Shown here piece after piece: positions 1 through 49,064 of a stretch of DNA of 49,064 nt. The translations under genes were made by a program, and so were the position numbers. Positions within the stretch are counted from its first letter, which is position 1; each line of letters begins with the position of its first letter. The notes below the pieces were generated by a model. It had not been told where the DNA came from. It worked only from the letters and a program-made list of their open reading frames with translations, and searched no databases. This DNA comes from Butyrivibrio sp. (GTDB lineage Bacteria > Bacillota > Clostridia > Lachnospirales > Lachnospiraceae), in the NCBI RefSeq assembly GCF_017940685.1, contig NZ_JAGAYD010000052.1, positions 1 through 49,064 of the forward strand, written 5' to 3'.

Positions 1-816
1 ATCTGCAATGATGGCTTTGTCATTAGCGATGGTTTCATTAAGGCTATCGATAAGCTCTTTTTGATATTTTTCATGAGCAATGGCATCTTCTCTGGCACGA
101 CATTGCTCAAGAATGCTGATGTCTGCGTTAGACATATATATAGATTCAGCAGCGGAATTCATTGATGGATTATCTTTTGTTATCATCTTGATTTCCTCCC
201 ATGTAGTTGCTTTAAAAAGCTTTGCCCAAGTATCAACATGATTGGTTTTATCCTCTGTAGTAGCCATGCTTGTATGATTCAATTCTATCACGTAGAGGTT
301 GAAATTGTTAGTATACAAATAGGAATCTTTGGCATTTCTTACTTGATATTTAGCAAAGAACTCAGGATGATCATCAAATAAAGTAAAATCTATAAAACCA
401 ATATGATAGACAGGCTTTATCAAGTTGTAATCCTGTCCCCGAGTTGCATTATCAAAACGCCTGCACAGGTACGATAATGATCGCATTGGCCAGTTGTTGT
501 AGTTTTCAACCTGCATTTCAATGTTGATGTAGGTGTCGTCGTTGAGCAGTACAAGGATATCAAGCTGATATTCTTTATCACTGATTGTTTTGCCTACTTC
601 AATTGGATTTTCTATTTTGACGTCTTTGATCTCGCTGAGCGAAATGCCAAGAATTGAACTGATCAGTTTGATTAGAGTTTTTTTATCACGCTGGAGTACC
701 ATACGGAACATATAGTCGTTGGTCATGTTGTAATGCAACGCTCCTGTTGCATTCAGGTAATGATATTTTTTTGGCAAATTTGGTTTCCTCATTTCTATTG
801 GTTTTGTTACTATCAT
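1..816 (-). CDS. Rpn-family PD-(D/E)XK nuclease (3' end outside window)
   Basis: The frame is open across the window edge, so only the first 272 codons are seen. The opening (TGALHYNMTNDYMFRMVLQ) and the core motif, with D86 in YQLDILV and E100-x-Q102 in YINIEMQVEN, match the Rpn/PDDEXK nuclease-transposase family, whose characterised E. coli members cut DNA and raise RecA-independent recombination. A long helical region follows, and a linker after about residue 220 holds many charged residues. Two in-frame ATGs (816 and 792) are possible and neither has a clear ribosome site. It is transcribed away from the HAD gene. Family assignment is from motifs. Many such genes are degenerate, and the missing end prevents judging that here. 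Confidence 0.8.
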   Translation of the reverse strand, partial: MIVTKPIEMRKPNLPKKYHYLNATGALHYNMTNDYMFRMVLQRDKKTLIKLISSILGISLSEIKDVKIENPIEVGKTISDKEYQLDILVLLNDDTYINIEMQVENYNNWPMRSLSYLCRRFDNATRGQDYNLIKPVYHIGFIDFTLFDDHPEFFAKYQVRNAKDSYLYTNNFNLYVIELNHTSMATTEDKTNHVDTWAKLFKATTWEEIKMITKDNPSMNSAAESIYMSNADISILEQCRAREDAIAHEKYQKELIDSLNETIANDKAIIAD

Positions 817-904
817 GGAATTTTTGGCAGATGTGCCTGATAGTCTATTAGAATATAACTATGAACGTGATTCAGATAAGCACAAATATAAGAGTAATAT
901 ATAA

Positions 905-939
905 TTCTTAAGATTTACCATCGAAATTTCTTAAGATTT
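905..939. repeat. Two direct repeats TTCTTAAGATTT, 23 bp apart
   Basis: Identical 12-mers lie at 905-916 and 928-939 in the divergent region between the nuclease gene and the HAD gene. Each contains the palindrome CTTAAG. A two-turn (about 23 bp) direct-repeat spacing is what a dimeric response regulator, for example of the LytTR type, would use. The regulatory role is inference; the repeat itself is certain. Confidence 0.5.
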
Positions 940-1022
940 TATGTAGATAAAAAAGATCAAGTTTGTATGTGATATGATGTTATAGTAGATTTTTTGAAAG
1001 GATTTTTTGTACATATAAAGTT

Positions 1023-1880
1023 ATGTGTGTTTTTTTACAGAGTAAACAATTAAAGAAGCAAATACTTGATAATACAGATCTTTTTGTCCTTGATATGGAT
1101 GGAACTTTTTATCTTGGGGATCAGATATTAGACGGGGCCCTGGATTTCTTAGAGGCGGTTAAAAGAGCTGGCAAGAGGTATATCTTTTTTACCAATAATT
1201 CATCAGTGTCTTCTGAGAATTACATTGAGAAGCTGCGTAAAATGAACTGTCACATAACCAGGGATATGATTATGACCAGCGGGGATGTTATGATCAGATA
1301 CCTAAAGTCACAGCATCCGGGAAAGAGTGTGTATCTTCTTGGAACTCCTGAGCTTAGAAAGAGTTTTGAGGAGGCTGGGATCATTCTTTTTAAGTCAGAA
1401 AGAGACGCCCAGGCTGCCAAGAGTAACGCTGACTGCGAGAAGGTTCCTGATCTTGTGGTTGTTGGATTTGATAAAAGTCTCGACTATACAACATTGTCAA
1501 ATGCCTGTGTCTATATAATGAAGGGAGCAAAGTTTTTGGCAACTCACCTTGATATCAACTGTCCGGTTCCAGGCGGATTTATTCCGGACTGCGGGGCCAT
1601 GTGCGCAGCGATTGAGCTGTCTACCAAGGTAAAGCCCAAGTTTGTTGGTAAGCCTTTTAAAGAGACTGTGGATATGGTTGTTGACGCAACAGGTGTAGAC
1701 AGAGAAAAAATAGCATTTGTCGGAGACCGCATATACACAGATGTTGCCACGGGCGTCAACAATGGAGCTATAGGAGTGCTGGTTCTTACTGGCGAAACCA
1801 AGCTATCAGAAGTTCCTGATTCTGAAGTTAAGCCAGACGTGATTTTTGATTCAATAAAAGAAATGGGCGAAATGCTCTGA
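1023..1880 (+). CDS. HAD-IIA family hydrolase (NagD / p-nitrophenylphosphatase-like)
   Basis: A 285-residue haloacid-dehalogenase-superfamily phosphatase. Motif I is at residues 24-28 (DMDGT, nucleophile D24 and acid D26). Motif II is the FFTNNSS segment (T57). The motif III lysine lies in the KPKFVGKPF stretch and motif IV is GDRIYTD. The order and the large cap between motifs II and III fit subclass IIA, which acts on small sugar or nucleotide phosphates in the cytoplasm. The ATG at 1023 is the first one in frame; a GAAAGGA element lies about 20 bases upstream, so spacing is loose. It is followed after 18 bases by a thioesterase gene, which suggests co-transcription. The substrate cannot be told from sequence. 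Confidence 0.88.
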   Translation: MCVFLQSKQLKKQILDNTDLFVLDMDGTFYLGDQILDGALDFLEAVKRAGKRYIFFTNNSSVSSENYIEKLRKMNCHITRDMIMTSGDVMIRYLKSQHPGKSVYLLGTPELRKSFEEAGIILFKSERDAQAAKSNADCEKVPDLVVVGFDKSLDYTTLSNACVYIMKGAKFLATHLDINCPVPGGFIPDCGAMCAAIELSTKVKPKFVGKPFKETVDMVVDATGVDREKIAFVGDRIYTDVATGVNNGAIGVLVLTGETKLSEVPDSEVKPDVIFDSIKEMGEML

Positions 1881-1898
1881 AATAGGGGAGGAAAACTA

Positions 1899-2309
1899 AT
1901 GGGAAACGTAGAGGAGGCAAGACGCATCTTTGCTGCAGATAAGTATGCTACTGAGGCTAGTGGCATTGTCATTGAAGAAGTAGGGGATGGATACGCCAAG
2001 TGCAGCATGAAGCTTACTGACATCCATAGAAATGCCTTTGGGGGCGTAATGGGTGGAGCTATATATACTCTGGCGGACTTTACTTTTGCTGTGGCATCCA
2101 ACTTTGAAAAAGAAAAGCTCACAGCCAGCCTTGTGGGACAGGCTACGTTTCTTTCTATGTCAAGGGGAGAAACTTTATATGGGGAGTCTGAGCTTATCAA
2201 GGATGGCAGACAGAATTGTTTTTACCAGATAAGAGTGTATGATGACCTGGGAGTAGATATTGCTACTGTATCTTTTACAGGAGTGCATATAGACAAGTTC
2301 AAGAGATAA
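1899..2309 (+). CDS. PaaI-type hotdog-fold thioesterase
   Basis: 136 residues, the usual length for a single hotdog domain. The central helix motif NAFGGVMGGAIYTLADFTFA corresponds to the PaaI/YbgC-like N..G..HGG....AD signature, but the His of HGG is Met here, a variant I believe is common in Firmicute members. The YGESELIKDGRQNCFYQIRVYD segment forms the later strands. The predicted role is hydrolysis of acyl-CoA or related aryl-thioesters in the cytoplasm. A GGGGAGG ribosome site sits 8 bases before the ATG. It lies 18 bases after the HAD gene and 22 before a membrane-protein gene. Confidence 0.85.
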   Translation: MGNVEEARRIFAADKYATEASGIVIEEVGDGYAKCSMKLTDIHRNAFGGVMGGAIYTLADFTFAVASNFEKEKLTASLVGQATFLSMSRGETLYGESELIKDGRQNCFYQIRVYDDLGVDIATVSFTGVHIDKFKR

Positions 2310-2331
2310 AAATATTTGTTGGGGTTTTTAA

Positions 2332-3219
2332 GTGAAAAAGAAAAATACAGTTTTTAGAATTCTTGGAAGCATGTTCCTGCTTCTTTTTTCCATGTGTATA
2401 TTTCCTATTAAGGCTTCTGCTGACATTGGTGCGAAGCCTTCAATTTACATAAAACTCGTCAATGCTCCAGAGAATTGTTATGTGGCACTTCTTGATGACT
2501 GGAAAAATGAAGATGCGCCATATAATACAGAATTAAGGGATTTTGATCCTGAAAAAGAAACTATAGATGAGTATCTTGAAAACTTCTCTTATGAGAGATG
2601 GACGTATTTTACATCTTTCTGGGAGAACAATTACTATAAGCCCAATGAAAAAAACGCAGTAACTTTTGATTATGACGTTCCGGATCCTTTCAGGATAATT
2701 GTTATAGATGAGGCTGGACCCGTAAAGGTAAGCGAAGTTTTTGACCAAAGGGAGTTTAATGCCTCTATTACATATGACTATGCTGCAAATACCATAACTG
2801 AGCACTACGTGAGAAAGTCACTGTCCAGAATAATTCAGGTGCTGGGCTATTATCTTTTGACGTTGGTATTTGAATGGATAGTTTTCCTGCTCTTTAAGCT
2901 TCCAAGGAACAAAAGAAATATCATCAGCTTTTTTGTTGTCAATGCAATCACCAATATTCCATACAACATATTTAAAGTGTACTTCTTAAGCCGCGCTGGC
3001 TGGCCGGGACTTTTTATTGCAGGATTTTTGGAGATCATAATAATGATCTTCGAGGCCATTGTCTACAGCTTTGCCCTGGTTACAGATAAAGGAGAACCCG
3101 GGCCTAAATGTTTTTTCTATGGTATCGTAGCCAATATCTTTAGCGTTTTCATGGGAATCGTACTGGTGATTCCTTTTATGATGATTGATGAATTTATACA
3201 TGAAACTATTTTGCACTAA
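2332..3219 (+). CDS. Exported/membrane protein of unknown function
   Basis: 295 residues, GTG start behind a weak GGGG element. Residues 1-30 are a signal peptide or anchor: a KKK stretch, then a hydrophobic LGSMFLLLFSMCIFPI core with a possible AS-A cleavage site. Residues 31-160 are an extracytoplasmic domain rich in aromatic and acidic residues. From about 168 to the end there are four hydrophobic helices separated by short loops. I do not recognise the family. Placed 22 bases after the thioesterase gene, so probably in the same transcript. The topology resembles membrane sensors or assembly factors but no function can be assigned. Confidence 0.7.
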   Translation: MKKKNTVFRILGSMFLLLFSMCIFPIKASADIGAKPSIYIKLVNAPENCYVALLDDWKNEDAPYNTELRDFDPEKETIDEYLENFSYERWTYFTSFWENNYYKPNEKNAVTFDYDVPDPFRIIVIDEAGPVKVSEVFDQREFNASITYDYAANTITEHYVRKSLSRIIQVLGYYLLTLVFEWIVFLLFKLPRNKRNIISFFVVNAITNIPYNIFKVYFLSRAGWPGLFIAGFLEIIIMIFEAIVYSFALVTDKGEPGPKCFFYGIVANIFSVFMGIVLVIPFMMIDEFIHETILH

Positions 3220-3242
3220 ACTGTCCACCCTAAACCACGGGG

Positions 3243-3264
3243 TCAGTGTATGAGCATACGCTGA
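3243..3264 (+). other. Strong hairpin after the membrane-protein gene
   Basis: TCAGTGTATG and CATACGCTGA pair almost perfectly (one G-T pair) around a very tight turn, 24 bases after the stop at 3219. No T-run follows, so it is not a standard intrinsic terminator. It may still stabilise the 3' end of the upstream transcript. Confidence 0.4.
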
Positions 3265-3275
3265 AAGCCTATAAT

Positions 3276-3305
3276 TTGATCAAAGACAGATGATTTCTGT
3301 ATTAC
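3276..3305 (+). promoter_or_regulatory. Candidate promoter for the 3333-7975 operon
   Basis: TTGATC at 3276-3281 and TATTAC at 3300-3305 are separated by 18 bases. The match to the sigma-A consensus is moderate. It would start transcription about 20 bases before the TGGAGGG ribosome site of the next gene. Confidence 0.4.
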
Positions 3306-3332
3306 AAATTATTAGTACTTTGGAGGGTATAA

Positions 3333-4661
3333 ATGGAAACAGAATCAAGCGTTGTATATAAGATTGCTGACAGGGCGTCAGAGATAGGCCGTACACGATT
3401 TAGAATGCCAAGGAATATTTATTCCTGGTTATATGGGTTTGCACATCTTTCCTGTTATTCAAGAGGCAGGATAAATATAGAATTTCCGGAGGACGCCGAG
3501 GAAGTAGAAAAACAGTTAAGAAAGCTTTGTGCTTTCTTTTTAGCATGCAAAACACCACCCTTTAGTATCAAGATGAATATTGAAAAGGTTATAAGAGAAA
3601 AGAGATATGACCTTCTTCCCAAAATAACAGGAGAGCCGGAATCTGATATTTACATTAGAAACCAAAAGACCTTGATCCAGACAGATTTATATGATAAAGG
3701 GAATGGCTGGAACGCCTTTTTGGATGTTACTGAGCTGGTACAGTATCTTTGTGATAGAGCTAATGAGAATGGCAATTATTTCTTCAATCAGTTTACGTAT
3801 TGTAAGAATGCTATAGATGAAACGGATCCTAAGATTAAAGATCAGATTCAAAGGACCTGGGAAAACGATACGTTTACCAAAATTTTAAAAAATGAGGATT
3901 TTGATCCTCCACAGCCTGGAACAGATGAGTTTAAGGTTGTGACTGCGAATAGGATCATACCATTTTATTCAAGAACAATAGAAGTAGGTGCTGCTGACGA
4001 TGAAGATAGTACAATCTTGGACGTATATTATAATGCGCTTCTGGCCCATGAATTTATGTGGGACAGACTAAAGCGTGTGGCCCACCTTTTGGATTTATCT
4101 GATACCGAGGAGGCTTCTAAGAAAAGATATGATACTACCCTAAAGATATATAAGAATATGCTGTCAACAGAGTATGCCCGTGAAGAAGAAAAATATGCCA
4201 TACGCTATGAAATGGACAGCTTCATTAAGGATGAACATCGCGCCAAAAGCGCAGTCAAACAGATCCATGATGAATATTCGCTGGAAGATCTTAAGCAGGA
4301 TATTGCTGATGACATGCGGCTTGAGATGGATATTAAGCTTGAGAAGTTAAGGCTTGAAATAGAAAAAGAGTATAACAAGAAATACCGCGAGGACTTCTCA
4401 GGAATAGTCAGGGCAGAGATGGAAAAACTTTTACCTGATCTTTTCAAAGAGCAGGAAAAAGTTGATGACAAGCCCTATAAGGTATATACCACTTCCTCAT
4501 ATTCTTATCAGGAACAGCTTTTTGGATCTTATGACACATTTGAAGAAGCCAGTAGTGCAGCCTCTGGTTTTAATGACTACATGGAACAGATGCGAGGCGA
4601 ATACTGTTTTGATATGAAGGATTACCGGTCGGCTTATGTGGTGGGGCCAAAAGAAAAATAG
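3333..4661 (+). CDS. Unknown cytosolic protein with long coiled coil, first gene of HEPN-like operon
   Basis: 442 residues, no signal peptide or membrane segment. Residues 1-240 are a mixed alpha/beta region without a motif I know. Residues about 265-385 are charged and helical (EE, KK and RLEIEKEYNKKY patterns), reading as coiled coil. The last 55 residues, beginning YKVYTTSSYSYQEQLFGSYD, look like a small separate alpha/beta domain with alternating aromatic residues. A TGGAGGG ribosome site precedes the ATG. The next gene starts 18 bases after the stop, so this is probably the first member of a three-gene operon with two membrane HEPN-like proteins. It could be a scaffold or sensor for them, which is inference only. 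Confidence 0.7.
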   Translation: METESSVVYKIADRASEIGRTRFRMPRNIYSWLYGFAHLSCYSRGRINIEFPEDAEEVEKQLRKLCAFFLACKTPPFSIKMNIEKVIREKRYDLLPKITGEPESDIYIRNQKTLIQTDLYDKGNGWNAFLDVTELVQYLCDRANENGNYFFNQFTYCKNAIDETDPKIKDQIQRTWENDTFTKILKNEDFDPPQPGTDEFKVVTANRIIPFYSRTIEVGAADDEDSTILDVYYNALLAHEFMWDRLKRVAHLLDLSDTEEASKKRYDTTLKIYKNMLSTEYAREEEKYAIRYEMDSFIKDEHRAKSAVKQIHDEYSLEDLKQDIADDMRLEMDIKLEKLRLEIEKEYNKKYREDFSGIVRAEMEKLLPDLFKEQEKVDDKPYKVYTTSSYSYQEQLFGSYDTFEEASSAASGFNDYMEQMRGEYCFDMKDYRSAYVVGPKEK

Positions 4662-4679
4662 AGAGAGAAGACGAATAGT

Positions 4680-6314
4680 ATGAAAAATATACTTAAGGGT
4701 GATCAAAGATCAGATCAGAAATTTGAAGAACTGGCTACCAATGTGTTGGGATTTGAGGCAGCTATTGCATTTCTGCTTTTTATCCTGCTTGCTTTTATTG
4801 TTTTTTTGACGGGAGTGGCAAGTGCGGTTGAGGTATTGAAGGGCTGTGGGTGGTTTTTGCTGTTGCTTTTGGCAAATTTCATTTTTGCCATTATTTGTTT
4901 TGGCGTTATTTCTCTTATTACAGATTCATTTCCCGTAAAGCATGATCCTGATAGGGGCATTGTCAGAGAACTTGAGATATTTTATCCGGGGATCTCATTT
5001 TGGGCAGTGTTTACTACATGTGTTGTATTTCCCGCTTCCTTGTATGTAACCCTGTATAAGAGAAAGCTGTTTGACCTTAATGTTTTTGGTTATGTATTAG
5101 CAGCTATTTTTATTGTGTTTGTTATAGCTTTGCTGTGGTCTTTTCTTGATCTGCTTATTCTCTCTATAAAAATGCGATTTTACAAAGGCACCCTTTGCCT
5201 TTGTATAGACAGTAAGGGCCATGCTCCGTTTTATTCCAGGATGAATGGAGTTAGAGAGGGTATGCTATGCGTATCATTTTGGAAGTACAAAAAGCTCTTT
5301 TCCCATATGAAAGGAAAGGTTGTTAAAGAGCTTTGGATTCAGTCAGACTATCCAGATGACAAAGTGGAAAAAGAAGATTTTATAGCCCCAATAATTGATG
5401 AGTGCTTTGATAAGGGCATTTCAGTATTCAAGGTGAACATCGACAAATCAAAAGATATCAAAAAGGTCAGAATATCAAGGGTAATAATCAAGGCAGAGAC
5501 AGAGACCAAGACCAAGACAGAGCTTCATGACTTTACAGAGGCTGAAGGTGTAAGTTATTTTGGTCGCCTAAACTTTAATGTCATTACTGATTATTCAAAT
5601 GTACCTTTCCCTGTTCAGATGAAGTATGAATTCCCAAATCATGCTATATCTCTCATGAATGCTTCCAGGGAAAACAGTGAGATATTCTATCAGCTCATAA
5701 AGCTTGTGGAGTATGTGTTCCATTACATGGCTCTATATAAGCTTTCTGCTGACGAGGAGCTTAAAAAGAAATATATCCACGATGGATTTTTATCTTCTAT
5801 CGGTATGTGGCAGAACATTGCATTTGAAAAAGCAGGTAACAAAAAGACCTACCAGGCTGACAATCCTCAGGGAGAAAAAGTTCTTTCTGCCTTTAAGTTT
5901 GTCCATAAAGCTACTCTTGGAGCGGACTATGGAAGAGTAAGAGTAACCTACAACGAAATATGCAGCATTATCACAAGTGTCAGAAACAGATATCTTGGAC
6001 ACGGAACCATGGTGTTCTCTGTGACACAGGATCTTATTGATGCCTTCATTACCCTGGTGGGAGTTATCATGGAGGATTTCTATGGAAAAGATGTGGTTAT
6101 AGATGTTGATAAGGATGACGAAGATGGTGTGATCTTAGCCAGAAGCTTCTATGATCAAAAAGAAAAGCATTCATCATTGCAGCTAATATCCGCAATATCC
6201 AATGAAGGTGACACAAGGTATGTTGAGTACCTTGATTATAGAAATGGAAGCTGCGTTTGTGATACAGAAAAAGTATATGACCTTGATTATGCGTTTGAAG
6301 GTGAAAATTCATGA
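4680..6314 (+). CDS. Four-helix membrane protein with HEPN-like cytosolic domain
   Basis: 544 residues. Four hydrophobic helices lie near residues 27-47, 57-80, 103-123 and 131-160, and the rest is cytosolic. The C-terminal third contains a helix with R435-N436-x4-H441 (RNRYLGHG), which is the R-[ND/H]-x(3-5)-H signature of HEPN ribonuclease domains, flanked by long helices (LIKLVEYVFHYMALY before, DLIDAFITLVGVIMEDFY after). A short beta-rich tail follows. The downstream gene has the same layout and alignable positions in this region, for example N-x-A near the start of the domain and an S-R pair. Its stop overlaps the next start. HEPN is a motif-level call; the domain could be a structural, non-catalytic relative. 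Confidence 0.7.
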   Translation: MKNILKGDQRSDQKFEELATNVLGFEAAIAFLLFILLAFIVFLTGVASAVEVLKGCGWFLLLLLANFIFAIICFGVISLITDSFPVKHDPDRGIVRELEIFYPGISFWAVFTTCVVFPASLYVTLYKRKLFDLNVFGYVLAAIFIVFVIALLWSFLDLLILSIKMRFYKGTLCLCIDSKGHAPFYSRMNGVREGMLCVSFWKYKKLFSHMKGKVVKELWIQSDYPDDKVEKEDFIAPIIDECFDKGISVFKVNIDKSKDIKKVRISRVIIKAETETKTKTELHDFTEAEGVSYFGRLNFNVITDYSNVPFPVQMKYEFPNHAISLMNASRENSEIFYQLIKLVEYVFHYMALYKLSADEELKKKYIHDGFLSSIGMWQNIAFEKAGNKKTYQADNPQGEKVLSAFKFVHKATLGADYGRVRVTYNEICSIITSVRNRYLGHGTMVFSVTQDLIDAFITLVGVIMEDFYGKDVVIDVDKDDEDGVILARSFYDQKEKHSSLQLISAISNEGDTRYVEYLDYRNGSCVCDTEKVYDLDYAFEGENS

Positions 6315-7975
6315 AAAATAGTGAGCTGAAAAATAGAACTATAAAAAAGCTGAAAAATACAAATACTGCAACTTTAGTAGCTGCGATTTTCATTACTCTG
6401 ACTGTTGTCCTGAATTATAAATTTGGGGGAAGAGTTCAATTAACCTTTAAGGATATGTGTTTTTTCCTTATAACGGTTTGGGGAAGCTTTATCATTTATT
6501 ACGGTACGCAGCTTATTTCCCTTGAGCTGTATCACTCAAAACGTATGATCTTTTGGCAGGAAAAGGAAATGGCCCTGGATTACTTTTGTGGTGTAGTGAA
6601 TGGAGCATTTTTTACTGCTGTTTGGTCTGTTATTACGATGATAGCTGGCTTTTTTGTGCTGTCGGATGGTAATAGAGGACCATTTCATATTGTGCTTTTT
6701 GGTTTGTTATTATTTGTATCCCTTTATAAACTGATTGTATCTATGAAAGCCACAGGAAAGGTTCAGTATACTCTTGAAGATATTTACAGCAAAAGTGAAG
6801 ATGATATATCGTATCATACAAAGTGGGTGATGATCCCGGAAGAGGGGCAGGATATTGATTCTGATTTTGATTTTTCTTCTGGAGACATGGCTATTTCTCA
6901 AAATGATTATAACAAGCTTCTTCATAAGGATAAGGACAGTTTGGATGTCCTTAGAATGGCTAAAAACTGGTGCTTTTATGTTAAGACTGACGAGCAGGGC
7001 ACTTTGGAAGAAGTCTTAGACAGAGCTTATGATCTGTACTCCGGCATGGAGGATAAACACCTAATAAGGATCCTCATCTACGTTGCAAGAAGTGTTAAAA
7101 ACAAGCCACTTATTATTCCTGACAAGTATAGAAGGCTGGAGTTTATCATGGTTTATATGACATATGAATCTCCGGAATTTAGTCTTTCTCAGTTAAACAA
7201 CTGCCTCAGTGAAAGGACAGTTACAGATAATTCAGTTGATTATACCGTTGAACAGGCTTTTGGTAATGTGGATCTGTTGTTTAGTGAGATCGTACGCGAG
7301 AGCAAGCTTGACAGAAGTTTTTCTAATGGTTCATCCTGGCTTGTGGACTTTTACAACAATGCATGTGTGTTCGCAAATCCATCAAGATCTGTAATGGCCC
7401 TTATGGACTATTGTGAAATGCTCATTAAACTGTCTTCAATATACTGCTATCAGGCATGTGGACAAAATGGAATTGATCATATCGATGATAAGTTTTCAGA
7501 AATAGTCGGGAGTATTTATAACACTGGCAAAAAAGATAACGACTGGAGTGAGCGTTTATCTAAAAGGATACCTGTACCTTTTACCATAGGAAAAGCCATA
7601 AAGGAGTTCCAAAAGTATCTGTACATAAGATATGAAGGTGACAAAGTCAGCTTTAGAGGAGTTTTTAGCCTTCTTCAGACCATCAGGGATAAAGTGATTG
7701 CCCATGGTATCATGTCAAGTGAAAGTGCTCCTTATGTCTGGGCCATCATGATATGGATAACCATGTGCCTTAATTATTATCTTAGGGCAGGTGATATAAG
7801 GATTGACCAGAATGATGGCAAGTGCCTTGTGGGCTACAACGATAGTCTCTACGAGGATGAAGCAGTTATTTCTGACAAGGGATTTCCTTGTTTCGCCAGC
7901 ATTTCCACGGGTAATGGCAAGTATATGTTTGTAAATTATTACAATGGAGATAAGATCACTCCTAAATTTGTATGA
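6311..7975 (+). CDS. Four-helix membrane protein with HEPN-like domain, paralogue of the preceding gene
   Basis: 554 residues, with the ATG overlapping the previous stop (ATGA), so translation is probably coupled. Hydrophobic helices lie near 18-38, 47-70, 92-118 and 124-145. The C-terminal domain carries R459-D460-x4-H465 (RDKVIAHG) inside a helix, matching the R-[ND]-x4-H motif of the upstream protein. Both also share the segment N-x-A followed by N-x-S-R about 100 residues earlier, and a beta-rich tail (ISTGNGKYMFVNYYNGD here, ISNEGDTRYVEYLDYRNG there). The pair therefore arose by duplication and diverged strongly. A new promoter begins just after the stop, so the operon ends here. The function is unknown. 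Confidence 0.7.
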   Translation: MKNSELKNRTIKKLKNTNTATLVAAIFITLTVVLNYKFGGRVQLTFKDMCFFLITVWGSFIIYYGTQLISLELYHSKRMIFWQEKEMALDYFCGVVNGAFFTAVWSVITMIAGFFVLSDGNRGPFHIVLFGLLLFVSLYKLIVSMKATGKVQYTLEDIYSKSEDDISYHTKWVMIPEEGQDIDSDFDFSSGDMAISQNDYNKLLHKDKDSLDVLRMAKNWCFYVKTDEQGTLEEVLDRAYDLYSGMEDKHLIRILIYVARSVKNKPLIIPDKYRRLEFIMVYMTYESPEFSLSQLNNCLSERTVTDNSVDYTVEQAFGNVDLLFSEIVRESKLDRSFSNGSSWLVDFYNNACVFANPSRSVMALMDYCEMLIKLSSIYCYQACGQNGIDHIDDKFSEIVGSIYNTGKKDNDWSERLSKRIPVPFTIGKAIKEFQKYLYIRYEGDKVSFRGVFSLLQTIRDKVIAHGIMSSESAPYVWAIMIWITMCLNYYLRAGDIRIDQNDGKCLVGYNDSLYEDEAVISDKGFPCFASISTGNGKYMFVNYYNGDKITPKFV

Positions 7976-8004
7976 TAGACATATGCAAACAAATGTTCTA
8001 TAAT
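7976..8004 (+). promoter_or_regulatory. ruvAB promoter with LexA (SOS) box
   Basis: TAGACA at 7976-7981 and TATAAT at 7999-8004 are spaced by 17 bases. Between them CAAACAAATGTTCT (7986-7999) matches 12 of 14 positions of the Firmicute LexA/DinR consensus CGAACRNRYGTTYC and abuts the -10 element. A bound repressor would block polymerase, so ruvAB should be SOS-induced. The promoter begins immediately after the stop of the upstream gene. Confidence 0.75.
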
Positions 8005-8042
8005 GAATTATAGTTTAATCAAAAGCTATGGGGGATAGGGAT

Positions 8043-8663
8043 TTGATAGCGTATGTAAACGGAATTCTTGAGTATATTGAGGAAGGACTATGTGTGGTTG
8101 ATGTTGGAGGAATAGGCATGAATGTCTTTATTTCCGGATCTACCATGGACAGGATGCCTGGAATTGGTGAGCCTGTTAAGCTCTATACCTATACCAATGT
8201 CAAGGAAGATGCATTTAACCTTTTTGGATTTCTTTCAAGGGATGAGCTGTCTCTTTTCAAAATGCTGATAACGGTAAGCGGAATCGGACCCAAGGGAGGC
8301 CTCTCCATCCTGTCAGTGATGACTCCTGATGACCTTAGATTCGCCATTATGGCTGGAGATTCCAAGTCTATATCTGCAGCTCCCGGAATCGGTAAAAAGA
8401 CTGCAGAGAGGATCACTTTGGAGCTTCGCGACAAGATCAAGGTATCTGAGGATGATATGCTAAGGGGCCCTTCTGCTGTTACAGCAGACGACCTTACAGG
8501 AGAAGCTTCTTCAGCCAGAGACGAGGCTGTAGCAGCTCTTGTAGCCCTTGGATACAACAGCACTGATGCCATGAAGGCTGTCAGGAAGGTGCTTAAAGCC
8601 AATGAGGATGCAGCTTCTGATACAGAGGCGCTGCTTAAACTGGCACTTAAAGAGATGTTCTAA
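8043..8663 (+). CDS. ruvA: Holliday junction branch migration protein RuvA
   Basis: 206 residues from a TTG start. I prefer TTG at 8043 over the ATG at 8028 because RuvA proteins begin M-I-x-x-x-x-G (here LIAYVNG) and a GGGGGATAGGG ribosome site lies just before it. Domain I is the OB fold, which includes NVKEDAFNLFGF. The two helix-hairpin-helix motifs are at SGIGPKGG and PGIGKKTAERI. A flexible acidic linker follows, then the C-terminal RuvB-binding helices (ARDEAVAALVALGYN). RuvA tetramers hold the four-way junction and load RuvB. It is cotranscribed with ruvB and under SOS control by the upstream LexA box. Confidence 0.97.
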   Translation: MIAYVNGILEYIEEGLCVVDVGGIGMNVFISGSTMDRMPGIGEPVKLYTYTNVKEDAFNLFGFLSRDELSLFKMLITVSGIGPKGGLSILSVMTPDDLRFAIMAGDSKSISAAPGIGKKTAERITLELRDKIKVSEDDMLRGPSAVTADDLTGEASSARDEAVAALVALGYNSTDAMKAVRKVLKANEDAASDTEALLKLALKEMF

Positions 8664-8684
8664 GGGCTAATATAGAGGATGACT

Positions 8685-9716
8685 ATGGAAAAGAGAACCA
8701 TTAAGACCACGGCCAGAGGGCTGGACGCAGAGGCTAATACAGAGGACGTCAAGATTGAAGGATCCCTTCGCCCCAAGAGCCTTGACAATTACATAGGTCA
8801 AAAGAAGATCAAGGAGAGTCTTGAGATTTATATAGAGGCTGCCAAGAAGAGGGGAGAGAGCCTGGATCACCTGCTTTTTTACGGACCACCCGGACTTGGT
8901 AAGACAACACTGGCTTCAATTATTGCTGCTGAGATGGGGGTTAATATCAAGATTACCTCTGGCCCGGCTATAGAGAAACCTGGAGATATGGCAGCTATCT
9001 TAAATAACCTCAAGGAAGGCGATGTTTTGTTTGTTGATGAGATCCACAGACTTAACCGTCAGGTTGAAGAGGTTTTATACCCTGCAATGGAGGACTTTGC
9101 CATTGATATCATGATAGGTAAGGGACCTACAGCCAGATCAATAAGACTTGATCTTCCAAGATTTACCCTTATTGGAGCTACAACAAGGGCAGGTATGCTG
9201 TCAGCGCCTCTTCGTGACAGATTTGGAATGATCCACAGGATGGAGTTTTACGAGATTGACGAGCTGTGCAGCATCATCATGCAGTCAGCCAAGGTCTTGA
9301 ACGTAGAAGTTGATAAAAAAGGCGCAATTGAGATGGCGCGCAGGAGCCGCGGAACGCCTCGTCTTGCCAACAGGATACTTAAGAGAGTAAGGGACTTTGC
9401 CCAGGTTCGATTTGATGGCAGGATCACTGAGGATGTGGCTGTAACAGCCCTTGATCTTATGGATGTAGATAAAATGGGTCTTGATCACACAGACAGAAAC
9501 CTTCTTATGACCATGATAGGTAAGTTTTCAGGAGGACCTGTGGGACTTGATACTTTAGCAGCTGCCATAGGAGAAGATGCAGGTACAATTGAGGACGTTT
9601 ATGAACCATATCTTATCAAAAACGGATTCATAAACAGAACCCCAAGAGGCCGCGTAGTTACTGATGCTGCATATCACCATTTAGGGCTTGAAATGCCCAC
9701 TGATAGCGGTATATAA
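8685..9716 (+). CDS. ruvB: Holliday junction branch migration helicase RuvB
   Basis: 343 residues. The AAA+ ATPase shows Walker [10 protein letters not shown], Walker B FVDEIHR, sensor 1 in LIGATTRAG and the arginine-finger segment PLRDRFG. The winged-helix C-terminal domain ends in TPRGRVVT. RuvB hexamers drive branch migration with RuvA. The AGAGG at 8674-8678 fits the second in-frame ATG (8685) with a 6-base gap better than the ATG at 8679. It begins about 20 bases after ruvA in the same operon. Confidence 0.97.
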
Positions 9717-9750
9717 TTCTTTTATATAACGATTGAGTGGGGAGACTATC

Positions 9751-10155
9751 ATGGCATCCAAGACAGATACCGAGGTTATAATTGGCGGCAAGGTTTTTAC
9801 CTTGAGCGGATATGAGAGTGAGGAGTACCTTCAGAAGGTAGCTTCATATATCAACAATAAGATTTCTGAGTACAACAAGATCGATGGCTTCAAGAGACAG
9901 CCCATCGATACACAAAATGTCTTGTTACAGCTCAATATTGCTGATGATTACTTCAAGAGCAAGAAACAGATTGAGATGATGGAGGAGCAGCTCTCTGAGA
10001 AGGAGAAGGAACTCTATGATCTTAAGCATGAGCTGATAGCTACTCAGATCAAGCTTGAAAACACAGAGAAAAACAGCAAGGGCCTTCAGACCAAGCTTGA
10101 TGAGTCTTCCAAGAAGATCATTCAGCTTGAGACACAGGTCAAGAACAAGAAGTGA
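9751..10155 (+). CDS. zapA: Cell division protein ZapA
   Basis: 134 residues. The N-terminal globular part (TEVIIGGKVFTLSGYESEEY followed by a helix ending in INNKISEYN) matches ZapA. The second half is one long coiled coil (EEQLSEKEKELYDLKHEL). ZapA binds and bundles FtsZ at midcell. The GTGGGGAG ribosome site places the start at ATG 9751; the upstream TTG at 9733 would be inside that site. It follows ruvB by 34 bases and is closed by a clear terminator. ruvB-zapA-U32 is an order I recall from related clostridia. Confidence 0.88.
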   Translation: MASKTDTEVIIGGKVFTLSGYESEEYLQKVASYINNKISEYNKIDGFKRQPIDTQNVLLQLNIADDYFKSKKQIEMMEEQLSEKEKELYDLKHELIATQIKLENTEKNSKGLQTKLDESSKKIIQLETQVKNKK

Positions 10156-10161
10156 TAATTT

Positions 10162-10188
10162 AAGGCTGTCTTTTGACAGCCTTTTTAT
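10162..10188 (+). terminator. Intrinsic terminator after zapA
   Basis: AAGGCTGTC and GACAGCCTT form a 9-bp stem with a TTTT loop, and the stem runs into TTTATTT. It ends the ruvA-ruvB-zapA transcript. Confidence 0.9.
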
Positions 10189-10224
10189 TTGTTAAGAGCC
10201 CTTTGTGGGCTTGTTGGGAACGAT

Positions 10225-12537
10225 ATGAAGAAAGTAGAGCTTTTGTCACCTGCAGGTGGCTATGAAACAATGGTGGGCGCTTTTAATGCTGGCGCTGACG
10301 CAGTTTATCTTGGGGGATCTAAGTTTGGCGCAAGGGCCTACGCTGACAACTTCGACAGAGATCAGGTTCTTGACGCTATTGTTTATGCACATCTCCACGG
10401 CAAAAAAATCTATATGACTGTTAACACCCTTGTTAAAGAGGGTGAGTTTTCTGAAGTCTACGACTTCATGGTTCCCTATGCAGAAAAAAACCTTGACGGA
10501 GTTATAGTTCAGGACCTGGGAGTAGCAAGGCTCATCAGGCAGGAGTTTCCTGGAATTGAACTTCATGCTAGCACCCAGCAGACTATAACCGGTGTTTATG
10601 GAGCCAGACTCCTTAAGGAAAGAGGCTATACAAGAGTTGTCCCTGCAAGAGAACTGAGCCTTTCAGAGATGAAGGCAATAAGAGATGAGGCTGATATTGA
10701 AGTTGAAGCTTTTATCCATGGGGCTATGTGTTATTGCTACTCTGGAGCATGTCTTTTTAGCTCTGTTGTAGGTGGTAGAAGCGGAAACAGAGGAAGATGT
10801 GCCCAGCCCTGCAGACTTCCTTATGGTATAAATGGAAACCAGAGTGAACAGTATCCACTTAGCCTTAAGGATATGAGCACTATTTCAATTATCCCAGAGC
10901 TTATAAATGCAGGCATTGATTCCTTCAAAATAGAGGGAAGAATGAAAAAGCCTGAGTACAGCGCAGGTGTTACAGCTCTTTACAGAAAATATATCGATAA
11001 ATACTACGATGATCCCAAGGGGGACCATAATGTTTCAAAGGAAGATCTGGAAACACTAAAGAATCTTTATCAGAGAACTGGAATAAGCGAAGGCTACTAT
11101 CACAGACATAATGACAAGTCCATGGTGACAGTTGTTTCTCCAGCTTATAATGCAACTTCTGAGGATATTTTGACCAGGGTTCATGACAAGTACCTGACAT
11201 CAACACTTAAGTATAAGTGCGATATGTACTGCGAGCTTATAGTGGGTCAAAAGGCTAAGCTTACAATGTCAGTCCAAAGGGGCGATGATTTCTTTTACGA
11301 GGAAGCCTATGGAGCAGAGGTTCAGAGCGCAAGTAAGCGTCCTATGGATGAGGAGTCTATAAGAAAACAGCTAAGTAAGCTTGGAGAGACTTCCTACGAA
11401 GCTGAGACTATCGATATCACAATAGATGATGGTGGAACAGGATCTGGAATATTTATAGCTGTCAGCTCCCTAAATGAGCTTAGAAGGCAGCTGTGTCTTA
11501 AGATGGATGAAGCCCTTATCTTGGAAAACAGCTTTGAAACACCTAAGGCTCCAACATTATCAGGATCAGATCTTGAGCGTTACAAGAGCCTGGAGATGAG
11601 AAATAAGAAGGGAAGATTACAGATTCTTGTAACCACTAAGGACCAGCTTAAGACAGTCCTTGACTATGACCTTTCTTCTGGTCTTATTGACAGAGTTTTT
11701 GTCAGTAGCGATATCTTTTTATCATTAGATGATAAGACCAAGGCCGGGATTAGTTCTGCAAAAGAAAATGTAAGCTCACTTAAGTTCTACGCGGCGCTTC
11801 CTTATATAACCAGGGAAGAAGCCTGGGATGGAAGCCTTGAAGTCAAGAGAGTAGCTGATGCTATAAAGGACTGCTCATTTGATGGCATTCTGGTGCGGAA
11901 TCTTGAACAGCTTGGGGCTTTAAAAGAACACGGATATAAGGGAAATATTTCTTTTGACTACGGAGTCTACAACTGGAACAGAGAAGCTGTACTTGAACTT
12001 CTTGATATTGCTATGGCTGATGGCGACCATAGAATTTCTGATGATGGTATTTTTGCAGATGAGATTTCAGTGCCTTATGAGCTTAATTTTGGTGAGGCAG
12101 CTGAGCTTGTTACTGCTTTAAAGAAAAGTGCTAAGATCCCAGTTGCTTACAATATCTATGGACATATTCCAATGATGGTAAGCGCCGGCTGTATAAAAAA
12201 GACTACTGATGCTTGCAGTGGCAGAATGCATGAGCTTTATAGCGAAAATGTAAACATTGTTGACAGGAAAAACAACAAGATGACAGTTACCTGTAACTGC
12301 AGGCACTGCTACAATGTAATCTGGAATGCATTTCCAACATCTCTTCATGGAAATCTTGATAAGATCATGGGAAAAGAGCTATTTGATGATCTTAGGATTG
12401 ACTTTACCATTGAAAGCGGCTCAAGGTGCAGGGAAATCCTTGACTACTATACAGACAGGATAAGTGGACAAAGCCCTGCAGACATTTTTGCAAATGGCAG
12501 CTTTACCACAGGACATTTTAAACGCGGAGTTGAGTGA
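10225..12537 (+). CDS. U32 family peptidase-like / tRNA-rRNA hydroxylation protein with DUF3656-type tail
   Basis: 770 residues from ATG 10225. The upstream TTG at 10189 lies against the terminator and is unlikely. The start KVELLSPAGGYETMVGAFNAGADAVYLGG and the signature EAFIHGAMCYCYSGACLFSS are diagnostic of the U32 family. The cysteines in CYCYSGAC and in GRCAQPC are the probable iron-sulfur ligands. E. coli relatives RlhA and TrhP hydroxylate C2501 of 23S rRNA and U34 of tRNAs, so RNA hydroxylation is the likely role rather than proteolysis. The central part (about 380-600) fits the DUF3656 insert of long members, and the end holds further cysteines (CNCRHC). Seven bases separate it from the ftsW-like gene. 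Confidence 0.88.
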   Translation: MKKVELLSPAGGYETMVGAFNAGADAVYLGGSKFGARAYADNFDRDQVLDAIVYAHLHGKKIYMTVNTLVKEGEFSEVYDFMVPYAEKNLDGVIVQDLGVARLIRQEFPGIELHASTQQTITGVYGARLLKERGYTRVVPARELSLSEMKAIRDEADIEVEAFIHGAMCYCYSGACLFSSVVGGRSGNRGRCAQPCRLPYGINGNQSEQYPLSLKDMSTISIIPELINAGIDSFKIEGRMKKPEYSAGVTALYRKYIDKYYDDPKGDHNVSKEDLETLKNLYQRTGISEGYYHRHNDKSMVTVVSPAYNATSEDILTRVHDKYLTSTLKYKCDMYCELIVGQKAKLTMSVQRGDDFFYEEAYGAEVQSASKRPMDEESIRKQLSKLGETSYEAETIDITIDDGGTGSGIFIAVSSLNELRRQLCLKMDEALILENSFETPKAPTLSGSDLERYKSLEMRNKKGRLQILVTTKDQLKTVLDYDLSSGLIDRVFVSSDIFLSLDDKTKAGISSAKENVSSLKFYAALPYITREEAWDGSLEVKRVADAIKDCSFDGILVRNLEQLGALKEHGYKGNISFDYGVYNWNREAVLELLDIAMADGDHRISDDGIFADEISVPYELNFGEAAELVTALKKSAKIPVAYNIYGHIPMMVSAGCIKKTTDACSGRMHELYSENVNIVDRKNNKMTVTCNCRHCYNVIWNAFPTSLHGNLDKIMGKELFDDLRIDFTIESGSRCREILDYYTDRISGQSPADIFANGSFTTGHFKRGVE

Positions 12538-12544
12538 TACTTAA

Positions 12545-13957
12545 ATGGAACTATATGTAACTGAGATATCTAAATATGTCATAGATGCATTTATGCTTAT
12601 CTATTGCATTGAGGCTTTTATGACTTTTCGCTTCAAAACTGAAAAGAAGAGGCGTGGTATTTACATAAGGCAGATAATTTGCATGTTTGTGGTGCAGATA
12701 TCCTGCTTTATCCAGATAATAGCAAGGACGGGGAAACCTGTTTATCTGTTTTTCTTTGCTTTTCAGATAGTGATCTTTGCCTCGGTCCTTATGCTTTTTT
12801 ACGTCATCTATCCGGAAGGCAACAGGCTCATCATCAACAATGCCTGCCTCCTTTTGATGATAGGTCTTATCATCATCACAAGGATCTCTTACGACAAGGC
12901 AGTTAAGCAGTTCTTTATTATTACTGCATCCTTCATAATCGGGTTCTTTATACCTGAGATCATCTTCAGGTTTGATTTTCTTAAGAAATTCACCTGGTTC
13001 TATGCAGCACTGGGTGTCGTTGCAATTGGGGCAGTTCTTGTTTATGGAGCAGCTACCAATGGCTCTAAGATCACATTTACTCTGGCAGGTATCACCTTCC
13101 AGCCCTCAGAAGCGGTAAAGGTGTTATTCCTGTTCTTCATGGCAGGGGCCTTGGTGGAGGCAAAAGAGCTATGGCAATTGTTTTTGGCATCTGTAGCTGC
13201 CGCTGCGCACGTTATGATTCTGGTTTTATCAAGGGACCTTGGAAGTGCACTTATTTTCTTTGTGATATATCTTGCTCTTATCTACATTTCCACAGACAAC
13301 ATCTGGTATCTGCTTCTTGGACTTGCCATGGGAGGTTTTGCAAGTATAGTTGCCTACAAGCTCTTTTCCCATATCAGAGTCAGAGTCCACGCGTGGCTGG
13401 ATCCATTTGGTGATATTGCATCTTCCGGCTATCAGCTTTCACAGTCCCTGTTTGGCATATCAAGCGGAGGCTGGTTTGGCCTTGGACTTTACGGTGGTTC
13501 ACCAACATCCATTCCATATGTTGAGCAGGACTTCATTTTCTCAGCAATAGCAGAGGAGCTTGGAGTTATTTTTGCTGTTACAATGGCCCTTATCATTGTG
13601 AGCTCATTTTTCATGATTATGTATGAGGGTTACTTTATAAGAGACAGATACTACAGGCTGGTTGTATGCGGCATAGGTGTTGCATACATTTTCCAGAGTT
13701 TCCTTACTATTGGCGGCGGTTCCAAGTTTATACCTCTTACCGGTGTTACACTTCCGCTTGTGAGCTACGGCGGAACTTCAGTACTTGTGACCATAGTTAT
13801 GATCATGGTGGTGGAGGGCGTCTGCCTTATAAGAACTGATGAGAGATTCGAAGCAATGCAGAGAAGAAGAGCCCAGCTTGAGGCCAAAAAAGCTGAAAGG
13901 CAGGCAAGAAATAGAAACGATGACTACGAGAGAAATTATGGCAGAAGAGAAGATTAA
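12545..13957 (+). CDS. SEDS family peptidoglycan polymerase (FtsW/RodA/SpoVE)
   Basis: 470 residues, about twelve membrane helices. SEDS markers are present: FQPSEAVKVLFLFFMAG, LSRDLGSALIFF, a loop with GLGLYGGSPTSIPYVEQDFIFSAIAEELG written here in pieces (GLGLYGG, YVEQDFIFS, AEELG), and PLVSYGGTS. These proteins polymerise lipid II glycan strands with a class B PBP, which is the next gene and overlaps it. The first 110 residues add extra helices before the usual SEDS core, making it longer than the typical 380-400. FtsW and RodA cannot be separated by motif alone; pairing with a PbpA-like partner resembles the actinobacterial ftsW-pbpA pair. Confidence 0.92.
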   Translation: MELYVTEISKYVIDAFMLIYCIEAFMTFRFKTEKKRRGIYIRQIICMFVVQISCFIQIIARTGKPVYLFFFAFQIVIFASVLMLFYVIYPEGNRLIINNACLLLMIGLIIITRISYDKAVKQFFIITASFIIGFFIPEIIFRFDFLKKFTWFYAALGVVAIGAVLVYGAATNGSKITFTLAGITFQPSEAVKVLFLFFMAGALVEAKELWQLFLASVAAAAHVMILVLSRDLGSALIFFVIYLALIYISTDNIWYLLLGLAMGGFASIVAYKLFSHIRVRVHAWLDPFGDIASSGYQLSQSLFGISSGGWFGLGLYGGSPTSIPYVEQDFIFSAIAEELGVIFAVTMALIIVSSFFMIMYEGYFIRDRYYRLVVCGIGVAYIFQSFLTIGGGSKFIPLTGVTLPLVSYGGTSVLVTIVMIMVVEGVCLIRTDERFEAMQRRRAQLEAKKAERQARNRNDDYERNYGRRED

Positions 13958-15380
13958 AAAGAAAAAGAAGATAAGATCATATCCAATACTGATTCTTAGC
14001 GGCTTTTATGCTGCCATATTTGCTGTGATGCTTATTTACATAAGCGCCTATTCCTATAACAACAGGCAGGTGCTTATGGACAACAGCTACAACACAAGAC
14101 AGCAGATACTGCTTAATCAGAACTCAAGAGGAAGGATCCTTTCAAGAAGCGGCGATGTACTGGCATATTCAGAAGCGTCTTCTGATGGAAAGGAAACAAG
14201 AGTCTATCCTTACGGAAAAGAGTTTGCCCATGTGGTTGGCTATTCAACCAATGGTAAGGCAGGAATAGAAGCTCTTGCAAACTATTATCTTATAAACACA
14301 AGTATTGATCTTTCAGAAAAAGTGGCCTTTGACACCAAGGGAAGCAAATATCCTGGTGATTACTGCGTGACTACTCTTGACGTGAACCTTCAGGAAGTTG
14401 CTTATAATGCACTTTCTGCAAGAAAGGGTGCCATTGTAGTATCAAATCCTAAGACAGGAGAAATACTTGCCATGGTGTCAAAACCAGATTTTGATCCAGG
14501 AACCATTCAGCAGGAGTGGGATAGCCTTATTGCAGACAAGTCTCCTGATGCCAAGCTTCTAAACAGGGTGACCCAGGGACTGTATCCCCCTGGATCTACT
14601 TTTAAGATTGTTACATCGCTTGCTTATATCAAGGAGCATCCGCAGGATTACAATAACTACAGATTTACCTGTTCTGGCAAGTTTAGCTATGATGGAGAGA
14701 ACATTTCCTGTTATCACGGTGAGAATCATGGAAGTGTTGATTTTATCAAATCTTTTGCTGAGTCCTGTAACTCATCCTATGCTAATATCGGACTTTCCAT
14801 TTCAAGGGATACCTTCGCTGATACGCTTGACCAGCTTATGTTCAATGAGGAGCTGCCAATAGATCTTCTGTATTCAAAGAGCTCAGCGTCTGTTGATGAC
14901 AGCACCAGCACTGCGGACGTTATGCAGCTTTCTATTGGACAGGGAGCAACAGCAATGTCTCCAATACATCTTAATATGATAACCTGCGCCATTGGCAATG
15001 AAGGACAGCTCATGAAGCCATATATCATAAGCGGTATTAAGAGTGAAGATGGTAAGAATGTCAAAAGCTATTCACCTGAAAACTATAAAAGGCTTATGAC
15101 AGCTTATCAGGCTGATGTTTTAAAGGCTATGATGAAAGAGGTAGTTGAATCCGGAACTGCCAGTAAATTAAAAGGCCTTTCCTACACTGCGGCAGGAAAG
15201 ACCGGTTCTGCTGAATTTACTGATTCTACATCTGATTCCCATGCGTGGTTTACTGGCTTTGCTCCAGCTGATGATCCTGAGATCTGCGTTACCATTATCG
15301 TTGAGAACGCAGGCAGTGGCGGAAGCTTTGCAGTACCTATAGCAAAAAGAATCTTCGATGCATATTTTGGAGTAGAGTGA
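13938..15380 (+). CDS. Class B penicillin-binding protein (PbpA/FtsI-like transpeptidase)
   Basis: 480 residues from ATG 13938, preceded by GAGAGAA; ATG 13920 is also possible. A lysine-rich cytosolic start (EEKIKKKKKIRSY) is followed by one membrane anchor (ILILSGFYAAIFAVMLIYI). The transpeptidase domain shows the active-site STFK (PPGSTFKIV), the SxN motif SCN and the KTG motif AAGKTGSAEF. The early NSRGRILSRSGDVLAYS segment is the pedestal-domain signature. It crosslinks peptidoglycan outside the cell as partner of the SEDS protein, with which it shares 20 bases of overlap. Its stop is 2 bases from the stop of the convergent HD-GYP gene. Confidence 0.93.
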   Translation: MAEEKIKKKKKIRSYPILILSGFYAAIFAVMLIYISAYSYNNRQVLMDNSYNTRQQILLNQNSRGRILSRSGDVLAYSEASSDGKETRVYPYGKEFAHVVGYSTNGKAGIEALANYYLINTSIDLSEKVAFDTKGSKYPGDYCVTTLDVNLQEVAYNALSARKGAIVVSNPKTGEILAMVSKPDFDPGTIQQEWDSLIADKSPDAKLLNRVTQGLYPPGSTFKIVTSLAYIKEHPQDYNNYRFTCSGKFSYDGENISCYHGENHGSVDFIKSFAESCNSSYANIGLSISRDTFADTLDQLMFNEELPIDLLYSKSSASVDDSTSTADVMQLSIGQGATAMSPIHLNMITCAIGNEGQLMKPYIISGIKSEDGKNVKSYSPENYKRLMTAYQADVLKAMMKEVVESGTASKLKGLSYTAAGKTGSAEFTDSTSDSHAWFTGFAPADDPEICVTIIVENAGSGGSFAVPIAKRIFDAYFGVE

Positions 15381-15382
15381 TA

Positions 15383-16444
15383 TCAGAATACAGCCACAAT
15401 AGAAAGCTGTTTGTTGGTGGACATATCAAGCAGTGAATTATCCTGCATTTTGACGAGAGGCCTTGAAAGGGCCTTTTCGTTTATAAGGATAACTTCTCCG
15501 ATCTGACCGCTGTTTAGCTGAACATTAAAGCCAAGCTGGGCATTGGCAATATGAGAGAGGATTGACTTGATGGCTGCATAGTCATACTTAACAAAGCCCT
15601 CGTTCTCATAGTTGGCAATTATCTGGAATGGATTGAGCTTTTGACGGTAGCTTCTTGGAGATGTCATAGCTTCATAGGTGTCAACAATTGCGATGTACTT
15701 GGCAAATCTGTCTATCTCTGTATCAGAAAGAGCCTTGGGATAGCCTGAACCATCACATCTTTCGTGGTGCTGCAGGGTGGCGTTTAAGATATGCTCGTTG
15801 TAATCGCCATAGCTCTTTAAGAAGTCATAACCTATGGTGGTGTGTCTCATTACAAGTCTGTATTCCTCAGAAGTGAGCCTTTCGGGCTTCCACAGTATCT
15901 GGTAAGGAATCGAAAGTTTACCAATATCATACAGGAATGCTGACTGGATAAATAGGGTGGTATCTTCGTTGGAAAGCCCAAGCCATGTGCCAAAGACACC
16001 TGCAATCAGTGCAGAGTTAAGGCAGTGGGCATGTGTCATATCATCTTCACCAGGAAGCATGTTGTAGAGATAGTCTAAAAGAAGTTCACCGCTCTTGGCA
16101 CATACAATGATGTTGCGATAAACATCCATGAGCTGTTCCATATTGATGGGGAGCCTGTTGTTTACAGCATTCATAACGACATGCTTGAAAACGGGGAAAT
16201 AAATCTTGTAGGTACTCTCAAAATTCTTAAAGCCTTCTGAAAGTCTTACTTTTTCAAAATGCGTCGTAGCAAAATCTATATCTTCCTTGATAGGAACCAC
16301 CAGGATTGACTGTCTTGCAAGCTTCTCGATGATGGTGTCGTTGATCCTGGTATTGGCTGTTACAATGATCTCGTTCTTGTAGTTGAGAACATCCTCAGCT
16401 GTGATCATTCCAGGCTTGAGCTCCATGCGGGCTACTGATTTCAT
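15383..16444 (-). CDS. HD-GYP domain protein with altered HD motif
   Basis: 353 residues. A GGGAGG site 10 bases upstream supports ATG 16444 over ATG 16477. The N-terminal 60 residues (MELKPGMITAEDVLN...) resemble the small domain before many HD-GYP proteins. The C-terminal domain keeps H140, H201, HHERCDGSGYP (H226, H227 and GYP 234-236) and VDTYEAM. The expected HD pair reads YD (Y172-D173 in FLYDIGK), losing one metal ligand. Active HD-GYPs hydrolyse c-di-GMP, so this copy may be impaired, or a binding protein. Its closest relative in the window is the gene at 30709. The ends meet the PBP gene head to head. Confidence 0.88.
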   Translation of the reverse strand: MKSVARMELKPGMITAEDVLNYKNEIIVTANTRINDTIIEKLARQSILVVPIKEDIDFATTHFEKVRLSEGFKNFESTYKIYFPVFKHVVMNAVNNRLPINMEQLMDVYRNIIVCAKSGELLLDYLYNMLPGEDDMTHAHCLNSALIAGVFGTWLGLSNEDTTLFIQSAFLYDIGKLSIPYQILWKPERLTSEEYRLVMRHTTIGYDFLKSYGDYNEHILNATLQHHERCDGSGYPKALSDTEIDRFAKYIAIVDTYEAMTSPRSYRQKLNPFQIIANYENEGFVKYDYAAIKSILSHIANAQLGFNVQLNSGQIGEVILINEKALSRPLVKMQDNSLLDMSTNKQLSIVAVF

Positions 16445-16511
16445 GTGTGTGTACTTCCTCCCAGGTATGGCAGGCATCAGATTTAAAAATGCGAGCCAAT
16501 ATGATAATATT

Positions 16512-16540
16512 AGTATATCGTGTTATACCGCGACATTCAA
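16512..16540 (-). promoter_or_regulatory. Promoter of the HD-GYP gene
   Basis: On the minus strand TTGAAT (16540-16535) and TATACT (16517-16512) are 17 bases apart, a good sigma-A match. Transcription would start near 16505, about 60 bases before the ATG at 16444. Confidence 0.6.
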
Positions 16541-16582
16541 TTTGTTTTTATGCAGTTTTGTCGATATTTTGGGGGCTTTGGT

Positions 16583-16912
16583 ATGAGGAAAAAAGGCTTT
16601 TGCCGTTTTTATAAAGACCTGCTGTTTGGTGAGTCGGTTAAAAATCATCAATTGGTCAAATGGCGCTTGAATCATGGAAGGGGACAGCTTTCAATCTTTT
16701 GCATCATGAAGGCCCAAGGCCCTGGGGACCAGCTTGATATTATCCATTGTGCGTTTTTAAAACAACCATATTACATGAAAAATCCTGCATATATATACGG
16801 AATTGCAGGCAGCTATAACGAAGCCCTTGATATGGTGGTAGATATGACCACTAAGGCTAATGAAGCCGGTTTTGAGGGACGGATAGTAGATTACCTTGAT
16901 TCCAATTTCTAG
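16583..16912 (+). CDS. Small conserved-type protein of unknown function
   Basis: 109 residues, starting at ATG 16583 behind GGGGG. A basic N-terminus (RKKGFCRFYKDLLFGES) leads into a compact alpha/beta sequence that ends in EGRIVDYLDSNF. There are three cysteines without a metal-site pattern. No membrane segment. I do not recognise the family. It reads divergently from the HD-GYP gene and is 27 bases upstream of the YtfI-like gene, so it may head that transcript. The regular codon use suggests a real gene. Confidence 0.6.
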   Translation: MRKKGFCRFYKDLLFGESVKNHQLVKWRLNHGRGQLSIFCIMKAQGPGDQLDIIHCAFLKQPYYMKNPAYIYGIAGSYNEALDMVVDMTTKANEAGFEGRIVDYLDSNF

Positions 16913-16939
16913 AAAAATTATTATTACTGGAGAATATTT

Positions 16940-17920
16940 ATGCTTGCAGGAGTTTTGACTGTTCTTAAAATAATAGGGATCACTTTGCTGATCATTCTGG
17001 CGGCATTGCTGGTTATTCTTTTACTTGTTTTGTTTGTACCTGTCTTTTACAGACTTGATGCTCACGTTCCAGAGACGGACCTTGATGAAGGCTTTGATGT
17101 TCAGAAAGTAGATGCGGCTGTTAAGTTTTCCTGGCTTTTGTTTGTTATAAGAGGTGGAATCTCTTTTCCTAAGGAGAAAGAATTCACCGTAAGAGTCTTC
17201 GGATTCAAGGTACTTCCCAAGAAGGAAAAGCCTGAAAAAGAAGATGGCAAAGAGGAAAAGGAAAAAGAAAAAGAAACAGACAAGGAAGAGGCACCAAAAG
17301 AAGAGTCTGATAGTTCAAAAGCTGACGAAAACAAGTCAGATACTGAAAGCTCAGGACAAAACACATCGCCTGATGACGCAAAATCCGAAGAAGATAAAAC
17401 TGAAGATACCAATTTGGCAGATGACTCAAAAGAGCAAAAGGACTTTATCGATGTTTTGTGGGACATCATCGAAGGAGTTTCAAATATTCTGAAAATACCA
17501 CTAAATGTGTTTGAAAAAATCGCATATACAATATCTAGAGTTTGTGATAAGATAGATATGATCAAATCCACTTTGGAAAATGAGATTTTTCAGAGGGCAT
17601 TTGCGCTTGTTAAACGCAAGCTAATAAGACTTATAAAGATGATCCTTCCTGATAAGTGCAGGATAGATGCCATGTTTGGTCTTGGGGATCCGGCACTTAC
17701 AGCAGAAGTTTATGCAGCCTATGCGGCAGTAAGACCTTTCTTTCCTAAAAAACTCAGGATGCAGCTTGGACCTGATTTTGACAGGAAGGTAGTCTATACA
17801 GACACACATATGAAGGGACATATAACAATTTTTACTGCTCTTTATATTGCTGCTACCTGCTATTTCAACAAGGATGTCAAGAAGACTATCCGCAGGTTTA
17901 AAAAGATTATTAATTCTTAA
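16940..17920 (+). CDS. DUF2953 (YtfI-like) membrane-anchored protein
   Basis: 326 residues. One N-terminal membrane helix (about 8-36, very rich in L, I and V) is followed by a beta-rich segment (VDAAVKFSWLLFVIRGG). A low-complexity K/E then S/D/E linker of about 75 residues covers roughly 90-170. The C-terminal domain includes GLGDPALTAEVYAAYAAVRPFFP, the part that recalls DUF2953 proteins such as Bacillus YtfI. The next gene is a YtfJ homologue, the same neighbour as in Bacillus, and this supports the call. The linker is unusually long and acidic. Function in the family is linked to sporulation but not defined here. Confidence 0.75.
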   Translation: MLAGVLTVLKIIGITLLIILAALLVILLLVLFVPVFYRLDAHVPETDLDEGFDVQKVDAAVKFSWLLFVIRGGISFPKEKEFTVRVFGFKVLPKKEKPEKEDGKEEKEKEKETDKEEAPKEESDSSKADENKSDTESSGQNTSPDDAKSEEDKTEDTNLADDSKEQKDFIDVLWDIIEGVSNILKIPLNVFEKIAYTISRVCDKIDMIKSTLENEIFQRAFALVKRKLIRLIKMILPDKCRIDAMFGLGDPALTAEVYAAYAAVRPFFPKKLRMQLGPDFDRKVVYTDTHMKGHITIFTALYIAATCYFNKDVKKTIRRFKKIINS

Positions 17921-17945
17921 TTTGTTTCTATATTGGGAGGGAGTT

Positions 17946-18344
17946 ATGGCAGAAAATAATTTTAACGGGGTTGTAGAATCACTTCTTAGCGGAATGAATT
18001 CAGTCATGTCCGCAAAAACAGTAGTTGGCGAGCCAACTAAGGTGGGTGACACGATCATTCTTCCCCTTGTGGATGTTTCATTTGGGGTTGGGGCAGGATC
18101 AACTCTTGCCGATAAAAAGAATGGAGGGGCTGGCGGATTTGGAGCAAAAATGTCTCCAAGTGCTGTCCTTGTTATTAAAAACGGTTCAACTAAGCTTGTA
18201 AACATCAAAAATCAGGATGCAGTAACTAAGGTACTTGATTTGGTTCCCGACATCATGAATCGTTTCTCTAGCAAAAAAGAAGATATGATGGATGATGATG
18301 CAGCGGTTGATATTGCTTTTCCAGAAGGAAGTAAGGAGAAGTAA
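17946..18344 (+). CDS. GerW/YtfJ family protein
   Basis: 132 residues from ATG 17946, with a GGGAGGGAG ribosome site. Matches GerW/YtfJ: a short helix (GVVESLLSGMNSVM), then a beta core with TVVGEPTKVGDTIILPLVDV, FGVGAGS and a GGAGGFGAKMSPSAVLVI segment. In Bacillus subtilis the protein is needed for lysozyme-dependent spore germination; relatives are also widespread in non-sporulating bacteria and archaea. It sits 25 bases after the YtfI-like gene. The end is acidic and disordered. Confidence 0.88.
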   Translation: MAENNFNGVVESLLSGMNSVMSAKTVVGEPTKVGDTIILPLVDVSFGVGAGSTLADKKNGGAGGFGAKMSPSAVLVIKNGSTKLVNIKNQDAVTKVLDLVPDIMNRFSSKKEDMMDDDAAVDIAFPEGSKEK

Positions 18345-18373
18345 GATCGTATCCAGAAGGTGAGGGGACCCTT

Positions 18374-18910
18374 ATGGAAGAAAGAAGAAATTTAGAAGAA
18401 ATTATCTTAAATGGCACTGAGGACGACCTCAATGAACTCAGAATATGGCTGTTTAAGGAAAGCGTTCGCTTAGAAAACCAGGAGAGCGCTTTATCAGAGA
18501 GATATGCCCGTCTTGAGAAGGATGAGATTGCCTTTAAAGAGAAGTCTGATGCATATGACAAAAAGATTGAGAACGCAGTCAAGAAACTCAACAATGACAA
18601 GGCGCTTTTTGATCAGAGACTTCAGATCTTAAACAATGGCTTTGAACAGTTAAATGCTGATAAGAAGCAGCTCGAGACAGAGTTTATCAGACTCGAAAGA
18701 GAGAAGGCCTTCCAGAGAGAGGACGAGTATGACGCTTTGGATATGTTATTTAGAGGTGTCAACAGTGCTCTTACTCTGAAAAAGAGATACAAGGACCTCA
18801 TGAAAATGTTCCACCCTGACAATGTCAGCGGGGATGCTTACATGGTTCAGCTGATCAATCAGGAGTATAGCTCACTTTGCAGGCAGTATGATGTTGGTAT
18901 GAAGGCCTGA
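18374..18910 (+). CDS. Coiled-coil protein with J-domain-like C-terminus
   Basis: 178 residues. Residues about 20-120 form a near-continuous charged coiled coil. The last 50 residues (LKKRYKDLMKMFHPDNVSG, then LINQEYSSLCRQY) have the pattern of helices II and III of a DnaJ J-domain, including the HPD tripeptide in the loop (FHPDN). A J-domain's HPD stimulates DnaK ATPase, so this may recruit Hsp70 to a target bound by the coiled coil. Start ATG 18374 follows GGTGAGGGG. It is the last gene before recA and has its own end structure. The J-domain reading is from pattern only. Confidence 0.65.
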   Translation: MEERRNLEEIILNGTEDDLNELRIWLFKESVRLENQESALSERYARLEKDEIAFKEKSDAYDKKIENAVKKLNNDKALFDQRLQILNNGFEQLNADKKQLETEFIRLEREKAFQREDEYDALDMLFRGVNSALTLKKRYKDLMKMFHPDNVSGDAYMVQLINQEYSSLCRQYDVGMKA

Positions 18911-18914
18911 TGTT

Positions 18915-18943
18915 TTGACATCAAAAATAAACTATGCTATTAT
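18915..18943 (+). promoter_or_regulatory. Upstream promoter P1 in the recA region
   Basis: TTGACA (18915-18920) and TATTAT (18938-18943) with exactly 17 bases between them. It begins just after the stop of the J-like gene and would start transcription near 18950, at the edge of a long hairpin. No LexA box lies in it, so it could give SOS-independent transcription toward recA. Confidence 0.6.
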
Positions 18944-18946
18944 AGC

Positions 18947-18977
18947 CAAGTCGCCACTTAGTCTAAGTGGTGACTTG
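18947..18977 (+). other. 14-bp hairpin near the P1 start site
   Basis: CAAGTCGCCACTTA and TAAGTGGTGACTTG pair over 14 positions (one G-T) with a 3-base loop, followed by TGTGTGTTTATA. It may end transcription of the upstream operon, or form the 5' end of the P1 RNA. The TCGCCACTTA within it recurs at 20261-20270 after recA. Confidence 0.6.
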
Positions 18978-18998
18978 TGTGTGTTTATAGGGGAATAC

Positions 18999-19049
18999 AT
19001 GCATCTGGCGTTTCTGCCGGAATTTCACATTTTAAAATTTCTAAAATAA
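18999..19049 (+). CDS. Possible 16-residue leader peptide upstream of recA
   Basis: ATG at 18999 opens a frame of 16 codons, MHLAFLPEFHILKFLK, closed by TAA. GGGG lies 6 bases before the ATG. It lies between P1 and the LexA-controlled promoter. It could be chance; there is no conservation evidence. Confidence 0.25.
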   Translation: MHLAFLPEFHILKFLK

Positions 19050-19053
19050 TAAG

Positions 19054-19082
19054 TTGACACAATCGAACATCTGTTTTATATT
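19054..19082 (+). promoter_or_regulatory. recA promoter P2 with LexA box 1
   Basis: TTGACA (19054-19059) and TATATT (19077-19082), spacing 17. The LexA-type site CGAACATCTGTTTT (19064-19077) fills the spacer and matches 12 of 14 consensus positions. Confidence 0.85.
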
Positions 19083-19093
19083 AATATTATCAA

Positions 19094-19107
19094 CGAACGG
19101 ATGTTCT
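19094..19107 (+). promoter_or_regulatory. LexA box 2 of recA
   Basis: CGAACGGATGTTCT matches 13 of 14 positions of CGAACRNRYGTTYC. It lies just downstream of the predicted start site (about 19090), so two repressor dimers could cover the promoter. Spacing between the box centres is 30 bases. Confidence 0.88.
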
Positions 19108-19123
19108 AAAAAGGAGAAAATGT

Positions 19124-20191
19124 ATGGAAAGAGAAGAGAAACAGAAAGCATTAGAAGCAGCACTTGGTCAGATTGAGAAGCAGTTCGGTAAGGGTGCTGT
19201 CATGAAGCTTGGAGATTCATCTGATACCATGAACATCGAGACAATCCCAACAGGTTCATTAAGCCTTGATATTGCACTTGGCCTTGGTGGTATCCCTAAG
19301 GGAAGGATCGTTGAGATCTATGGACCTGAGTCCAGTGGTAAGACAACAGTTACACTTCACATGATCGCTGAAGTTCAGAAGAGAGGCGGAATTGCAGGCT
19401 TCATTGACGCTGAGCACGCTCTTGATCCTGTATATGCCAAGAACATTGGTGTTGATATTGATAATCTTTATATCTCACAGCCAGACTCTGGAGAGCAGGC
19501 TCTTGAGATCACAGAGACAATGGTTCGTTCCGGAGCCATTGATATCGTAGTTGTAGACTCTGTAGCAGCCCTTGTTCCCAAGGCAGAGATCGATGGAGAC
19601 ATGGGAGATTCACATGTTGGCCTTCAGGCAAGACTTATGTCACAGGCACTTCGTAAGCTCACAGCTGTTATCAGCAAGTCCAACTGTACTGTAGTGTTTA
19701 TCAACCAGCTTCGTGAGAAGGTTGGTGTTATGTTTGGTAACCCAGAGACTACAACCGGTGGACGTGCTCTTAAGTTCTATTCATCAGTTCGTATGGATGT
19801 TCGTCGTATTGAGGCTATCAAGCAGAACGGCGAGAATATCGGTAACAGAACAAGAGTTAAGGTGGTTAAGAACAAGATTGCACCTCCATTCAAGGAGGCT
19901 GAGTTCGATATCATGTTTGGTAAGGGTATCTCTATGACTGGTGATGTGCTTGACCTTGCTGCAAGCGTTGATATCGTCAACAAGAGCGGTGCATGGTATC
20001 AGTATGAAGGCGACAAGATTGGCCAGGGACGTGAGAACGCTAAGTTATATCTTGAGAATAATCCTGAGGTCTTTGCAGAGATCAACAACAAGGTAAGAGC
20101 TCACTTTGGGCTACAGACTGATGGCGCTGTAGCGACAGCAGAAGAGTCCAAGGAACCAGCTAAGAAGACCAAGGCTTCTAAGGCAGAATAA
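19124..20191 (+). CDS. recA: Recombinase RecA
   Basis: 355 residues, typical length. Walker [10 protein letters not shown], Walker B segment [12 protein letters not shown], the L1/L2 DNA-binding loops ([33 protein letters not shown]) and the C-terminal acidic/basic tail are all in place. RecA forms filaments on single-stranded DNA, drives strand exchange and stimulates LexA self-cleavage. ATG 19124 has AAGGAG 7 bases before it. Codon usage is richer in GTT, CGT and preferred codons than neighbours, in keeping with high expression. It is followed by a terminator and recX. Confidence 0.99.
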
Positions 20192-20204
20192 TATAGTACT
20201 CGGC

Positions 20205-20244
20205 AACTTCCCCGGAGGGCTTTGCTTTCCGGGGAAGTTTATTT
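20205..20244 (+). terminator. Terminator-like hairpin after recA
   Basis: AACTTCCCCGGA and TCCGGGGAAGTT form a 12-bp GC-rich stem with an 11-base loop, followed by TTATTTAA. The U-tract is short, so some read-through into recX is likely. Confidence 0.8.
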
Positions 20245-20259
20245 AAGGGCAGAGAACCC

Positions 20260-20285
20260 CTCGCCACTTAAAAAGACCTGGCGAG
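20260..20285 (+). other. Small hairpin before recX
   Basis: CTCGCCA and TGGCGAG enclose 12 bases. There is no T-tract. It contains the 10-mer TCGCCACTTA also found before recA. Confidence 0.4.
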
Positions 20286-20318
20286 ATAAAGCAATATCAA
20301 TGAGGGAAAATCATAAAG

Positions 20319-20945
20319 ATGAAGCGATATTGTACGGATATAACAGAACTGGATAAGAAGAGATGCAAGGTTTATCTTGATGGAGAATTTGCCTTTGTGC
20401 TATACAAGGGAGAGCTTAAGGAATATGGCATTAATGTAGGGGCTGAGATCAGTGAGACAACTTATGAGGAAATCACTACGGTTATACTATCTAAAAGATG
20501 TAAGCTCAGAGCTATGAATCTGCTTCAAAAGAAAGACTATACTACAAAGCAGCTACGGGATAAGCTAGATGAAGGGTTATATCCCAAAGAACTGGTTGAT
20601 GAAGCTATAGAGTATGTGAGGTCATATAAGTACCTGGATGATGAGAGATACGCCAGGGATTACATTTCATATCACATGACAACAAGATCTAAAAACCGGA
20701 TCATACAGGATCTGACAGGTAAGGGACTCAGTAAGGAGATGCTACATCCAATTATTGAGGAATTATATGCAGAGGAGAGCGGTGATATAGAGTTTGACCA
20801 GATAAAGGTATTGCTTGAAAAGAAACACTATGATCCGGGGAGTATTGATTATAAAGAAAAACAGAAGATAATGGCTTTTCTTATGCGGAGGGGATTTCAG
20901 ATATCCACTATCAGAAAGGCAATGGACTATTTTGATGAAGTATAA
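20319..20945 (+). CDS. recX: Regulatory protein RecX
   Basis: 208 residues. Three-helix repeats typical of RecX are visible: AMNLLQKKDYTTKQLRDKL, the VDEAIEYVRSYKYLDDERYARDY segment (read in parts EAIEYVRS, YLDDERYARDY) and KIMAFLMRRGFQISTIRKAM. RecX binds RecA filaments and limits or modulates them. It lies downstream of recA and its terminator, as in many Firmicutes. A GAGGGAAAA site stands 16 bases before the ATG. About 60 residues of N-terminal extension precede the helical repeats, as in Firmicute homologues. Confidence 0.92.
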   Translation: MKRYCTDITELDKKRCKVYLDGEFAFVLYKGELKEYGINVGAEISETTYEEITTVILSKRCKLRAMNLLQKKDYTTKQLRDKLDEGLYPKELVDEAIEYVRSYKYLDDERYARDYISYHMTTRSKNRIIQDLTGKGLSKEMLHPIIEELYAEESGDIEFDQIKVLLEKKHYDPGSIDYKEKQKIMAFLMRRGFQISTIRKAMDYFDEV

Positions 20946-20975
20946 ATTTAATATTTAAGTAGAAAACCGATAAAT

Positions 20976-21007
20976 GTGTCAGTGGTGGATACAATTGCCA
21001 TTGACAC
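20976..21007 (+). promoter_or_regulatory. Inverted repeat overlapping the -35 element of rny
   Basis: GTGTCAGTGG and CCATTGACAC form a 10-bp inverted repeat (one G-T) around 12 bases. The right arm contains the TTGACA of the rny promoter. It may act as the recX terminator (followed by AATTTATTATT), an operator, or both. Confidence 0.5.
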
Positions 21008-21029
21008 AATTTATTATTAAAGGTAAAAT
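21001..21029 (+). promoter_or_regulatory. Promoter of rny
   Basis: TTGACA (21001-21006) and TAAAAT (21024-21029) with a spacer of 17. The 5' untranslated region would be about 85 bases and contains the palindrome ATTGTACAAT. Confidence 0.65.
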
Positions 21030-21123
21030 TTATATGTTGTAATCTTGTATATTAGTGCGCTTATTTCAAGCTAACTATACAAAATATTGTACAATGAAAA
21101 TTGAATAAGGAGGTGCTCCTGTA

Positions 21124-22671
21124 ATGACCACTGTTATTATTGCAGTAGTAGCAACTCTTGTCATCACAGCTCTCATTACCTGGGTTTTAGCATCAAACTA
21201 CCACAAGAAGGTGGCTGATGGTAAGATCGGTAGTGCTGAGGAGAGGGCAAGAAAGATTATTGACGAGGCACTCAAGACTGCTGAAGATACAAAGCGTGAG
21301 AAACTTTTGGAAGTTAAGGAAGAGTCACTTAAGACACGTAATGATCTTGAAAAAGAAGTCAAGGATCGCAGAAATGAGATGCAGCGTGCAGAGAGACGTA
21401 TTCAGCAGAAAGAGGAAAACGTCGAGAAGAGATCCGAAGCGATCGAGAGAAGAGAGCAGAGTTTAAGTGCCCGCGAGGAAAACTTAAACAAGAAGACTGA
21501 AGAGGTTGCTAAGTTAAATGAACAGAGGCTACAGGAACTTGAAAAAATCTCTGGCTTAACCTCCGAGCAGGCTAAAGAGTATCTTTTAAAGATCGTTGAA
21601 GATGATGTGAAGCATGAGTCAGCTATCATGATCAAGAACATGGAAGCTGAGGCGAAAGAAGAAGCAGATAAGAGAGCCAAGGAAATTGTTGTAGGTGCTA
21701 TCCAGCGCTGTGCAGCAGATCACGTTTCCGAGACTACAATATCTGTAGTTCAGCTCCCCAATGATGAGATGAAGGGTCGTATCATTGGTAGAGAAGGTCG
21801 TAACATTAGGACCCTTGAGACAATGACAGGTGTTGACCTTATCATTGACGATACACCTGAGGCAGTAGTTATTTCCGGATTCGATCCAATCCGTAGAGAG
21901 GTTGCCCGTATAGCTCTTGAGAAGCTTATTGTAGACGGACGTATCCATCCAGCTAGGATTGAGGAGATGGTTGAGAAGGCTCAGAAGGAAGTAGCTGCCA
22001 AGATCAAGGAGGAAGGTGAGAACGCTGCTATTGAAGCTGGTGTTCACGGTCTTCATCCTGAAGTTATCAAGATCCTTGGTCGTATGATGTTTAGAACAAG
22101 CTATGGACAGAACTGTCTTAAGCATTCTGTAGAAGTTGCACAGTTGTGCGGACTTATGGCATCAGAGCTTGGACTTGACGTAAGAGTAGCTAAGAGAGCT
22201 GGTCTCTTACATGATATCGGTAAGGCTGTTGACCATGAGCTTGAGGGCTCACACATTCAGCTTGGTGTAGATATCTGTAGGAAGTACAAGGAATCACAGG
22301 TAGTTATCAATGCAGTTGAGGCTCATCACGGCGATGTAGAGCCACAGTCACTTATAGCAGTTCTTGTACAGGCTGCTGATACAATTTCATCAGCAAGACC
22401 TGGTGCTAGAAGAGAGACTCTTGAAACTTACACATCAAGATTAAAAGAACTCGAGGACATCACTAATAGCTTTAAGGGTGTTGATCACTCATTTGCTATT
22501 CAGGCTGGTAGAGAAGTCAGAGTAATGGTTGTTCCTGAGCAGGTTACAGATGAAGATATGGTAATTATGGCTCGCGATATTGCCAAGAAGATCGAGGACG
22601 AGATGGAATATCCCGGACAGATCAAGGTCAATATCATCAGAGAGAGCAGAGCAACAGATTACGCTAAGTAA
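21124..22671 (+). CDS. rny: Ribonuclease Y
   Basis: 515 residues, the standard length. One N-terminal membrane helix (2-24), a long coiled coil (about 35-200), a KH RNA-binding domain ([15 protein letters not shown]) and an HD domain with [12 protein letters not shown] and EAHHGDVEP. RNase Y starts mRNA decay by endonuclease cuts at the membrane and scaffolds the degradosome. AAGGAGGT lies 9 bases before ATG 21124. It has its own promoter and terminator and so is monocistronic. Confidence 0.97.
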
Positions 22672-22693
22672 TTATCACTTTTTCAAAGCATTT

Positions 22694-22723
22694 AAAGGCT
22701 GGCCTTACGGCCAGCCTTTTTTG
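22694..22723 (+). terminator. Intrinsic terminator after rny
   Basis: AAAGGCTGGCC and GGCCAGCCTTT make an 11-bp stem with a TTAC loop followed by TTTT. Confidence 0.93.
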
Positions 22724-22736
22724 TAAGGATTTTATA

Positions 22737-24263
22737 ATGAGTAATTTACCCAAAGATTTTTTAGAGAGGATGAAAAACCTCTTTTCAGAAGACGAATATA
22801 GTGAGTTTATTAAGGCTTTTGACGCAGATGATGAAAGATTCCACGCATTTCGTATAAATAGCAGCAAATGCACGGATGTTAAAAAGCTTTTAGAGGTGTT
22901 AGAGGCTTCTAATACTGAAGATGATCATGGAGAACTGCTTTCCTGTCATGTCCCCTGGGAAGATAGGGGATATTACTATGGAGAAACCATAGCTCCTGGC
23001 AAGCACCCTTATCATGAGGCTGGTCTATATTATATTCAGGAGCCAAGTGCTATGGCTCCGGTTCACTTCCTTGACCCAAAGCCAGAGGACAGGGTTTTGG
23101 ATCTTTGTGCTGCGCCAGGCGGTAAGTCAACACAGATTGCTGATGCCTTAAAGGGCAAAGGCCTGCTTATTACTAATGAAATTAACAGAGACAGAGCTAA
23201 GATATTGTCTCTTAACATAGAAAGAATGGGCGTAAGAAACGCCATGGTGGTATCAGAGGATTCTTTCAGACTATCTGAAGTCTTTGAGGGCTATTTTAAC
23301 AAGATCCTTGTGGATGCTCCCTGCTCAGGTGAAGGGATGTTTAGAAAGAATGAGATAGCTCTTTCTGAATGGTCCTTGGGAAACGTAAAACTATGTGCAA
23401 AGCGCCAGAAAGAGATACTTGATAATGCTGCAAAGATGCTGCTTCCAGGAGGAAGGCTTGTCTATTCTACCTGTACCTTTTCTCCTGAAGAGAACGAGCA
23501 GAATATTTACGACTTTTTATTAGATCATAATGACTTCCATGTTAAGGAGGTGGTTCTACTTGGCGGTATGGAAAATGGCCGCAAAGAGTGGATCCTTAGT
23601 ACTGGAACAAAAGATGAAACAGCGCTTTTAGAAACAGAAAGGTCTATACGCCTATGGCCCCACAGAGTGAAGGGCGAAGGACACTTTTTGTGCGTACTTG
23701 AGAGAGATGGGGAGGTAGATAGCGACGCTGTAAAAAGCTATGTTCCCGGAGGAAGGTTTATAAGAGCTAAGAGCGAGCAGATTAAACCATTTATGGAGTT
23801 TGCTCTTGAAACATTAAAGCTTTCAGATGATAAAGCGGCTGCAAAAAATGGTGATATTGAGCTTGGGCTTACAGATGGAGATATTCTTGGCGGAGGCTTT
23901 TTATCCTTTGGAGATCAGATCTATCTTGCACCTTCTGACATGCCATCAACAAATGGACTTAAAGTATTAAGGCCTGGACTTCATCTTGGGGAAATTAAAA
24001 AAGGAAGATTTGAGCCTTCCCATGCTCTGGCCCTTGCGATCAAAGCATCCGGGTGCAAACTTTCTTTTGACTTACCTTCAGATAGTCAGGAAATAAGAGC
24101 GTACGTAAATGGACAGACTCTTAGGCTTAATTCTGACAGCCCTTTATATAAACAAAAAGGGTGGTGTTTGGTGACTTGTGATGGCTACAGTATTGGCTGG
24201 GCCAAGCTTGCAGGTGGAATGCTTAAAAATCACTATCCAAAGGGGCTTAGGATCAATTACTAA
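22737..24263 (+). CDS. RsmF-like m5C RNA methyltransferase (RsmB/NOP2 family)
   Basis: 508 residues. SAM site DLCAAPGGKSTQIAD, the catalytic cysteine motifs DAPCSGEGMFRK and STCTFSPEENE, and the order of an N-terminal RNA-binding part (1-100), the Rossmann core (about 100-305) and a two-part C-terminal region with a PUA-like end (LKVLRPGLHLGEIKKGRFEPSHALA) fit RsmF/YebU. These enzymes methylate C5 of cytosine in 16S rRNA; the exact target here is inferred. ATG 22737 follows AAGGAT. Thirteen bases separate it from an ABC exporter pair, possibly cotranscribed. Confidence 0.92.
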   Translation: MSNLPKDFLERMKNLFSEDEYSEFIKAFDADDERFHAFRINSSKCTDVKKLLEVLEASNTEDDHGELLSCHVPWEDRGYYYGETIAPGKHPYHEAGLYYIQEPSAMAPVHFLDPKPEDRVLDLCAAPGGKSTQIADALKGKGLLITNEINRDRAKILSLNIERMGVRNAMVVSEDSFRLSEVFEGYFNKILVDAPCSGEGMFRKNEIALSEWSLGNVKLCAKRQKEILDNAAKMLLPGGRLVYSTCTFSPEENEQNIYDFLLDHNDFHVKEVVLLGGMENGRKEWILSTGTKDETALLETERSIRLWPHRVKGEGHFLCVLERDGEVDSDAVKSYVPGGRFIRAKSEQIKPFMEFALETLKLSDDKAAAKNGDIELGLTDGDILGGGFLSFGDQIYLAPSDMPSTNGLKVLRPGLHLGEIKKGRFEPSHALALAIKASGCKLSFDLPSDSQEIRAYVNGQTLRLNSDSPLYKQKGWCLVTCDGYSIGWAKLAGGMLKNHYPKGLRINY

Positions 24264-24275
24264 ATAAGGAAACAT

Positions 24276-26000
24276 ATGAAGAAATTACTTGTATATTTAA
24301 AGGAATATAAAAAAGAAACTATCTTAGGACCTCTTTTTAAGCTCCTTGAGGCTTCCTTTGAGCTTATGGTTCCCCTTGTTATTGCGTCGATGATAGACAG
24401 AGGAATTGTAAGGGGAGATAGACAGCACATAATAAATATGTGTATTGTTCTGATACTTCTTTGTTTTGTTGGCTTTGGATCAGCAGTAACAGCTCAGTTT
24501 TTTGCAGCAAAGGCTGCTGCAGGTTTTGCCAAGAAGGTAAAGAGAGCTCTTTTTGATAATATTCAAAAACTGTCCTACGCAGATATAGACCGTGTCGGGA
24601 CTTCAGCCATGATCACCAGGATGACCAGCGACATCAATCAGGTACAGCAGGGAGTTAACCTTACTATTAGGCTTCTTCTGCGCTCACCCTTTGTTGTATT
24701 TGGCGCAATGGTAATGGCCTTTACCATAAATGTTAGACAGTCCCTTATTTTCCTGGTGACAATCATATTATTGTTCCTGGTAGTCGGACTCATCATGAGA
24801 TGGAGTATACCTCGCTATGGTCAGATACAGTCAGGACTTGACGAGCTTCTTTCTCTCACCAGAGAGAACCATACTGGCGTAAGAGTCATTCGAGCTTTTT
24901 CTCTGGAACAAAAGGAAAAAGAAAACTTCAGTGACAAAAATAATTCTTTAAAGGATCTGCAGGTATTTGTTGGAAGTATAACAGCTCTGATGAATCCTGT
25001 TACTTATGCAATTCTAAATCTGGCGGTAGCCTTTCTTATTTACAGGGGAGCTATTCTGGTTGATGCTGGAGACCTTACCCAGGGACAGGTTGTTGCCCTC
25101 TATAACTATATGGCACAGATACTGGTTGAACTTATTAAGTTTGCAAACCTCATCCTTACTGTTACAAGAGCAATAGCCTCAGGAAACAGAGTTCAGGAGA
25201 TGTTAGAGCTTAAGAGTTCCATGGAAGATGGAACAGTTACCGAGTTTGTACCATCAGATAGTCACATTGAATTTAACAATGTGTCTATGAGATATCAGGG
25301 GGATATGGAAGATTCACTGGAAGGCCTTGATATCAAGATAAAAAGAGGTGAGAGGATTGGCGTTATTGGCGGAACTGGCAGCGGCAAAAGTACGCTGATA
25401 AACCTTATCCCCAGATTTTACGATGTGAGGGAAGGCTCTGTCGTCATCGATGGACGAAACGTAAAAGAGTACCGATTGGATGCCCTTAGGGAGAGGATAG
25501 GAATTGTGCCTCAAAAGGCAGTTCTTTTCCAGGGAACCATAAGGGACAATATCAGGTGGGGAAAAGAAAACGCAACAGATGAAGAAATCTATGAGGCCCT
25601 TACCATAGCACAGGCAAAAGAAATTGTTGATGGAAAAGAAAAGGGGCTTGATGAAGTAGTATCTCAGGGTGGTAAAAACTTCTCCGGTGGACAAAAGCAA
25701 AGGCTTACTATCGCAAGGGCACTTGTCAGAAAGCCTGAAATCCTTATTTTGGATGACAGCGCATCAGCACTGGATTTTCTTACTGATAAAAAGCTTCGCG
25801 GCGCTATAGCCTCAATGGATAACCCTCCAACTACATTTATCGTGTCCCAGAGAGCGTCTTCTGTACTTGGCTGCGACAGGATAATAGTCCTTGATGACGG
25901 CAAGGTTGCTGGCATTGGAAGTAGTGATGAGCTTTTGATCAAATGCGAAACATACAGGGAAATATATGATTCTCAGTATAAGAAGGAGGGCGACCTATGA
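24276..26000 (+). CDS. ABC exporter half, subunit with degenerate ATPase site
   Basis: 574 residues: six membrane helices (about 15-310), then an ATPase domain. Walker A is GGTGSGKST (about 365) and the signature FSGGQ is intact (about 469). Walker B reads LILDDSASALD, so the catalytic Glu is Asp, and the H-loop reads VSQRASS, so His is Gln. This is the noncatalytic half of a heterodimeric type IV exporter like BmrC or TM287. The following gene overlaps it by 4 bases (ATGA) and supplies the complementary half. The substrate could be a drug, lipid or peptide and is not predictable. Confidence 0.92.
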   Translation: MKKLLVYLKEYKKETILGPLFKLLEASFELMVPLVIASMIDRGIVRGDRQHIINMCIVLILLCFVGFGSAVTAQFFAAKAAAGFAKKVKRALFDNIQKLSYADIDRVGTSAMITRMTSDINQVQQGVNLTIRLLLRSPFVVFGAMVMAFTINVRQSLIFLVTIILLFLVVGLIMRWSIPRYGQIQSGLDELLSLTRENHTGVRVIRAFSLEQKEKENFSDKNNSLKDLQVFVGSITALMNPVTYAILNLAVAFLIYRGAILVDAGDLTQGQVVALYNYMAQILVELIKFANLILTVTRAIASGNRVQEMLELKSSMEDGTVTEFVPSDSHIEFNNVSMRYQGDMEDSLEGLDIKIKRGERIGVIGGTGSGKSTLINLIPRFYDVREGSVVIDGRNVKEYRLDALRERIGIVPQKAVLFQGTIRDNIRWGKENATDEEIYEALTIAQAKEIVDGKEKGLDEVVSQGGKNFSGGQKQRLTIARALVRKPEILILDDSASALDFLTDKKLRGAIASMDNPPTTFIVSQRASSVLGCDRIIVLDDGKVAGIGSSDELLIKCETYREIYDSQYKKEGDL

Positions 26001-27727
26001 AGAAAAATACTTTAAAAAAAGTCCTCCGATATGTTTCGAAATATCACTTCCTTATTGCGCTGTCAATGATCCTGGCGGTTTTGACAGCTCTTTTGTCACT
26101 GTATGTTCCTATTCTTGCAGGAAATGCCATAGATCTTCTTACAGGTAAAGGCGCTGTGAATTTTCAGAAAGTGACACAGATACTGGTAAGGATAGCTATA
26201 TGTGTTCTTGGTATTTCTTTTGCCCAGTGGTACATGAACAGGATCAACAACAGAATAACCTTTAATGTGGTCAGGGACGTAAGGAAGGACGCCTTTGAAA
26301 GACTGCAGGTATTGCCACTTTCTTACCTTGATAGAAAACCTACTGGAGAGATCGTTTCAAGGATAATCTCAGATGTTGACCTGTTTGCAGACGGCCTTTT
26401 AATGGGATTTACACAGCTGTTTACTGGAGTTGTGACAATAATTGGAACTTTGGCATTTATGTTCTACCTTAACTGGTCCATAGCTGCCATTGTTGTGGTT
26501 TTGACGCCGCTTTCTCTTTTGCTTGCAAGATTTATAGCCACCAAGAGCTTTGCGCTATTCAAGGAGCAAAGTAGTGCAAGGTCTGATCAGACGGCGTTTG
26601 TGGATGAGATGGTAGGAAACCTTTCTGTTGTAAAGGCTTTTGCCCATGAGGATGAAAACCTTTCTGTCTTTGACAAGATCAATGACAGGCTGGAAGAAAG
26701 CAGCATAAAAGCTACATTTATTTCATCCCTTACTAATCCCGGAACCAGATTTATTAACAATATTGTCTATGCAGCAGTGGCTCTTTTTGGATCATTTGCG
26801 TGCCTTGCTGGCGGTATGACTGTTGGAGGACTTACCATTTTCCTTAGCTATGCCAATCAGTACACCAAGCCATTTAATGAGATTTCCGGAGTTATCACAG
26901 AACTTCAGAATGCTCTTGCCTGCGCTGAAAGGGTTTTTGAACTTATTGATGAGAAGGCAGAGAATGCTGACGACAGCTTTGATGAGCTTCATAAAAATCT
27001 TGATGGCAATGTAAAGATAGAGGATGTATCTTTTTCATATGACAAGAAAATGAGCCTGATTGAGGGCCTTAATCTTGATATCAAAAAAGGTGAGAGAGTT
27101 GCAATTGTTGGACCTACCGGTTCTGGTAAGACTACACTTATAAACCTTTTGATGCGTTTTTATGATGTGGACCAGGGATCAATAAATATTGACGGGCATG
27201 ATATACGGCTTCTTAAGAGAAAAGATCTTAGAAGTAACTTTGGTATGGTCCTTCAGGAAACCTGGTTAAGAAGTGGCACCATTAAGGAAAACATAACCCT
27301 TGGAAGAGAGGGCTTTACTGACGAAGAAATAATAGAGGCAGCAAAGGCTTCCCACGCCCACAGCTTTATCAAGAGACTTCCTGAGGGTTATAACACAGTC
27401 ATTTCAGAAAATGGCGGCTCTCTATCCCAGGGACAGAAGCAGCTTTTGTGTATTACAAGAGTCATGCTAAAAGTTCCACCAATGCTGATACTTGATGAAG
27501 CTACATCTTCCATAGACACAAGGACGGAGATCCGAATTCAGAAGGCATTTAACAAGATGATGCAGGGTAGGACCAGCTTTATTGTAGCTCACAGGCTCTC
27601 GACCATAAGGGAAGCTGATGTTATCCTTGTAATGAAGGATGGCCACATAATAGAACAGGGTGGTCACAGGCAGCTGCTTGACAAGAAAGGGTTTTATAGT
27701 GAACTATATAACTCTCAGTTTGCCTGA
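25997..27727 (+). CDS. ABC exporter half, subunit with consensus Walker B
   Basis: 576 residues: six helices and an ATPase domain. Walker A GPTGSGKTT (about 372), Walker B LILDEATSSID with the catalytic Glu, and the H-loop AHRLST are canonical. The signature is LSQGQ instead of LSGGQ. Joined with the preceding subunit this leaves one hydrolysing site (this Walker A/B with the partner's SGGQ) and one degenerate site. The SD AAGGAGGGC lies inside the end of the upstream gene, and the start overlaps its stop. Confidence 0.93.
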   Translation: MKKNTLKKVLRYVSKYHFLIALSMILAVLTALLSLYVPILAGNAIDLLTGKGAVNFQKVTQILVRIAICVLGISFAQWYMNRINNRITFNVVRDVRKDAFERLQVLPLSYLDRKPTGEIVSRIISDVDLFADGLLMGFTQLFTGVVTIIGTLAFMFYLNWSIAAIVVVLTPLSLLLARFIATKSFALFKEQSSARSDQTAFVDEMVGNLSVVKAFAHEDENLSVFDKINDRLEESSIKATFISSLTNPGTRFINNIVYAAVALFGSFACLAGGMTVGGLTIFLSYANQYTKPFNEISGVITELQNALACAERVFELIDEKAENADDSFDELHKNLDGNVKIEDVSFSYDKKMSLIEGLNLDIKKGERVAIVGPTGSGKTTLINLLMRFYDVDQGSINIDGHDIRLLKRKDLRSNFGMVLQETWLRSGTIKENITLGREGFTDEEIIEAAKASHAHSFIKRLPEGYNTVISENGGSLSQGQKQLLCITRVMLKVPPMLILDEATSSIDTRTEIRIQKAFNKMMQGRTSFIVAHRLSTIREADVILVMKDGHIIEQGGHRQLLDKKGFYSELYNSQFA

Positions 27728-27737
27728 AATTATTTCC

Positions 27738-27766
27738 TTGATACTTGTGGCAAGGAGTGGTAAACT
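27738..27766 (+). promoter_or_regulatory. Promoter of the pyrophosphatase gene
   Basis: TTGATA (27738-27743) and TAAACT (27761-27766) with a 17-base spacer, 11 bases after the ABC stop codon. The spacer contains part of a CCTTG/CAAGG inverted repeat. Confidence 0.55.
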
Positions 27767-27790
27767 GCATGTACGCTTGGAGGATTACTA

Positions 27791-29443
27791 ATGAACAATA
27801 TTGAAGATACAAGACCTGTTTTTGTAATAGGACATAAAAATCCTGACACAGACTCTATCTGTGCAGCCATAACTTATGCTAACCTCAAAAACAAGGCCTT
27901 TGGAGGCAATTATATAGCATGCAGGGCTGGGCACCTCAATGAGGAGACACAGTTTGTTTTATCGCACTTTGGTGTAGATGTTCCTGCTTATATCAAGGAT
28001 GTCAGAACTCAGGTAAGAGATATGGAGATCAGAAGACTTGATGGAGTTACAAGTGATCTCTCTTTAAAAAATGCCTGGGCAAAGATGAGAGATGCTGATG
28101 TTGTAACTCTTTGTGCCACAGAGGGCGACAAACTTACAGGAATTGTTACAACCAATGATATCGTAGAAACCTATATGGATGTTATCGATCCACACATCCT
28201 TTCTCAGGCTAAGACTTCATATAAGAACATAGTTGAGACCCTTGATGGAGAGCTCATTGTGGGAAATATCGAGGACAGCCTTGAAAGTGGTAAGGTGGTC
28301 ATAGCAGCTGCAAGCCCTGAGATGATGGAAAATGTCATTGAAAAGGGCGACATTGTTATTTTGGGAAACAGATACGAAACTCAGCTGTGCGCTATTGAAC
28401 TTGAAGCTTCCTGCATCATAGTATGTGAAGGGGCTGAGGTTACAAGGACAATTAAGAGCCAGGCTACTGAACATGGAACCAGGATCATTACAACACCCCA
28501 TGACACCTTCGTTGTAGCAAGGCTTATCAATCAGAGTATGCCAATAGATTACATCATGAAAAAAGATAATCTGGCTACTTTCTATATGGACGACTTTATA
28601 GAGGATATCCAGGAAGTAATGGCTTCCATGAGGCACAGATATTTCCCTGTCCTTGATAAGAACGACAACTATATTGGTATGATCAGCCGAAGGAATTTCC
28701 TTGGCGCTCACAAAAAGCAGATGATCCTTGTGGATCACAACGAGAAGAATCAGGCAGTTAATGGCGCAGATTCTGCAGATATCCTGGAGATCATCGATCA
28801 CCACAGACTTCGCACCATTGAGACTTCAGGTCCTGTGTTCTTTAGAAATCAGCCTCTTGGATCAACCTGCACCATCATCTATCTGATGTACAAGGAGTAT
28901 GGTGTTGAGATAGATCCTAAAACAGCAGGACTTTTACTTGCAGCGATCCTTTCTGATACGCTTATGTTCAGATCTCCAACCTGCACCCAGGTAGACAGAA
29001 ACGCAGGAGAGGAGCTCTCTAAGATTGCGCAGATAGATTATGAGGAATTTGCAAAAGAGATGTTCCATGCAGGATCTAACTTAAGTGGCAAGAGTGCCTC
29101 TGAGATCCTTCATCAGGACTTTAAGAAATTTACAGTAGATGATCTTACAATTGGAATCGGACAGATCAATTCAATGAGCTCAGAGGAGCTTGTTGAGATA
29201 AAAAGCAGAATTGAACCGGAACTTAAGAGTGTTACCGGTGATGATGGCCTTGATATGATCTTCTTTATGCTCACAAACATCATCGATGAATCATCAGAGA
29301 TCATCTTTTCAGGCAATAAGGCCCTGCACACCATCAACAGTGCATTTGGCCTTTCTGCTGAGGGTAACAGCGTAGTCCTTCCAGGTGTTGTTTCACGAAA
29401 AAAACAGCTTCTTCCTGCAATTGTTGAGGCAATGCAGCAGTAA
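27791..29443 (+). CDS. Mn-dependent inorganic pyrophosphatase with CBS and DRTGG domains
   Basis: 550 residues. The DHH-superfamily (family II) core is split by a regulatory insert. The early part has FVIGHKNPDTDSICAAITYA (metal and phosphate ligands). A CBS domain, a DRTGG-like domain and a second CBS segment occupy about 70-300. The DHH motif is at LEIIDHHRL. The DHHA2 part follows, with SDTLMFRSPTCT and GQINSM. It splits PPi in the cytoplasm and is regulated by adenine nucleotides through the CBS pair in characterised clostridial homologues. ATG 27791 follows TTGGAGGATT, and it has its own promoter. Confidence 0.94.
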   Translation: MNNIEDTRPVFVIGHKNPDTDSICAAITYANLKNKAFGGNYIACRAGHLNEETQFVLSHFGVDVPAYIKDVRTQVRDMEIRRLDGVTSDLSLKNAWAKMRDADVVTLCATEGDKLTGIVTTNDIVETYMDVIDPHILSQAKTSYKNIVETLDGELIVGNIEDSLESGKVVIAAASPEMMENVIEKGDIVILGNRYETQLCAIELEASCIIVCEGAEVTRTIKSQATEHGTRIITTPHDTFVVARLINQSMPIDYIMKKDNLATFYMDDFIEDIQEVMASMRHRYFPVLDKNDNYIGMISRRNFLGAHKKQMILVDHNEKNQAVNGADSADILEIIDHHRLRTIETSGPVFFRNQPLGSTCTIIYLMYKEYGVEIDPKTAGLLLAAILSDTLMFRSPTCTQVDRNAGEELSKIAQIDYEEFAKEMFHAGSNLSGKSASEILHQDFKKFTVDDLTIGIGQINSMSSEELVEIKSRIEPELKSVTGDDGLDMIFFMLTNIIDESSEIIFSGNKALHTINSAFGLSAEGNSVVLPGVVSRKKQLLPAIVEAMQQ

Positions 29444-29483
29444 TATAATAAAATAAAATACTAAGTATTGGGGGATGCTAAGT

Positions 29484-29780
29484 ATGGATGAACTTAGAAA
29501 GCTTTTACTTCATGAGGTGGTTTCACTTTACGGACCTTTACAGGGGCAGAGTATTGGAGCCATTATCATTCCGGCATTTATCGGAGATTTTAAAAAGGTA
29601 CTCGATGGAGCAGAAACCACAGATGAGGTGTTTGAAGAGTACATGACAGAGGACAAGAAGATACATCTTATCCTTGAAGGCAGAAAGAGTCTGGGAGCAA
29701 AGGGGCCAAGACTTGAGATAACAGGCGCAGTTGTCAATGATAAAAGACTAAAGCTCACTGAGGAACATTGCTACGTCTAA
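29484..29780 (+). CDS. Small unknown protein
   Basis: 98 residues from ATG 29484, whose GGGG site is 9 bases upstream; the ATG at 29475 abuts that site. A helical N-terminus (DELRKLLLHEVVSLYG) leads into a mixed middle (GAIIIPAFIGDFKKVLDG) and beta-like strands (KKIHLILEGRKS, PRLEITGAVV). Not recognised. It lies 40 bases after the pyrophosphatase and is probably cotranscribed. No signal peptide or membrane segment. Confidence 0.55.
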   Translation: MDELRKLLLHEVVSLYGPLQGQSIGAIIIPAFIGDFKKVLDGAETTDEVFEEYMTEDKKIHLILEGRKSLGAKGPRLEITGAVVNDKRLKLTEEHCYV

Positions 29781-29801
29781 GCTAAAGAGTTATTTTTATT
29801 C

Positions 29802-29830
29802 TTGAATAAGGGTAAGTACTGTGCTAAACT
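29802..29830 (+). promoter_or_regulatory. Promoter of tRNA-Leu
   Basis: TTGAAT (29802-29807) and TAAACT (29825-29830), spacing 17. A leader hairpin (29835-29856, AAGCTGTGG / CCACAGCTT, ATGG loop) sits between it and the tRNA and would be part of the precursor. Confidence 0.55.
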
Positions 29831-29864
29831 AAAAAAGCTGTGGATGGCCACAGCTTCCATATTT

Positions 29865-29947
29865 GCCGGCATGTCGGAATGGCAGACGATGCAGACTCAA
29901 AATCTGTTGTGGGTAACCACGTGTGGGTTCAAGTCCCACTGCCGGCA
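29865..29947 (+). tRNA. tRNA-Leu (anticodon CAA)
   Basis: GCCGGCA pairs with TGCCGGC over 7 bp, with A as discriminator. The anticodon arm GCAGA-CTCAAAA-TCTGT gives anticodon CAA (reads UUG). The long variable arm (around TGTGGGTAACCACG) and the T-loop GTTCAAGTC are leucine class II features. CCA is not encoded. It has its own promoter and terminator. Confidence 0.96.
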
Positions 29948-29953
29948 CTAAAA

Positions 29954-29985
29954 AAGTCAATGGAGTTTTCCATTGACTTATTTTT
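29954..29985 (+). terminator. Terminator after tRNA-Leu, bidirectional
   Basis: AAGTCAATGGA and TCCATTGACTT form an 11-bp stem with a GTTT loop, followed by ATTTTTG. On the other strand the stem is followed by TTTTTAG, so it can also end the convergent Nudix gene. Confidence 0.88.
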
Positions 29986-30580
29986 GTAATTTTGCATCCT
30001 TTGCCATGTACCATGCAAGTACGTGGTGTGACTGGAGGAAATCTCCTCTGAATATTTTTTCCCTGATCTCATCTTCGGATAATAGAACTACATTTAAAAA
30101 CTCTGTATCATCAAGATGCTGACTTGATCTCTTTTCGCAGTCTGTTGCCAGATAGATGTGCATATTGTTTGTTGCAAGGGTAGCATTGGCTGGCATTGTG
30201 ATAAGGTGTTTTATGTTCTCCGAAGCGTAGCCGGTTTCTTCAAGAAGTTCTCTTTTAGCAGCCAAAAGAGCATCTTCTTCTGTAGCGATGGTGTTTTCTT
30301 TTGTTATATAGGGTACATCGCTTTTTTCCAAATATTCGATGCCACCAGCCGGGAATTCAGTGGTTACAGAATCAATTCCATGCCTGTACTGCTTGACGCA
30401 GATATATTTATCATCCTTCGTTTTTGCCACTATTATTACGAAGCTGTGCTTGGAATAATTATAGACGGGACCTATCTCGGCGCTATTTGGAAGCCTGTAA
30501 ATATTTCGTCTGAAATCGATCCATGCGTCCTGTATAATATGTTCTTCCTTGATAAGTTCCCACTTGAGATTATCTGACAT
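29978..30580 (-). CDS. Nudix hydrolase
   Basis: 200 residues from ATG 30580, with AAGGAG 10 bases upstream; the ATG at 30607 lies before that site. The Nudix signature is split. The FPAGGIE part and the REL-EETGY part (AAKRELLEETGY) are separated by about 16 extra residues (YLEKSDVPYITKENTI), so the normal G-x5-E spacing is broken. The following strands (HIYLATDC) and C-terminal helices resemble ADP-ribose pyrophosphatase-type Nudix enzymes. Likely hydrolyses a nucleoside diphosphate derivative. It is convergent with the tRNA and divergent from the HD-GYP gene. Confidence 0.88.
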   Translation of the reverse strand: MSDNLKWELIKEEHIIQDAWIDFRRNIYRLPNSAEIGPVYNYSKHSFVIIVAKTKDDKYICVKQYRHGIDSVTTEFPAGGIEYLEKSDVPYITKENTIATEEDALLAAKRELLEETGYASENIKHLITMPANATLATNNMHIYLATDCEKRSSQHLDDTEFLNVVLLSEDEIREKIFRGDFLQSHHVLAWYMAKDAKLQK

Positions 30581-30708
30581 AAAATGAGTGCTCCTTAGAT
30601 TTTGCATTTTAACAACAGAATTGTATAGGATATTTAGTAAAAAGAAAAGCCAAAACGTGTTATTATATATTTGTATGAACTTAAAAAAGTATATGGCGGT
30701 GGCGAAAT

Positions 30709-31794
30709 ATGAAACTTGTTTCAGTAGACAAGCTTGAACCAGGACTTGTAGTATCCGAAAATATCTATACCCTTGATGACAGACTGGTTTTGCCTAAGGG
30801 GACTATTCTTGATGAAAAGGATATCGAAAGGATACGTTCCTATTCTTTATACAATATCTTTGTAGAGGAAGAGAAAAAGCCTGTTGTCCCAAAACAGGAA
30901 AAAGCTGATTCCGCTAGTCTTTCCTACTCTGAAAAACTCAAAAACACAGAGGAATTCATCAGGTTTAAACAGCATATTGAAGACAACGCTGAAAAGCTTG
31001 AAGAGTCATTCAGGCTCCTTGCCAACGATTCTATTCCTCTTGATGTAGATAAACTAACTGAGCCTGTATATCATCTGTTCGTAGAGGCTGGTGGAACAGC
31101 GGGAGTGTTTGATATGCTCCATAACCTCAGGGACAGCAGCGATGAAGTCTATATGCACAGCCTTAATGTTTCACTTATTTCCAATACACTTGCAACATGG
31201 ATGAGACTTCCAAATAGCAAGATCCAGCTGGCAACTGCAGCAGGGCTTTTACATGATATTGGAAAGGTTTTGATGCCTCCAGAGCTTCTTGGTAAAAACA
31301 AGCAGCTTACTGACTATGAGCAGAGAACCATGAATGAGCACGTAATTAAGGGGTATGAGCTTGTAAAGGACAAGGATATTAATACCCATATTAAAAATGC
31401 CATCATTATGCATCATGAGAGAAGGGATGGCTCAGGTTTCCCATTCCATCTAAAAAATGATCAGATAGATGAGATAGCTTCTATTGTGGCAGTGGCAGAT
31501 GTTTATGATTCCCTTACCACCAGAAAAAAATACAGGGAACCGATCTGTCCGTTCTATGTTATCCAGCAGTTTGAAAACGAGGGACTTGATAAGTATGACC
31601 CTAATACCATACTTACTTTCCTTAGCAATATTGTTAATACCTTTATTGCCAACAGGGTTATGTTAAGTAATGGTATGACTGGTGAGATAATCTTTGTTAA
31701 TCCAGAGCATCTTGCAAAACCTGTGGTAAAGTGCGGAGAAAAGTATATTGATCTTGTGAAAAATAAAGGACTTTCCATAGTTGCACTGGTGTGA
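30709..31794 (+). CDS. HD-GYP domain protein
   Basis: 361 residues. The N-terminal 55 residues (DKLEPGLVVSENIYTLDD) are the same small domain as in the HD-GYP protein at 15383. A charged linker and helical region follow. The catalytic domain has H150, H182-D183 (LLHDIGK), H211, H235-H236 and GSGFP (GYP position reads GFP, 243-245), with ADVYDSLT after. Metal ligands appear intact, so phosphodiesterase activity on c-di-GMP is plausible; the GYP Tyr is changed to Phe. The C-terminal region (NGMTGEIIFVNPEHL) also matches the other copy, so the two are paralogues. Confidence 0.9.
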   Translation: MKLVSVDKLEPGLVVSENIYTLDDRLVLPKGTILDEKDIERIRSYSLYNIFVEEEKKPVVPKQEKADSASLSYSEKLKNTEEFIRFKQHIEDNAEKLEESFRLLANDSIPLDVDKLTEPVYHLFVEAGGTAGVFDMLHNLRDSSDEVYMHSLNVSLISNTLATWMRLPNSKIQLATAAGLLHDIGKVLMPPELLGKNKQLTDYEQRTMNEHVIKGYELVKDKDINTHIKNAIIMHHERRDGSGFPFHLKNDQIDEIASIVAVADVYDSLTTRKKYREPICPFYVIQQFENEGLDKYDPNTILTFLSNIVNTFIANRVMLSNGMTGEIIFVNPEHLAKPVVKCGEKYIDLVKNKGLSIVALV

Positions 31795-31891
31795 TGCAAC
31801 TTGCACAAAAACTGGAAACGAAAATTGTAAAAAGCGTTTCTTGTTTTTGATTGCCTTGTCTGTTAGTATTTAATTACGGAAACCCATTGTA

Positions 31892-31907
31892 AGGAAACTA
31901 GTTTCCT
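31892..31907 (+). promoter_or_regulatory. 16-bp perfect palindrome AGGAAACTAGTTTCCT
   Basis: A perfect self-complementary 16-mer 40 bases before the glycosyltransferase start. A second, looser inverted repeat, GAAACG...CGTTTC (31815-31820 and 31835-31840), lies 70 bases upstream; it is followed by TTGTTTTTG and may be a terminator. The palindrome is a good candidate operator for a dimeric repressor. No regulator gene lies beside it. Confidence 0.5.
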
Positions 31908-31947
31908 GTGTCTATGAAAAGCCTATGGATAGGCGGAATGGAGTAAT

Positions 31948-33426
31948 ATGGCTGACAGATCAAAAGTGATTTTTGGAAATGTTATAAGTGATAAAGATTA
32001 TAAAAAAGCACTTAAGTCCAAGAAAAAATTTGTAAAAAAGTACGGAGATGACTCCGCAGTAGATTATAAAATAAAGGTTTCAGATAATTCTGTGATCGGA
32101 CCTATCCTTGGGGTTAAAACGATAGATGTTACTGCTAAGATTCCAGCTGATGAAGGGACCATGGACACTGAAAAGGGAATCATTGTTGGAAACATCAGAA
32201 TGGGATTTGGCCATTATAGAATTTCTATGGCAATAGCTTCTTACGCCCACCATCTGGGCTATACTCCTTACTGGATGGATCTTAATTCCTACAAGGAAAC
32301 CACCTGCACCAAGGTTATTGGAGCACAGAATGACCTTTATTCATTAGGTTCAAGGTTATCAAGATTTTACCTCTTTAATAAATTTGTCTGGGAGCCCACT
32401 AACTATGAAGGCTTCAGGGCACTTTCATATAACTCTTCAGATCAGAAGAATGCAGAGCTGATGGCACCTGTGTACAAGAATGTTCCTAAGGATATTCCTG
32501 TTATCGCAACCCACGTATGGCCTGCTCAGGCAGCTATTCATGCAGGAATGAAGTATGTTGTCAATGCAATTCCTGACAACTGGCCAATGGCTCTTCATTT
32601 ATCTGAAGGCTCAGTGCACACCATCCAGTGCAGAAATGCCTACATGGGCTATCGAATTCTTAATGGCATGGCCAAAAAAGAAGTCTTAAAGCCAATGCCT
32701 TCTGAATCCCTTATCTACACTGGACATTATATTGACTACGAGCTTGTGGAAAATATAGAAAAGGATTGCAACGCCAGAATAAATAGGAAAAAGAATTCAA
32801 GGCCCATGAGATTTCTTTTGACCATCGGCGGAGCCGGCGCTCAGAAAGAGATCTTTGCAGAGATAATAAAGCACCTTATGCCATATATCGAAAAGGGCAT
32901 AGCTGCACTGTATGTCAATGTTGGAGATTACAGAAATGTCTGGGATGAGCTTAAAAAAGAAATCCCCGAGATGAGTAAGATTGCAATCGATCATATGGAT
33001 AATTGGGAGGATACTCTGGAGTTTTCAGAGACAGCTCTGAATGAGAACATAGATGTTACAGGCATTCATGGTTTCTATCACTCAGATATATTTAAGGCTG
33101 TCTACACCACAAATCTTCTTATGAGGAGCTGCGATGTGCTTGTGACCAAGCCAAGTGAGCTGGCATTTTACCCGGTTCCCAAGCTCTTTATCAAGAGAGT
33201 TGGTAAACATGAGATGTGGGGCGCTATACATTCAGCTGAGATTGGTGATGGAACACTGGAGTGCAGAGACATTCCACATACGATCCAGATGCTTGATCAG
33301 TTTCTTGAGACAGATCTTTTGTGCGAGATGTGTGAAAACATTGTTGCAAATAAAAAAGCCGGAATATATGACGGAGCAAAGAAGGTAGTAGAGCTTGCAG
33401 TAAAGCTCAGGGAGGCAGGAAAGTAA
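31948..33426 (+). CDS. Glycosyltransferase-like protein (GT28 / MGDG synthase type)
   Basis: 492 residues, no signal peptide. The VGNIRMGFGHYRISMAIASY segment (about 81-100) resembles the N-terminal nucleotide-sugar loop of the MurG/MGDG-synthase superfamily (G-x-GH). The middle TIGGAGAQKEIFAEII resembles the second Rossmann domain start, and LVTKPSELAFYPVPKLFIKR resembles the donor-binding K-P-(S/G) segment. The first 60 residues are a basic extension. Specific donor and acceptor are unknown. Its stop overlaps the next start by one base, so it is cotranscribed with the sugar symporter. The superfamily call is from motif pattern only. Confidence 0.6.
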   Translation: MADRSKVIFGNVISDKDYKKALKSKKKFVKKYGDDSAVDYKIKVSDNSVIGPILGVKTIDVTAKIPADEGTMDTEKGIIVGNIRMGFGHYRISMAIASYAHHLGYTPYWMDLNSYKETTCTKVIGAQNDLYSLGSRLSRFYLFNKFVWEPTNYEGFRALSYNSSDQKNAELMAPVYKNVPKDIPVIATHVWPAQAAIHAGMKYVVNAIPDNWPMALHLSEGSVHTIQCRNAYMGYRILNGMAKKEVLKPMPSESLIYTGHYIDYELVENIEKDCNARINRKKNSRPMRFLLTIGGAGAQKEIFAEIIKHLMPYIEKGIAALYVNVGDYRNVWDELKKEIPEMSKIAIDHMDNWEDTLEFSETALNENIDVTGIHGFYHSDIFKAVYTTNLLMRSCDVLVTKPSELAFYPVPKLFIKRVGKHEMWGAIHSAEIGDGTLECRDIPHTIQMLDQFLETDLLCEMCENIVANKKAGIYDGAKKVVELAVKLREAGK

Positions 33427-34883
33427 TGGATGGCAAAATGAAACTATCAGGAGCAGCTAAGGCTTCTTATGGACTTGGGGCAGTTGGAAAAGACATGGTA
33501 TACATGCTTTCCGCTTCATATGTTTTGTATTATTTCCAGGACATCATGGGAGTAAGCGCAGCAGCCATGGGTGTTATCCTTATGGCGGCAAGAGTTTTTG
33601 ATGCATTTAACGATCCTATCATGGGAGCTATTGTAGCAAAGACCAAGACAAAATGGGGCAAGTTCAGACCCTGGCTCCTTATTGGAACACTTACCAATGC
33701 AGTTGTTCTGGCGCTTATGTTTACAGCACCGCCTACGCTTTCGCCATCAGGAATGGTGGCATATGCTGCGGTTACCTACATTGTCTGGGGCGTTACCTAT
33801 ACAATGATGGATATTCCTTACTGGTCAATGATTCCTGCCTTTACTGAGGGCGGAAAAGAGCGTGAGAGTCTTACAACCATGGCCAGATCCTGTGCAGGTG
33901 TAGGAAGCGCGCTTATAACCATAGTTACTGTTATGAGCGTATCTTTTCTTGGACACTTCTTTGGCGCTGAGGGGATCACAGACAGGGAAGTTGAGAGAAT
34001 CGGCTTTTCCTACTTTGCCATCATTATTGCGGTTTTATTCATACTCTTTACAGTTATCTGCTGCATCAATGTAAAAGAAAAATCTACAGTTGAGATGAAG
34101 ACAGCCAGCATCAAAGAGATGTTCAGGGCCCTTCTTCAAAACGATCAGGCTATGGCAGTTGTAGTAGCCATCGTCGTTGTTAACTGCTCGATTTACATCA
34201 CATCCAATCTTGTTATATACTTTTTTAAATACGACTTTGGCGGAACAGGATGGAAGGGAGACTATACTCTTTTCTCAACCTTTGGCGGCGGAATCCAGAT
34301 CCTGGCCATGATGCTGCTTTATCCATTCCTTAGAAGATTCTTTACTTCGATCCAGATTTACTTTGTCAGCATGGGAATGGCTATCTGCGGATATATTTCA
34401 CTTCTGATCCTGGCATCAACATCCATGAATAATGTATTTCTTTTATTCATTCCTGCATTTTTCATCTTTGCAGCTAACGGAATGCTTGCAGTTATCACAA
34501 CAGTATTTCTTGCTAACACTGTTGACTATGGAGATCTTAAGAACAACCGAAGAGATGAGTCAGTAATATTCTCTATGCAGACCTTTGTTGTTAAGCTTGC
34601 ATCAGGAGTTTCAGCACTTATAGCTTCACTTGCACTTCAGATCCTTGCTCTTAGCAATGAAACTGAAGAAGGGGCTGGACTTGTTGATTATTCAGCTGGA
34701 GTTAATACGATGCAGAAGATGGGACTTAGGATGGCTATGACCATCATTCCTATAATCGGAATTATCTTTGCCATCTTCTGGTTTAAGAAAAAGTATATCC
34801 TTACCGATGAAAAACTGCAGGAAATCTCTGTAGAACTGGTTAAGAGAAAGACCATAGAAGCTGAAAATCAGTCTGCCAATTAA
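33426..34883 (+). CDS. GPH-type sugar:cation symporter (MelB family, MFS)
   Basis: 485 residues with about twelve helices. The glycoside-pentoside-hexuronide signatures are clear: SYGLGAVGKDMVYMLSASYV, FDAFNDPIMGAIVAKTKTKWGKFRPW (written here as FDAFNDPIMG and KTKWGKFRPW) and DIPYWSMIPAF. These cotransport sugars with Na+ or H+ into the cell. ATG 33426 overlaps the stop of the upstream glycosyltransferase-like gene by one base. The following small gene starts 21 bases after its stop. Confidence 0.93.
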   Translation: MDGKMKLSGAAKASYGLGAVGKDMVYMLSASYVLYYFQDIMGVSAAAMGVILMAARVFDAFNDPIMGAIVAKTKTKWGKFRPWLLIGTLTNAVVLALMFTAPPTLSPSGMVAYAAVTYIVWGVTYTMMDIPYWSMIPAFTEGGKERESLTTMARSCAGVGSALITIVTVMSVSFLGHFFGAEGITDREVERIGFSYFAIIIAVLFILFTVICCINVKEKSTVEMKTASIKEMFRALLQNDQAMAVVVAIVVVNCSIYITSNLVIYFFKYDFGGTGWKGDYTLFSTFGGGIQILAMMLLYPFLRRFFTSIQIYFVSMGMAICGYISLLILASTSMNNVFLLFIPAFFIFAANGMLAVITTVFLANTVDYGDLKNNRRDESVIFSMQTFVVKLASGVSALIASLALQILALSNETEEGAGLVDYSAGVNTMQKMGLRMAMTIIPIIGIIFAIFWFKKKYILTDEKLQEISVELVKRKTIEAENQSAN

Positions 34884-34904
34884 GTTATCTTAAAGGGGGA
34901 TAAT

Positions 34905-35507
34905 ATGAAATCTGAGAGCATAGTTATCAGCACTAATGAAGGCAATATCGATAAAGTTCTTGAAGTAGTTGAAGCTTTTTCCAAGGACCTTGACCACAAG
35001 GCTGGTCTTAGGATCAGACTTCTTGCTGAAGAAACCATGAACCTTATCCGTTCGATCACAGGAGAGATGGATGCTGAGTTCTTCCTGGAAAGAGATGACA
35101 ATCAGGTCAGGCTCCATCTTAATACCAACACCATCATGTTTGCAGCAAAGAGAAAAGAGCTGATGGAAATATCTACTTCCAAGGAAAATGCTGCAGCTAA
35201 GGGCTTTATGGGAAAGATAAGAGAGGTCTTTGAGCTTGCTATGCTTCCTAAGGATGAAAGAAGCGCAAGAGAGTCAAGGATCGGAATGATGGGACTTGTT
35301 GATCCCACAGCTCTTTCAGCTACTTCTTCTGAGACCTGGAAGATGAGTAACTACAAAGACAGCGTTGATAAGATGGATCAGGACACTGAATTTGCCCAGG
35401 AAGCAAGAAACGAGCTTGAAAGATCCATACTTGGAAACATAGCAAAAGAAGTCGAGATCTCCATTATTGGAGACGACGTAAAGATGACTATCATATACGA
35501 TCTATAA
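34905..35507 (+). CDS. Small protein with GHKL (anti-sigma-kinase)-like pattern
   Basis: 200 residues. The LRIRLLAEETMNLIRSITGEM segment resembles the N-box helix of GHKL ATPases such as RsbW (E-x-x-x-N), with beta strands around it (AEFFLERDDNQVRLHLN and EVEISIIGDDVKMTIIYDL). A long helical insert lies between about 75 and 165. No D-x-G (G1) motif is visible, so ATP binding is doubtful. It is 21 bases after the symporter with a GGGGG site. Recognition is weak; it could be an unrelated family. Confidence 0.5.
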   Translation: MKSESIVISTNEGNIDKVLEVVEAFSKDLDHKAGLRIRLLAEETMNLIRSITGEMDAEFFLERDDNQVRLHLNTNTIMFAAKRKELMEISTSKENAAAKGFMGKIREVFELAMLPKDERSARESRIGMMGLVDPTALSATSSETWKMSNYKDSVDKMDQDTEFAQEARNELERSILGNIAKEVEISIIGDDVKMTIIYDL

Positions 35508-35531
35508 ATTATTATTCTTCATCATTACCTG

Positions 35532-35578
35532 AAAAGGCTTTCCGATGTAGCATTTTAGCTATTTTCGGAAAGCTTTTT
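35532..35578 (+). terminator. Terminator after the glycosyltransferase operon
   Basis: AAAAGGCTTTCCGA and TCGGAAAGCTTTTT form a long stem (one G-T) with an inner loop, ending in a T-run. Confidence 0.85.
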
Positions 35579-35675
35579 CGTTGTAATATAAAGGTTTTTG
35601 TAGTATTCTATATGTTGTAGAATTAGTTACAAAATGTCCAAATTCAGACACAACATGTAGAAGATTGACTGATAT

Positions 35676-36002
35676 ATGATGAACTGTGATACAGCACAAA
35701 AGTTAATCCCGGAATTTTTAGATGATGACCTGGACAATCAGGAACTTTCGGATTTTATCGATCACATTGAATCCTGCCCTGAATGTAAGGAAGAGCTCAC
35801 CATCCAGTTCCTTGTGAAGGTAGGTATGAAGAGACTTGAGGATGGCAATACCTTTAACCTCAACAAGGAACTTGAAATTCTGCTTAGCGACGCCAAAAAG
35901 AGGCTATCGGTAAGAAGGTCACTGGTCCTTCTTAGCTTTGGCCTTGAGATTGCTGTGGCTTCTATGCTGGCTATTTGTCTTTTACTTCTAATAGCACTTT
36001 GA
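35676..36002 (+). CDS. Zinc-finger anti-sigma-like membrane protein
   Basis: 108 residues. C4, H30, C34 and C37 (DHIESCPECKEEL) form the H-x3-C-x2-C zinc site of zf-HC2/anti-sigma proteins. A helical linker follows, and the last 30 residues (LVLLSFGLEIAVASMLAICLLLLIAL written in parts) are one hydrophobic anchor. In characterised relatives the cytosolic zinc domain holds a sigma factor until a signal arrives. No sigma-factor gene is adjacent, and the stop is 14 bases before polA. The start could be 35676 or 35679; no strong ribosome site is present. Confidence 0.7.
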   Translation: MMNCDTAQKLIPEFLDDDLDNQELSDFIDHIESCPECKEELTIQFLVKVGMKRLEDGNTFNLNKELEILLSDAKKRLSVRRSLVLLSFGLEIAVASMLAICLLLLIAL

Positions 36003-36016
36003 TCCCGGGGGGATTT

Positions 36017-38185
36017 ATGTCAGATACAACGCTTTTAATTGATGGAAACAAGCTAATAAGGGATGCATTTTACGCAATCCCGGATTTCACCGATGCTGAT
36101 GGCAATCACATCGGTGGTATTTATGGTGCTTTTTATAAGATAAAAGAGCTTTTATCTGGTGCAGATGGCCAGACTTTCAAGATTACCTTTGACTCTGAAA
36201 CAGGCTCTTTTTCCAAAGACGTTCTGTGGCAGATTGGCAAGGTAAAAGAGCTTATAGAAAAAGGCGCTGTTATAAAGGCAGGAGAAGAGACTGATATCAC
36301 AGATGATGTTAAGAGCTTTGTTGAAAATACTCTTTTGAGCTTTTCACCTTCTGGGGAGGTTAAGGAAACTCCAAAATTTAAACATAGCCTTGTTGTGACC
36401 TCTGACCTTAACGAAGTTGAAGATATTTTTAAGAGAGCTTCTGAGAGCGAAAGAGTATCCTACTATTTTGCAATAGATAAAAAGGATGGAGCGTTTCTTT
36501 CAAAAAAAGCATTAGGCCTTTCTGTTTGTTTTGATGAGACTACAGCATATTATATCCCTGTAGTTAACTTTATTACCGCTGATTATCTTGGCAAAAAACT
36601 ATCTGAACTTAGTAAGGTTTCATCTCTTGTGACCTTTGATATTAAAGAGAGTTTTTGTTTTTACATACCCTTTGAAATTGAGAATAGGGAAAATGGCTAT
36701 GAAGATGACGATAAATTATCATCATCTCCAAGATGCTTTGATGTGCTGATAGGAGCATATCTTAACAATCCACTTAAAAATGATTATGAGATCCATGATA
36801 TCTCCAAGGAGTATCTTGGAATACCCCTTCAGAAAAAGAGCGATGTTTTTGGCAAGACTGCTTTATCAGAAGTTGATGAAAATATACTTTCTGATTATAT
36901 GGGCAAAGCTGCCTTCATTTGCTATGCTTCATCGCCGCTGATCCTTAAAAAACTCAGTAAGTCTGGGATGGAAAAGCTCTTTTACAATATTGAGATGCCA
37001 CTTTCCTATATCCTGTTTGCAATGGAAAAAGAGGGTATCATCGCCAAAAAGGATGCCCTTAAGGAATATGGAGATAAGCTTGGCGTAAGGATCGCAGAGC
37101 TTGAGAAGACCATATATGAAGCAGCAGGATGTGAGTTTAATATCAATTCACCCAAGCAGCTTGGAGAGATACTGTTTGAGAAGCTTGGACTTCCTGCGGA
37201 GAAAAAGACAAAATCCGGTTACTCAACTGCAGCGGATGTTCTTGAAAAGCTTGCTCCTGACCACAAGGTTGTGGCAGATGTACTTGAATACAGGGGACTT
37301 GCCAAGCTTAAGTCCACCTACGCAGATGGGCTTGCTGCGTTCATAGAGTCTGATGGCAGGATACACACCAGTTTTAACCAGACAATAACAGCTACAGGCA
37401 GGATAAGCTCTACAGAGCCAAACCTTCAGAACATCCCAATGAGAACAGAACTGGGAAGGCTCATAAGAAAAGTCTTTGTTCCAAAGGACTCCTGCGTTTT
37501 TGCTGATGCGGATTATTCCCAGATCGAGCTTCGTATTTTGGCCCATATGTCAGAGGACCAGGGGCTTATAAGTGCCTACCACGAAGGCGATGATATCCAC
37601 AGGATCACTGCAAGTAAGGTTTTCCACGTTCCCTTTGAAGAGGTAACGCCGCTTCAGAGGCGAAACGCCAAGGCTGTTAACTTTGGTATCGTGTACGGAA
37701 TGAGTAATTATGGTCTTTCACAGGACCTTTCAATATCTGTTTCTGAGGCAAAAGAGTATATGGCAAAATACTTTGATACTTACCCTGGAGTAAGGACCTA
37801 TCAGGACAGAGTTATACAGGAAGCCAAAAACAAGGGCTACAGCGAAACGCTGTTTGGAAGAAGACGCCCTATTCCTGAGCTCAAGGCAGGGAACTTCATG
37901 ATGAGACAGTTTGGAGAAAGAGTTGCCATGAATGCTCCTATCCAGGGAACTGCAGCAGATATCATGAAGATAGCCATGATAAATGTCTTTTTTGCCCTTA
38001 AGAAAAAATCTCTTAAATCAAGGCTGATCCTTCAGATCCATGATGAACTTGTAATAGAGACTTATCAGGATGAAGAGGATTTAGTTAAAGATATTCTGGT
38101 AAAAGAGATGGAAAGAGCAGCAGATCTTTCTGTACCTCTTGAAGTAGACTGTCACACAGGAAGTGACTGGTATGAAGCAAAGTAA
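36017..38185 (+). CDS. polA: DNA polymerase I with reduced 5' nuclease region
   Basis: 722 residues from ATG 36017 (GGGGGG site); the track's earlier ATG lies inside the preceding gene. The polymerase is complete: motif A DADYSQIELR (497-506), O-helix RRNAKAVNFGIVYG (548-561) and motif C QIHDEL (673-678). The first 60 residues start like a 5' nuclease (IDGN at 8-11, FD at 58-59), but the rest of that domain, about 180-200 residues with the usual Y-ADD, GDKD and GD-SDN metal motifs, is missing. The 3'-5' exonuclease region (about 120-310) lacks the DxE site, as in Bacillus polymerases. Overlaps coaE. Confidence 0.95.
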   Translation: MSDTTLLIDGNKLIRDAFYAIPDFTDADGNHIGGIYGAFYKIKELLSGADGQTFKITFDSETGSFSKDVLWQIGKVKELIEKGAVIKAGEETDITDDVKSFVENTLLSFSPSGEVKETPKFKHSLVVTSDLNEVEDIFKRASESERVSYYFAIDKKDGAFLSKKALGLSVCFDETTAYYIPVVNFITADYLGKKLSELSKVSSLVTFDIKESFCFYIPFEIENRENGYEDDDKLSSSPRCFDVLIGAYLNNPLKNDYEIHDISKEYLGIPLQKKSDVFGKTALSEVDENILSDYMGKAAFICYASSPLILKKLSKSGMEKLFYNIEMPLSYILFAMEKEGIIAKKDALKEYGDKLGVRIAELEKTIYEAAGCEFNINSPKQLGEILFEKLGLPAEKKTKSGYSTAADVLEKLAPDHKVVADVLEYRGLAKLKSTYADGLAAFIESDGRIHTSFNQTITATGRISSTEPNLQNIPMRTELGRLIRKVFVPKDSCVFADADYSQIELRILAHMSEDQGLISAYHEGDDIHRITASKVFHVPFEEVTPLQRRNAKAVNFGIVYGMSNYGLSQDLSISVSEAKEYMAKYFDTYPGVRTYQDRVIQEAKNKGYSETLFGRRRPIPELKAGNFMMRQFGERVAMNAPIQGTAADIMKIAMINVFFALKKKSLKSRLILQIHDELVIETYQDEEDLVKDILVKEMERAADLSVPLEVDCHTGSDWYEAK

Positions 38186-38846
38186 ACTTTCTACTTTAAA
38201 AACCAACATAATAGGTATAACCGGAGGCGTTGGCGCAGGTAAGAGCACAATCCTTGACTACATAAAAGAAAACTATAATGCAAGGGTGATCTACTCGGAC
38301 CAGGTTGCCAACGATATCAAGAAAAGAGGGTATCCGGCCTACGATGAGCTTGTTGAACTTCTTGGAAGGGAAGTCCTTGATAGTGACCTTGAGATAGATA
38401 AGGCTAAGATGGCAGAAGCAATATTTCGGGATAAAACTCTTCTTGATAAGGTCAATAATGTTTTGCATCCTGCAGTAAATACCTTTATTATTAGTATTAT
38501 AGACAAGGAAAGAACTGCAAGGGAGCATGATTTTGTCATTGTTGAGGCAGCTCTTTTGATAGAAAACGGATACAAAGATATTGTTGATGAGCTTTGGTAT
38601 GTCTATGCAGATGAGGACACAAGGCGAAAAAGGCTCAAGGCTTCAAGAGGCTATTCTGATGACAAGATCTCTAACATCTTTAAGGGACAGCTAAGTGAAG
38701 CAGAATTTAAAAAACACTGTGACTTCATCATTGATAACAGCAGTTCTGAAAGCGATGCTTTCAAACAGATAGATAATAAACTTGGGGAGTGGAAAAAAGA
38801 TGGCAAGTTTAGAACAGCAGGATCAGAAGGTAGTATACGGACTTGA
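38172..38846 (+). CDS. coaE: Dephospho-CoA kinase
   Basis: 224 residues from ATG 38172 (AGGAAG site); GTG 38163 is possible. P-loop GITGGVGAGKST, YSDQVANDIKKRGYPAYDEL and the VIVEAALLIENGY segment are CoaE hallmarks. It phosphorylates dephospho-CoA to CoA, the last step of the pathway. It overlaps polA's end by 14 bases and the FtsA-like gene's start by 47, so the three are translated from one message. The polA-coaE order is common in Firmicutes. Confidence 0.95.
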   Translation: MKQSKLSTLKTNIIGITGGVGAGKSTILDYIKENYNARVIYSDQVANDIKKRGYPAYDELVELLGREVLDSDLEIDKAKMAEAIFRDKTLLDKVNNVLHPAVNTFIISIIDKERTAREHDFVIVEAALLIENGYKDIVDELWYVYADEDTRRKRLKASRGYSDDKISNIFKGQLSEAEFKKHCDFIIDNSSSESDAFKQIDNKLGEWKKDGKFRTAGSEGSIRT

Positions 38847-40983
38847 TATTGGAACCAGAAGCGTTGTGGGTACTGTGGGATACATGAATGACGGTAAGTT
38901 CAATGTCATAGCTCAGGCTGTTGAAAAGCACGAGACAAGAGCTATGCTTGATGGACAGATCCACGATATCGGTAAGGTTGGTGCCACTATCAGAAAGGTT
39001 ACGGACAGACTGGAGCAGCAGACAGATATCCATCTGACTGACGTATGTATTGCAGCCGCTGGTCGTGTGCTTAGAACTGTTCGCACTACATATGAATATG
39101 AGTATCCGGATGGACATGAGATAACTGATGAGGATATCTATAACCTGGATTCCGGAGCTGTAGAAAAAGCTTATCAGGAGTTCCTTTCACAAAATACTCT
39201 GGATATTAAGTTTTATCTGGTTGGTTATTCGGTAATGCACTATTACTTAAATGGCTATCAGATCGCAAACCTGGAAGGGCACAATGCCGGCAAGGTAAGT
39301 GTTGAGCTCATAGCAACTTTCCTTCCTGATGATTGCGTAGATGGTCTTTATAAGGCCTGTGAGAGAGCGGACCTTAAGGTTGCCAATCTGACACTGGAGC
39401 CTATTGCGGCTATGATGGTTGCAATCCCTGACAGATTCAGGATGCTGAATCTTGCCCTTGTTGACGTTGGTGCAGGTACATCCGATATCTGTATAACTGA
39501 CGATGGCACTATCACAGCTTATGGCATGCTTCCAATTGCCGGAGATGACGTAACAGAGATCATTGCCCAGCACTGTCTTGTTGATTTCAATACAGCTGAT
39601 GAGATAAAGATCACAACAAGCCATGCTGAGAAGGCTGAATATACTGATATCATGGGACTTACAAAGGTAATTACCGCCAAAGAGGTAGCCAAGATAGTTA
39701 AGCCCAAGGTTGATGAGATGGCTCAAAGAGCTACTGCAGAGATCAAAAAGCTTAATGGTGACAAGCCAGTAAGCGCCGTATTTGTAGTAGGCGGCGGTGG
39801 ATGTGTTCCAGGATACACCAAGGCAATTGCCAAGGAAATGGATATTCCAGAGGAGCGTGTTGCCCTTCGAGGCGAAGAGGTAATGAAGGATATTACCTTC
39901 CTTAACAACGATGGCATTGAAAGAGACTCACTTCTTGTTACGCCTCTTGGTATCTGCATAAGCTACTATCAGGAAGCTAACAACTTTATCTTTGTTTCCT
40001 TTAATGGCGTTCAGACCAAGATTTATGACAACGGTAAATTGCAGATCGTGGATGCTGCAATGCAGGCTGCTTTCCCTAATGAGGATCTTTTCCCTAAGAG
40101 GGGCGCTGAGCTGCGTTATACAGTAAATGGAAAAGAGAGAGCATCTCGCGGTGAACCTGGAGAAGCTGCAGTTATCCAGCTCAATGGTAAGCCAGCTGAC
40201 ATTCACTCCAAGATCCATGCCAATGACATCATTGAAGTTAAGCCATCAACAGCCGGAGCACCAGGTAAGGCTACTGTTGAAACCATTCCGGAGTTTAAGA
40301 CCAAGTTTAACGTTGTTGTAAATGGCAAAAATGTTGAGGCTTCCAAGTATGCCACTGTAAATGGCCAGGCTCAGAGCGGATATTATGATATTAAGGCAGG
40401 TGATGAAGTCAAGATCCTTGATTACAATACAGCGGCTCAGATTGCTGAGCTTATGGATATCAAGATCACAGAAGATACAGTGATCATTGTTAACAACGAG
40501 CGTGGAGATGCAAATACTCCTGTTTATGAGAACTTCAAGATCGACTTTAAGGATCAGGAAGATGTGATCATGGACTATTACAAGGATTTCCCTAATGCTG
40601 ATGCAGAGGCTATCCGCCAGTCCAATCAGGCCACATTTGACAATATGGATATGGAGAAGCGCTTAACTCAGGACAGGAATGGTCAGCTTTCATTCGAAGA
40701 CCTTCCTGATGATGACGGAACCTATGTTAAGTCTGGCGCTTCTTCAGCTGATGCCAGCGAAGTTAAGAACATACTTGCCCATGACCTTCATGTAGTAGTC
40801 AATAATGATGCTATTACACTTCATGGCAAGTCAGATTACATTTTTGTAGATATATTTGATGCCATAGACTTTGACCTTTCTAAGCCTAATGGCAGAGCTA
40901 TCGTTACCACACTTAACGGCGCTACACCAGATTACATGCAGCCTATCCACGAGGGTGACAAGATAGAGGTTTATTGGAAATAA
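38800..40983 (+). CDS. FtsA-like actin-family protein with long repeated C-terminal tail
   Basis: 727 residues from ATG 38800 (GGGGAG site 9 bases before). The first 420 residues are an FtsA/PilM actin-like fold: GLDIGTRSVVGTVGY, LVDVGAGTSDICI and FVVGGGGCVPGY. The remaining 300 residues are unlike classical FtsA (about 420 residues). They contain three modules ending IHANDIIEVKP, IKAGDEVKIL and IHEGDKIEVYW, at about 440-485, 504-545 and 664-727, which read as beta-grasp (SLBB or ThiS-like) repeats. No amphipathic membrane tail is seen at the end. The role in division is inferred. Its start lies within coaE. Confidence 0.82.
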   Translation: MASLEQQDQKVVYGLDIGTRSVVGTVGYMNDGKFNVIAQAVEKHETRAMLDGQIHDIGKVGATIRKVTDRLEQQTDIHLTDVCIAAAGRVLRTVRTTYEYEYPDGHEITDEDIYNLDSGAVEKAYQEFLSQNTLDIKFYLVGYSVMHYYLNGYQIANLEGHNAGKVSVELIATFLPDDCVDGLYKACERADLKVANLTLEPIAAMMVAIPDRFRMLNLALVDVGAGTSDICITDDGTITAYGMLPIAGDDVTEIIAQHCLVDFNTADEIKITTSHAEKAEYTDIMGLTKVITAKEVAKIVKPKVDEMAQRATAEIKKLNGDKPVSAVFVVGGGGCVPGYTKAIAKEMDIPEERVALRGEEVMKDITFLNNDGIERDSLLVTPLGICISYYQEANNFIFVSFNGVQTKIYDNGKLQIVDAAMQAAFPNEDLFPKRGAELRYTVNGKERASRGEPGEAAVIQLNGKPADIHSKIHANDIIEVKPSTAGAPGKATVETIPEFKTKFNVVVNGKNVEASKYATVNGQAQSGYYDIKAGDEVKILDYNTAAQIAELMDIKITEDTVIIVNNERGDANTPVYENFKIDFKDQEDVIMDYYKDFPNADAEAIRQSNQATFDNMDMEKRLTQDRNGQLSFEDLPDDDGTYVKSGASSADASEVKNILAHDLHVVVNNDAITLHGKSDYIFVDIFDAIDFDLSKPNGRAIVTTLNGATPDYMQPIHEGDKIEVYWK

Positions 40984-41004
40984 GTTTTTGGGAGAGTTTT
41001 AGTT

Positions 41005-41802
41005 TTGCGTTTTACAACAATAGCCAGCGGAAGCAGCGGCAACTGCACCTACGTGGGCAGCGACAACACACATATACTTGTTGATGCAGGTATCAGCAAA
41101 AAGAGAATTGAAGAAGGCCTTAATGAACTTGAGCTTTCACTTACTGATATAAGTGCTATTTTCGTGACCCATGAGCATACAGACCATATAGCTGCCATAA
41201 AGACTATTTTAAAAAAGCATGATATTCCTGTTTATGCCACAGCTGGTACCATTACAGGGATATTAAATACAGACAAAAAGGGTGAGATCTCAGACTCATC
41301 CTTTATAACTGTAAGGGCCGATGAAGCTATCCCTGTTGGCGATATGATCATAAATCCTATGACAATTTCTCATGATGCTCTTGAACCTTGTGGATATAGG
41401 GTGTATTGTGGTGAGAAAAAGATTGGAATAGCAACAGACCTTGGCTGTTACAATGACTATACAGTAGAGAGCCTTTCAGGGTGTGATGCTCTTTTACTTG
41501 AAGCCAATCACGATGTGAGGATGCTTCAGACAGGTCCTTACCCCTATGTTTTAAAGTCCAGGATCCTTGGAGACAGAGGCCATTTATCCAATGATAAGAG
41601 CGGCGAGCTTTTATGTAAGCTTATAAGCGACAAGATGAAGGGGGTATTTCTTGGACATCTGTCAAAAGAAAATAACCTGCCTGAGCTTGCTTATGAGACT
41701 GTCCGGGTGGAAGTTGACATGTCCAGTATTCCTTTTAATTCCGGTGATTTTCCGATCATGGTGGCAGACAGAAACTGTCTTTCACCTGTACTTGAGTTCT
41801 GA
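41005..41802 (+). CDS. YycJ/WalJ-type metallo-beta-lactamase-fold hydrolase
   Basis: 265 residues from a TTG start with GGGAGAG before it. Start RFTTIASGSSGNCTYV and the THEHTDH metal motif, the later H (ISHDALEP) and the LGHLSKENN end are characteristic of YycJ. Family members are linked to coordination of cell division and DNA repair, with suggested 5' exonuclease activity. It is 21 bases after the FtsA-like gene. Confidence 0.92.
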   Translation: MRFTTIASGSSGNCTYVGSDNTHILVDAGISKKRIEEGLNELELSLTDISAIFVTHEHTDHIAAIKTILKKHDIPVYATAGTITGILNTDKKGEISDSSFITVRADEAIPVGDMIINPMTISHDALEPCGYRVYCGEKKIGIATDLGCYNDYTVESLSGCDALLLEANHDVRMLQTGPYPYVLKSRILGDRGHLSNDKSGELLCKLISDKMKGVFLGHLSKENNLPELAYETVRVEVDMSSIPFNSGDFPIMVADRNCLSPVLEF

Positions 41803-41814
41803 TCTGTTTGACAT

Positions 41815-41835
41815 CAGCCCCGGTATCCGGGGCTG
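41815..41835 (+). other. GC-rich hairpin before the ACT gene
   Basis: CAGCCCCGG and CCGGGGCTG pair perfectly with a TAT loop between the hydrolase and the ACT gene. No T-tract, so it is not a standard terminator. TTGACA lies at 41808-41813, just before it. Confidence 0.5.
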
Positions 41836-41864
41836 TACTAATAAACACATATCCAGGAGGAGCT

Positions 41865-42137
41865 ATGAATAAAACTATCATCACAGTAGTAGGAAAAGAC
41901 ACAGTGGGCATTATTGCCAAGGTTTGTACTTACCTTGCAGATACCAGCATCAACATTTTGGATATCTCACAGACAATTGTAAGTGGATATTTTAATATGA
42001 TGATGATCGTGGACATGGCAGGAACAGATAAGCAGTTTAATACTGTTGCTGATGAGCTTGAAGCACTTGGAAAGGAAATTGGAGTTGTGATCAAGTGCCA
42101 GAAAGAAGAAATCTTCGACTCCATGCATAGGATCTGA
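41865..42137 (+). CDS. ACT-domain protein (UPF0237)
   Basis: 90 residues from ATG 41865, with a CCAGGAGGAG site. A single ACT domain: [38 protein letters not shown] (read in parts [14 protein letters not shown] and [10 protein letters not shown]). Proteins of this family occur next to UPF0210, here 10 bases downstream, and may sense an amino acid or other ligand. The function is unknown. Confidence 0.9.
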
Positions 42138-42147
42138 GGAGGTAAAT

Positions 42148-43512
42148 ATGATCAATATACATGAAGTTGTAGAAACTAATGAGATGATTGAAAAGGAAAA
42201 CCTGGATGTCAGGACCATAACACTGGGTATCAGCCTTTTAGATTGCATAGACTCTGATTTAGACAGATTATGTGACAAGATCTATAACAAAATTTATGAA
42301 ACAGCAAAAGACCTTGTAAAAACCGGAGACCAGATTTCAAGAGAATTTGGTATTCCAATTGTAAATAAAAGAATTTCAGTAACACCTATTGCCCTTGTTG
42401 GCGGAGCTGCCTGCAAAACTCCAAGTGACTTTGCCAAGATTGCAGCCACCCTGGATAAGGTTGCCAAGGCGGTTGGCGTTAATTTTATCGGCGGATATTC
42501 AGCACTTGTCAGTAAGGGAATGACTGAGGCTGACAGACTTCTTATAGAATCTATTCCTGAAGCTCTTTCTACTACGGACGTTGTATGTTCATCAATTAAT
42601 GTAGGCTCAACCAAGACCGGTATCAATATGGATGCTGTGCGCCTTATGGGAAGCATTGTAAAAAAGACTGCAGAGGCTACAAAAGAAGCAGATTCTCTTG
42701 GATGTGCCAAGCTTGTAATATTCTGTAACGCTCCTGATGACAACCCATTTATGGCGGGAGCCTTCCATGGTGTAACTGAGGCTGATAAGATCATTAACGT
42801 CGGCGTCAGCGGACCAGGCGTTGTTAAGACAGCCCTTGAAAAGGTCAGAGGAGAGAACTTTGAAGTTCTTTGTGAGACCATCAAAAAGACTGCCTTTAAG
42901 GTAACAAGAGTAGGACAGCTCGTTGCTCAGGAAGCATCAAAGCGCCTTGGAGTACCTTTTGGTATTATCGATCTGTCCCTTGCTCCTACACCAGCAATTG
43001 GTGATTCGGTTGCTGACATCCTTCATGAGATTGGAGTTGAGCATGCTGGAGCTCCTGGTACAACAGCAGCCCTTGCACTTCTAAATGACCAGGTTAAAAA
43101 GGGCGGTGTTATGGCATCCTCTTATGTTGGAGGTCTTTCTGGAGCATTTATTCCCGTCAGCGAAGATCAGGGCATGATCAATGCTGTTGAGGCTGGAGCA
43201 CTTTCTCTTGAGAAGCTTGAAGCAATGACCTGTGTGTGTTCTGTAGGACTTGATATGATAGCAATTCCTGGAGATACCAAGGATACAACCATCGCAGGTA
43301 TCATCGCTGACGAAATGGCAATTGGTATGATCAACCAGAAAACAACTGCAGTTCGTCTCATTCCTGTAATTGGTAAGGGTGTAGGTGAAACAGTAGAGTT
43401 TGGCGGACTTCTTGGCTATGCGCCGATAATGCCAGTAAATCAGTTTTCCTGCGACGACTTTGTAAACAGAGGCGGTAGAATTCCAGCTCCAGTTCATAGC
43501 TTTAAAAACTAA
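42148..43512 (+). CDS. UPF0210 / PFL family protein
   Basis: 454 residues, the expected length. Recognisable segments are [56 protein letters not shown] and [21 protein letters not shown] precedes the ATG. Paired with the ACT protein. The family (DUF711 fold) has no established activity; a glycyl-radical-like name, PFL, comes from fold similarity. Confidence 0.92.
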
Positions 43513-43553
43513 TGGTATAATAAAAGAGTAAAGCTAACCAAGTGGAGGTGTTG

Positions 43554-44315
43554 ATGAAGTACTTCTGGCTTGAGAAATCTCTTTTACCACAGGAAATGGG
43601 ATATGAGCTCTTTTCGGCAGAGCATATTGTGTCCCTTCTGATCATATTAGTTTTAAATATCATTTTATATTCTGCTTTTTGCAAGATGGATGGCAAAAAG
43701 CAGAATATATTCATAAAAATCTGTGCGCTTATCCTTCCCGTTTTAGAGGCGTTTAAGATTGCTGTTCTCGTCATACAGGGGACATTTGATGCACAGTATT
43801 TTCCTCTATACCTATGTAGTGTAGGTATCTTAATTTTTCCGGTAGCAGCTTTTGCAAAAAATAAGCGCATAGCTGAATATGCTACTGAAGCAGGAATTAT
43901 TATGATAATTCCTGGCTCTCTTATGGCGCTTTTGTTTCCTAACTGGATTGGTTTTTATCAGCCATTTAGCTTTTTAAGTATTTATAGCTATTTGTGGCAT
44001 GGCCTTATTATCTTCATTCCGGTTTGTATGTGGAAAATGGGTAAAGTATCTATAAGATTTGAGAGCATAATCCATTCATTTATCGTACTTGCAATTCTTT
44101 TACCAATCGTTATTATCTGTGATCAGGTTTTTCGAATGAATTATTGGTTTTTGGAAAGACCTGATCTCAACAATCCATTTCTTTTTATATATCAAAAATA
44201 TGGTTATACCATGTACATTACCTGCATTATCCTGCTGGCTTTTATAATGTGTACTTTGTCATATTTGTTGTTTAGCTTTTTACAGAAAAGAAGGAAGGGA
44301 AGAGAAAATGAGTAA
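43554..44315 (+). CDS. YwaF/TIGR02206-like multi-helix membrane protein
   Basis: 253 residues from ATG 43554 (GGAGGT site). About seven hydrophobic helices. Motifs LFSAEHIVSLLIIL, FPLYLCSVGILIFPVAAF and a YLWHGLIIFIP segment are like TIGR02206 integral membrane proteins such as YwaF of Bacillus. Its stop overlaps the next start by 8 bases. No function is known. Confidence 0.75.
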   Translation: MKYFWLEKSLLPQEMGYELFSAEHIVSLLIILVLNIILYSAFCKMDGKKQNIFIKICALILPVLEAFKIAVLVIQGTFDAQYFPLYLCSVGILIFPVAAFAKNKRIAEYATEAGIIMIIPGSLMALLFPNWIGFYQPFSFLSIYSYLWHGLIIFIPVCMWKMGKVSIRFESIIHSFIVLAILLPIVIICDQVFRMNYWFLERPDLNNPFLFIYQKYGYTMYITCIILLAFIMCTLSYLLFSFLQKRRKGRENE

Positions 44316-45018
44316 GTTTGATTTTGAAGCCCTTGAAAGGGATTATCTTTCCAGGTTTCGTAAAAAGAAAAGAGTCAATATAGCTATCTGCAGCCTCATA
44401 TTTGTACTGGGTGTTCTGTCTGTTATCTTTATCTTTAAGTTTGATAAAGAGGGTATAATGACATTTCGCTGGCTTACTGTCGATGGAACCATATTTACAA
44501 CTGTTGGAGCACTAATCTATATTGTTGTAAATCTCATTGAAATGTATGGGAAGACTGAAGTGACTTACATTTCAGCTTATTATGTAAGACTTTCCTGTGC
44601 AGTTGCGGAGGCACTAATTATGACAGTTGTACTTATGAGTCAGCTTCCAATATTTGATCAGCATATGCATATCTTAAGATTCGACATGTTTAACATGCAT
44701 ATTTTGATCCCAGTCCTGACTATTTCTTCATTTGTATTAAATGACGCGCCTATTGGTAAGATAAAACCATTTTACAGACTACGTGGAACCTGGTTTGTAA
44801 CCTTTTATTCCGTGGTGATAATAACGCTTATCTTAACTGATACCATAACAGGGAACATGATCCCGTATTTCTTCCTTGATTTTGACAACATGTCATTGTC
44901 TTTGATACTTATCACTTTTGTTGTTATCTATGGAAGCGCATATCTGCTTTCATGGGGGATATCAGAGCTTAATAGAAAACTGTCATGGAGATGGTTTAAG
45001 AATGTGATTAGAAAGTAA
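44308..45018 (+). CDS. Membrane protein of unknown function
   Basis: 236 residues with about six hydrophobic helices and a basic N-terminus (LSRFRKKKR). Overlaps the end of the YwaF-like gene by 8 bases (ATG 44308, site AAGGAAGGGA), so the two are coupled. Helix pattern resembles its partner, suggesting the two assemble. I do not recognise the family. A strong hairpin closes the unit at 45061. Confidence 0.65.
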   Translation: MSKFDFEALERDYLSRFRKKKRVNIAICSLIFVLGVLSVIFIFKFDKEGIMTFRWLTVDGTIFTTVGALIYIVVNLIEMYGKTEVTYISAYYVRLSCAVAEALIMTVVLMSQLPIFDQHMHILRFDMFNMHILIPVLTISSFVLNDAPIGKIKPFYRLRGTWFVTFYSVVIITLILTDTITGNMIPYFFLDFDNMSLSLILITFVVIYGSAYLLSWGISELNRKLSWRWFKNVIRK

Positions 45019-45060
45019 TTTATCTTTGTGTTTAACTTAATTGAATAAGGATATTAATTA

Positions 45061-45107
45061 GGGTGTATTTTGTGAGATTGTAAGAAACTTACAAAATGCA
45101 CCCTTTA
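45061..45107 (+). terminator. Terminator-like hairpin after the membrane pair
   Basis: GGGTGTATTTTGT (45061-45073) and ACAAAATGCACCC (45091-45103) pair over 13 positions, one G-T, followed by TTTAGT. An inner GTAAG/CTTAC can extend it. No T-run longer than three follows. Confidence 0.65.
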
Positions 45108-45300
45108 GTATTGCGTAAATGAAGAAGTAAAGAAAAATATCAATTAAATTTATTAAAAGAGGATAAAAGAAGTATTAAACAAATCATAAATGACATTTTA
45201 AATGTAAAATATGATGATTATTATGATAGCATATTATGTAGGATACACTTGAAACGGGTTGTTTAGTATTTTTAGTGTGTTGTACGGAGGACCAAAAAAA

Positions 45301-47961
45301 ATGAAGCTTTACGACAATATCCCTCAGGCTATCAGAGAAGGTGTTTTTTGTTTAATGACAGGTACACTTGTTTTTGCTACAAACAGCATCACAGCAGAGG
45401 CAAGCGATGGTGAACCGGCTGACGAGTCAGGAAACGGTGCTGCAGCAGAGGCAAGCGATACAAATTCTGTCGCAAATGAGGCTGCAGATCTTATTGATCA
45501 TTCAGATGCAAAGCCTGTATCTGAGCCGCAGGTAACAAAAGAAGAAACTCCTGTAGCTGACATTACAAAAACAACAAGTATTTATGAAGAAACTGTAGAT
45601 AATAATGAAACTATCAGCGCAGGAGATAATGCGATAGTAATAGGGGATATTGAGGCATCAGAGCCAAAGGCTGTTGCCACTACACAGGAAACTGTTGTAA
45701 CCACAGTTACAAAGCCTGAAGCACTTACAAAAGATACAGAAAATGTCACTGTTGTACAGGAAGGAAATACTGTAACTATAACAGGTGAATTTGTTGAGGA
45801 TATTGTTTCCAAAGAGACTAAATCATCTACTACAGTTGAAACAGACGATGAGCAGCTTGCAAAAGAAATAAAAGCCCAGGTTGAAAAACAGGCAGAAGGA
45901 AATACAGAAACAAGCGGAATTAAATTTGACAGCCTGACTGAGAAATATTATGTGACTGACAACGAGGGCAATCGTACTTATGTAGATATTTCAAAGCTTA
46001 ACGGAGCAACAAGTTTCATTTTGAAGACCAAGGCAGAAAGCTCCGGTGATGATTCCAATGATACAAAGATCATTGCGCAGATTGGAGATAACGAGGTTCC
46101 TCTTTCAGATGTACCGGAAGATGTTAAGAATGCTCTTGTAAACAGCGCCGGCAACGAAATTGAAAGCAGATTTGAGAGTGTTACTTCCTATACTTTGGGA
46201 GAAACGCCTTTAAGAGAAAAAGAGATAGAGCTTTTAAAGAAATGCCAAATTGATACAGATACAACATTTATCATTGCGCCTTCCGCAAACGGATCAGATG
46301 ACTTTGACATTACTTATGTCAAAGACGGCGTCTACCTTACAGTTTTGGATACTGATCTAAGAAATCTCATACTTAGCTCTGCCAAGCCGGATTCACTTAG
46401 GTATAACTCAGGTATTGAATATGAGGATGTTAATTCGGAAGACCTGAAAAGTGAGATGGACGCAGCAAAAGAAGACGGCTATGTTCTTGTAGCTCATGGT
46501 TATGGCAAGGACACACACGAAGAAACCATTATCCTTGATACAATATATGATACTTTAAAAGATGCGCAGGATGCATTGGATGACTTTATTGCCAGGGGAA
46601 TTTATGATGGTGGTAATATAATCCCTCATCCACAGAATGATGAAACCAGGATAATAAATGATTTTGATGGTTTTAGTATCACTACCAAGGAAGAATATGA
46701 AAGGATCATAAACCTTAACGACAAGGAAGTGGTCAATGGGGAGACAATTTACAAAGAGACAACTGAAGATGGGAAAACAATCTATTACAAGGTAAATACA
46801 GTAGATGAAACCTTTACAATTCTTTCCCAAGGAGGTAGTGCTGAAGTAGGTCATCAGGAGACAAGCTTTATTATCAACGGAGTATACTATCATTACGATC
46901 AGAATTCCAATTTTTTACATGATAATATTTATGGAATCGACCAGCAGGTTTTTGTTGATCAGATGAACAGTGTTCTTGCTACTCCCAAGACCAGTGAAAA
47001 TACACTTGAGTATTCTACAGGAAGTGGTCCAAGGCCTGAAAAGAACAAACTGGAAATTACAGACGGCGGAACGTACTATATTGACGGTACGGTCAAAGAA
47101 ACATGGATCCTTCTTACTACTCCTGAAAAAGTAACGATAATACTTACAGGAACCGATACTATATTGCCTGTTATTACAACAGATTCTCAATATCAAAACA
47201 TCCAGACCGGCAACAAGAGCCTTCTTAATGCAGCTATCATGCCGGATGTTACATTTGTTACAAATGCCACAACTTTAAGAACCCAAGGTACAAATGAAGT
47301 TGGAAATATTCTGGCACCTAATACAAAAGTGACACTTGGAGGCGGTAACTTCTGCGGTACGATCATCTGCAGTGAGATCAGCGGTGGCTCAGAAGGACAT
47401 TGGTATCCTGCAGGATCAAAGGGATATCTGGTGGACAGAAAAGTAATTGGAGCGGCTAATGCCCAATATTATACGCTAAATGCGAAAAAACAGGCATTTA
47501 ACTATGTTGTTACAGGCATAAAGACCATTGACATTGATCTTCACAAGACCGTAAACAACTATGAGTACAAGAGAAGTCTAGTTATACTGGGAAGTACTTA
47601 TGAAGTAAAATTCAGTGAGTACTCAAAGGAGAGCACCAGGGGAGTATGGACTGAGACCAAGACAATTGATGTTCCTCCGACACCACCTGTTATTGTTGAA
47701 GTACCACCAACACCGCCAACACCACCAACACCACCTACAACAACACCTCCTACAGACACTGTTGTTGTGGTAAACGAACAAAATCCTGTTTCTGAAGTAC
47801 CACAGGTTCTCGGAGCAAAGAGAGACATGCCACAGGTACTTGGTGCAAGAAGAGCAAGAACAGGGGATATGACTCAGAATCCTCTCGTTGCATCAATGAT
47901 GATCCTCGGAGCATCTGCAGTTGCACTTGGAGCTCTGGCTTCACTGAAGAAGCGTAGATAA
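45301..47961 (+). CDS. Large cell-surface protein, choice-of-anchor-A type with wall anchor
   Basis: 886 residues from ATG 45301 (GGAGG 12 bases before). An N-terminal membrane/signal stretch (about 10-30, VFCLMTGTLVFATNSITAEA) precedes an acidic, T/E-rich region with several ETV-type repeats (about 35-190). The segment NILAPNTKVTLGGGNFCGTIIC with GSEGHW, about 670-700, matches the choice-of-anchor-A domain. A proline-rich PPTPPTPP stalk leads to two VLGA[KR]R copies, then ARTGD, a hydrophobic helix and a KKRR end, a sortase-type sorting signal variant. Presumably a wall-attached adhesin or matrix protein. About 280 bases of AT-rich DNA upstream hold no gene. Confidence 0.85.
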   Translation: MKLYDNIPQAIREGVFCLMTGTLVFATNSITAEASDGEPADESGNGAAAEASDTNSVANEAADLIDHSDAKPVSEPQVTKEETPVADITKTTSIYEETVDNNETISAGDNAIVIGDIEASEPKAVATTQETVVTTVTKPEALTKDTENVTVVQEGNTVTITGEFVEDIVSKETKSSTTVETDDEQLAKEIKAQVEKQAEGNTETSGIKFDSLTEKYYVTDNEGNRTYVDISKLNGATSFILKTKAESSGDDSNDTKIIAQIGDNEVPLSDVPEDVKNALVNSAGNEIESRFESVTSYTLGETPLREKEIELLKKCQIDTDTTFIIAPSANGSDDFDITYVKDGVYLTVLDTDLRNLILSSAKPDSLRYNSGIEYEDVNSEDLKSEMDAAKEDGYVLVAHGYGKDTHEETIILDTIYDTLKDAQDALDDFIARGIYDGGNIIPHPQNDETRIINDFDGFSITTKEEYERIINLNDKEVVNGETIYKETTEDGKTIYYKVNTVDETFTILSQGGSAEVGHQETSFIINGVYYHYDQNSNFLHDNIYGIDQQVFVDQMNSVLATPKTSENTLEYSTGSGPRPEKNKLEITDGGTYYIDGTVKETWILLTTPEKVTIILTGTDTILPVITTDSQYQNIQTGNKSLLNAAIMPDVTFVTNATTLRTQGTNEVGNILAPNTKVTLGGGNFCGTIICSEISGGSEGHWYPAGSKGYLVDRKVIGAANAQYYTLNAKKQAFNYVVTGIKTIDIDLHKTVNNYEYKRSLVILGSTYEVKFSEYSKESTRGVWTETKTIDVPPTPPVIVEVPPTPPTPPTPPTTTPPTDTVVVVNEQNPVSEVPQVLGAKRDMPQVLGARRARTGDMTQNPLVASMMILGASAVALGALASLKKRR

Positions 47962-47983
47962 TAATTATTATACGAAATAGTTT

Positions 47984-48016
47984 AAGGTCCGGCCGCAGTG
48001 CCGGACCTTTTATTTT
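47984..48016 (+). terminator. Intrinsic terminator after the surface protein
   Basis: AAGGTCCGGC and GCCGGACCTT form a 10-bp stem with a CGCAGT loop, followed by TTATTTT. Confidence 0.92.
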
Positions 48017-48051
48017 GACTTATGGTCAAAAATCAAAATGCGGTGTATACT
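48015..48051 (+). promoter_or_regulatory. Operator-like inverted repeat and promoter of the exporter gene
   Basis: TTGAC-TTATG-GTCAA at 48015-48029 is an inverted repeat. TATACT at 48046-48051 is a good -10, and TGGTCA at 48023-48028 is a 17-base-spaced weak -35 overlapping the right arm. A dimeric repressor bound there would block transcription. No regulator gene is visible nearby. Confidence 0.5.
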
Positions 48052-48088
48052 ACATTTGGATTATTTTAGTTTCTCGGGGGAGATGGAT

Positions 48089-49064
48089 ATGGAAAACGAA
48101 AAAGCTGGAAACAGTTTTATGCTCAAAATCTGCGCATTTATCGTCGATAAGCGCAACCTTTTCTTTCTGATATATGCTATTTTATGCATATTCTCAGTGG
48201 TTTCCAGAAACTGGGTAAGTGTTGAAAATGAACTGGCACAATACCTTCCTGGTACATCTGAGACCAGGCAGGGTCTTGATCTTATGGAAGAGCAGTTTAC
48301 AACCTACGGCTCTGTTAAAGTCATGGTCGCAAATATCTCTTATGATCAGGCACTTGAGGTCAAGGACCATCTTGAAGATATGGATGGTATTTTTTCAGCT
48401 GAAGTTGATGATACAACTGACCATTATAATAATGGCTCAGCTCTTTTTAATATAACTTTTGATTATGATGAGAATGATGATCAGTGCCTTGTGCTTCTTG
48501 ACCAGGTAAAAGAGTACTTTGAACCCTACGATTCCTACATCTCAACAACTCTTGGTGACACTCAGTCAGAGCTCATTGATAAGGAGATGAACGTAATTTC
48601 TGTCATTGTTGTCATTGTTGTAGTTGCAGTACTCCTTCTTACATCTCAGGCATATGCTGAGGTTCCGGTACTTCTTCTAACCTTTGGCTCTGCAGCCCTT
48701 GTCCAGATGGGAACCAATTTCCTTCTTGGAACAATTTCTTTTGTATCAGATTCAGTCACGATCGTACTGCAGCTGGCTCTGTCAGTTGACTATGCGGTCA
48801 TATTCCTAAACAGGTATAAAGAAGAGCACGCTGAGCTTCCAAACCGTGAAGCTTGCATCGTAGCTCTTTCAAAATCAATCCCTGAGATCTGCGGTAGTTC
48901 CCTTACCACAATCGGAGGTCTTGTTGCCATGCTGTTTATGCAGTTTGGTATTGGCTCTGATATGGGTATTGTCCTTATAAAGGCTATCATCTTAAGCCTT
49001 TTGTCTGTGTTCCTTCTTATGCCAGGTATCATCATGGTTTTTGCACCTCTCATGGAAAAGACCA
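48089..49064 (+). CDS. MMPL/RND-type transporter (3' end outside window)
   Basis: At least 325 residues are seen from ATG 48089 (GGGGGAG site 6 bases before; ATG 48083 is too close). One N-terminal helix (LFFLIYAILCIFSVVS) precedes an extracytoplasmic domain (about 45-170) and then several helices, including VISVIVVIVVVAVLLLTS and the ALSVDYAVIFLNRYKEE segment, the MMPL/RND signature S-x-D-Y-x-x-F-x-x-x-R-x-x-E-E. These proteins export lipids or drugs using the proton gradient. The rest of the protein lies past the window. Confidence 0.85.
   Translation, partial: MENEKAGNSFMLKICAFIVDKRNLFFLIYAILCIFSVVSRNWVSVENELAQYLPGTSETRQGLDLMEEQFTTYGSVKVMVANISYDQALEVKDHLEDMDGIFSAEVDDTTDHYNNGSALFNITFDYDENDDQCLVLLDQVKEYFEPYDSYISTTLGDTQSELIDKEMNVISVIVVIVVVAVLLLTSQAYAEVPVLLLTFGSAALVQMGTNFLLGTISFVSDSVTIVLQLALSVDYAVIFLNRYKEEHAELPNREACIVALSKSIPEICGSSLTTIGGLVAMLFMQFGIGSDMGIVLIKAIILSLLSVFLLMPGIIMVFAPLMEKT

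Follow-up and report, generated by a model that had tools for sequence, protein, structure and literature searches.

Two adjacent genes in a 49,064-nucleotide stretch of Butyrivibrio DNA (the window) encode membrane proteins with HEPN-like motifs, which raises the question of whether they form a membrane-bound enzyme that cuts RNA in response to stress or phage, as the first-pass annotation had proposed. The two genes, here called B and C, overlap by 4 bases and encode the 544 and 554 residues first reported. They are directly followed by genes at 8028-9716, which we take from their sequence to be ruvA and ruvB, and neither upstream neighbour (3333-4661 and 2332-3219) matched a Pfam family, such as the MNT nucleotidyltransferases of HEPN/MNT toxin-antitoxin systems, over its cut-off. 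The features considered below are as follows.

4662..7972, forward strand: two-gene unit of B and C, between the gene at 3333-4661 and ruvA, cleanly absent in the sibling genome G328
4680..6314, forward strand: gene B, 544 aa, ATG start; predicted membrane helices, Rossmann-like domain, HEPN-like domain and beta tail
4752..5180, forward strand: B residues 25-167, four predicted N-terminal membrane helices (model and hydropathy)
5184..5489, forward strand: B residues 169-270, Rossmann-like alpha/beta domain, candidate ligand sensor (model and PDB matches)
5613..6086, forward strand: B residues 312-469, HEPN-like helical bundle (model; PDB matches to 4nqf, MtlR-type proteins and Csm6)
5709..5711, forward strand: B E344, conserved upstream acid (E-x3-H)
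5982..6002, forward strand: B R435-N-x4-H441, predicted catalytic motif
6183..6278, forward strand: B residues 502-533, beta tail, similar in C (low-confidence model; profile alignment)
6311..7975, forward strand: gene C, 554 aa, ATG start; predicted membrane helices, middle region, HEPN-like domain and tail
6356..6745, forward strand: C residues 16-145, predicted N-terminal membrane helices (three hydropathy segments)
7334..7795, forward strand: C residues 342-495, putative HEPN-like domain (homology to B)
7415..7417, forward strand: C E369, upstream acid of E-x3-K
7685..7705, forward strand: C R459-D-x4-H465, predicted catalytic motif

Domains and motifs of the two proteins

The motifs of B (R435-N-R-Y-L-G-H441) and C (R459-D-K-V-I-A-H465) are located exactly where they were first described. 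Such a motif alone is weak evidence, because R[NDH]x4H occurred in 738 of 20,000 shuffles of B and 715 of 20,000 of C and is present in 4 of the 35 window genes examined. The longer pattern R[ND]x4HG is significant because it is kept in all 12 homologous C-terminal domains of B and C proteins, in which the Arg, the His and the Gly after the His are invariant and the replacement of Asn by Asp is found only in the window C. Conservation of the Arg and His among homologues, on which the HEPN proposal had been made to depend, is thus borne out. In a column chosen from the alignment, whose loose pattern also matches elsewhere in some stretches, all six C domains have an upstream acid in E/D-x3-[K/R] (five Glu, one Asp) 89-121 residues before the Arg, whereas all six B domains have E-x3-H, not E-x3-[K/R], 80-91 residues before it. 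HEPN domains are defined by Rx4-6H with a polar residue after the Arg, many families having an upstream acid, typically within Ex3[KR] (available sections of PMC3710099); R-x4-6-H with a polar residue after the Arg was found in 12 of 12 domains of B and C.

For the fold of B, expected at the outset to contain a HEPN four-helix bundle, the structural model was weak overall (mean pLDDT 57.5, pTM 0.42), with block pLDDT values of 78 at E344 and 73 at R435 and with H441 in a stretch under 50. Among the 50 PDB matches listed for this model, all with Z below 8, a score that helical bundles can reach by chance, six were confined to residues 303-477: the HEPN protein 4nqf, three Csm6 entries, MtlR and YggD, which is presumably MtlR-like. 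Csm6 chains held ranks 2 and 3 and four further places among the 50 listed, and three of the Csm6 matches run through both the Rossmann-like and the HEPN-like regions (residues 166-473, rmsd 14-15). The Rossmann-like region itself (residues 169-270) was modelled with block pLDDT of about 44-67, showed PDB matches to Rossmann-like folds, and may be a CARF-like ligand sensor. This weak model supports both a HEPN and a Rossmann fold in B. The C-terminal domains of B and C are likely HEPN domains.

Profile searches, also suggested at the outset, revealed no match of B or C over the cut-offs of Pfam, PADLOC or NCBIfam. Below the Pfam cut-off, HEPN_AbiU2 (E 0.074) and Ribonuc_2-5A (E 0.082) each appeared in one of the 12 members, among ten weak families of which the top-scoring one was not HEPN. 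The best NCBIfam match to B or C was hisF (E 0.16), PHROGs gave E 0.024 at best for the two families, and the relatives P0013 and P0024 had no PADLOC match. Searches of the PDB by sequence profile returned four and one chance-level matches, with no HEPN protein among them.

B and C had been called paralogues with a similar tail. BLASTP of the whole proteins was weak (E 0.019, single comparison), but comparing their profiles gave a colinear alignment of 166 columns that takes in the tail (probability 63.8, P 6.7e-5). Its score was 37.7, and none of 100 column-shuffled controls scored above 23.9. Paralogy therefore holds for the C-terminal ~190 residues, tail included. In a phylogenetic tree, the B and the C proteins each formed one clade (100/100 each; seven of the nine inner branches unresolved within the clades), which suggests two specialised subunits kept together. 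Because these clades are separate and the profile alignment extends across domain and tail, sequence comparison indicates that B and C are old paralogues retained as a pair, both with complete motifs.

Of the four N-terminal membrane helices first assigned to each protein, those of B were recovered by the model (H25-45, H49-83, H105-126 and H134-167) and by a hydropathy scan, in which four early segments passed the threshold of 1.6. Three early segments of C passed it (16-34, 93-111 and 127-145), and its fourth helix is putative. The available sections of the main HEPN survey by Anantharaman et al. 2013 (PMC3710099) describe three membrane groups: one-helix proteins with a WP signature (DUF4145), one-helix Abi2/SWT1 HEPN proteins, and proteins in which an N-terminal HEPN domain precedes two helices and a Zn ribbon. 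B shares with them a predicted cytoplasmic HEPN domain on a membrane protein, but it differs in that its HEPN-like domain is C-terminal and comes after four helices and an alpha/beta domain, and in being paired with C at six of six loci. The helix number and domain order of B match none of these groups as the available sections present them, and the B-C architecture is absent from all three. The available text of open-licence PMC papers yielded no account of paired membrane HEPN proteins with four helices.

Distribution, mobility and neighbouring genes

The pair is rare. Among genomes other than the window's own, in samples that partly overlap, relatives of B were present in 1 of 298 from the family, 0 of 79 from the genus and 0 of 391 from the order (profile A1), and a combined B/C profile found 0 of 397 from the phylum. 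A scan of 84,980 species genomes with the pattern RNxYxGHGTM identified six stretches, four of them with B-C pairs (L004, Lachnospiraceae RGIG4733; L005, Butyrivibrio NALB_7823_4; L007, an Oscillospiraceae MAG; and L008, a Clostridiales MAG). This census is an undercount because the pattern requires Thr-Met after His-Gly; it missed a second pair in the L008 genome (G699), detected by profile search only (RNKYLGHGS). In total, six pairs were found in five genomes (the window's, G695, G696, G698 and, twice, G699), and in every one of them B and C are direct neighbours in the same order; the C gene on contig 101 of G699 is broken. When P0001 or A1 served as query, pattern-based scans of the proteins on genome and viral contigs found no relatives, nor were any found on plasmids, and the motif pattern gave 0 matches in viral contigs.

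The two remaining stretches of the scan, L006 and L009 from Bacteroidales, encode another kind of protein, which has the motif together with an NTPase domain. These proteins were considered as B relatives and not counted, because the alignment covers only 16 columns round the motif and profile A4 missed them in their own genomes. A CorA-like protein in L006 (P0018) is a weak match (PADLOC E 2.5e-4), and the D profile (see below) aligned with P0018/P0020 over 22 columns (P 0.019).

The sibling genome G328 has the same neighbouring genes and ruvAB as the window, and B-C is absent: its DNA aligns at about 86% identity up to window position 4648 and resumes from 7973. Since none of the 79 other genus genomes carries B, it is simpler to assume that B-C was gained as a clean two-gene unit, although it may instead have been lost elsewhere. 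The sparse spread and the clean absence from siblings fit horizontally moving accessory genes. No mobile-element gene was seen next to the pair in the window, and the best direct repeat shared by the ends of the unit has 9 bases. Because another sibling, G331, lacks the gene at 3333-4661 (P0003) together with B-C, we asked whether this gene might be a third part of the unit. This was rejected because G328 has P0003 without B-C and G373 keeps only its tail; P0003 is an older local gene.

A CorA-like protein, or one with a DHH-type region and two membrane segments, adjoins or is one gene away from four of the six pairs. Protein D, with two C-terminal hydrophobic segments, is found in the order B-C-D in G696 and D-B-C in G698. 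A larger protein with a DHH-like N-terminal region is encoded directly upstream of B in G695, and on contig 101 of G699 a larger DHH-type protein is the second gene after C, past a gene that we assume to be DUF421-like. The DHH-like region has DHH at residues 42-44 of P0009, with H83, P86-D87 and D89 common to both larger proteins, whose Pfam DHH matches were under the cut-off (E 0.018 and 0.014). Over 136 columns, the C-terminal end of these proteins resembles that of D (P 9.2e-5); a search with A10, the D profile, missed them. PADLOC CorA profiles matched P0012 (2e-14), P0025 (1.5e-8) and P0026 (1.6e-25) and did not match P0009, which aligns with P0026. All four proteins have two C-terminal hydrophobic segments, so the partners P0012, P0025 and P0026 combine a defence-profile match with the two C-terminal membrane helices by which we recognise CorA.

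No CorA-like neighbour was seen beside the G699 contig 232 pair before the contig end, and none was found beside the window pair. On its contig 115, the window genome has a D-like gene (E 2.5e-22) that is cut by the contig end and lies beside a DUF3800-like protein; a similar-looking protein adjoins D in G698. The two (P0027 and P0028) are related by a weak blastp match (E 0.001 over 152 columns), and we presume the DUF3800 name from their LDExGDFE motif, no Pfam DUF3800 match having been found for either. A DHH-type partner may be present elsewhere in the window genome. No classical defence gene was recognised beside the window pair. Near the G696 pair there is also a CHAT-domain gene (Pfam E 2.3e-51).

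Proposed function and alternative explanations

We propose that B and C together make up a HEPN ribonuclease that is anchored in the membrane and is probably a heterodimer. In both proteins, membrane helices would be followed by a middle region in the cytoplasm, Rossmann-like in the model of B, and then by the HEPN-like domain at the C terminus. Each protein would supply one R-[N/D]-x4-H half-site, the two meeting as in other HEPN dimers. Tethered to the membrane, the pair would work in the manner of Csm6, and in several of the genomes it would probably act together with a CorA-like membrane effector. We give this reading a probability of about 0.5. Within it, a membrane-anchored paired ribonuclease is probable, and a signal-gated, Csm6-like immune effector acting with CorA-like proteins is plausible. 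The original proposal is partly supported. The analysis establishes the pair itself, its conserved motifs, its occurrence or absence as a unit of two genes and its gene neighbourhoods; the heterodimer, the ligand, RNA cleavage and the role in defence are inferred.

B resembles Csm6/Csx1 in its modelled order, in which a putative Rossmann-like domain precedes a HEPN-like one carrying R-x4-6-H. In contrast to Csm6/Csx1, B and C are two distinct subunits with four N-terminal membrane helices (the fourth of C being putative), no Cas10 over the cut-off was found in the genome, and neither protein matched PADLOC, which holds Csm6/Csx1 models. The lack of a Cas10 over the cut-off and of profile matches makes it less likely that the pair is a Csm6, not that it works like one. 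The two HEPN domains of Cas13 are located in one chain, and two different HEPN domains would likewise form one composite active site here, but B and C are separate membrane proteins, and no guide-RNA machinery was noticed beside them. In type III CRISPR systems, as described in the available parts of the sources, CorA is gated by SAM-AMP, which is degraded by NrN phosphodiesterases or lyases (PMC12255297), and some CorA proteins occur alongside the CARF-HEPN enzyme Csm6-2 or as fusions with it (PMC11229360). The HEPN-like proteins analysed here also accompany CorA-like ones, two with a DHH-type domain, but their loci have no Cas10 over the cut-off and they are membrane proteins encoded by two genes. 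This company resembles the SAM-AMP branch and suggests that the effector arm may also work outside CRISPR.

Several other explanations would account for parts of these results. The pair could be an envelope-stress regulator whose helices sense a surface or membrane cue and whose HEPN domains trim particular transcripts, as eukaryotic Ire1 does, with no role in phage defence. The combination of membrane helices and cytoplasmic HEPN-like domains agrees with this, as does the lack of a recognised defence gene beside the window copy, and the available sections of PMC3710099 propose the same for other bacterial membrane HEPN proteins. However, presence in one of 80 genus genomes (the window's own) and clean absence from siblings are unusual for a housekeeping regulator, and the CorA-like partners at other loci point to conflict systems, making such a regulator unlikely. 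It is quite unlikely that the HEPN-like domains bind RNA or a ligand without catalysis and leave the killing to the CorA-like membrane partner: PADLOC CorA matches near several pairs and the D-like gene on another contig of the window genome would fit, but the Arg, Asn/Asp and His retained in 12 of 12 domains argue for catalysis, and neither the window pair nor that on contig 232 of G699 has a visible CorA-like neighbour.

A toxin and its antidote, one protein being an RNase that its paralogue inhibits by heterodimerisation, would be consistent with adjacent, overlapping genes for two apparently old paralogues, which are likely expressed as a single unit. One would expect the active site to decay in an antidote, yet the Arg, Asn/Asp and His are kept in all six copies of each protein, and we consider this arrangement very unlikely. 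That the bundle is an unrelated helical fold with a coincidental R-[ND]-x4-H is very unlikely, given that motif and upstream acid are kept in both subfamilies and that the six PDB matches confined to the bundle, among the 50 listed, are HEPN-type.

If the membrane-anchored, Csm6-like ribonuclease is the right reading, HEPN ribonucleases occur as two-gene membrane pairs with a sensor domain. A further step, tentative and rather doubtful, is Cas10-independent second-messenger immunity, in which B-C and the CorA-like effector would share one nucleotide ligand, CorA would sometimes be fused to a signal-clearing DHH-type phosphodiesterase, and the synthase would be yet to be found. This would represent a type III CRISPR effector arm operating without CRISPR, and it raises the question of which enzyme makes the signal. 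None of seven draft genomes had a Cas10 over the Cmr2 or Csm1 cut-off. Of the control genomes that gave any match, just 1 of 4 reached the cut-off for Cmr2 and 3 of 7 that for Csm1. Matches below the cut-offs were found in 2 of 7 genomes for Cmr2 and 5 of 7 for Csm1. Since such matches exist and controls rarely reach the cut-offs, a divergent Cas10-like enzyme may be present. Most of these matches cover the N-terminal part of Csm1, and one, on contig 72 of G698, aligns with the C-terminal part of Cmr2 (E 7.6e-6, under the cut-off).

P0003 and weak Csm1 matches in the window

The two adjacent genes for membrane proteins with HEPN-like R-[ND]-x4-H domains (B and C) are preceded, upstream of B, by the following gene, which has no family matches over the cut-off:

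3333-4661, P0003, 442 aa

Full-length P0003 is present in two of the 80 genomes of the genus. Genome G373 contains its C-terminal ~80 residues alone, and in G357 a weak match to these residues lies within a different protein.

The N-terminal part of the Cas10 model Csm1 gave weak matches, under the cut-off, at 22198-22494 (E 3e-9, in ORF 21124-22671) and 31234-31536 (E 4e-5, in ORF 30709-31794). Both ORFs probably encode HD-type hydrolases rather than Cas10.

B-C pairs and D-like genes at other loci

One Clostridiales genome carries a second B-C pair:

L018, 7667-11318 (+), second B-C pair

The B protein of this locus has 440 aa, with a hydrophobic ORF of 145 aa immediately upstream, and appears to be split or to have a late start.

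A gene resembling D, the CorA-like protein encoded beside some B-C pairs, was found on contig 115 of the window's own genome:

L060, 6727-10343 (-), D-like gene and neighbouring protein

This gene is broken off by the contig end, and the adjoining protein is presumably DUF3800-like.

Two other proteins are encoded near the Butyrivibrio B-C-D genes:

L016, 3836-6511 (+), CHAT-domain protein, convergent with D
L016, 12793-13350 (-), small protein with an HSHP motif

The small protein, whose motif resembles that of JAB peptidases, showed no Pfam match over the cut-off.

CorA-like proteins in other arrangements

Two Bacteroidales loci each encode a protein that combines an N-terminal RN-x4-HGTM region with an NTPase-like domain further on:

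L006, 3166-7999
L009, 3-2869

The L006 NTPase-like domain gave NACHT and Avs2 matches, both weak. At both loci a CorA-like two-helix protein adjoins on the opposite strand, an arrangement possibly representing another HEPN-plus-CorA pairing.

In two fusion proteins, a DHH-type N-terminal region precedes a CorA-like two-helix C-terminus:

L003, 6880-8988 (+)
L019, 4156-6633 (-)

Their H-x2-P-D-x-D element stands after the DHH element, an order that looks swapped, since usual DHH enzymes have the reverse.
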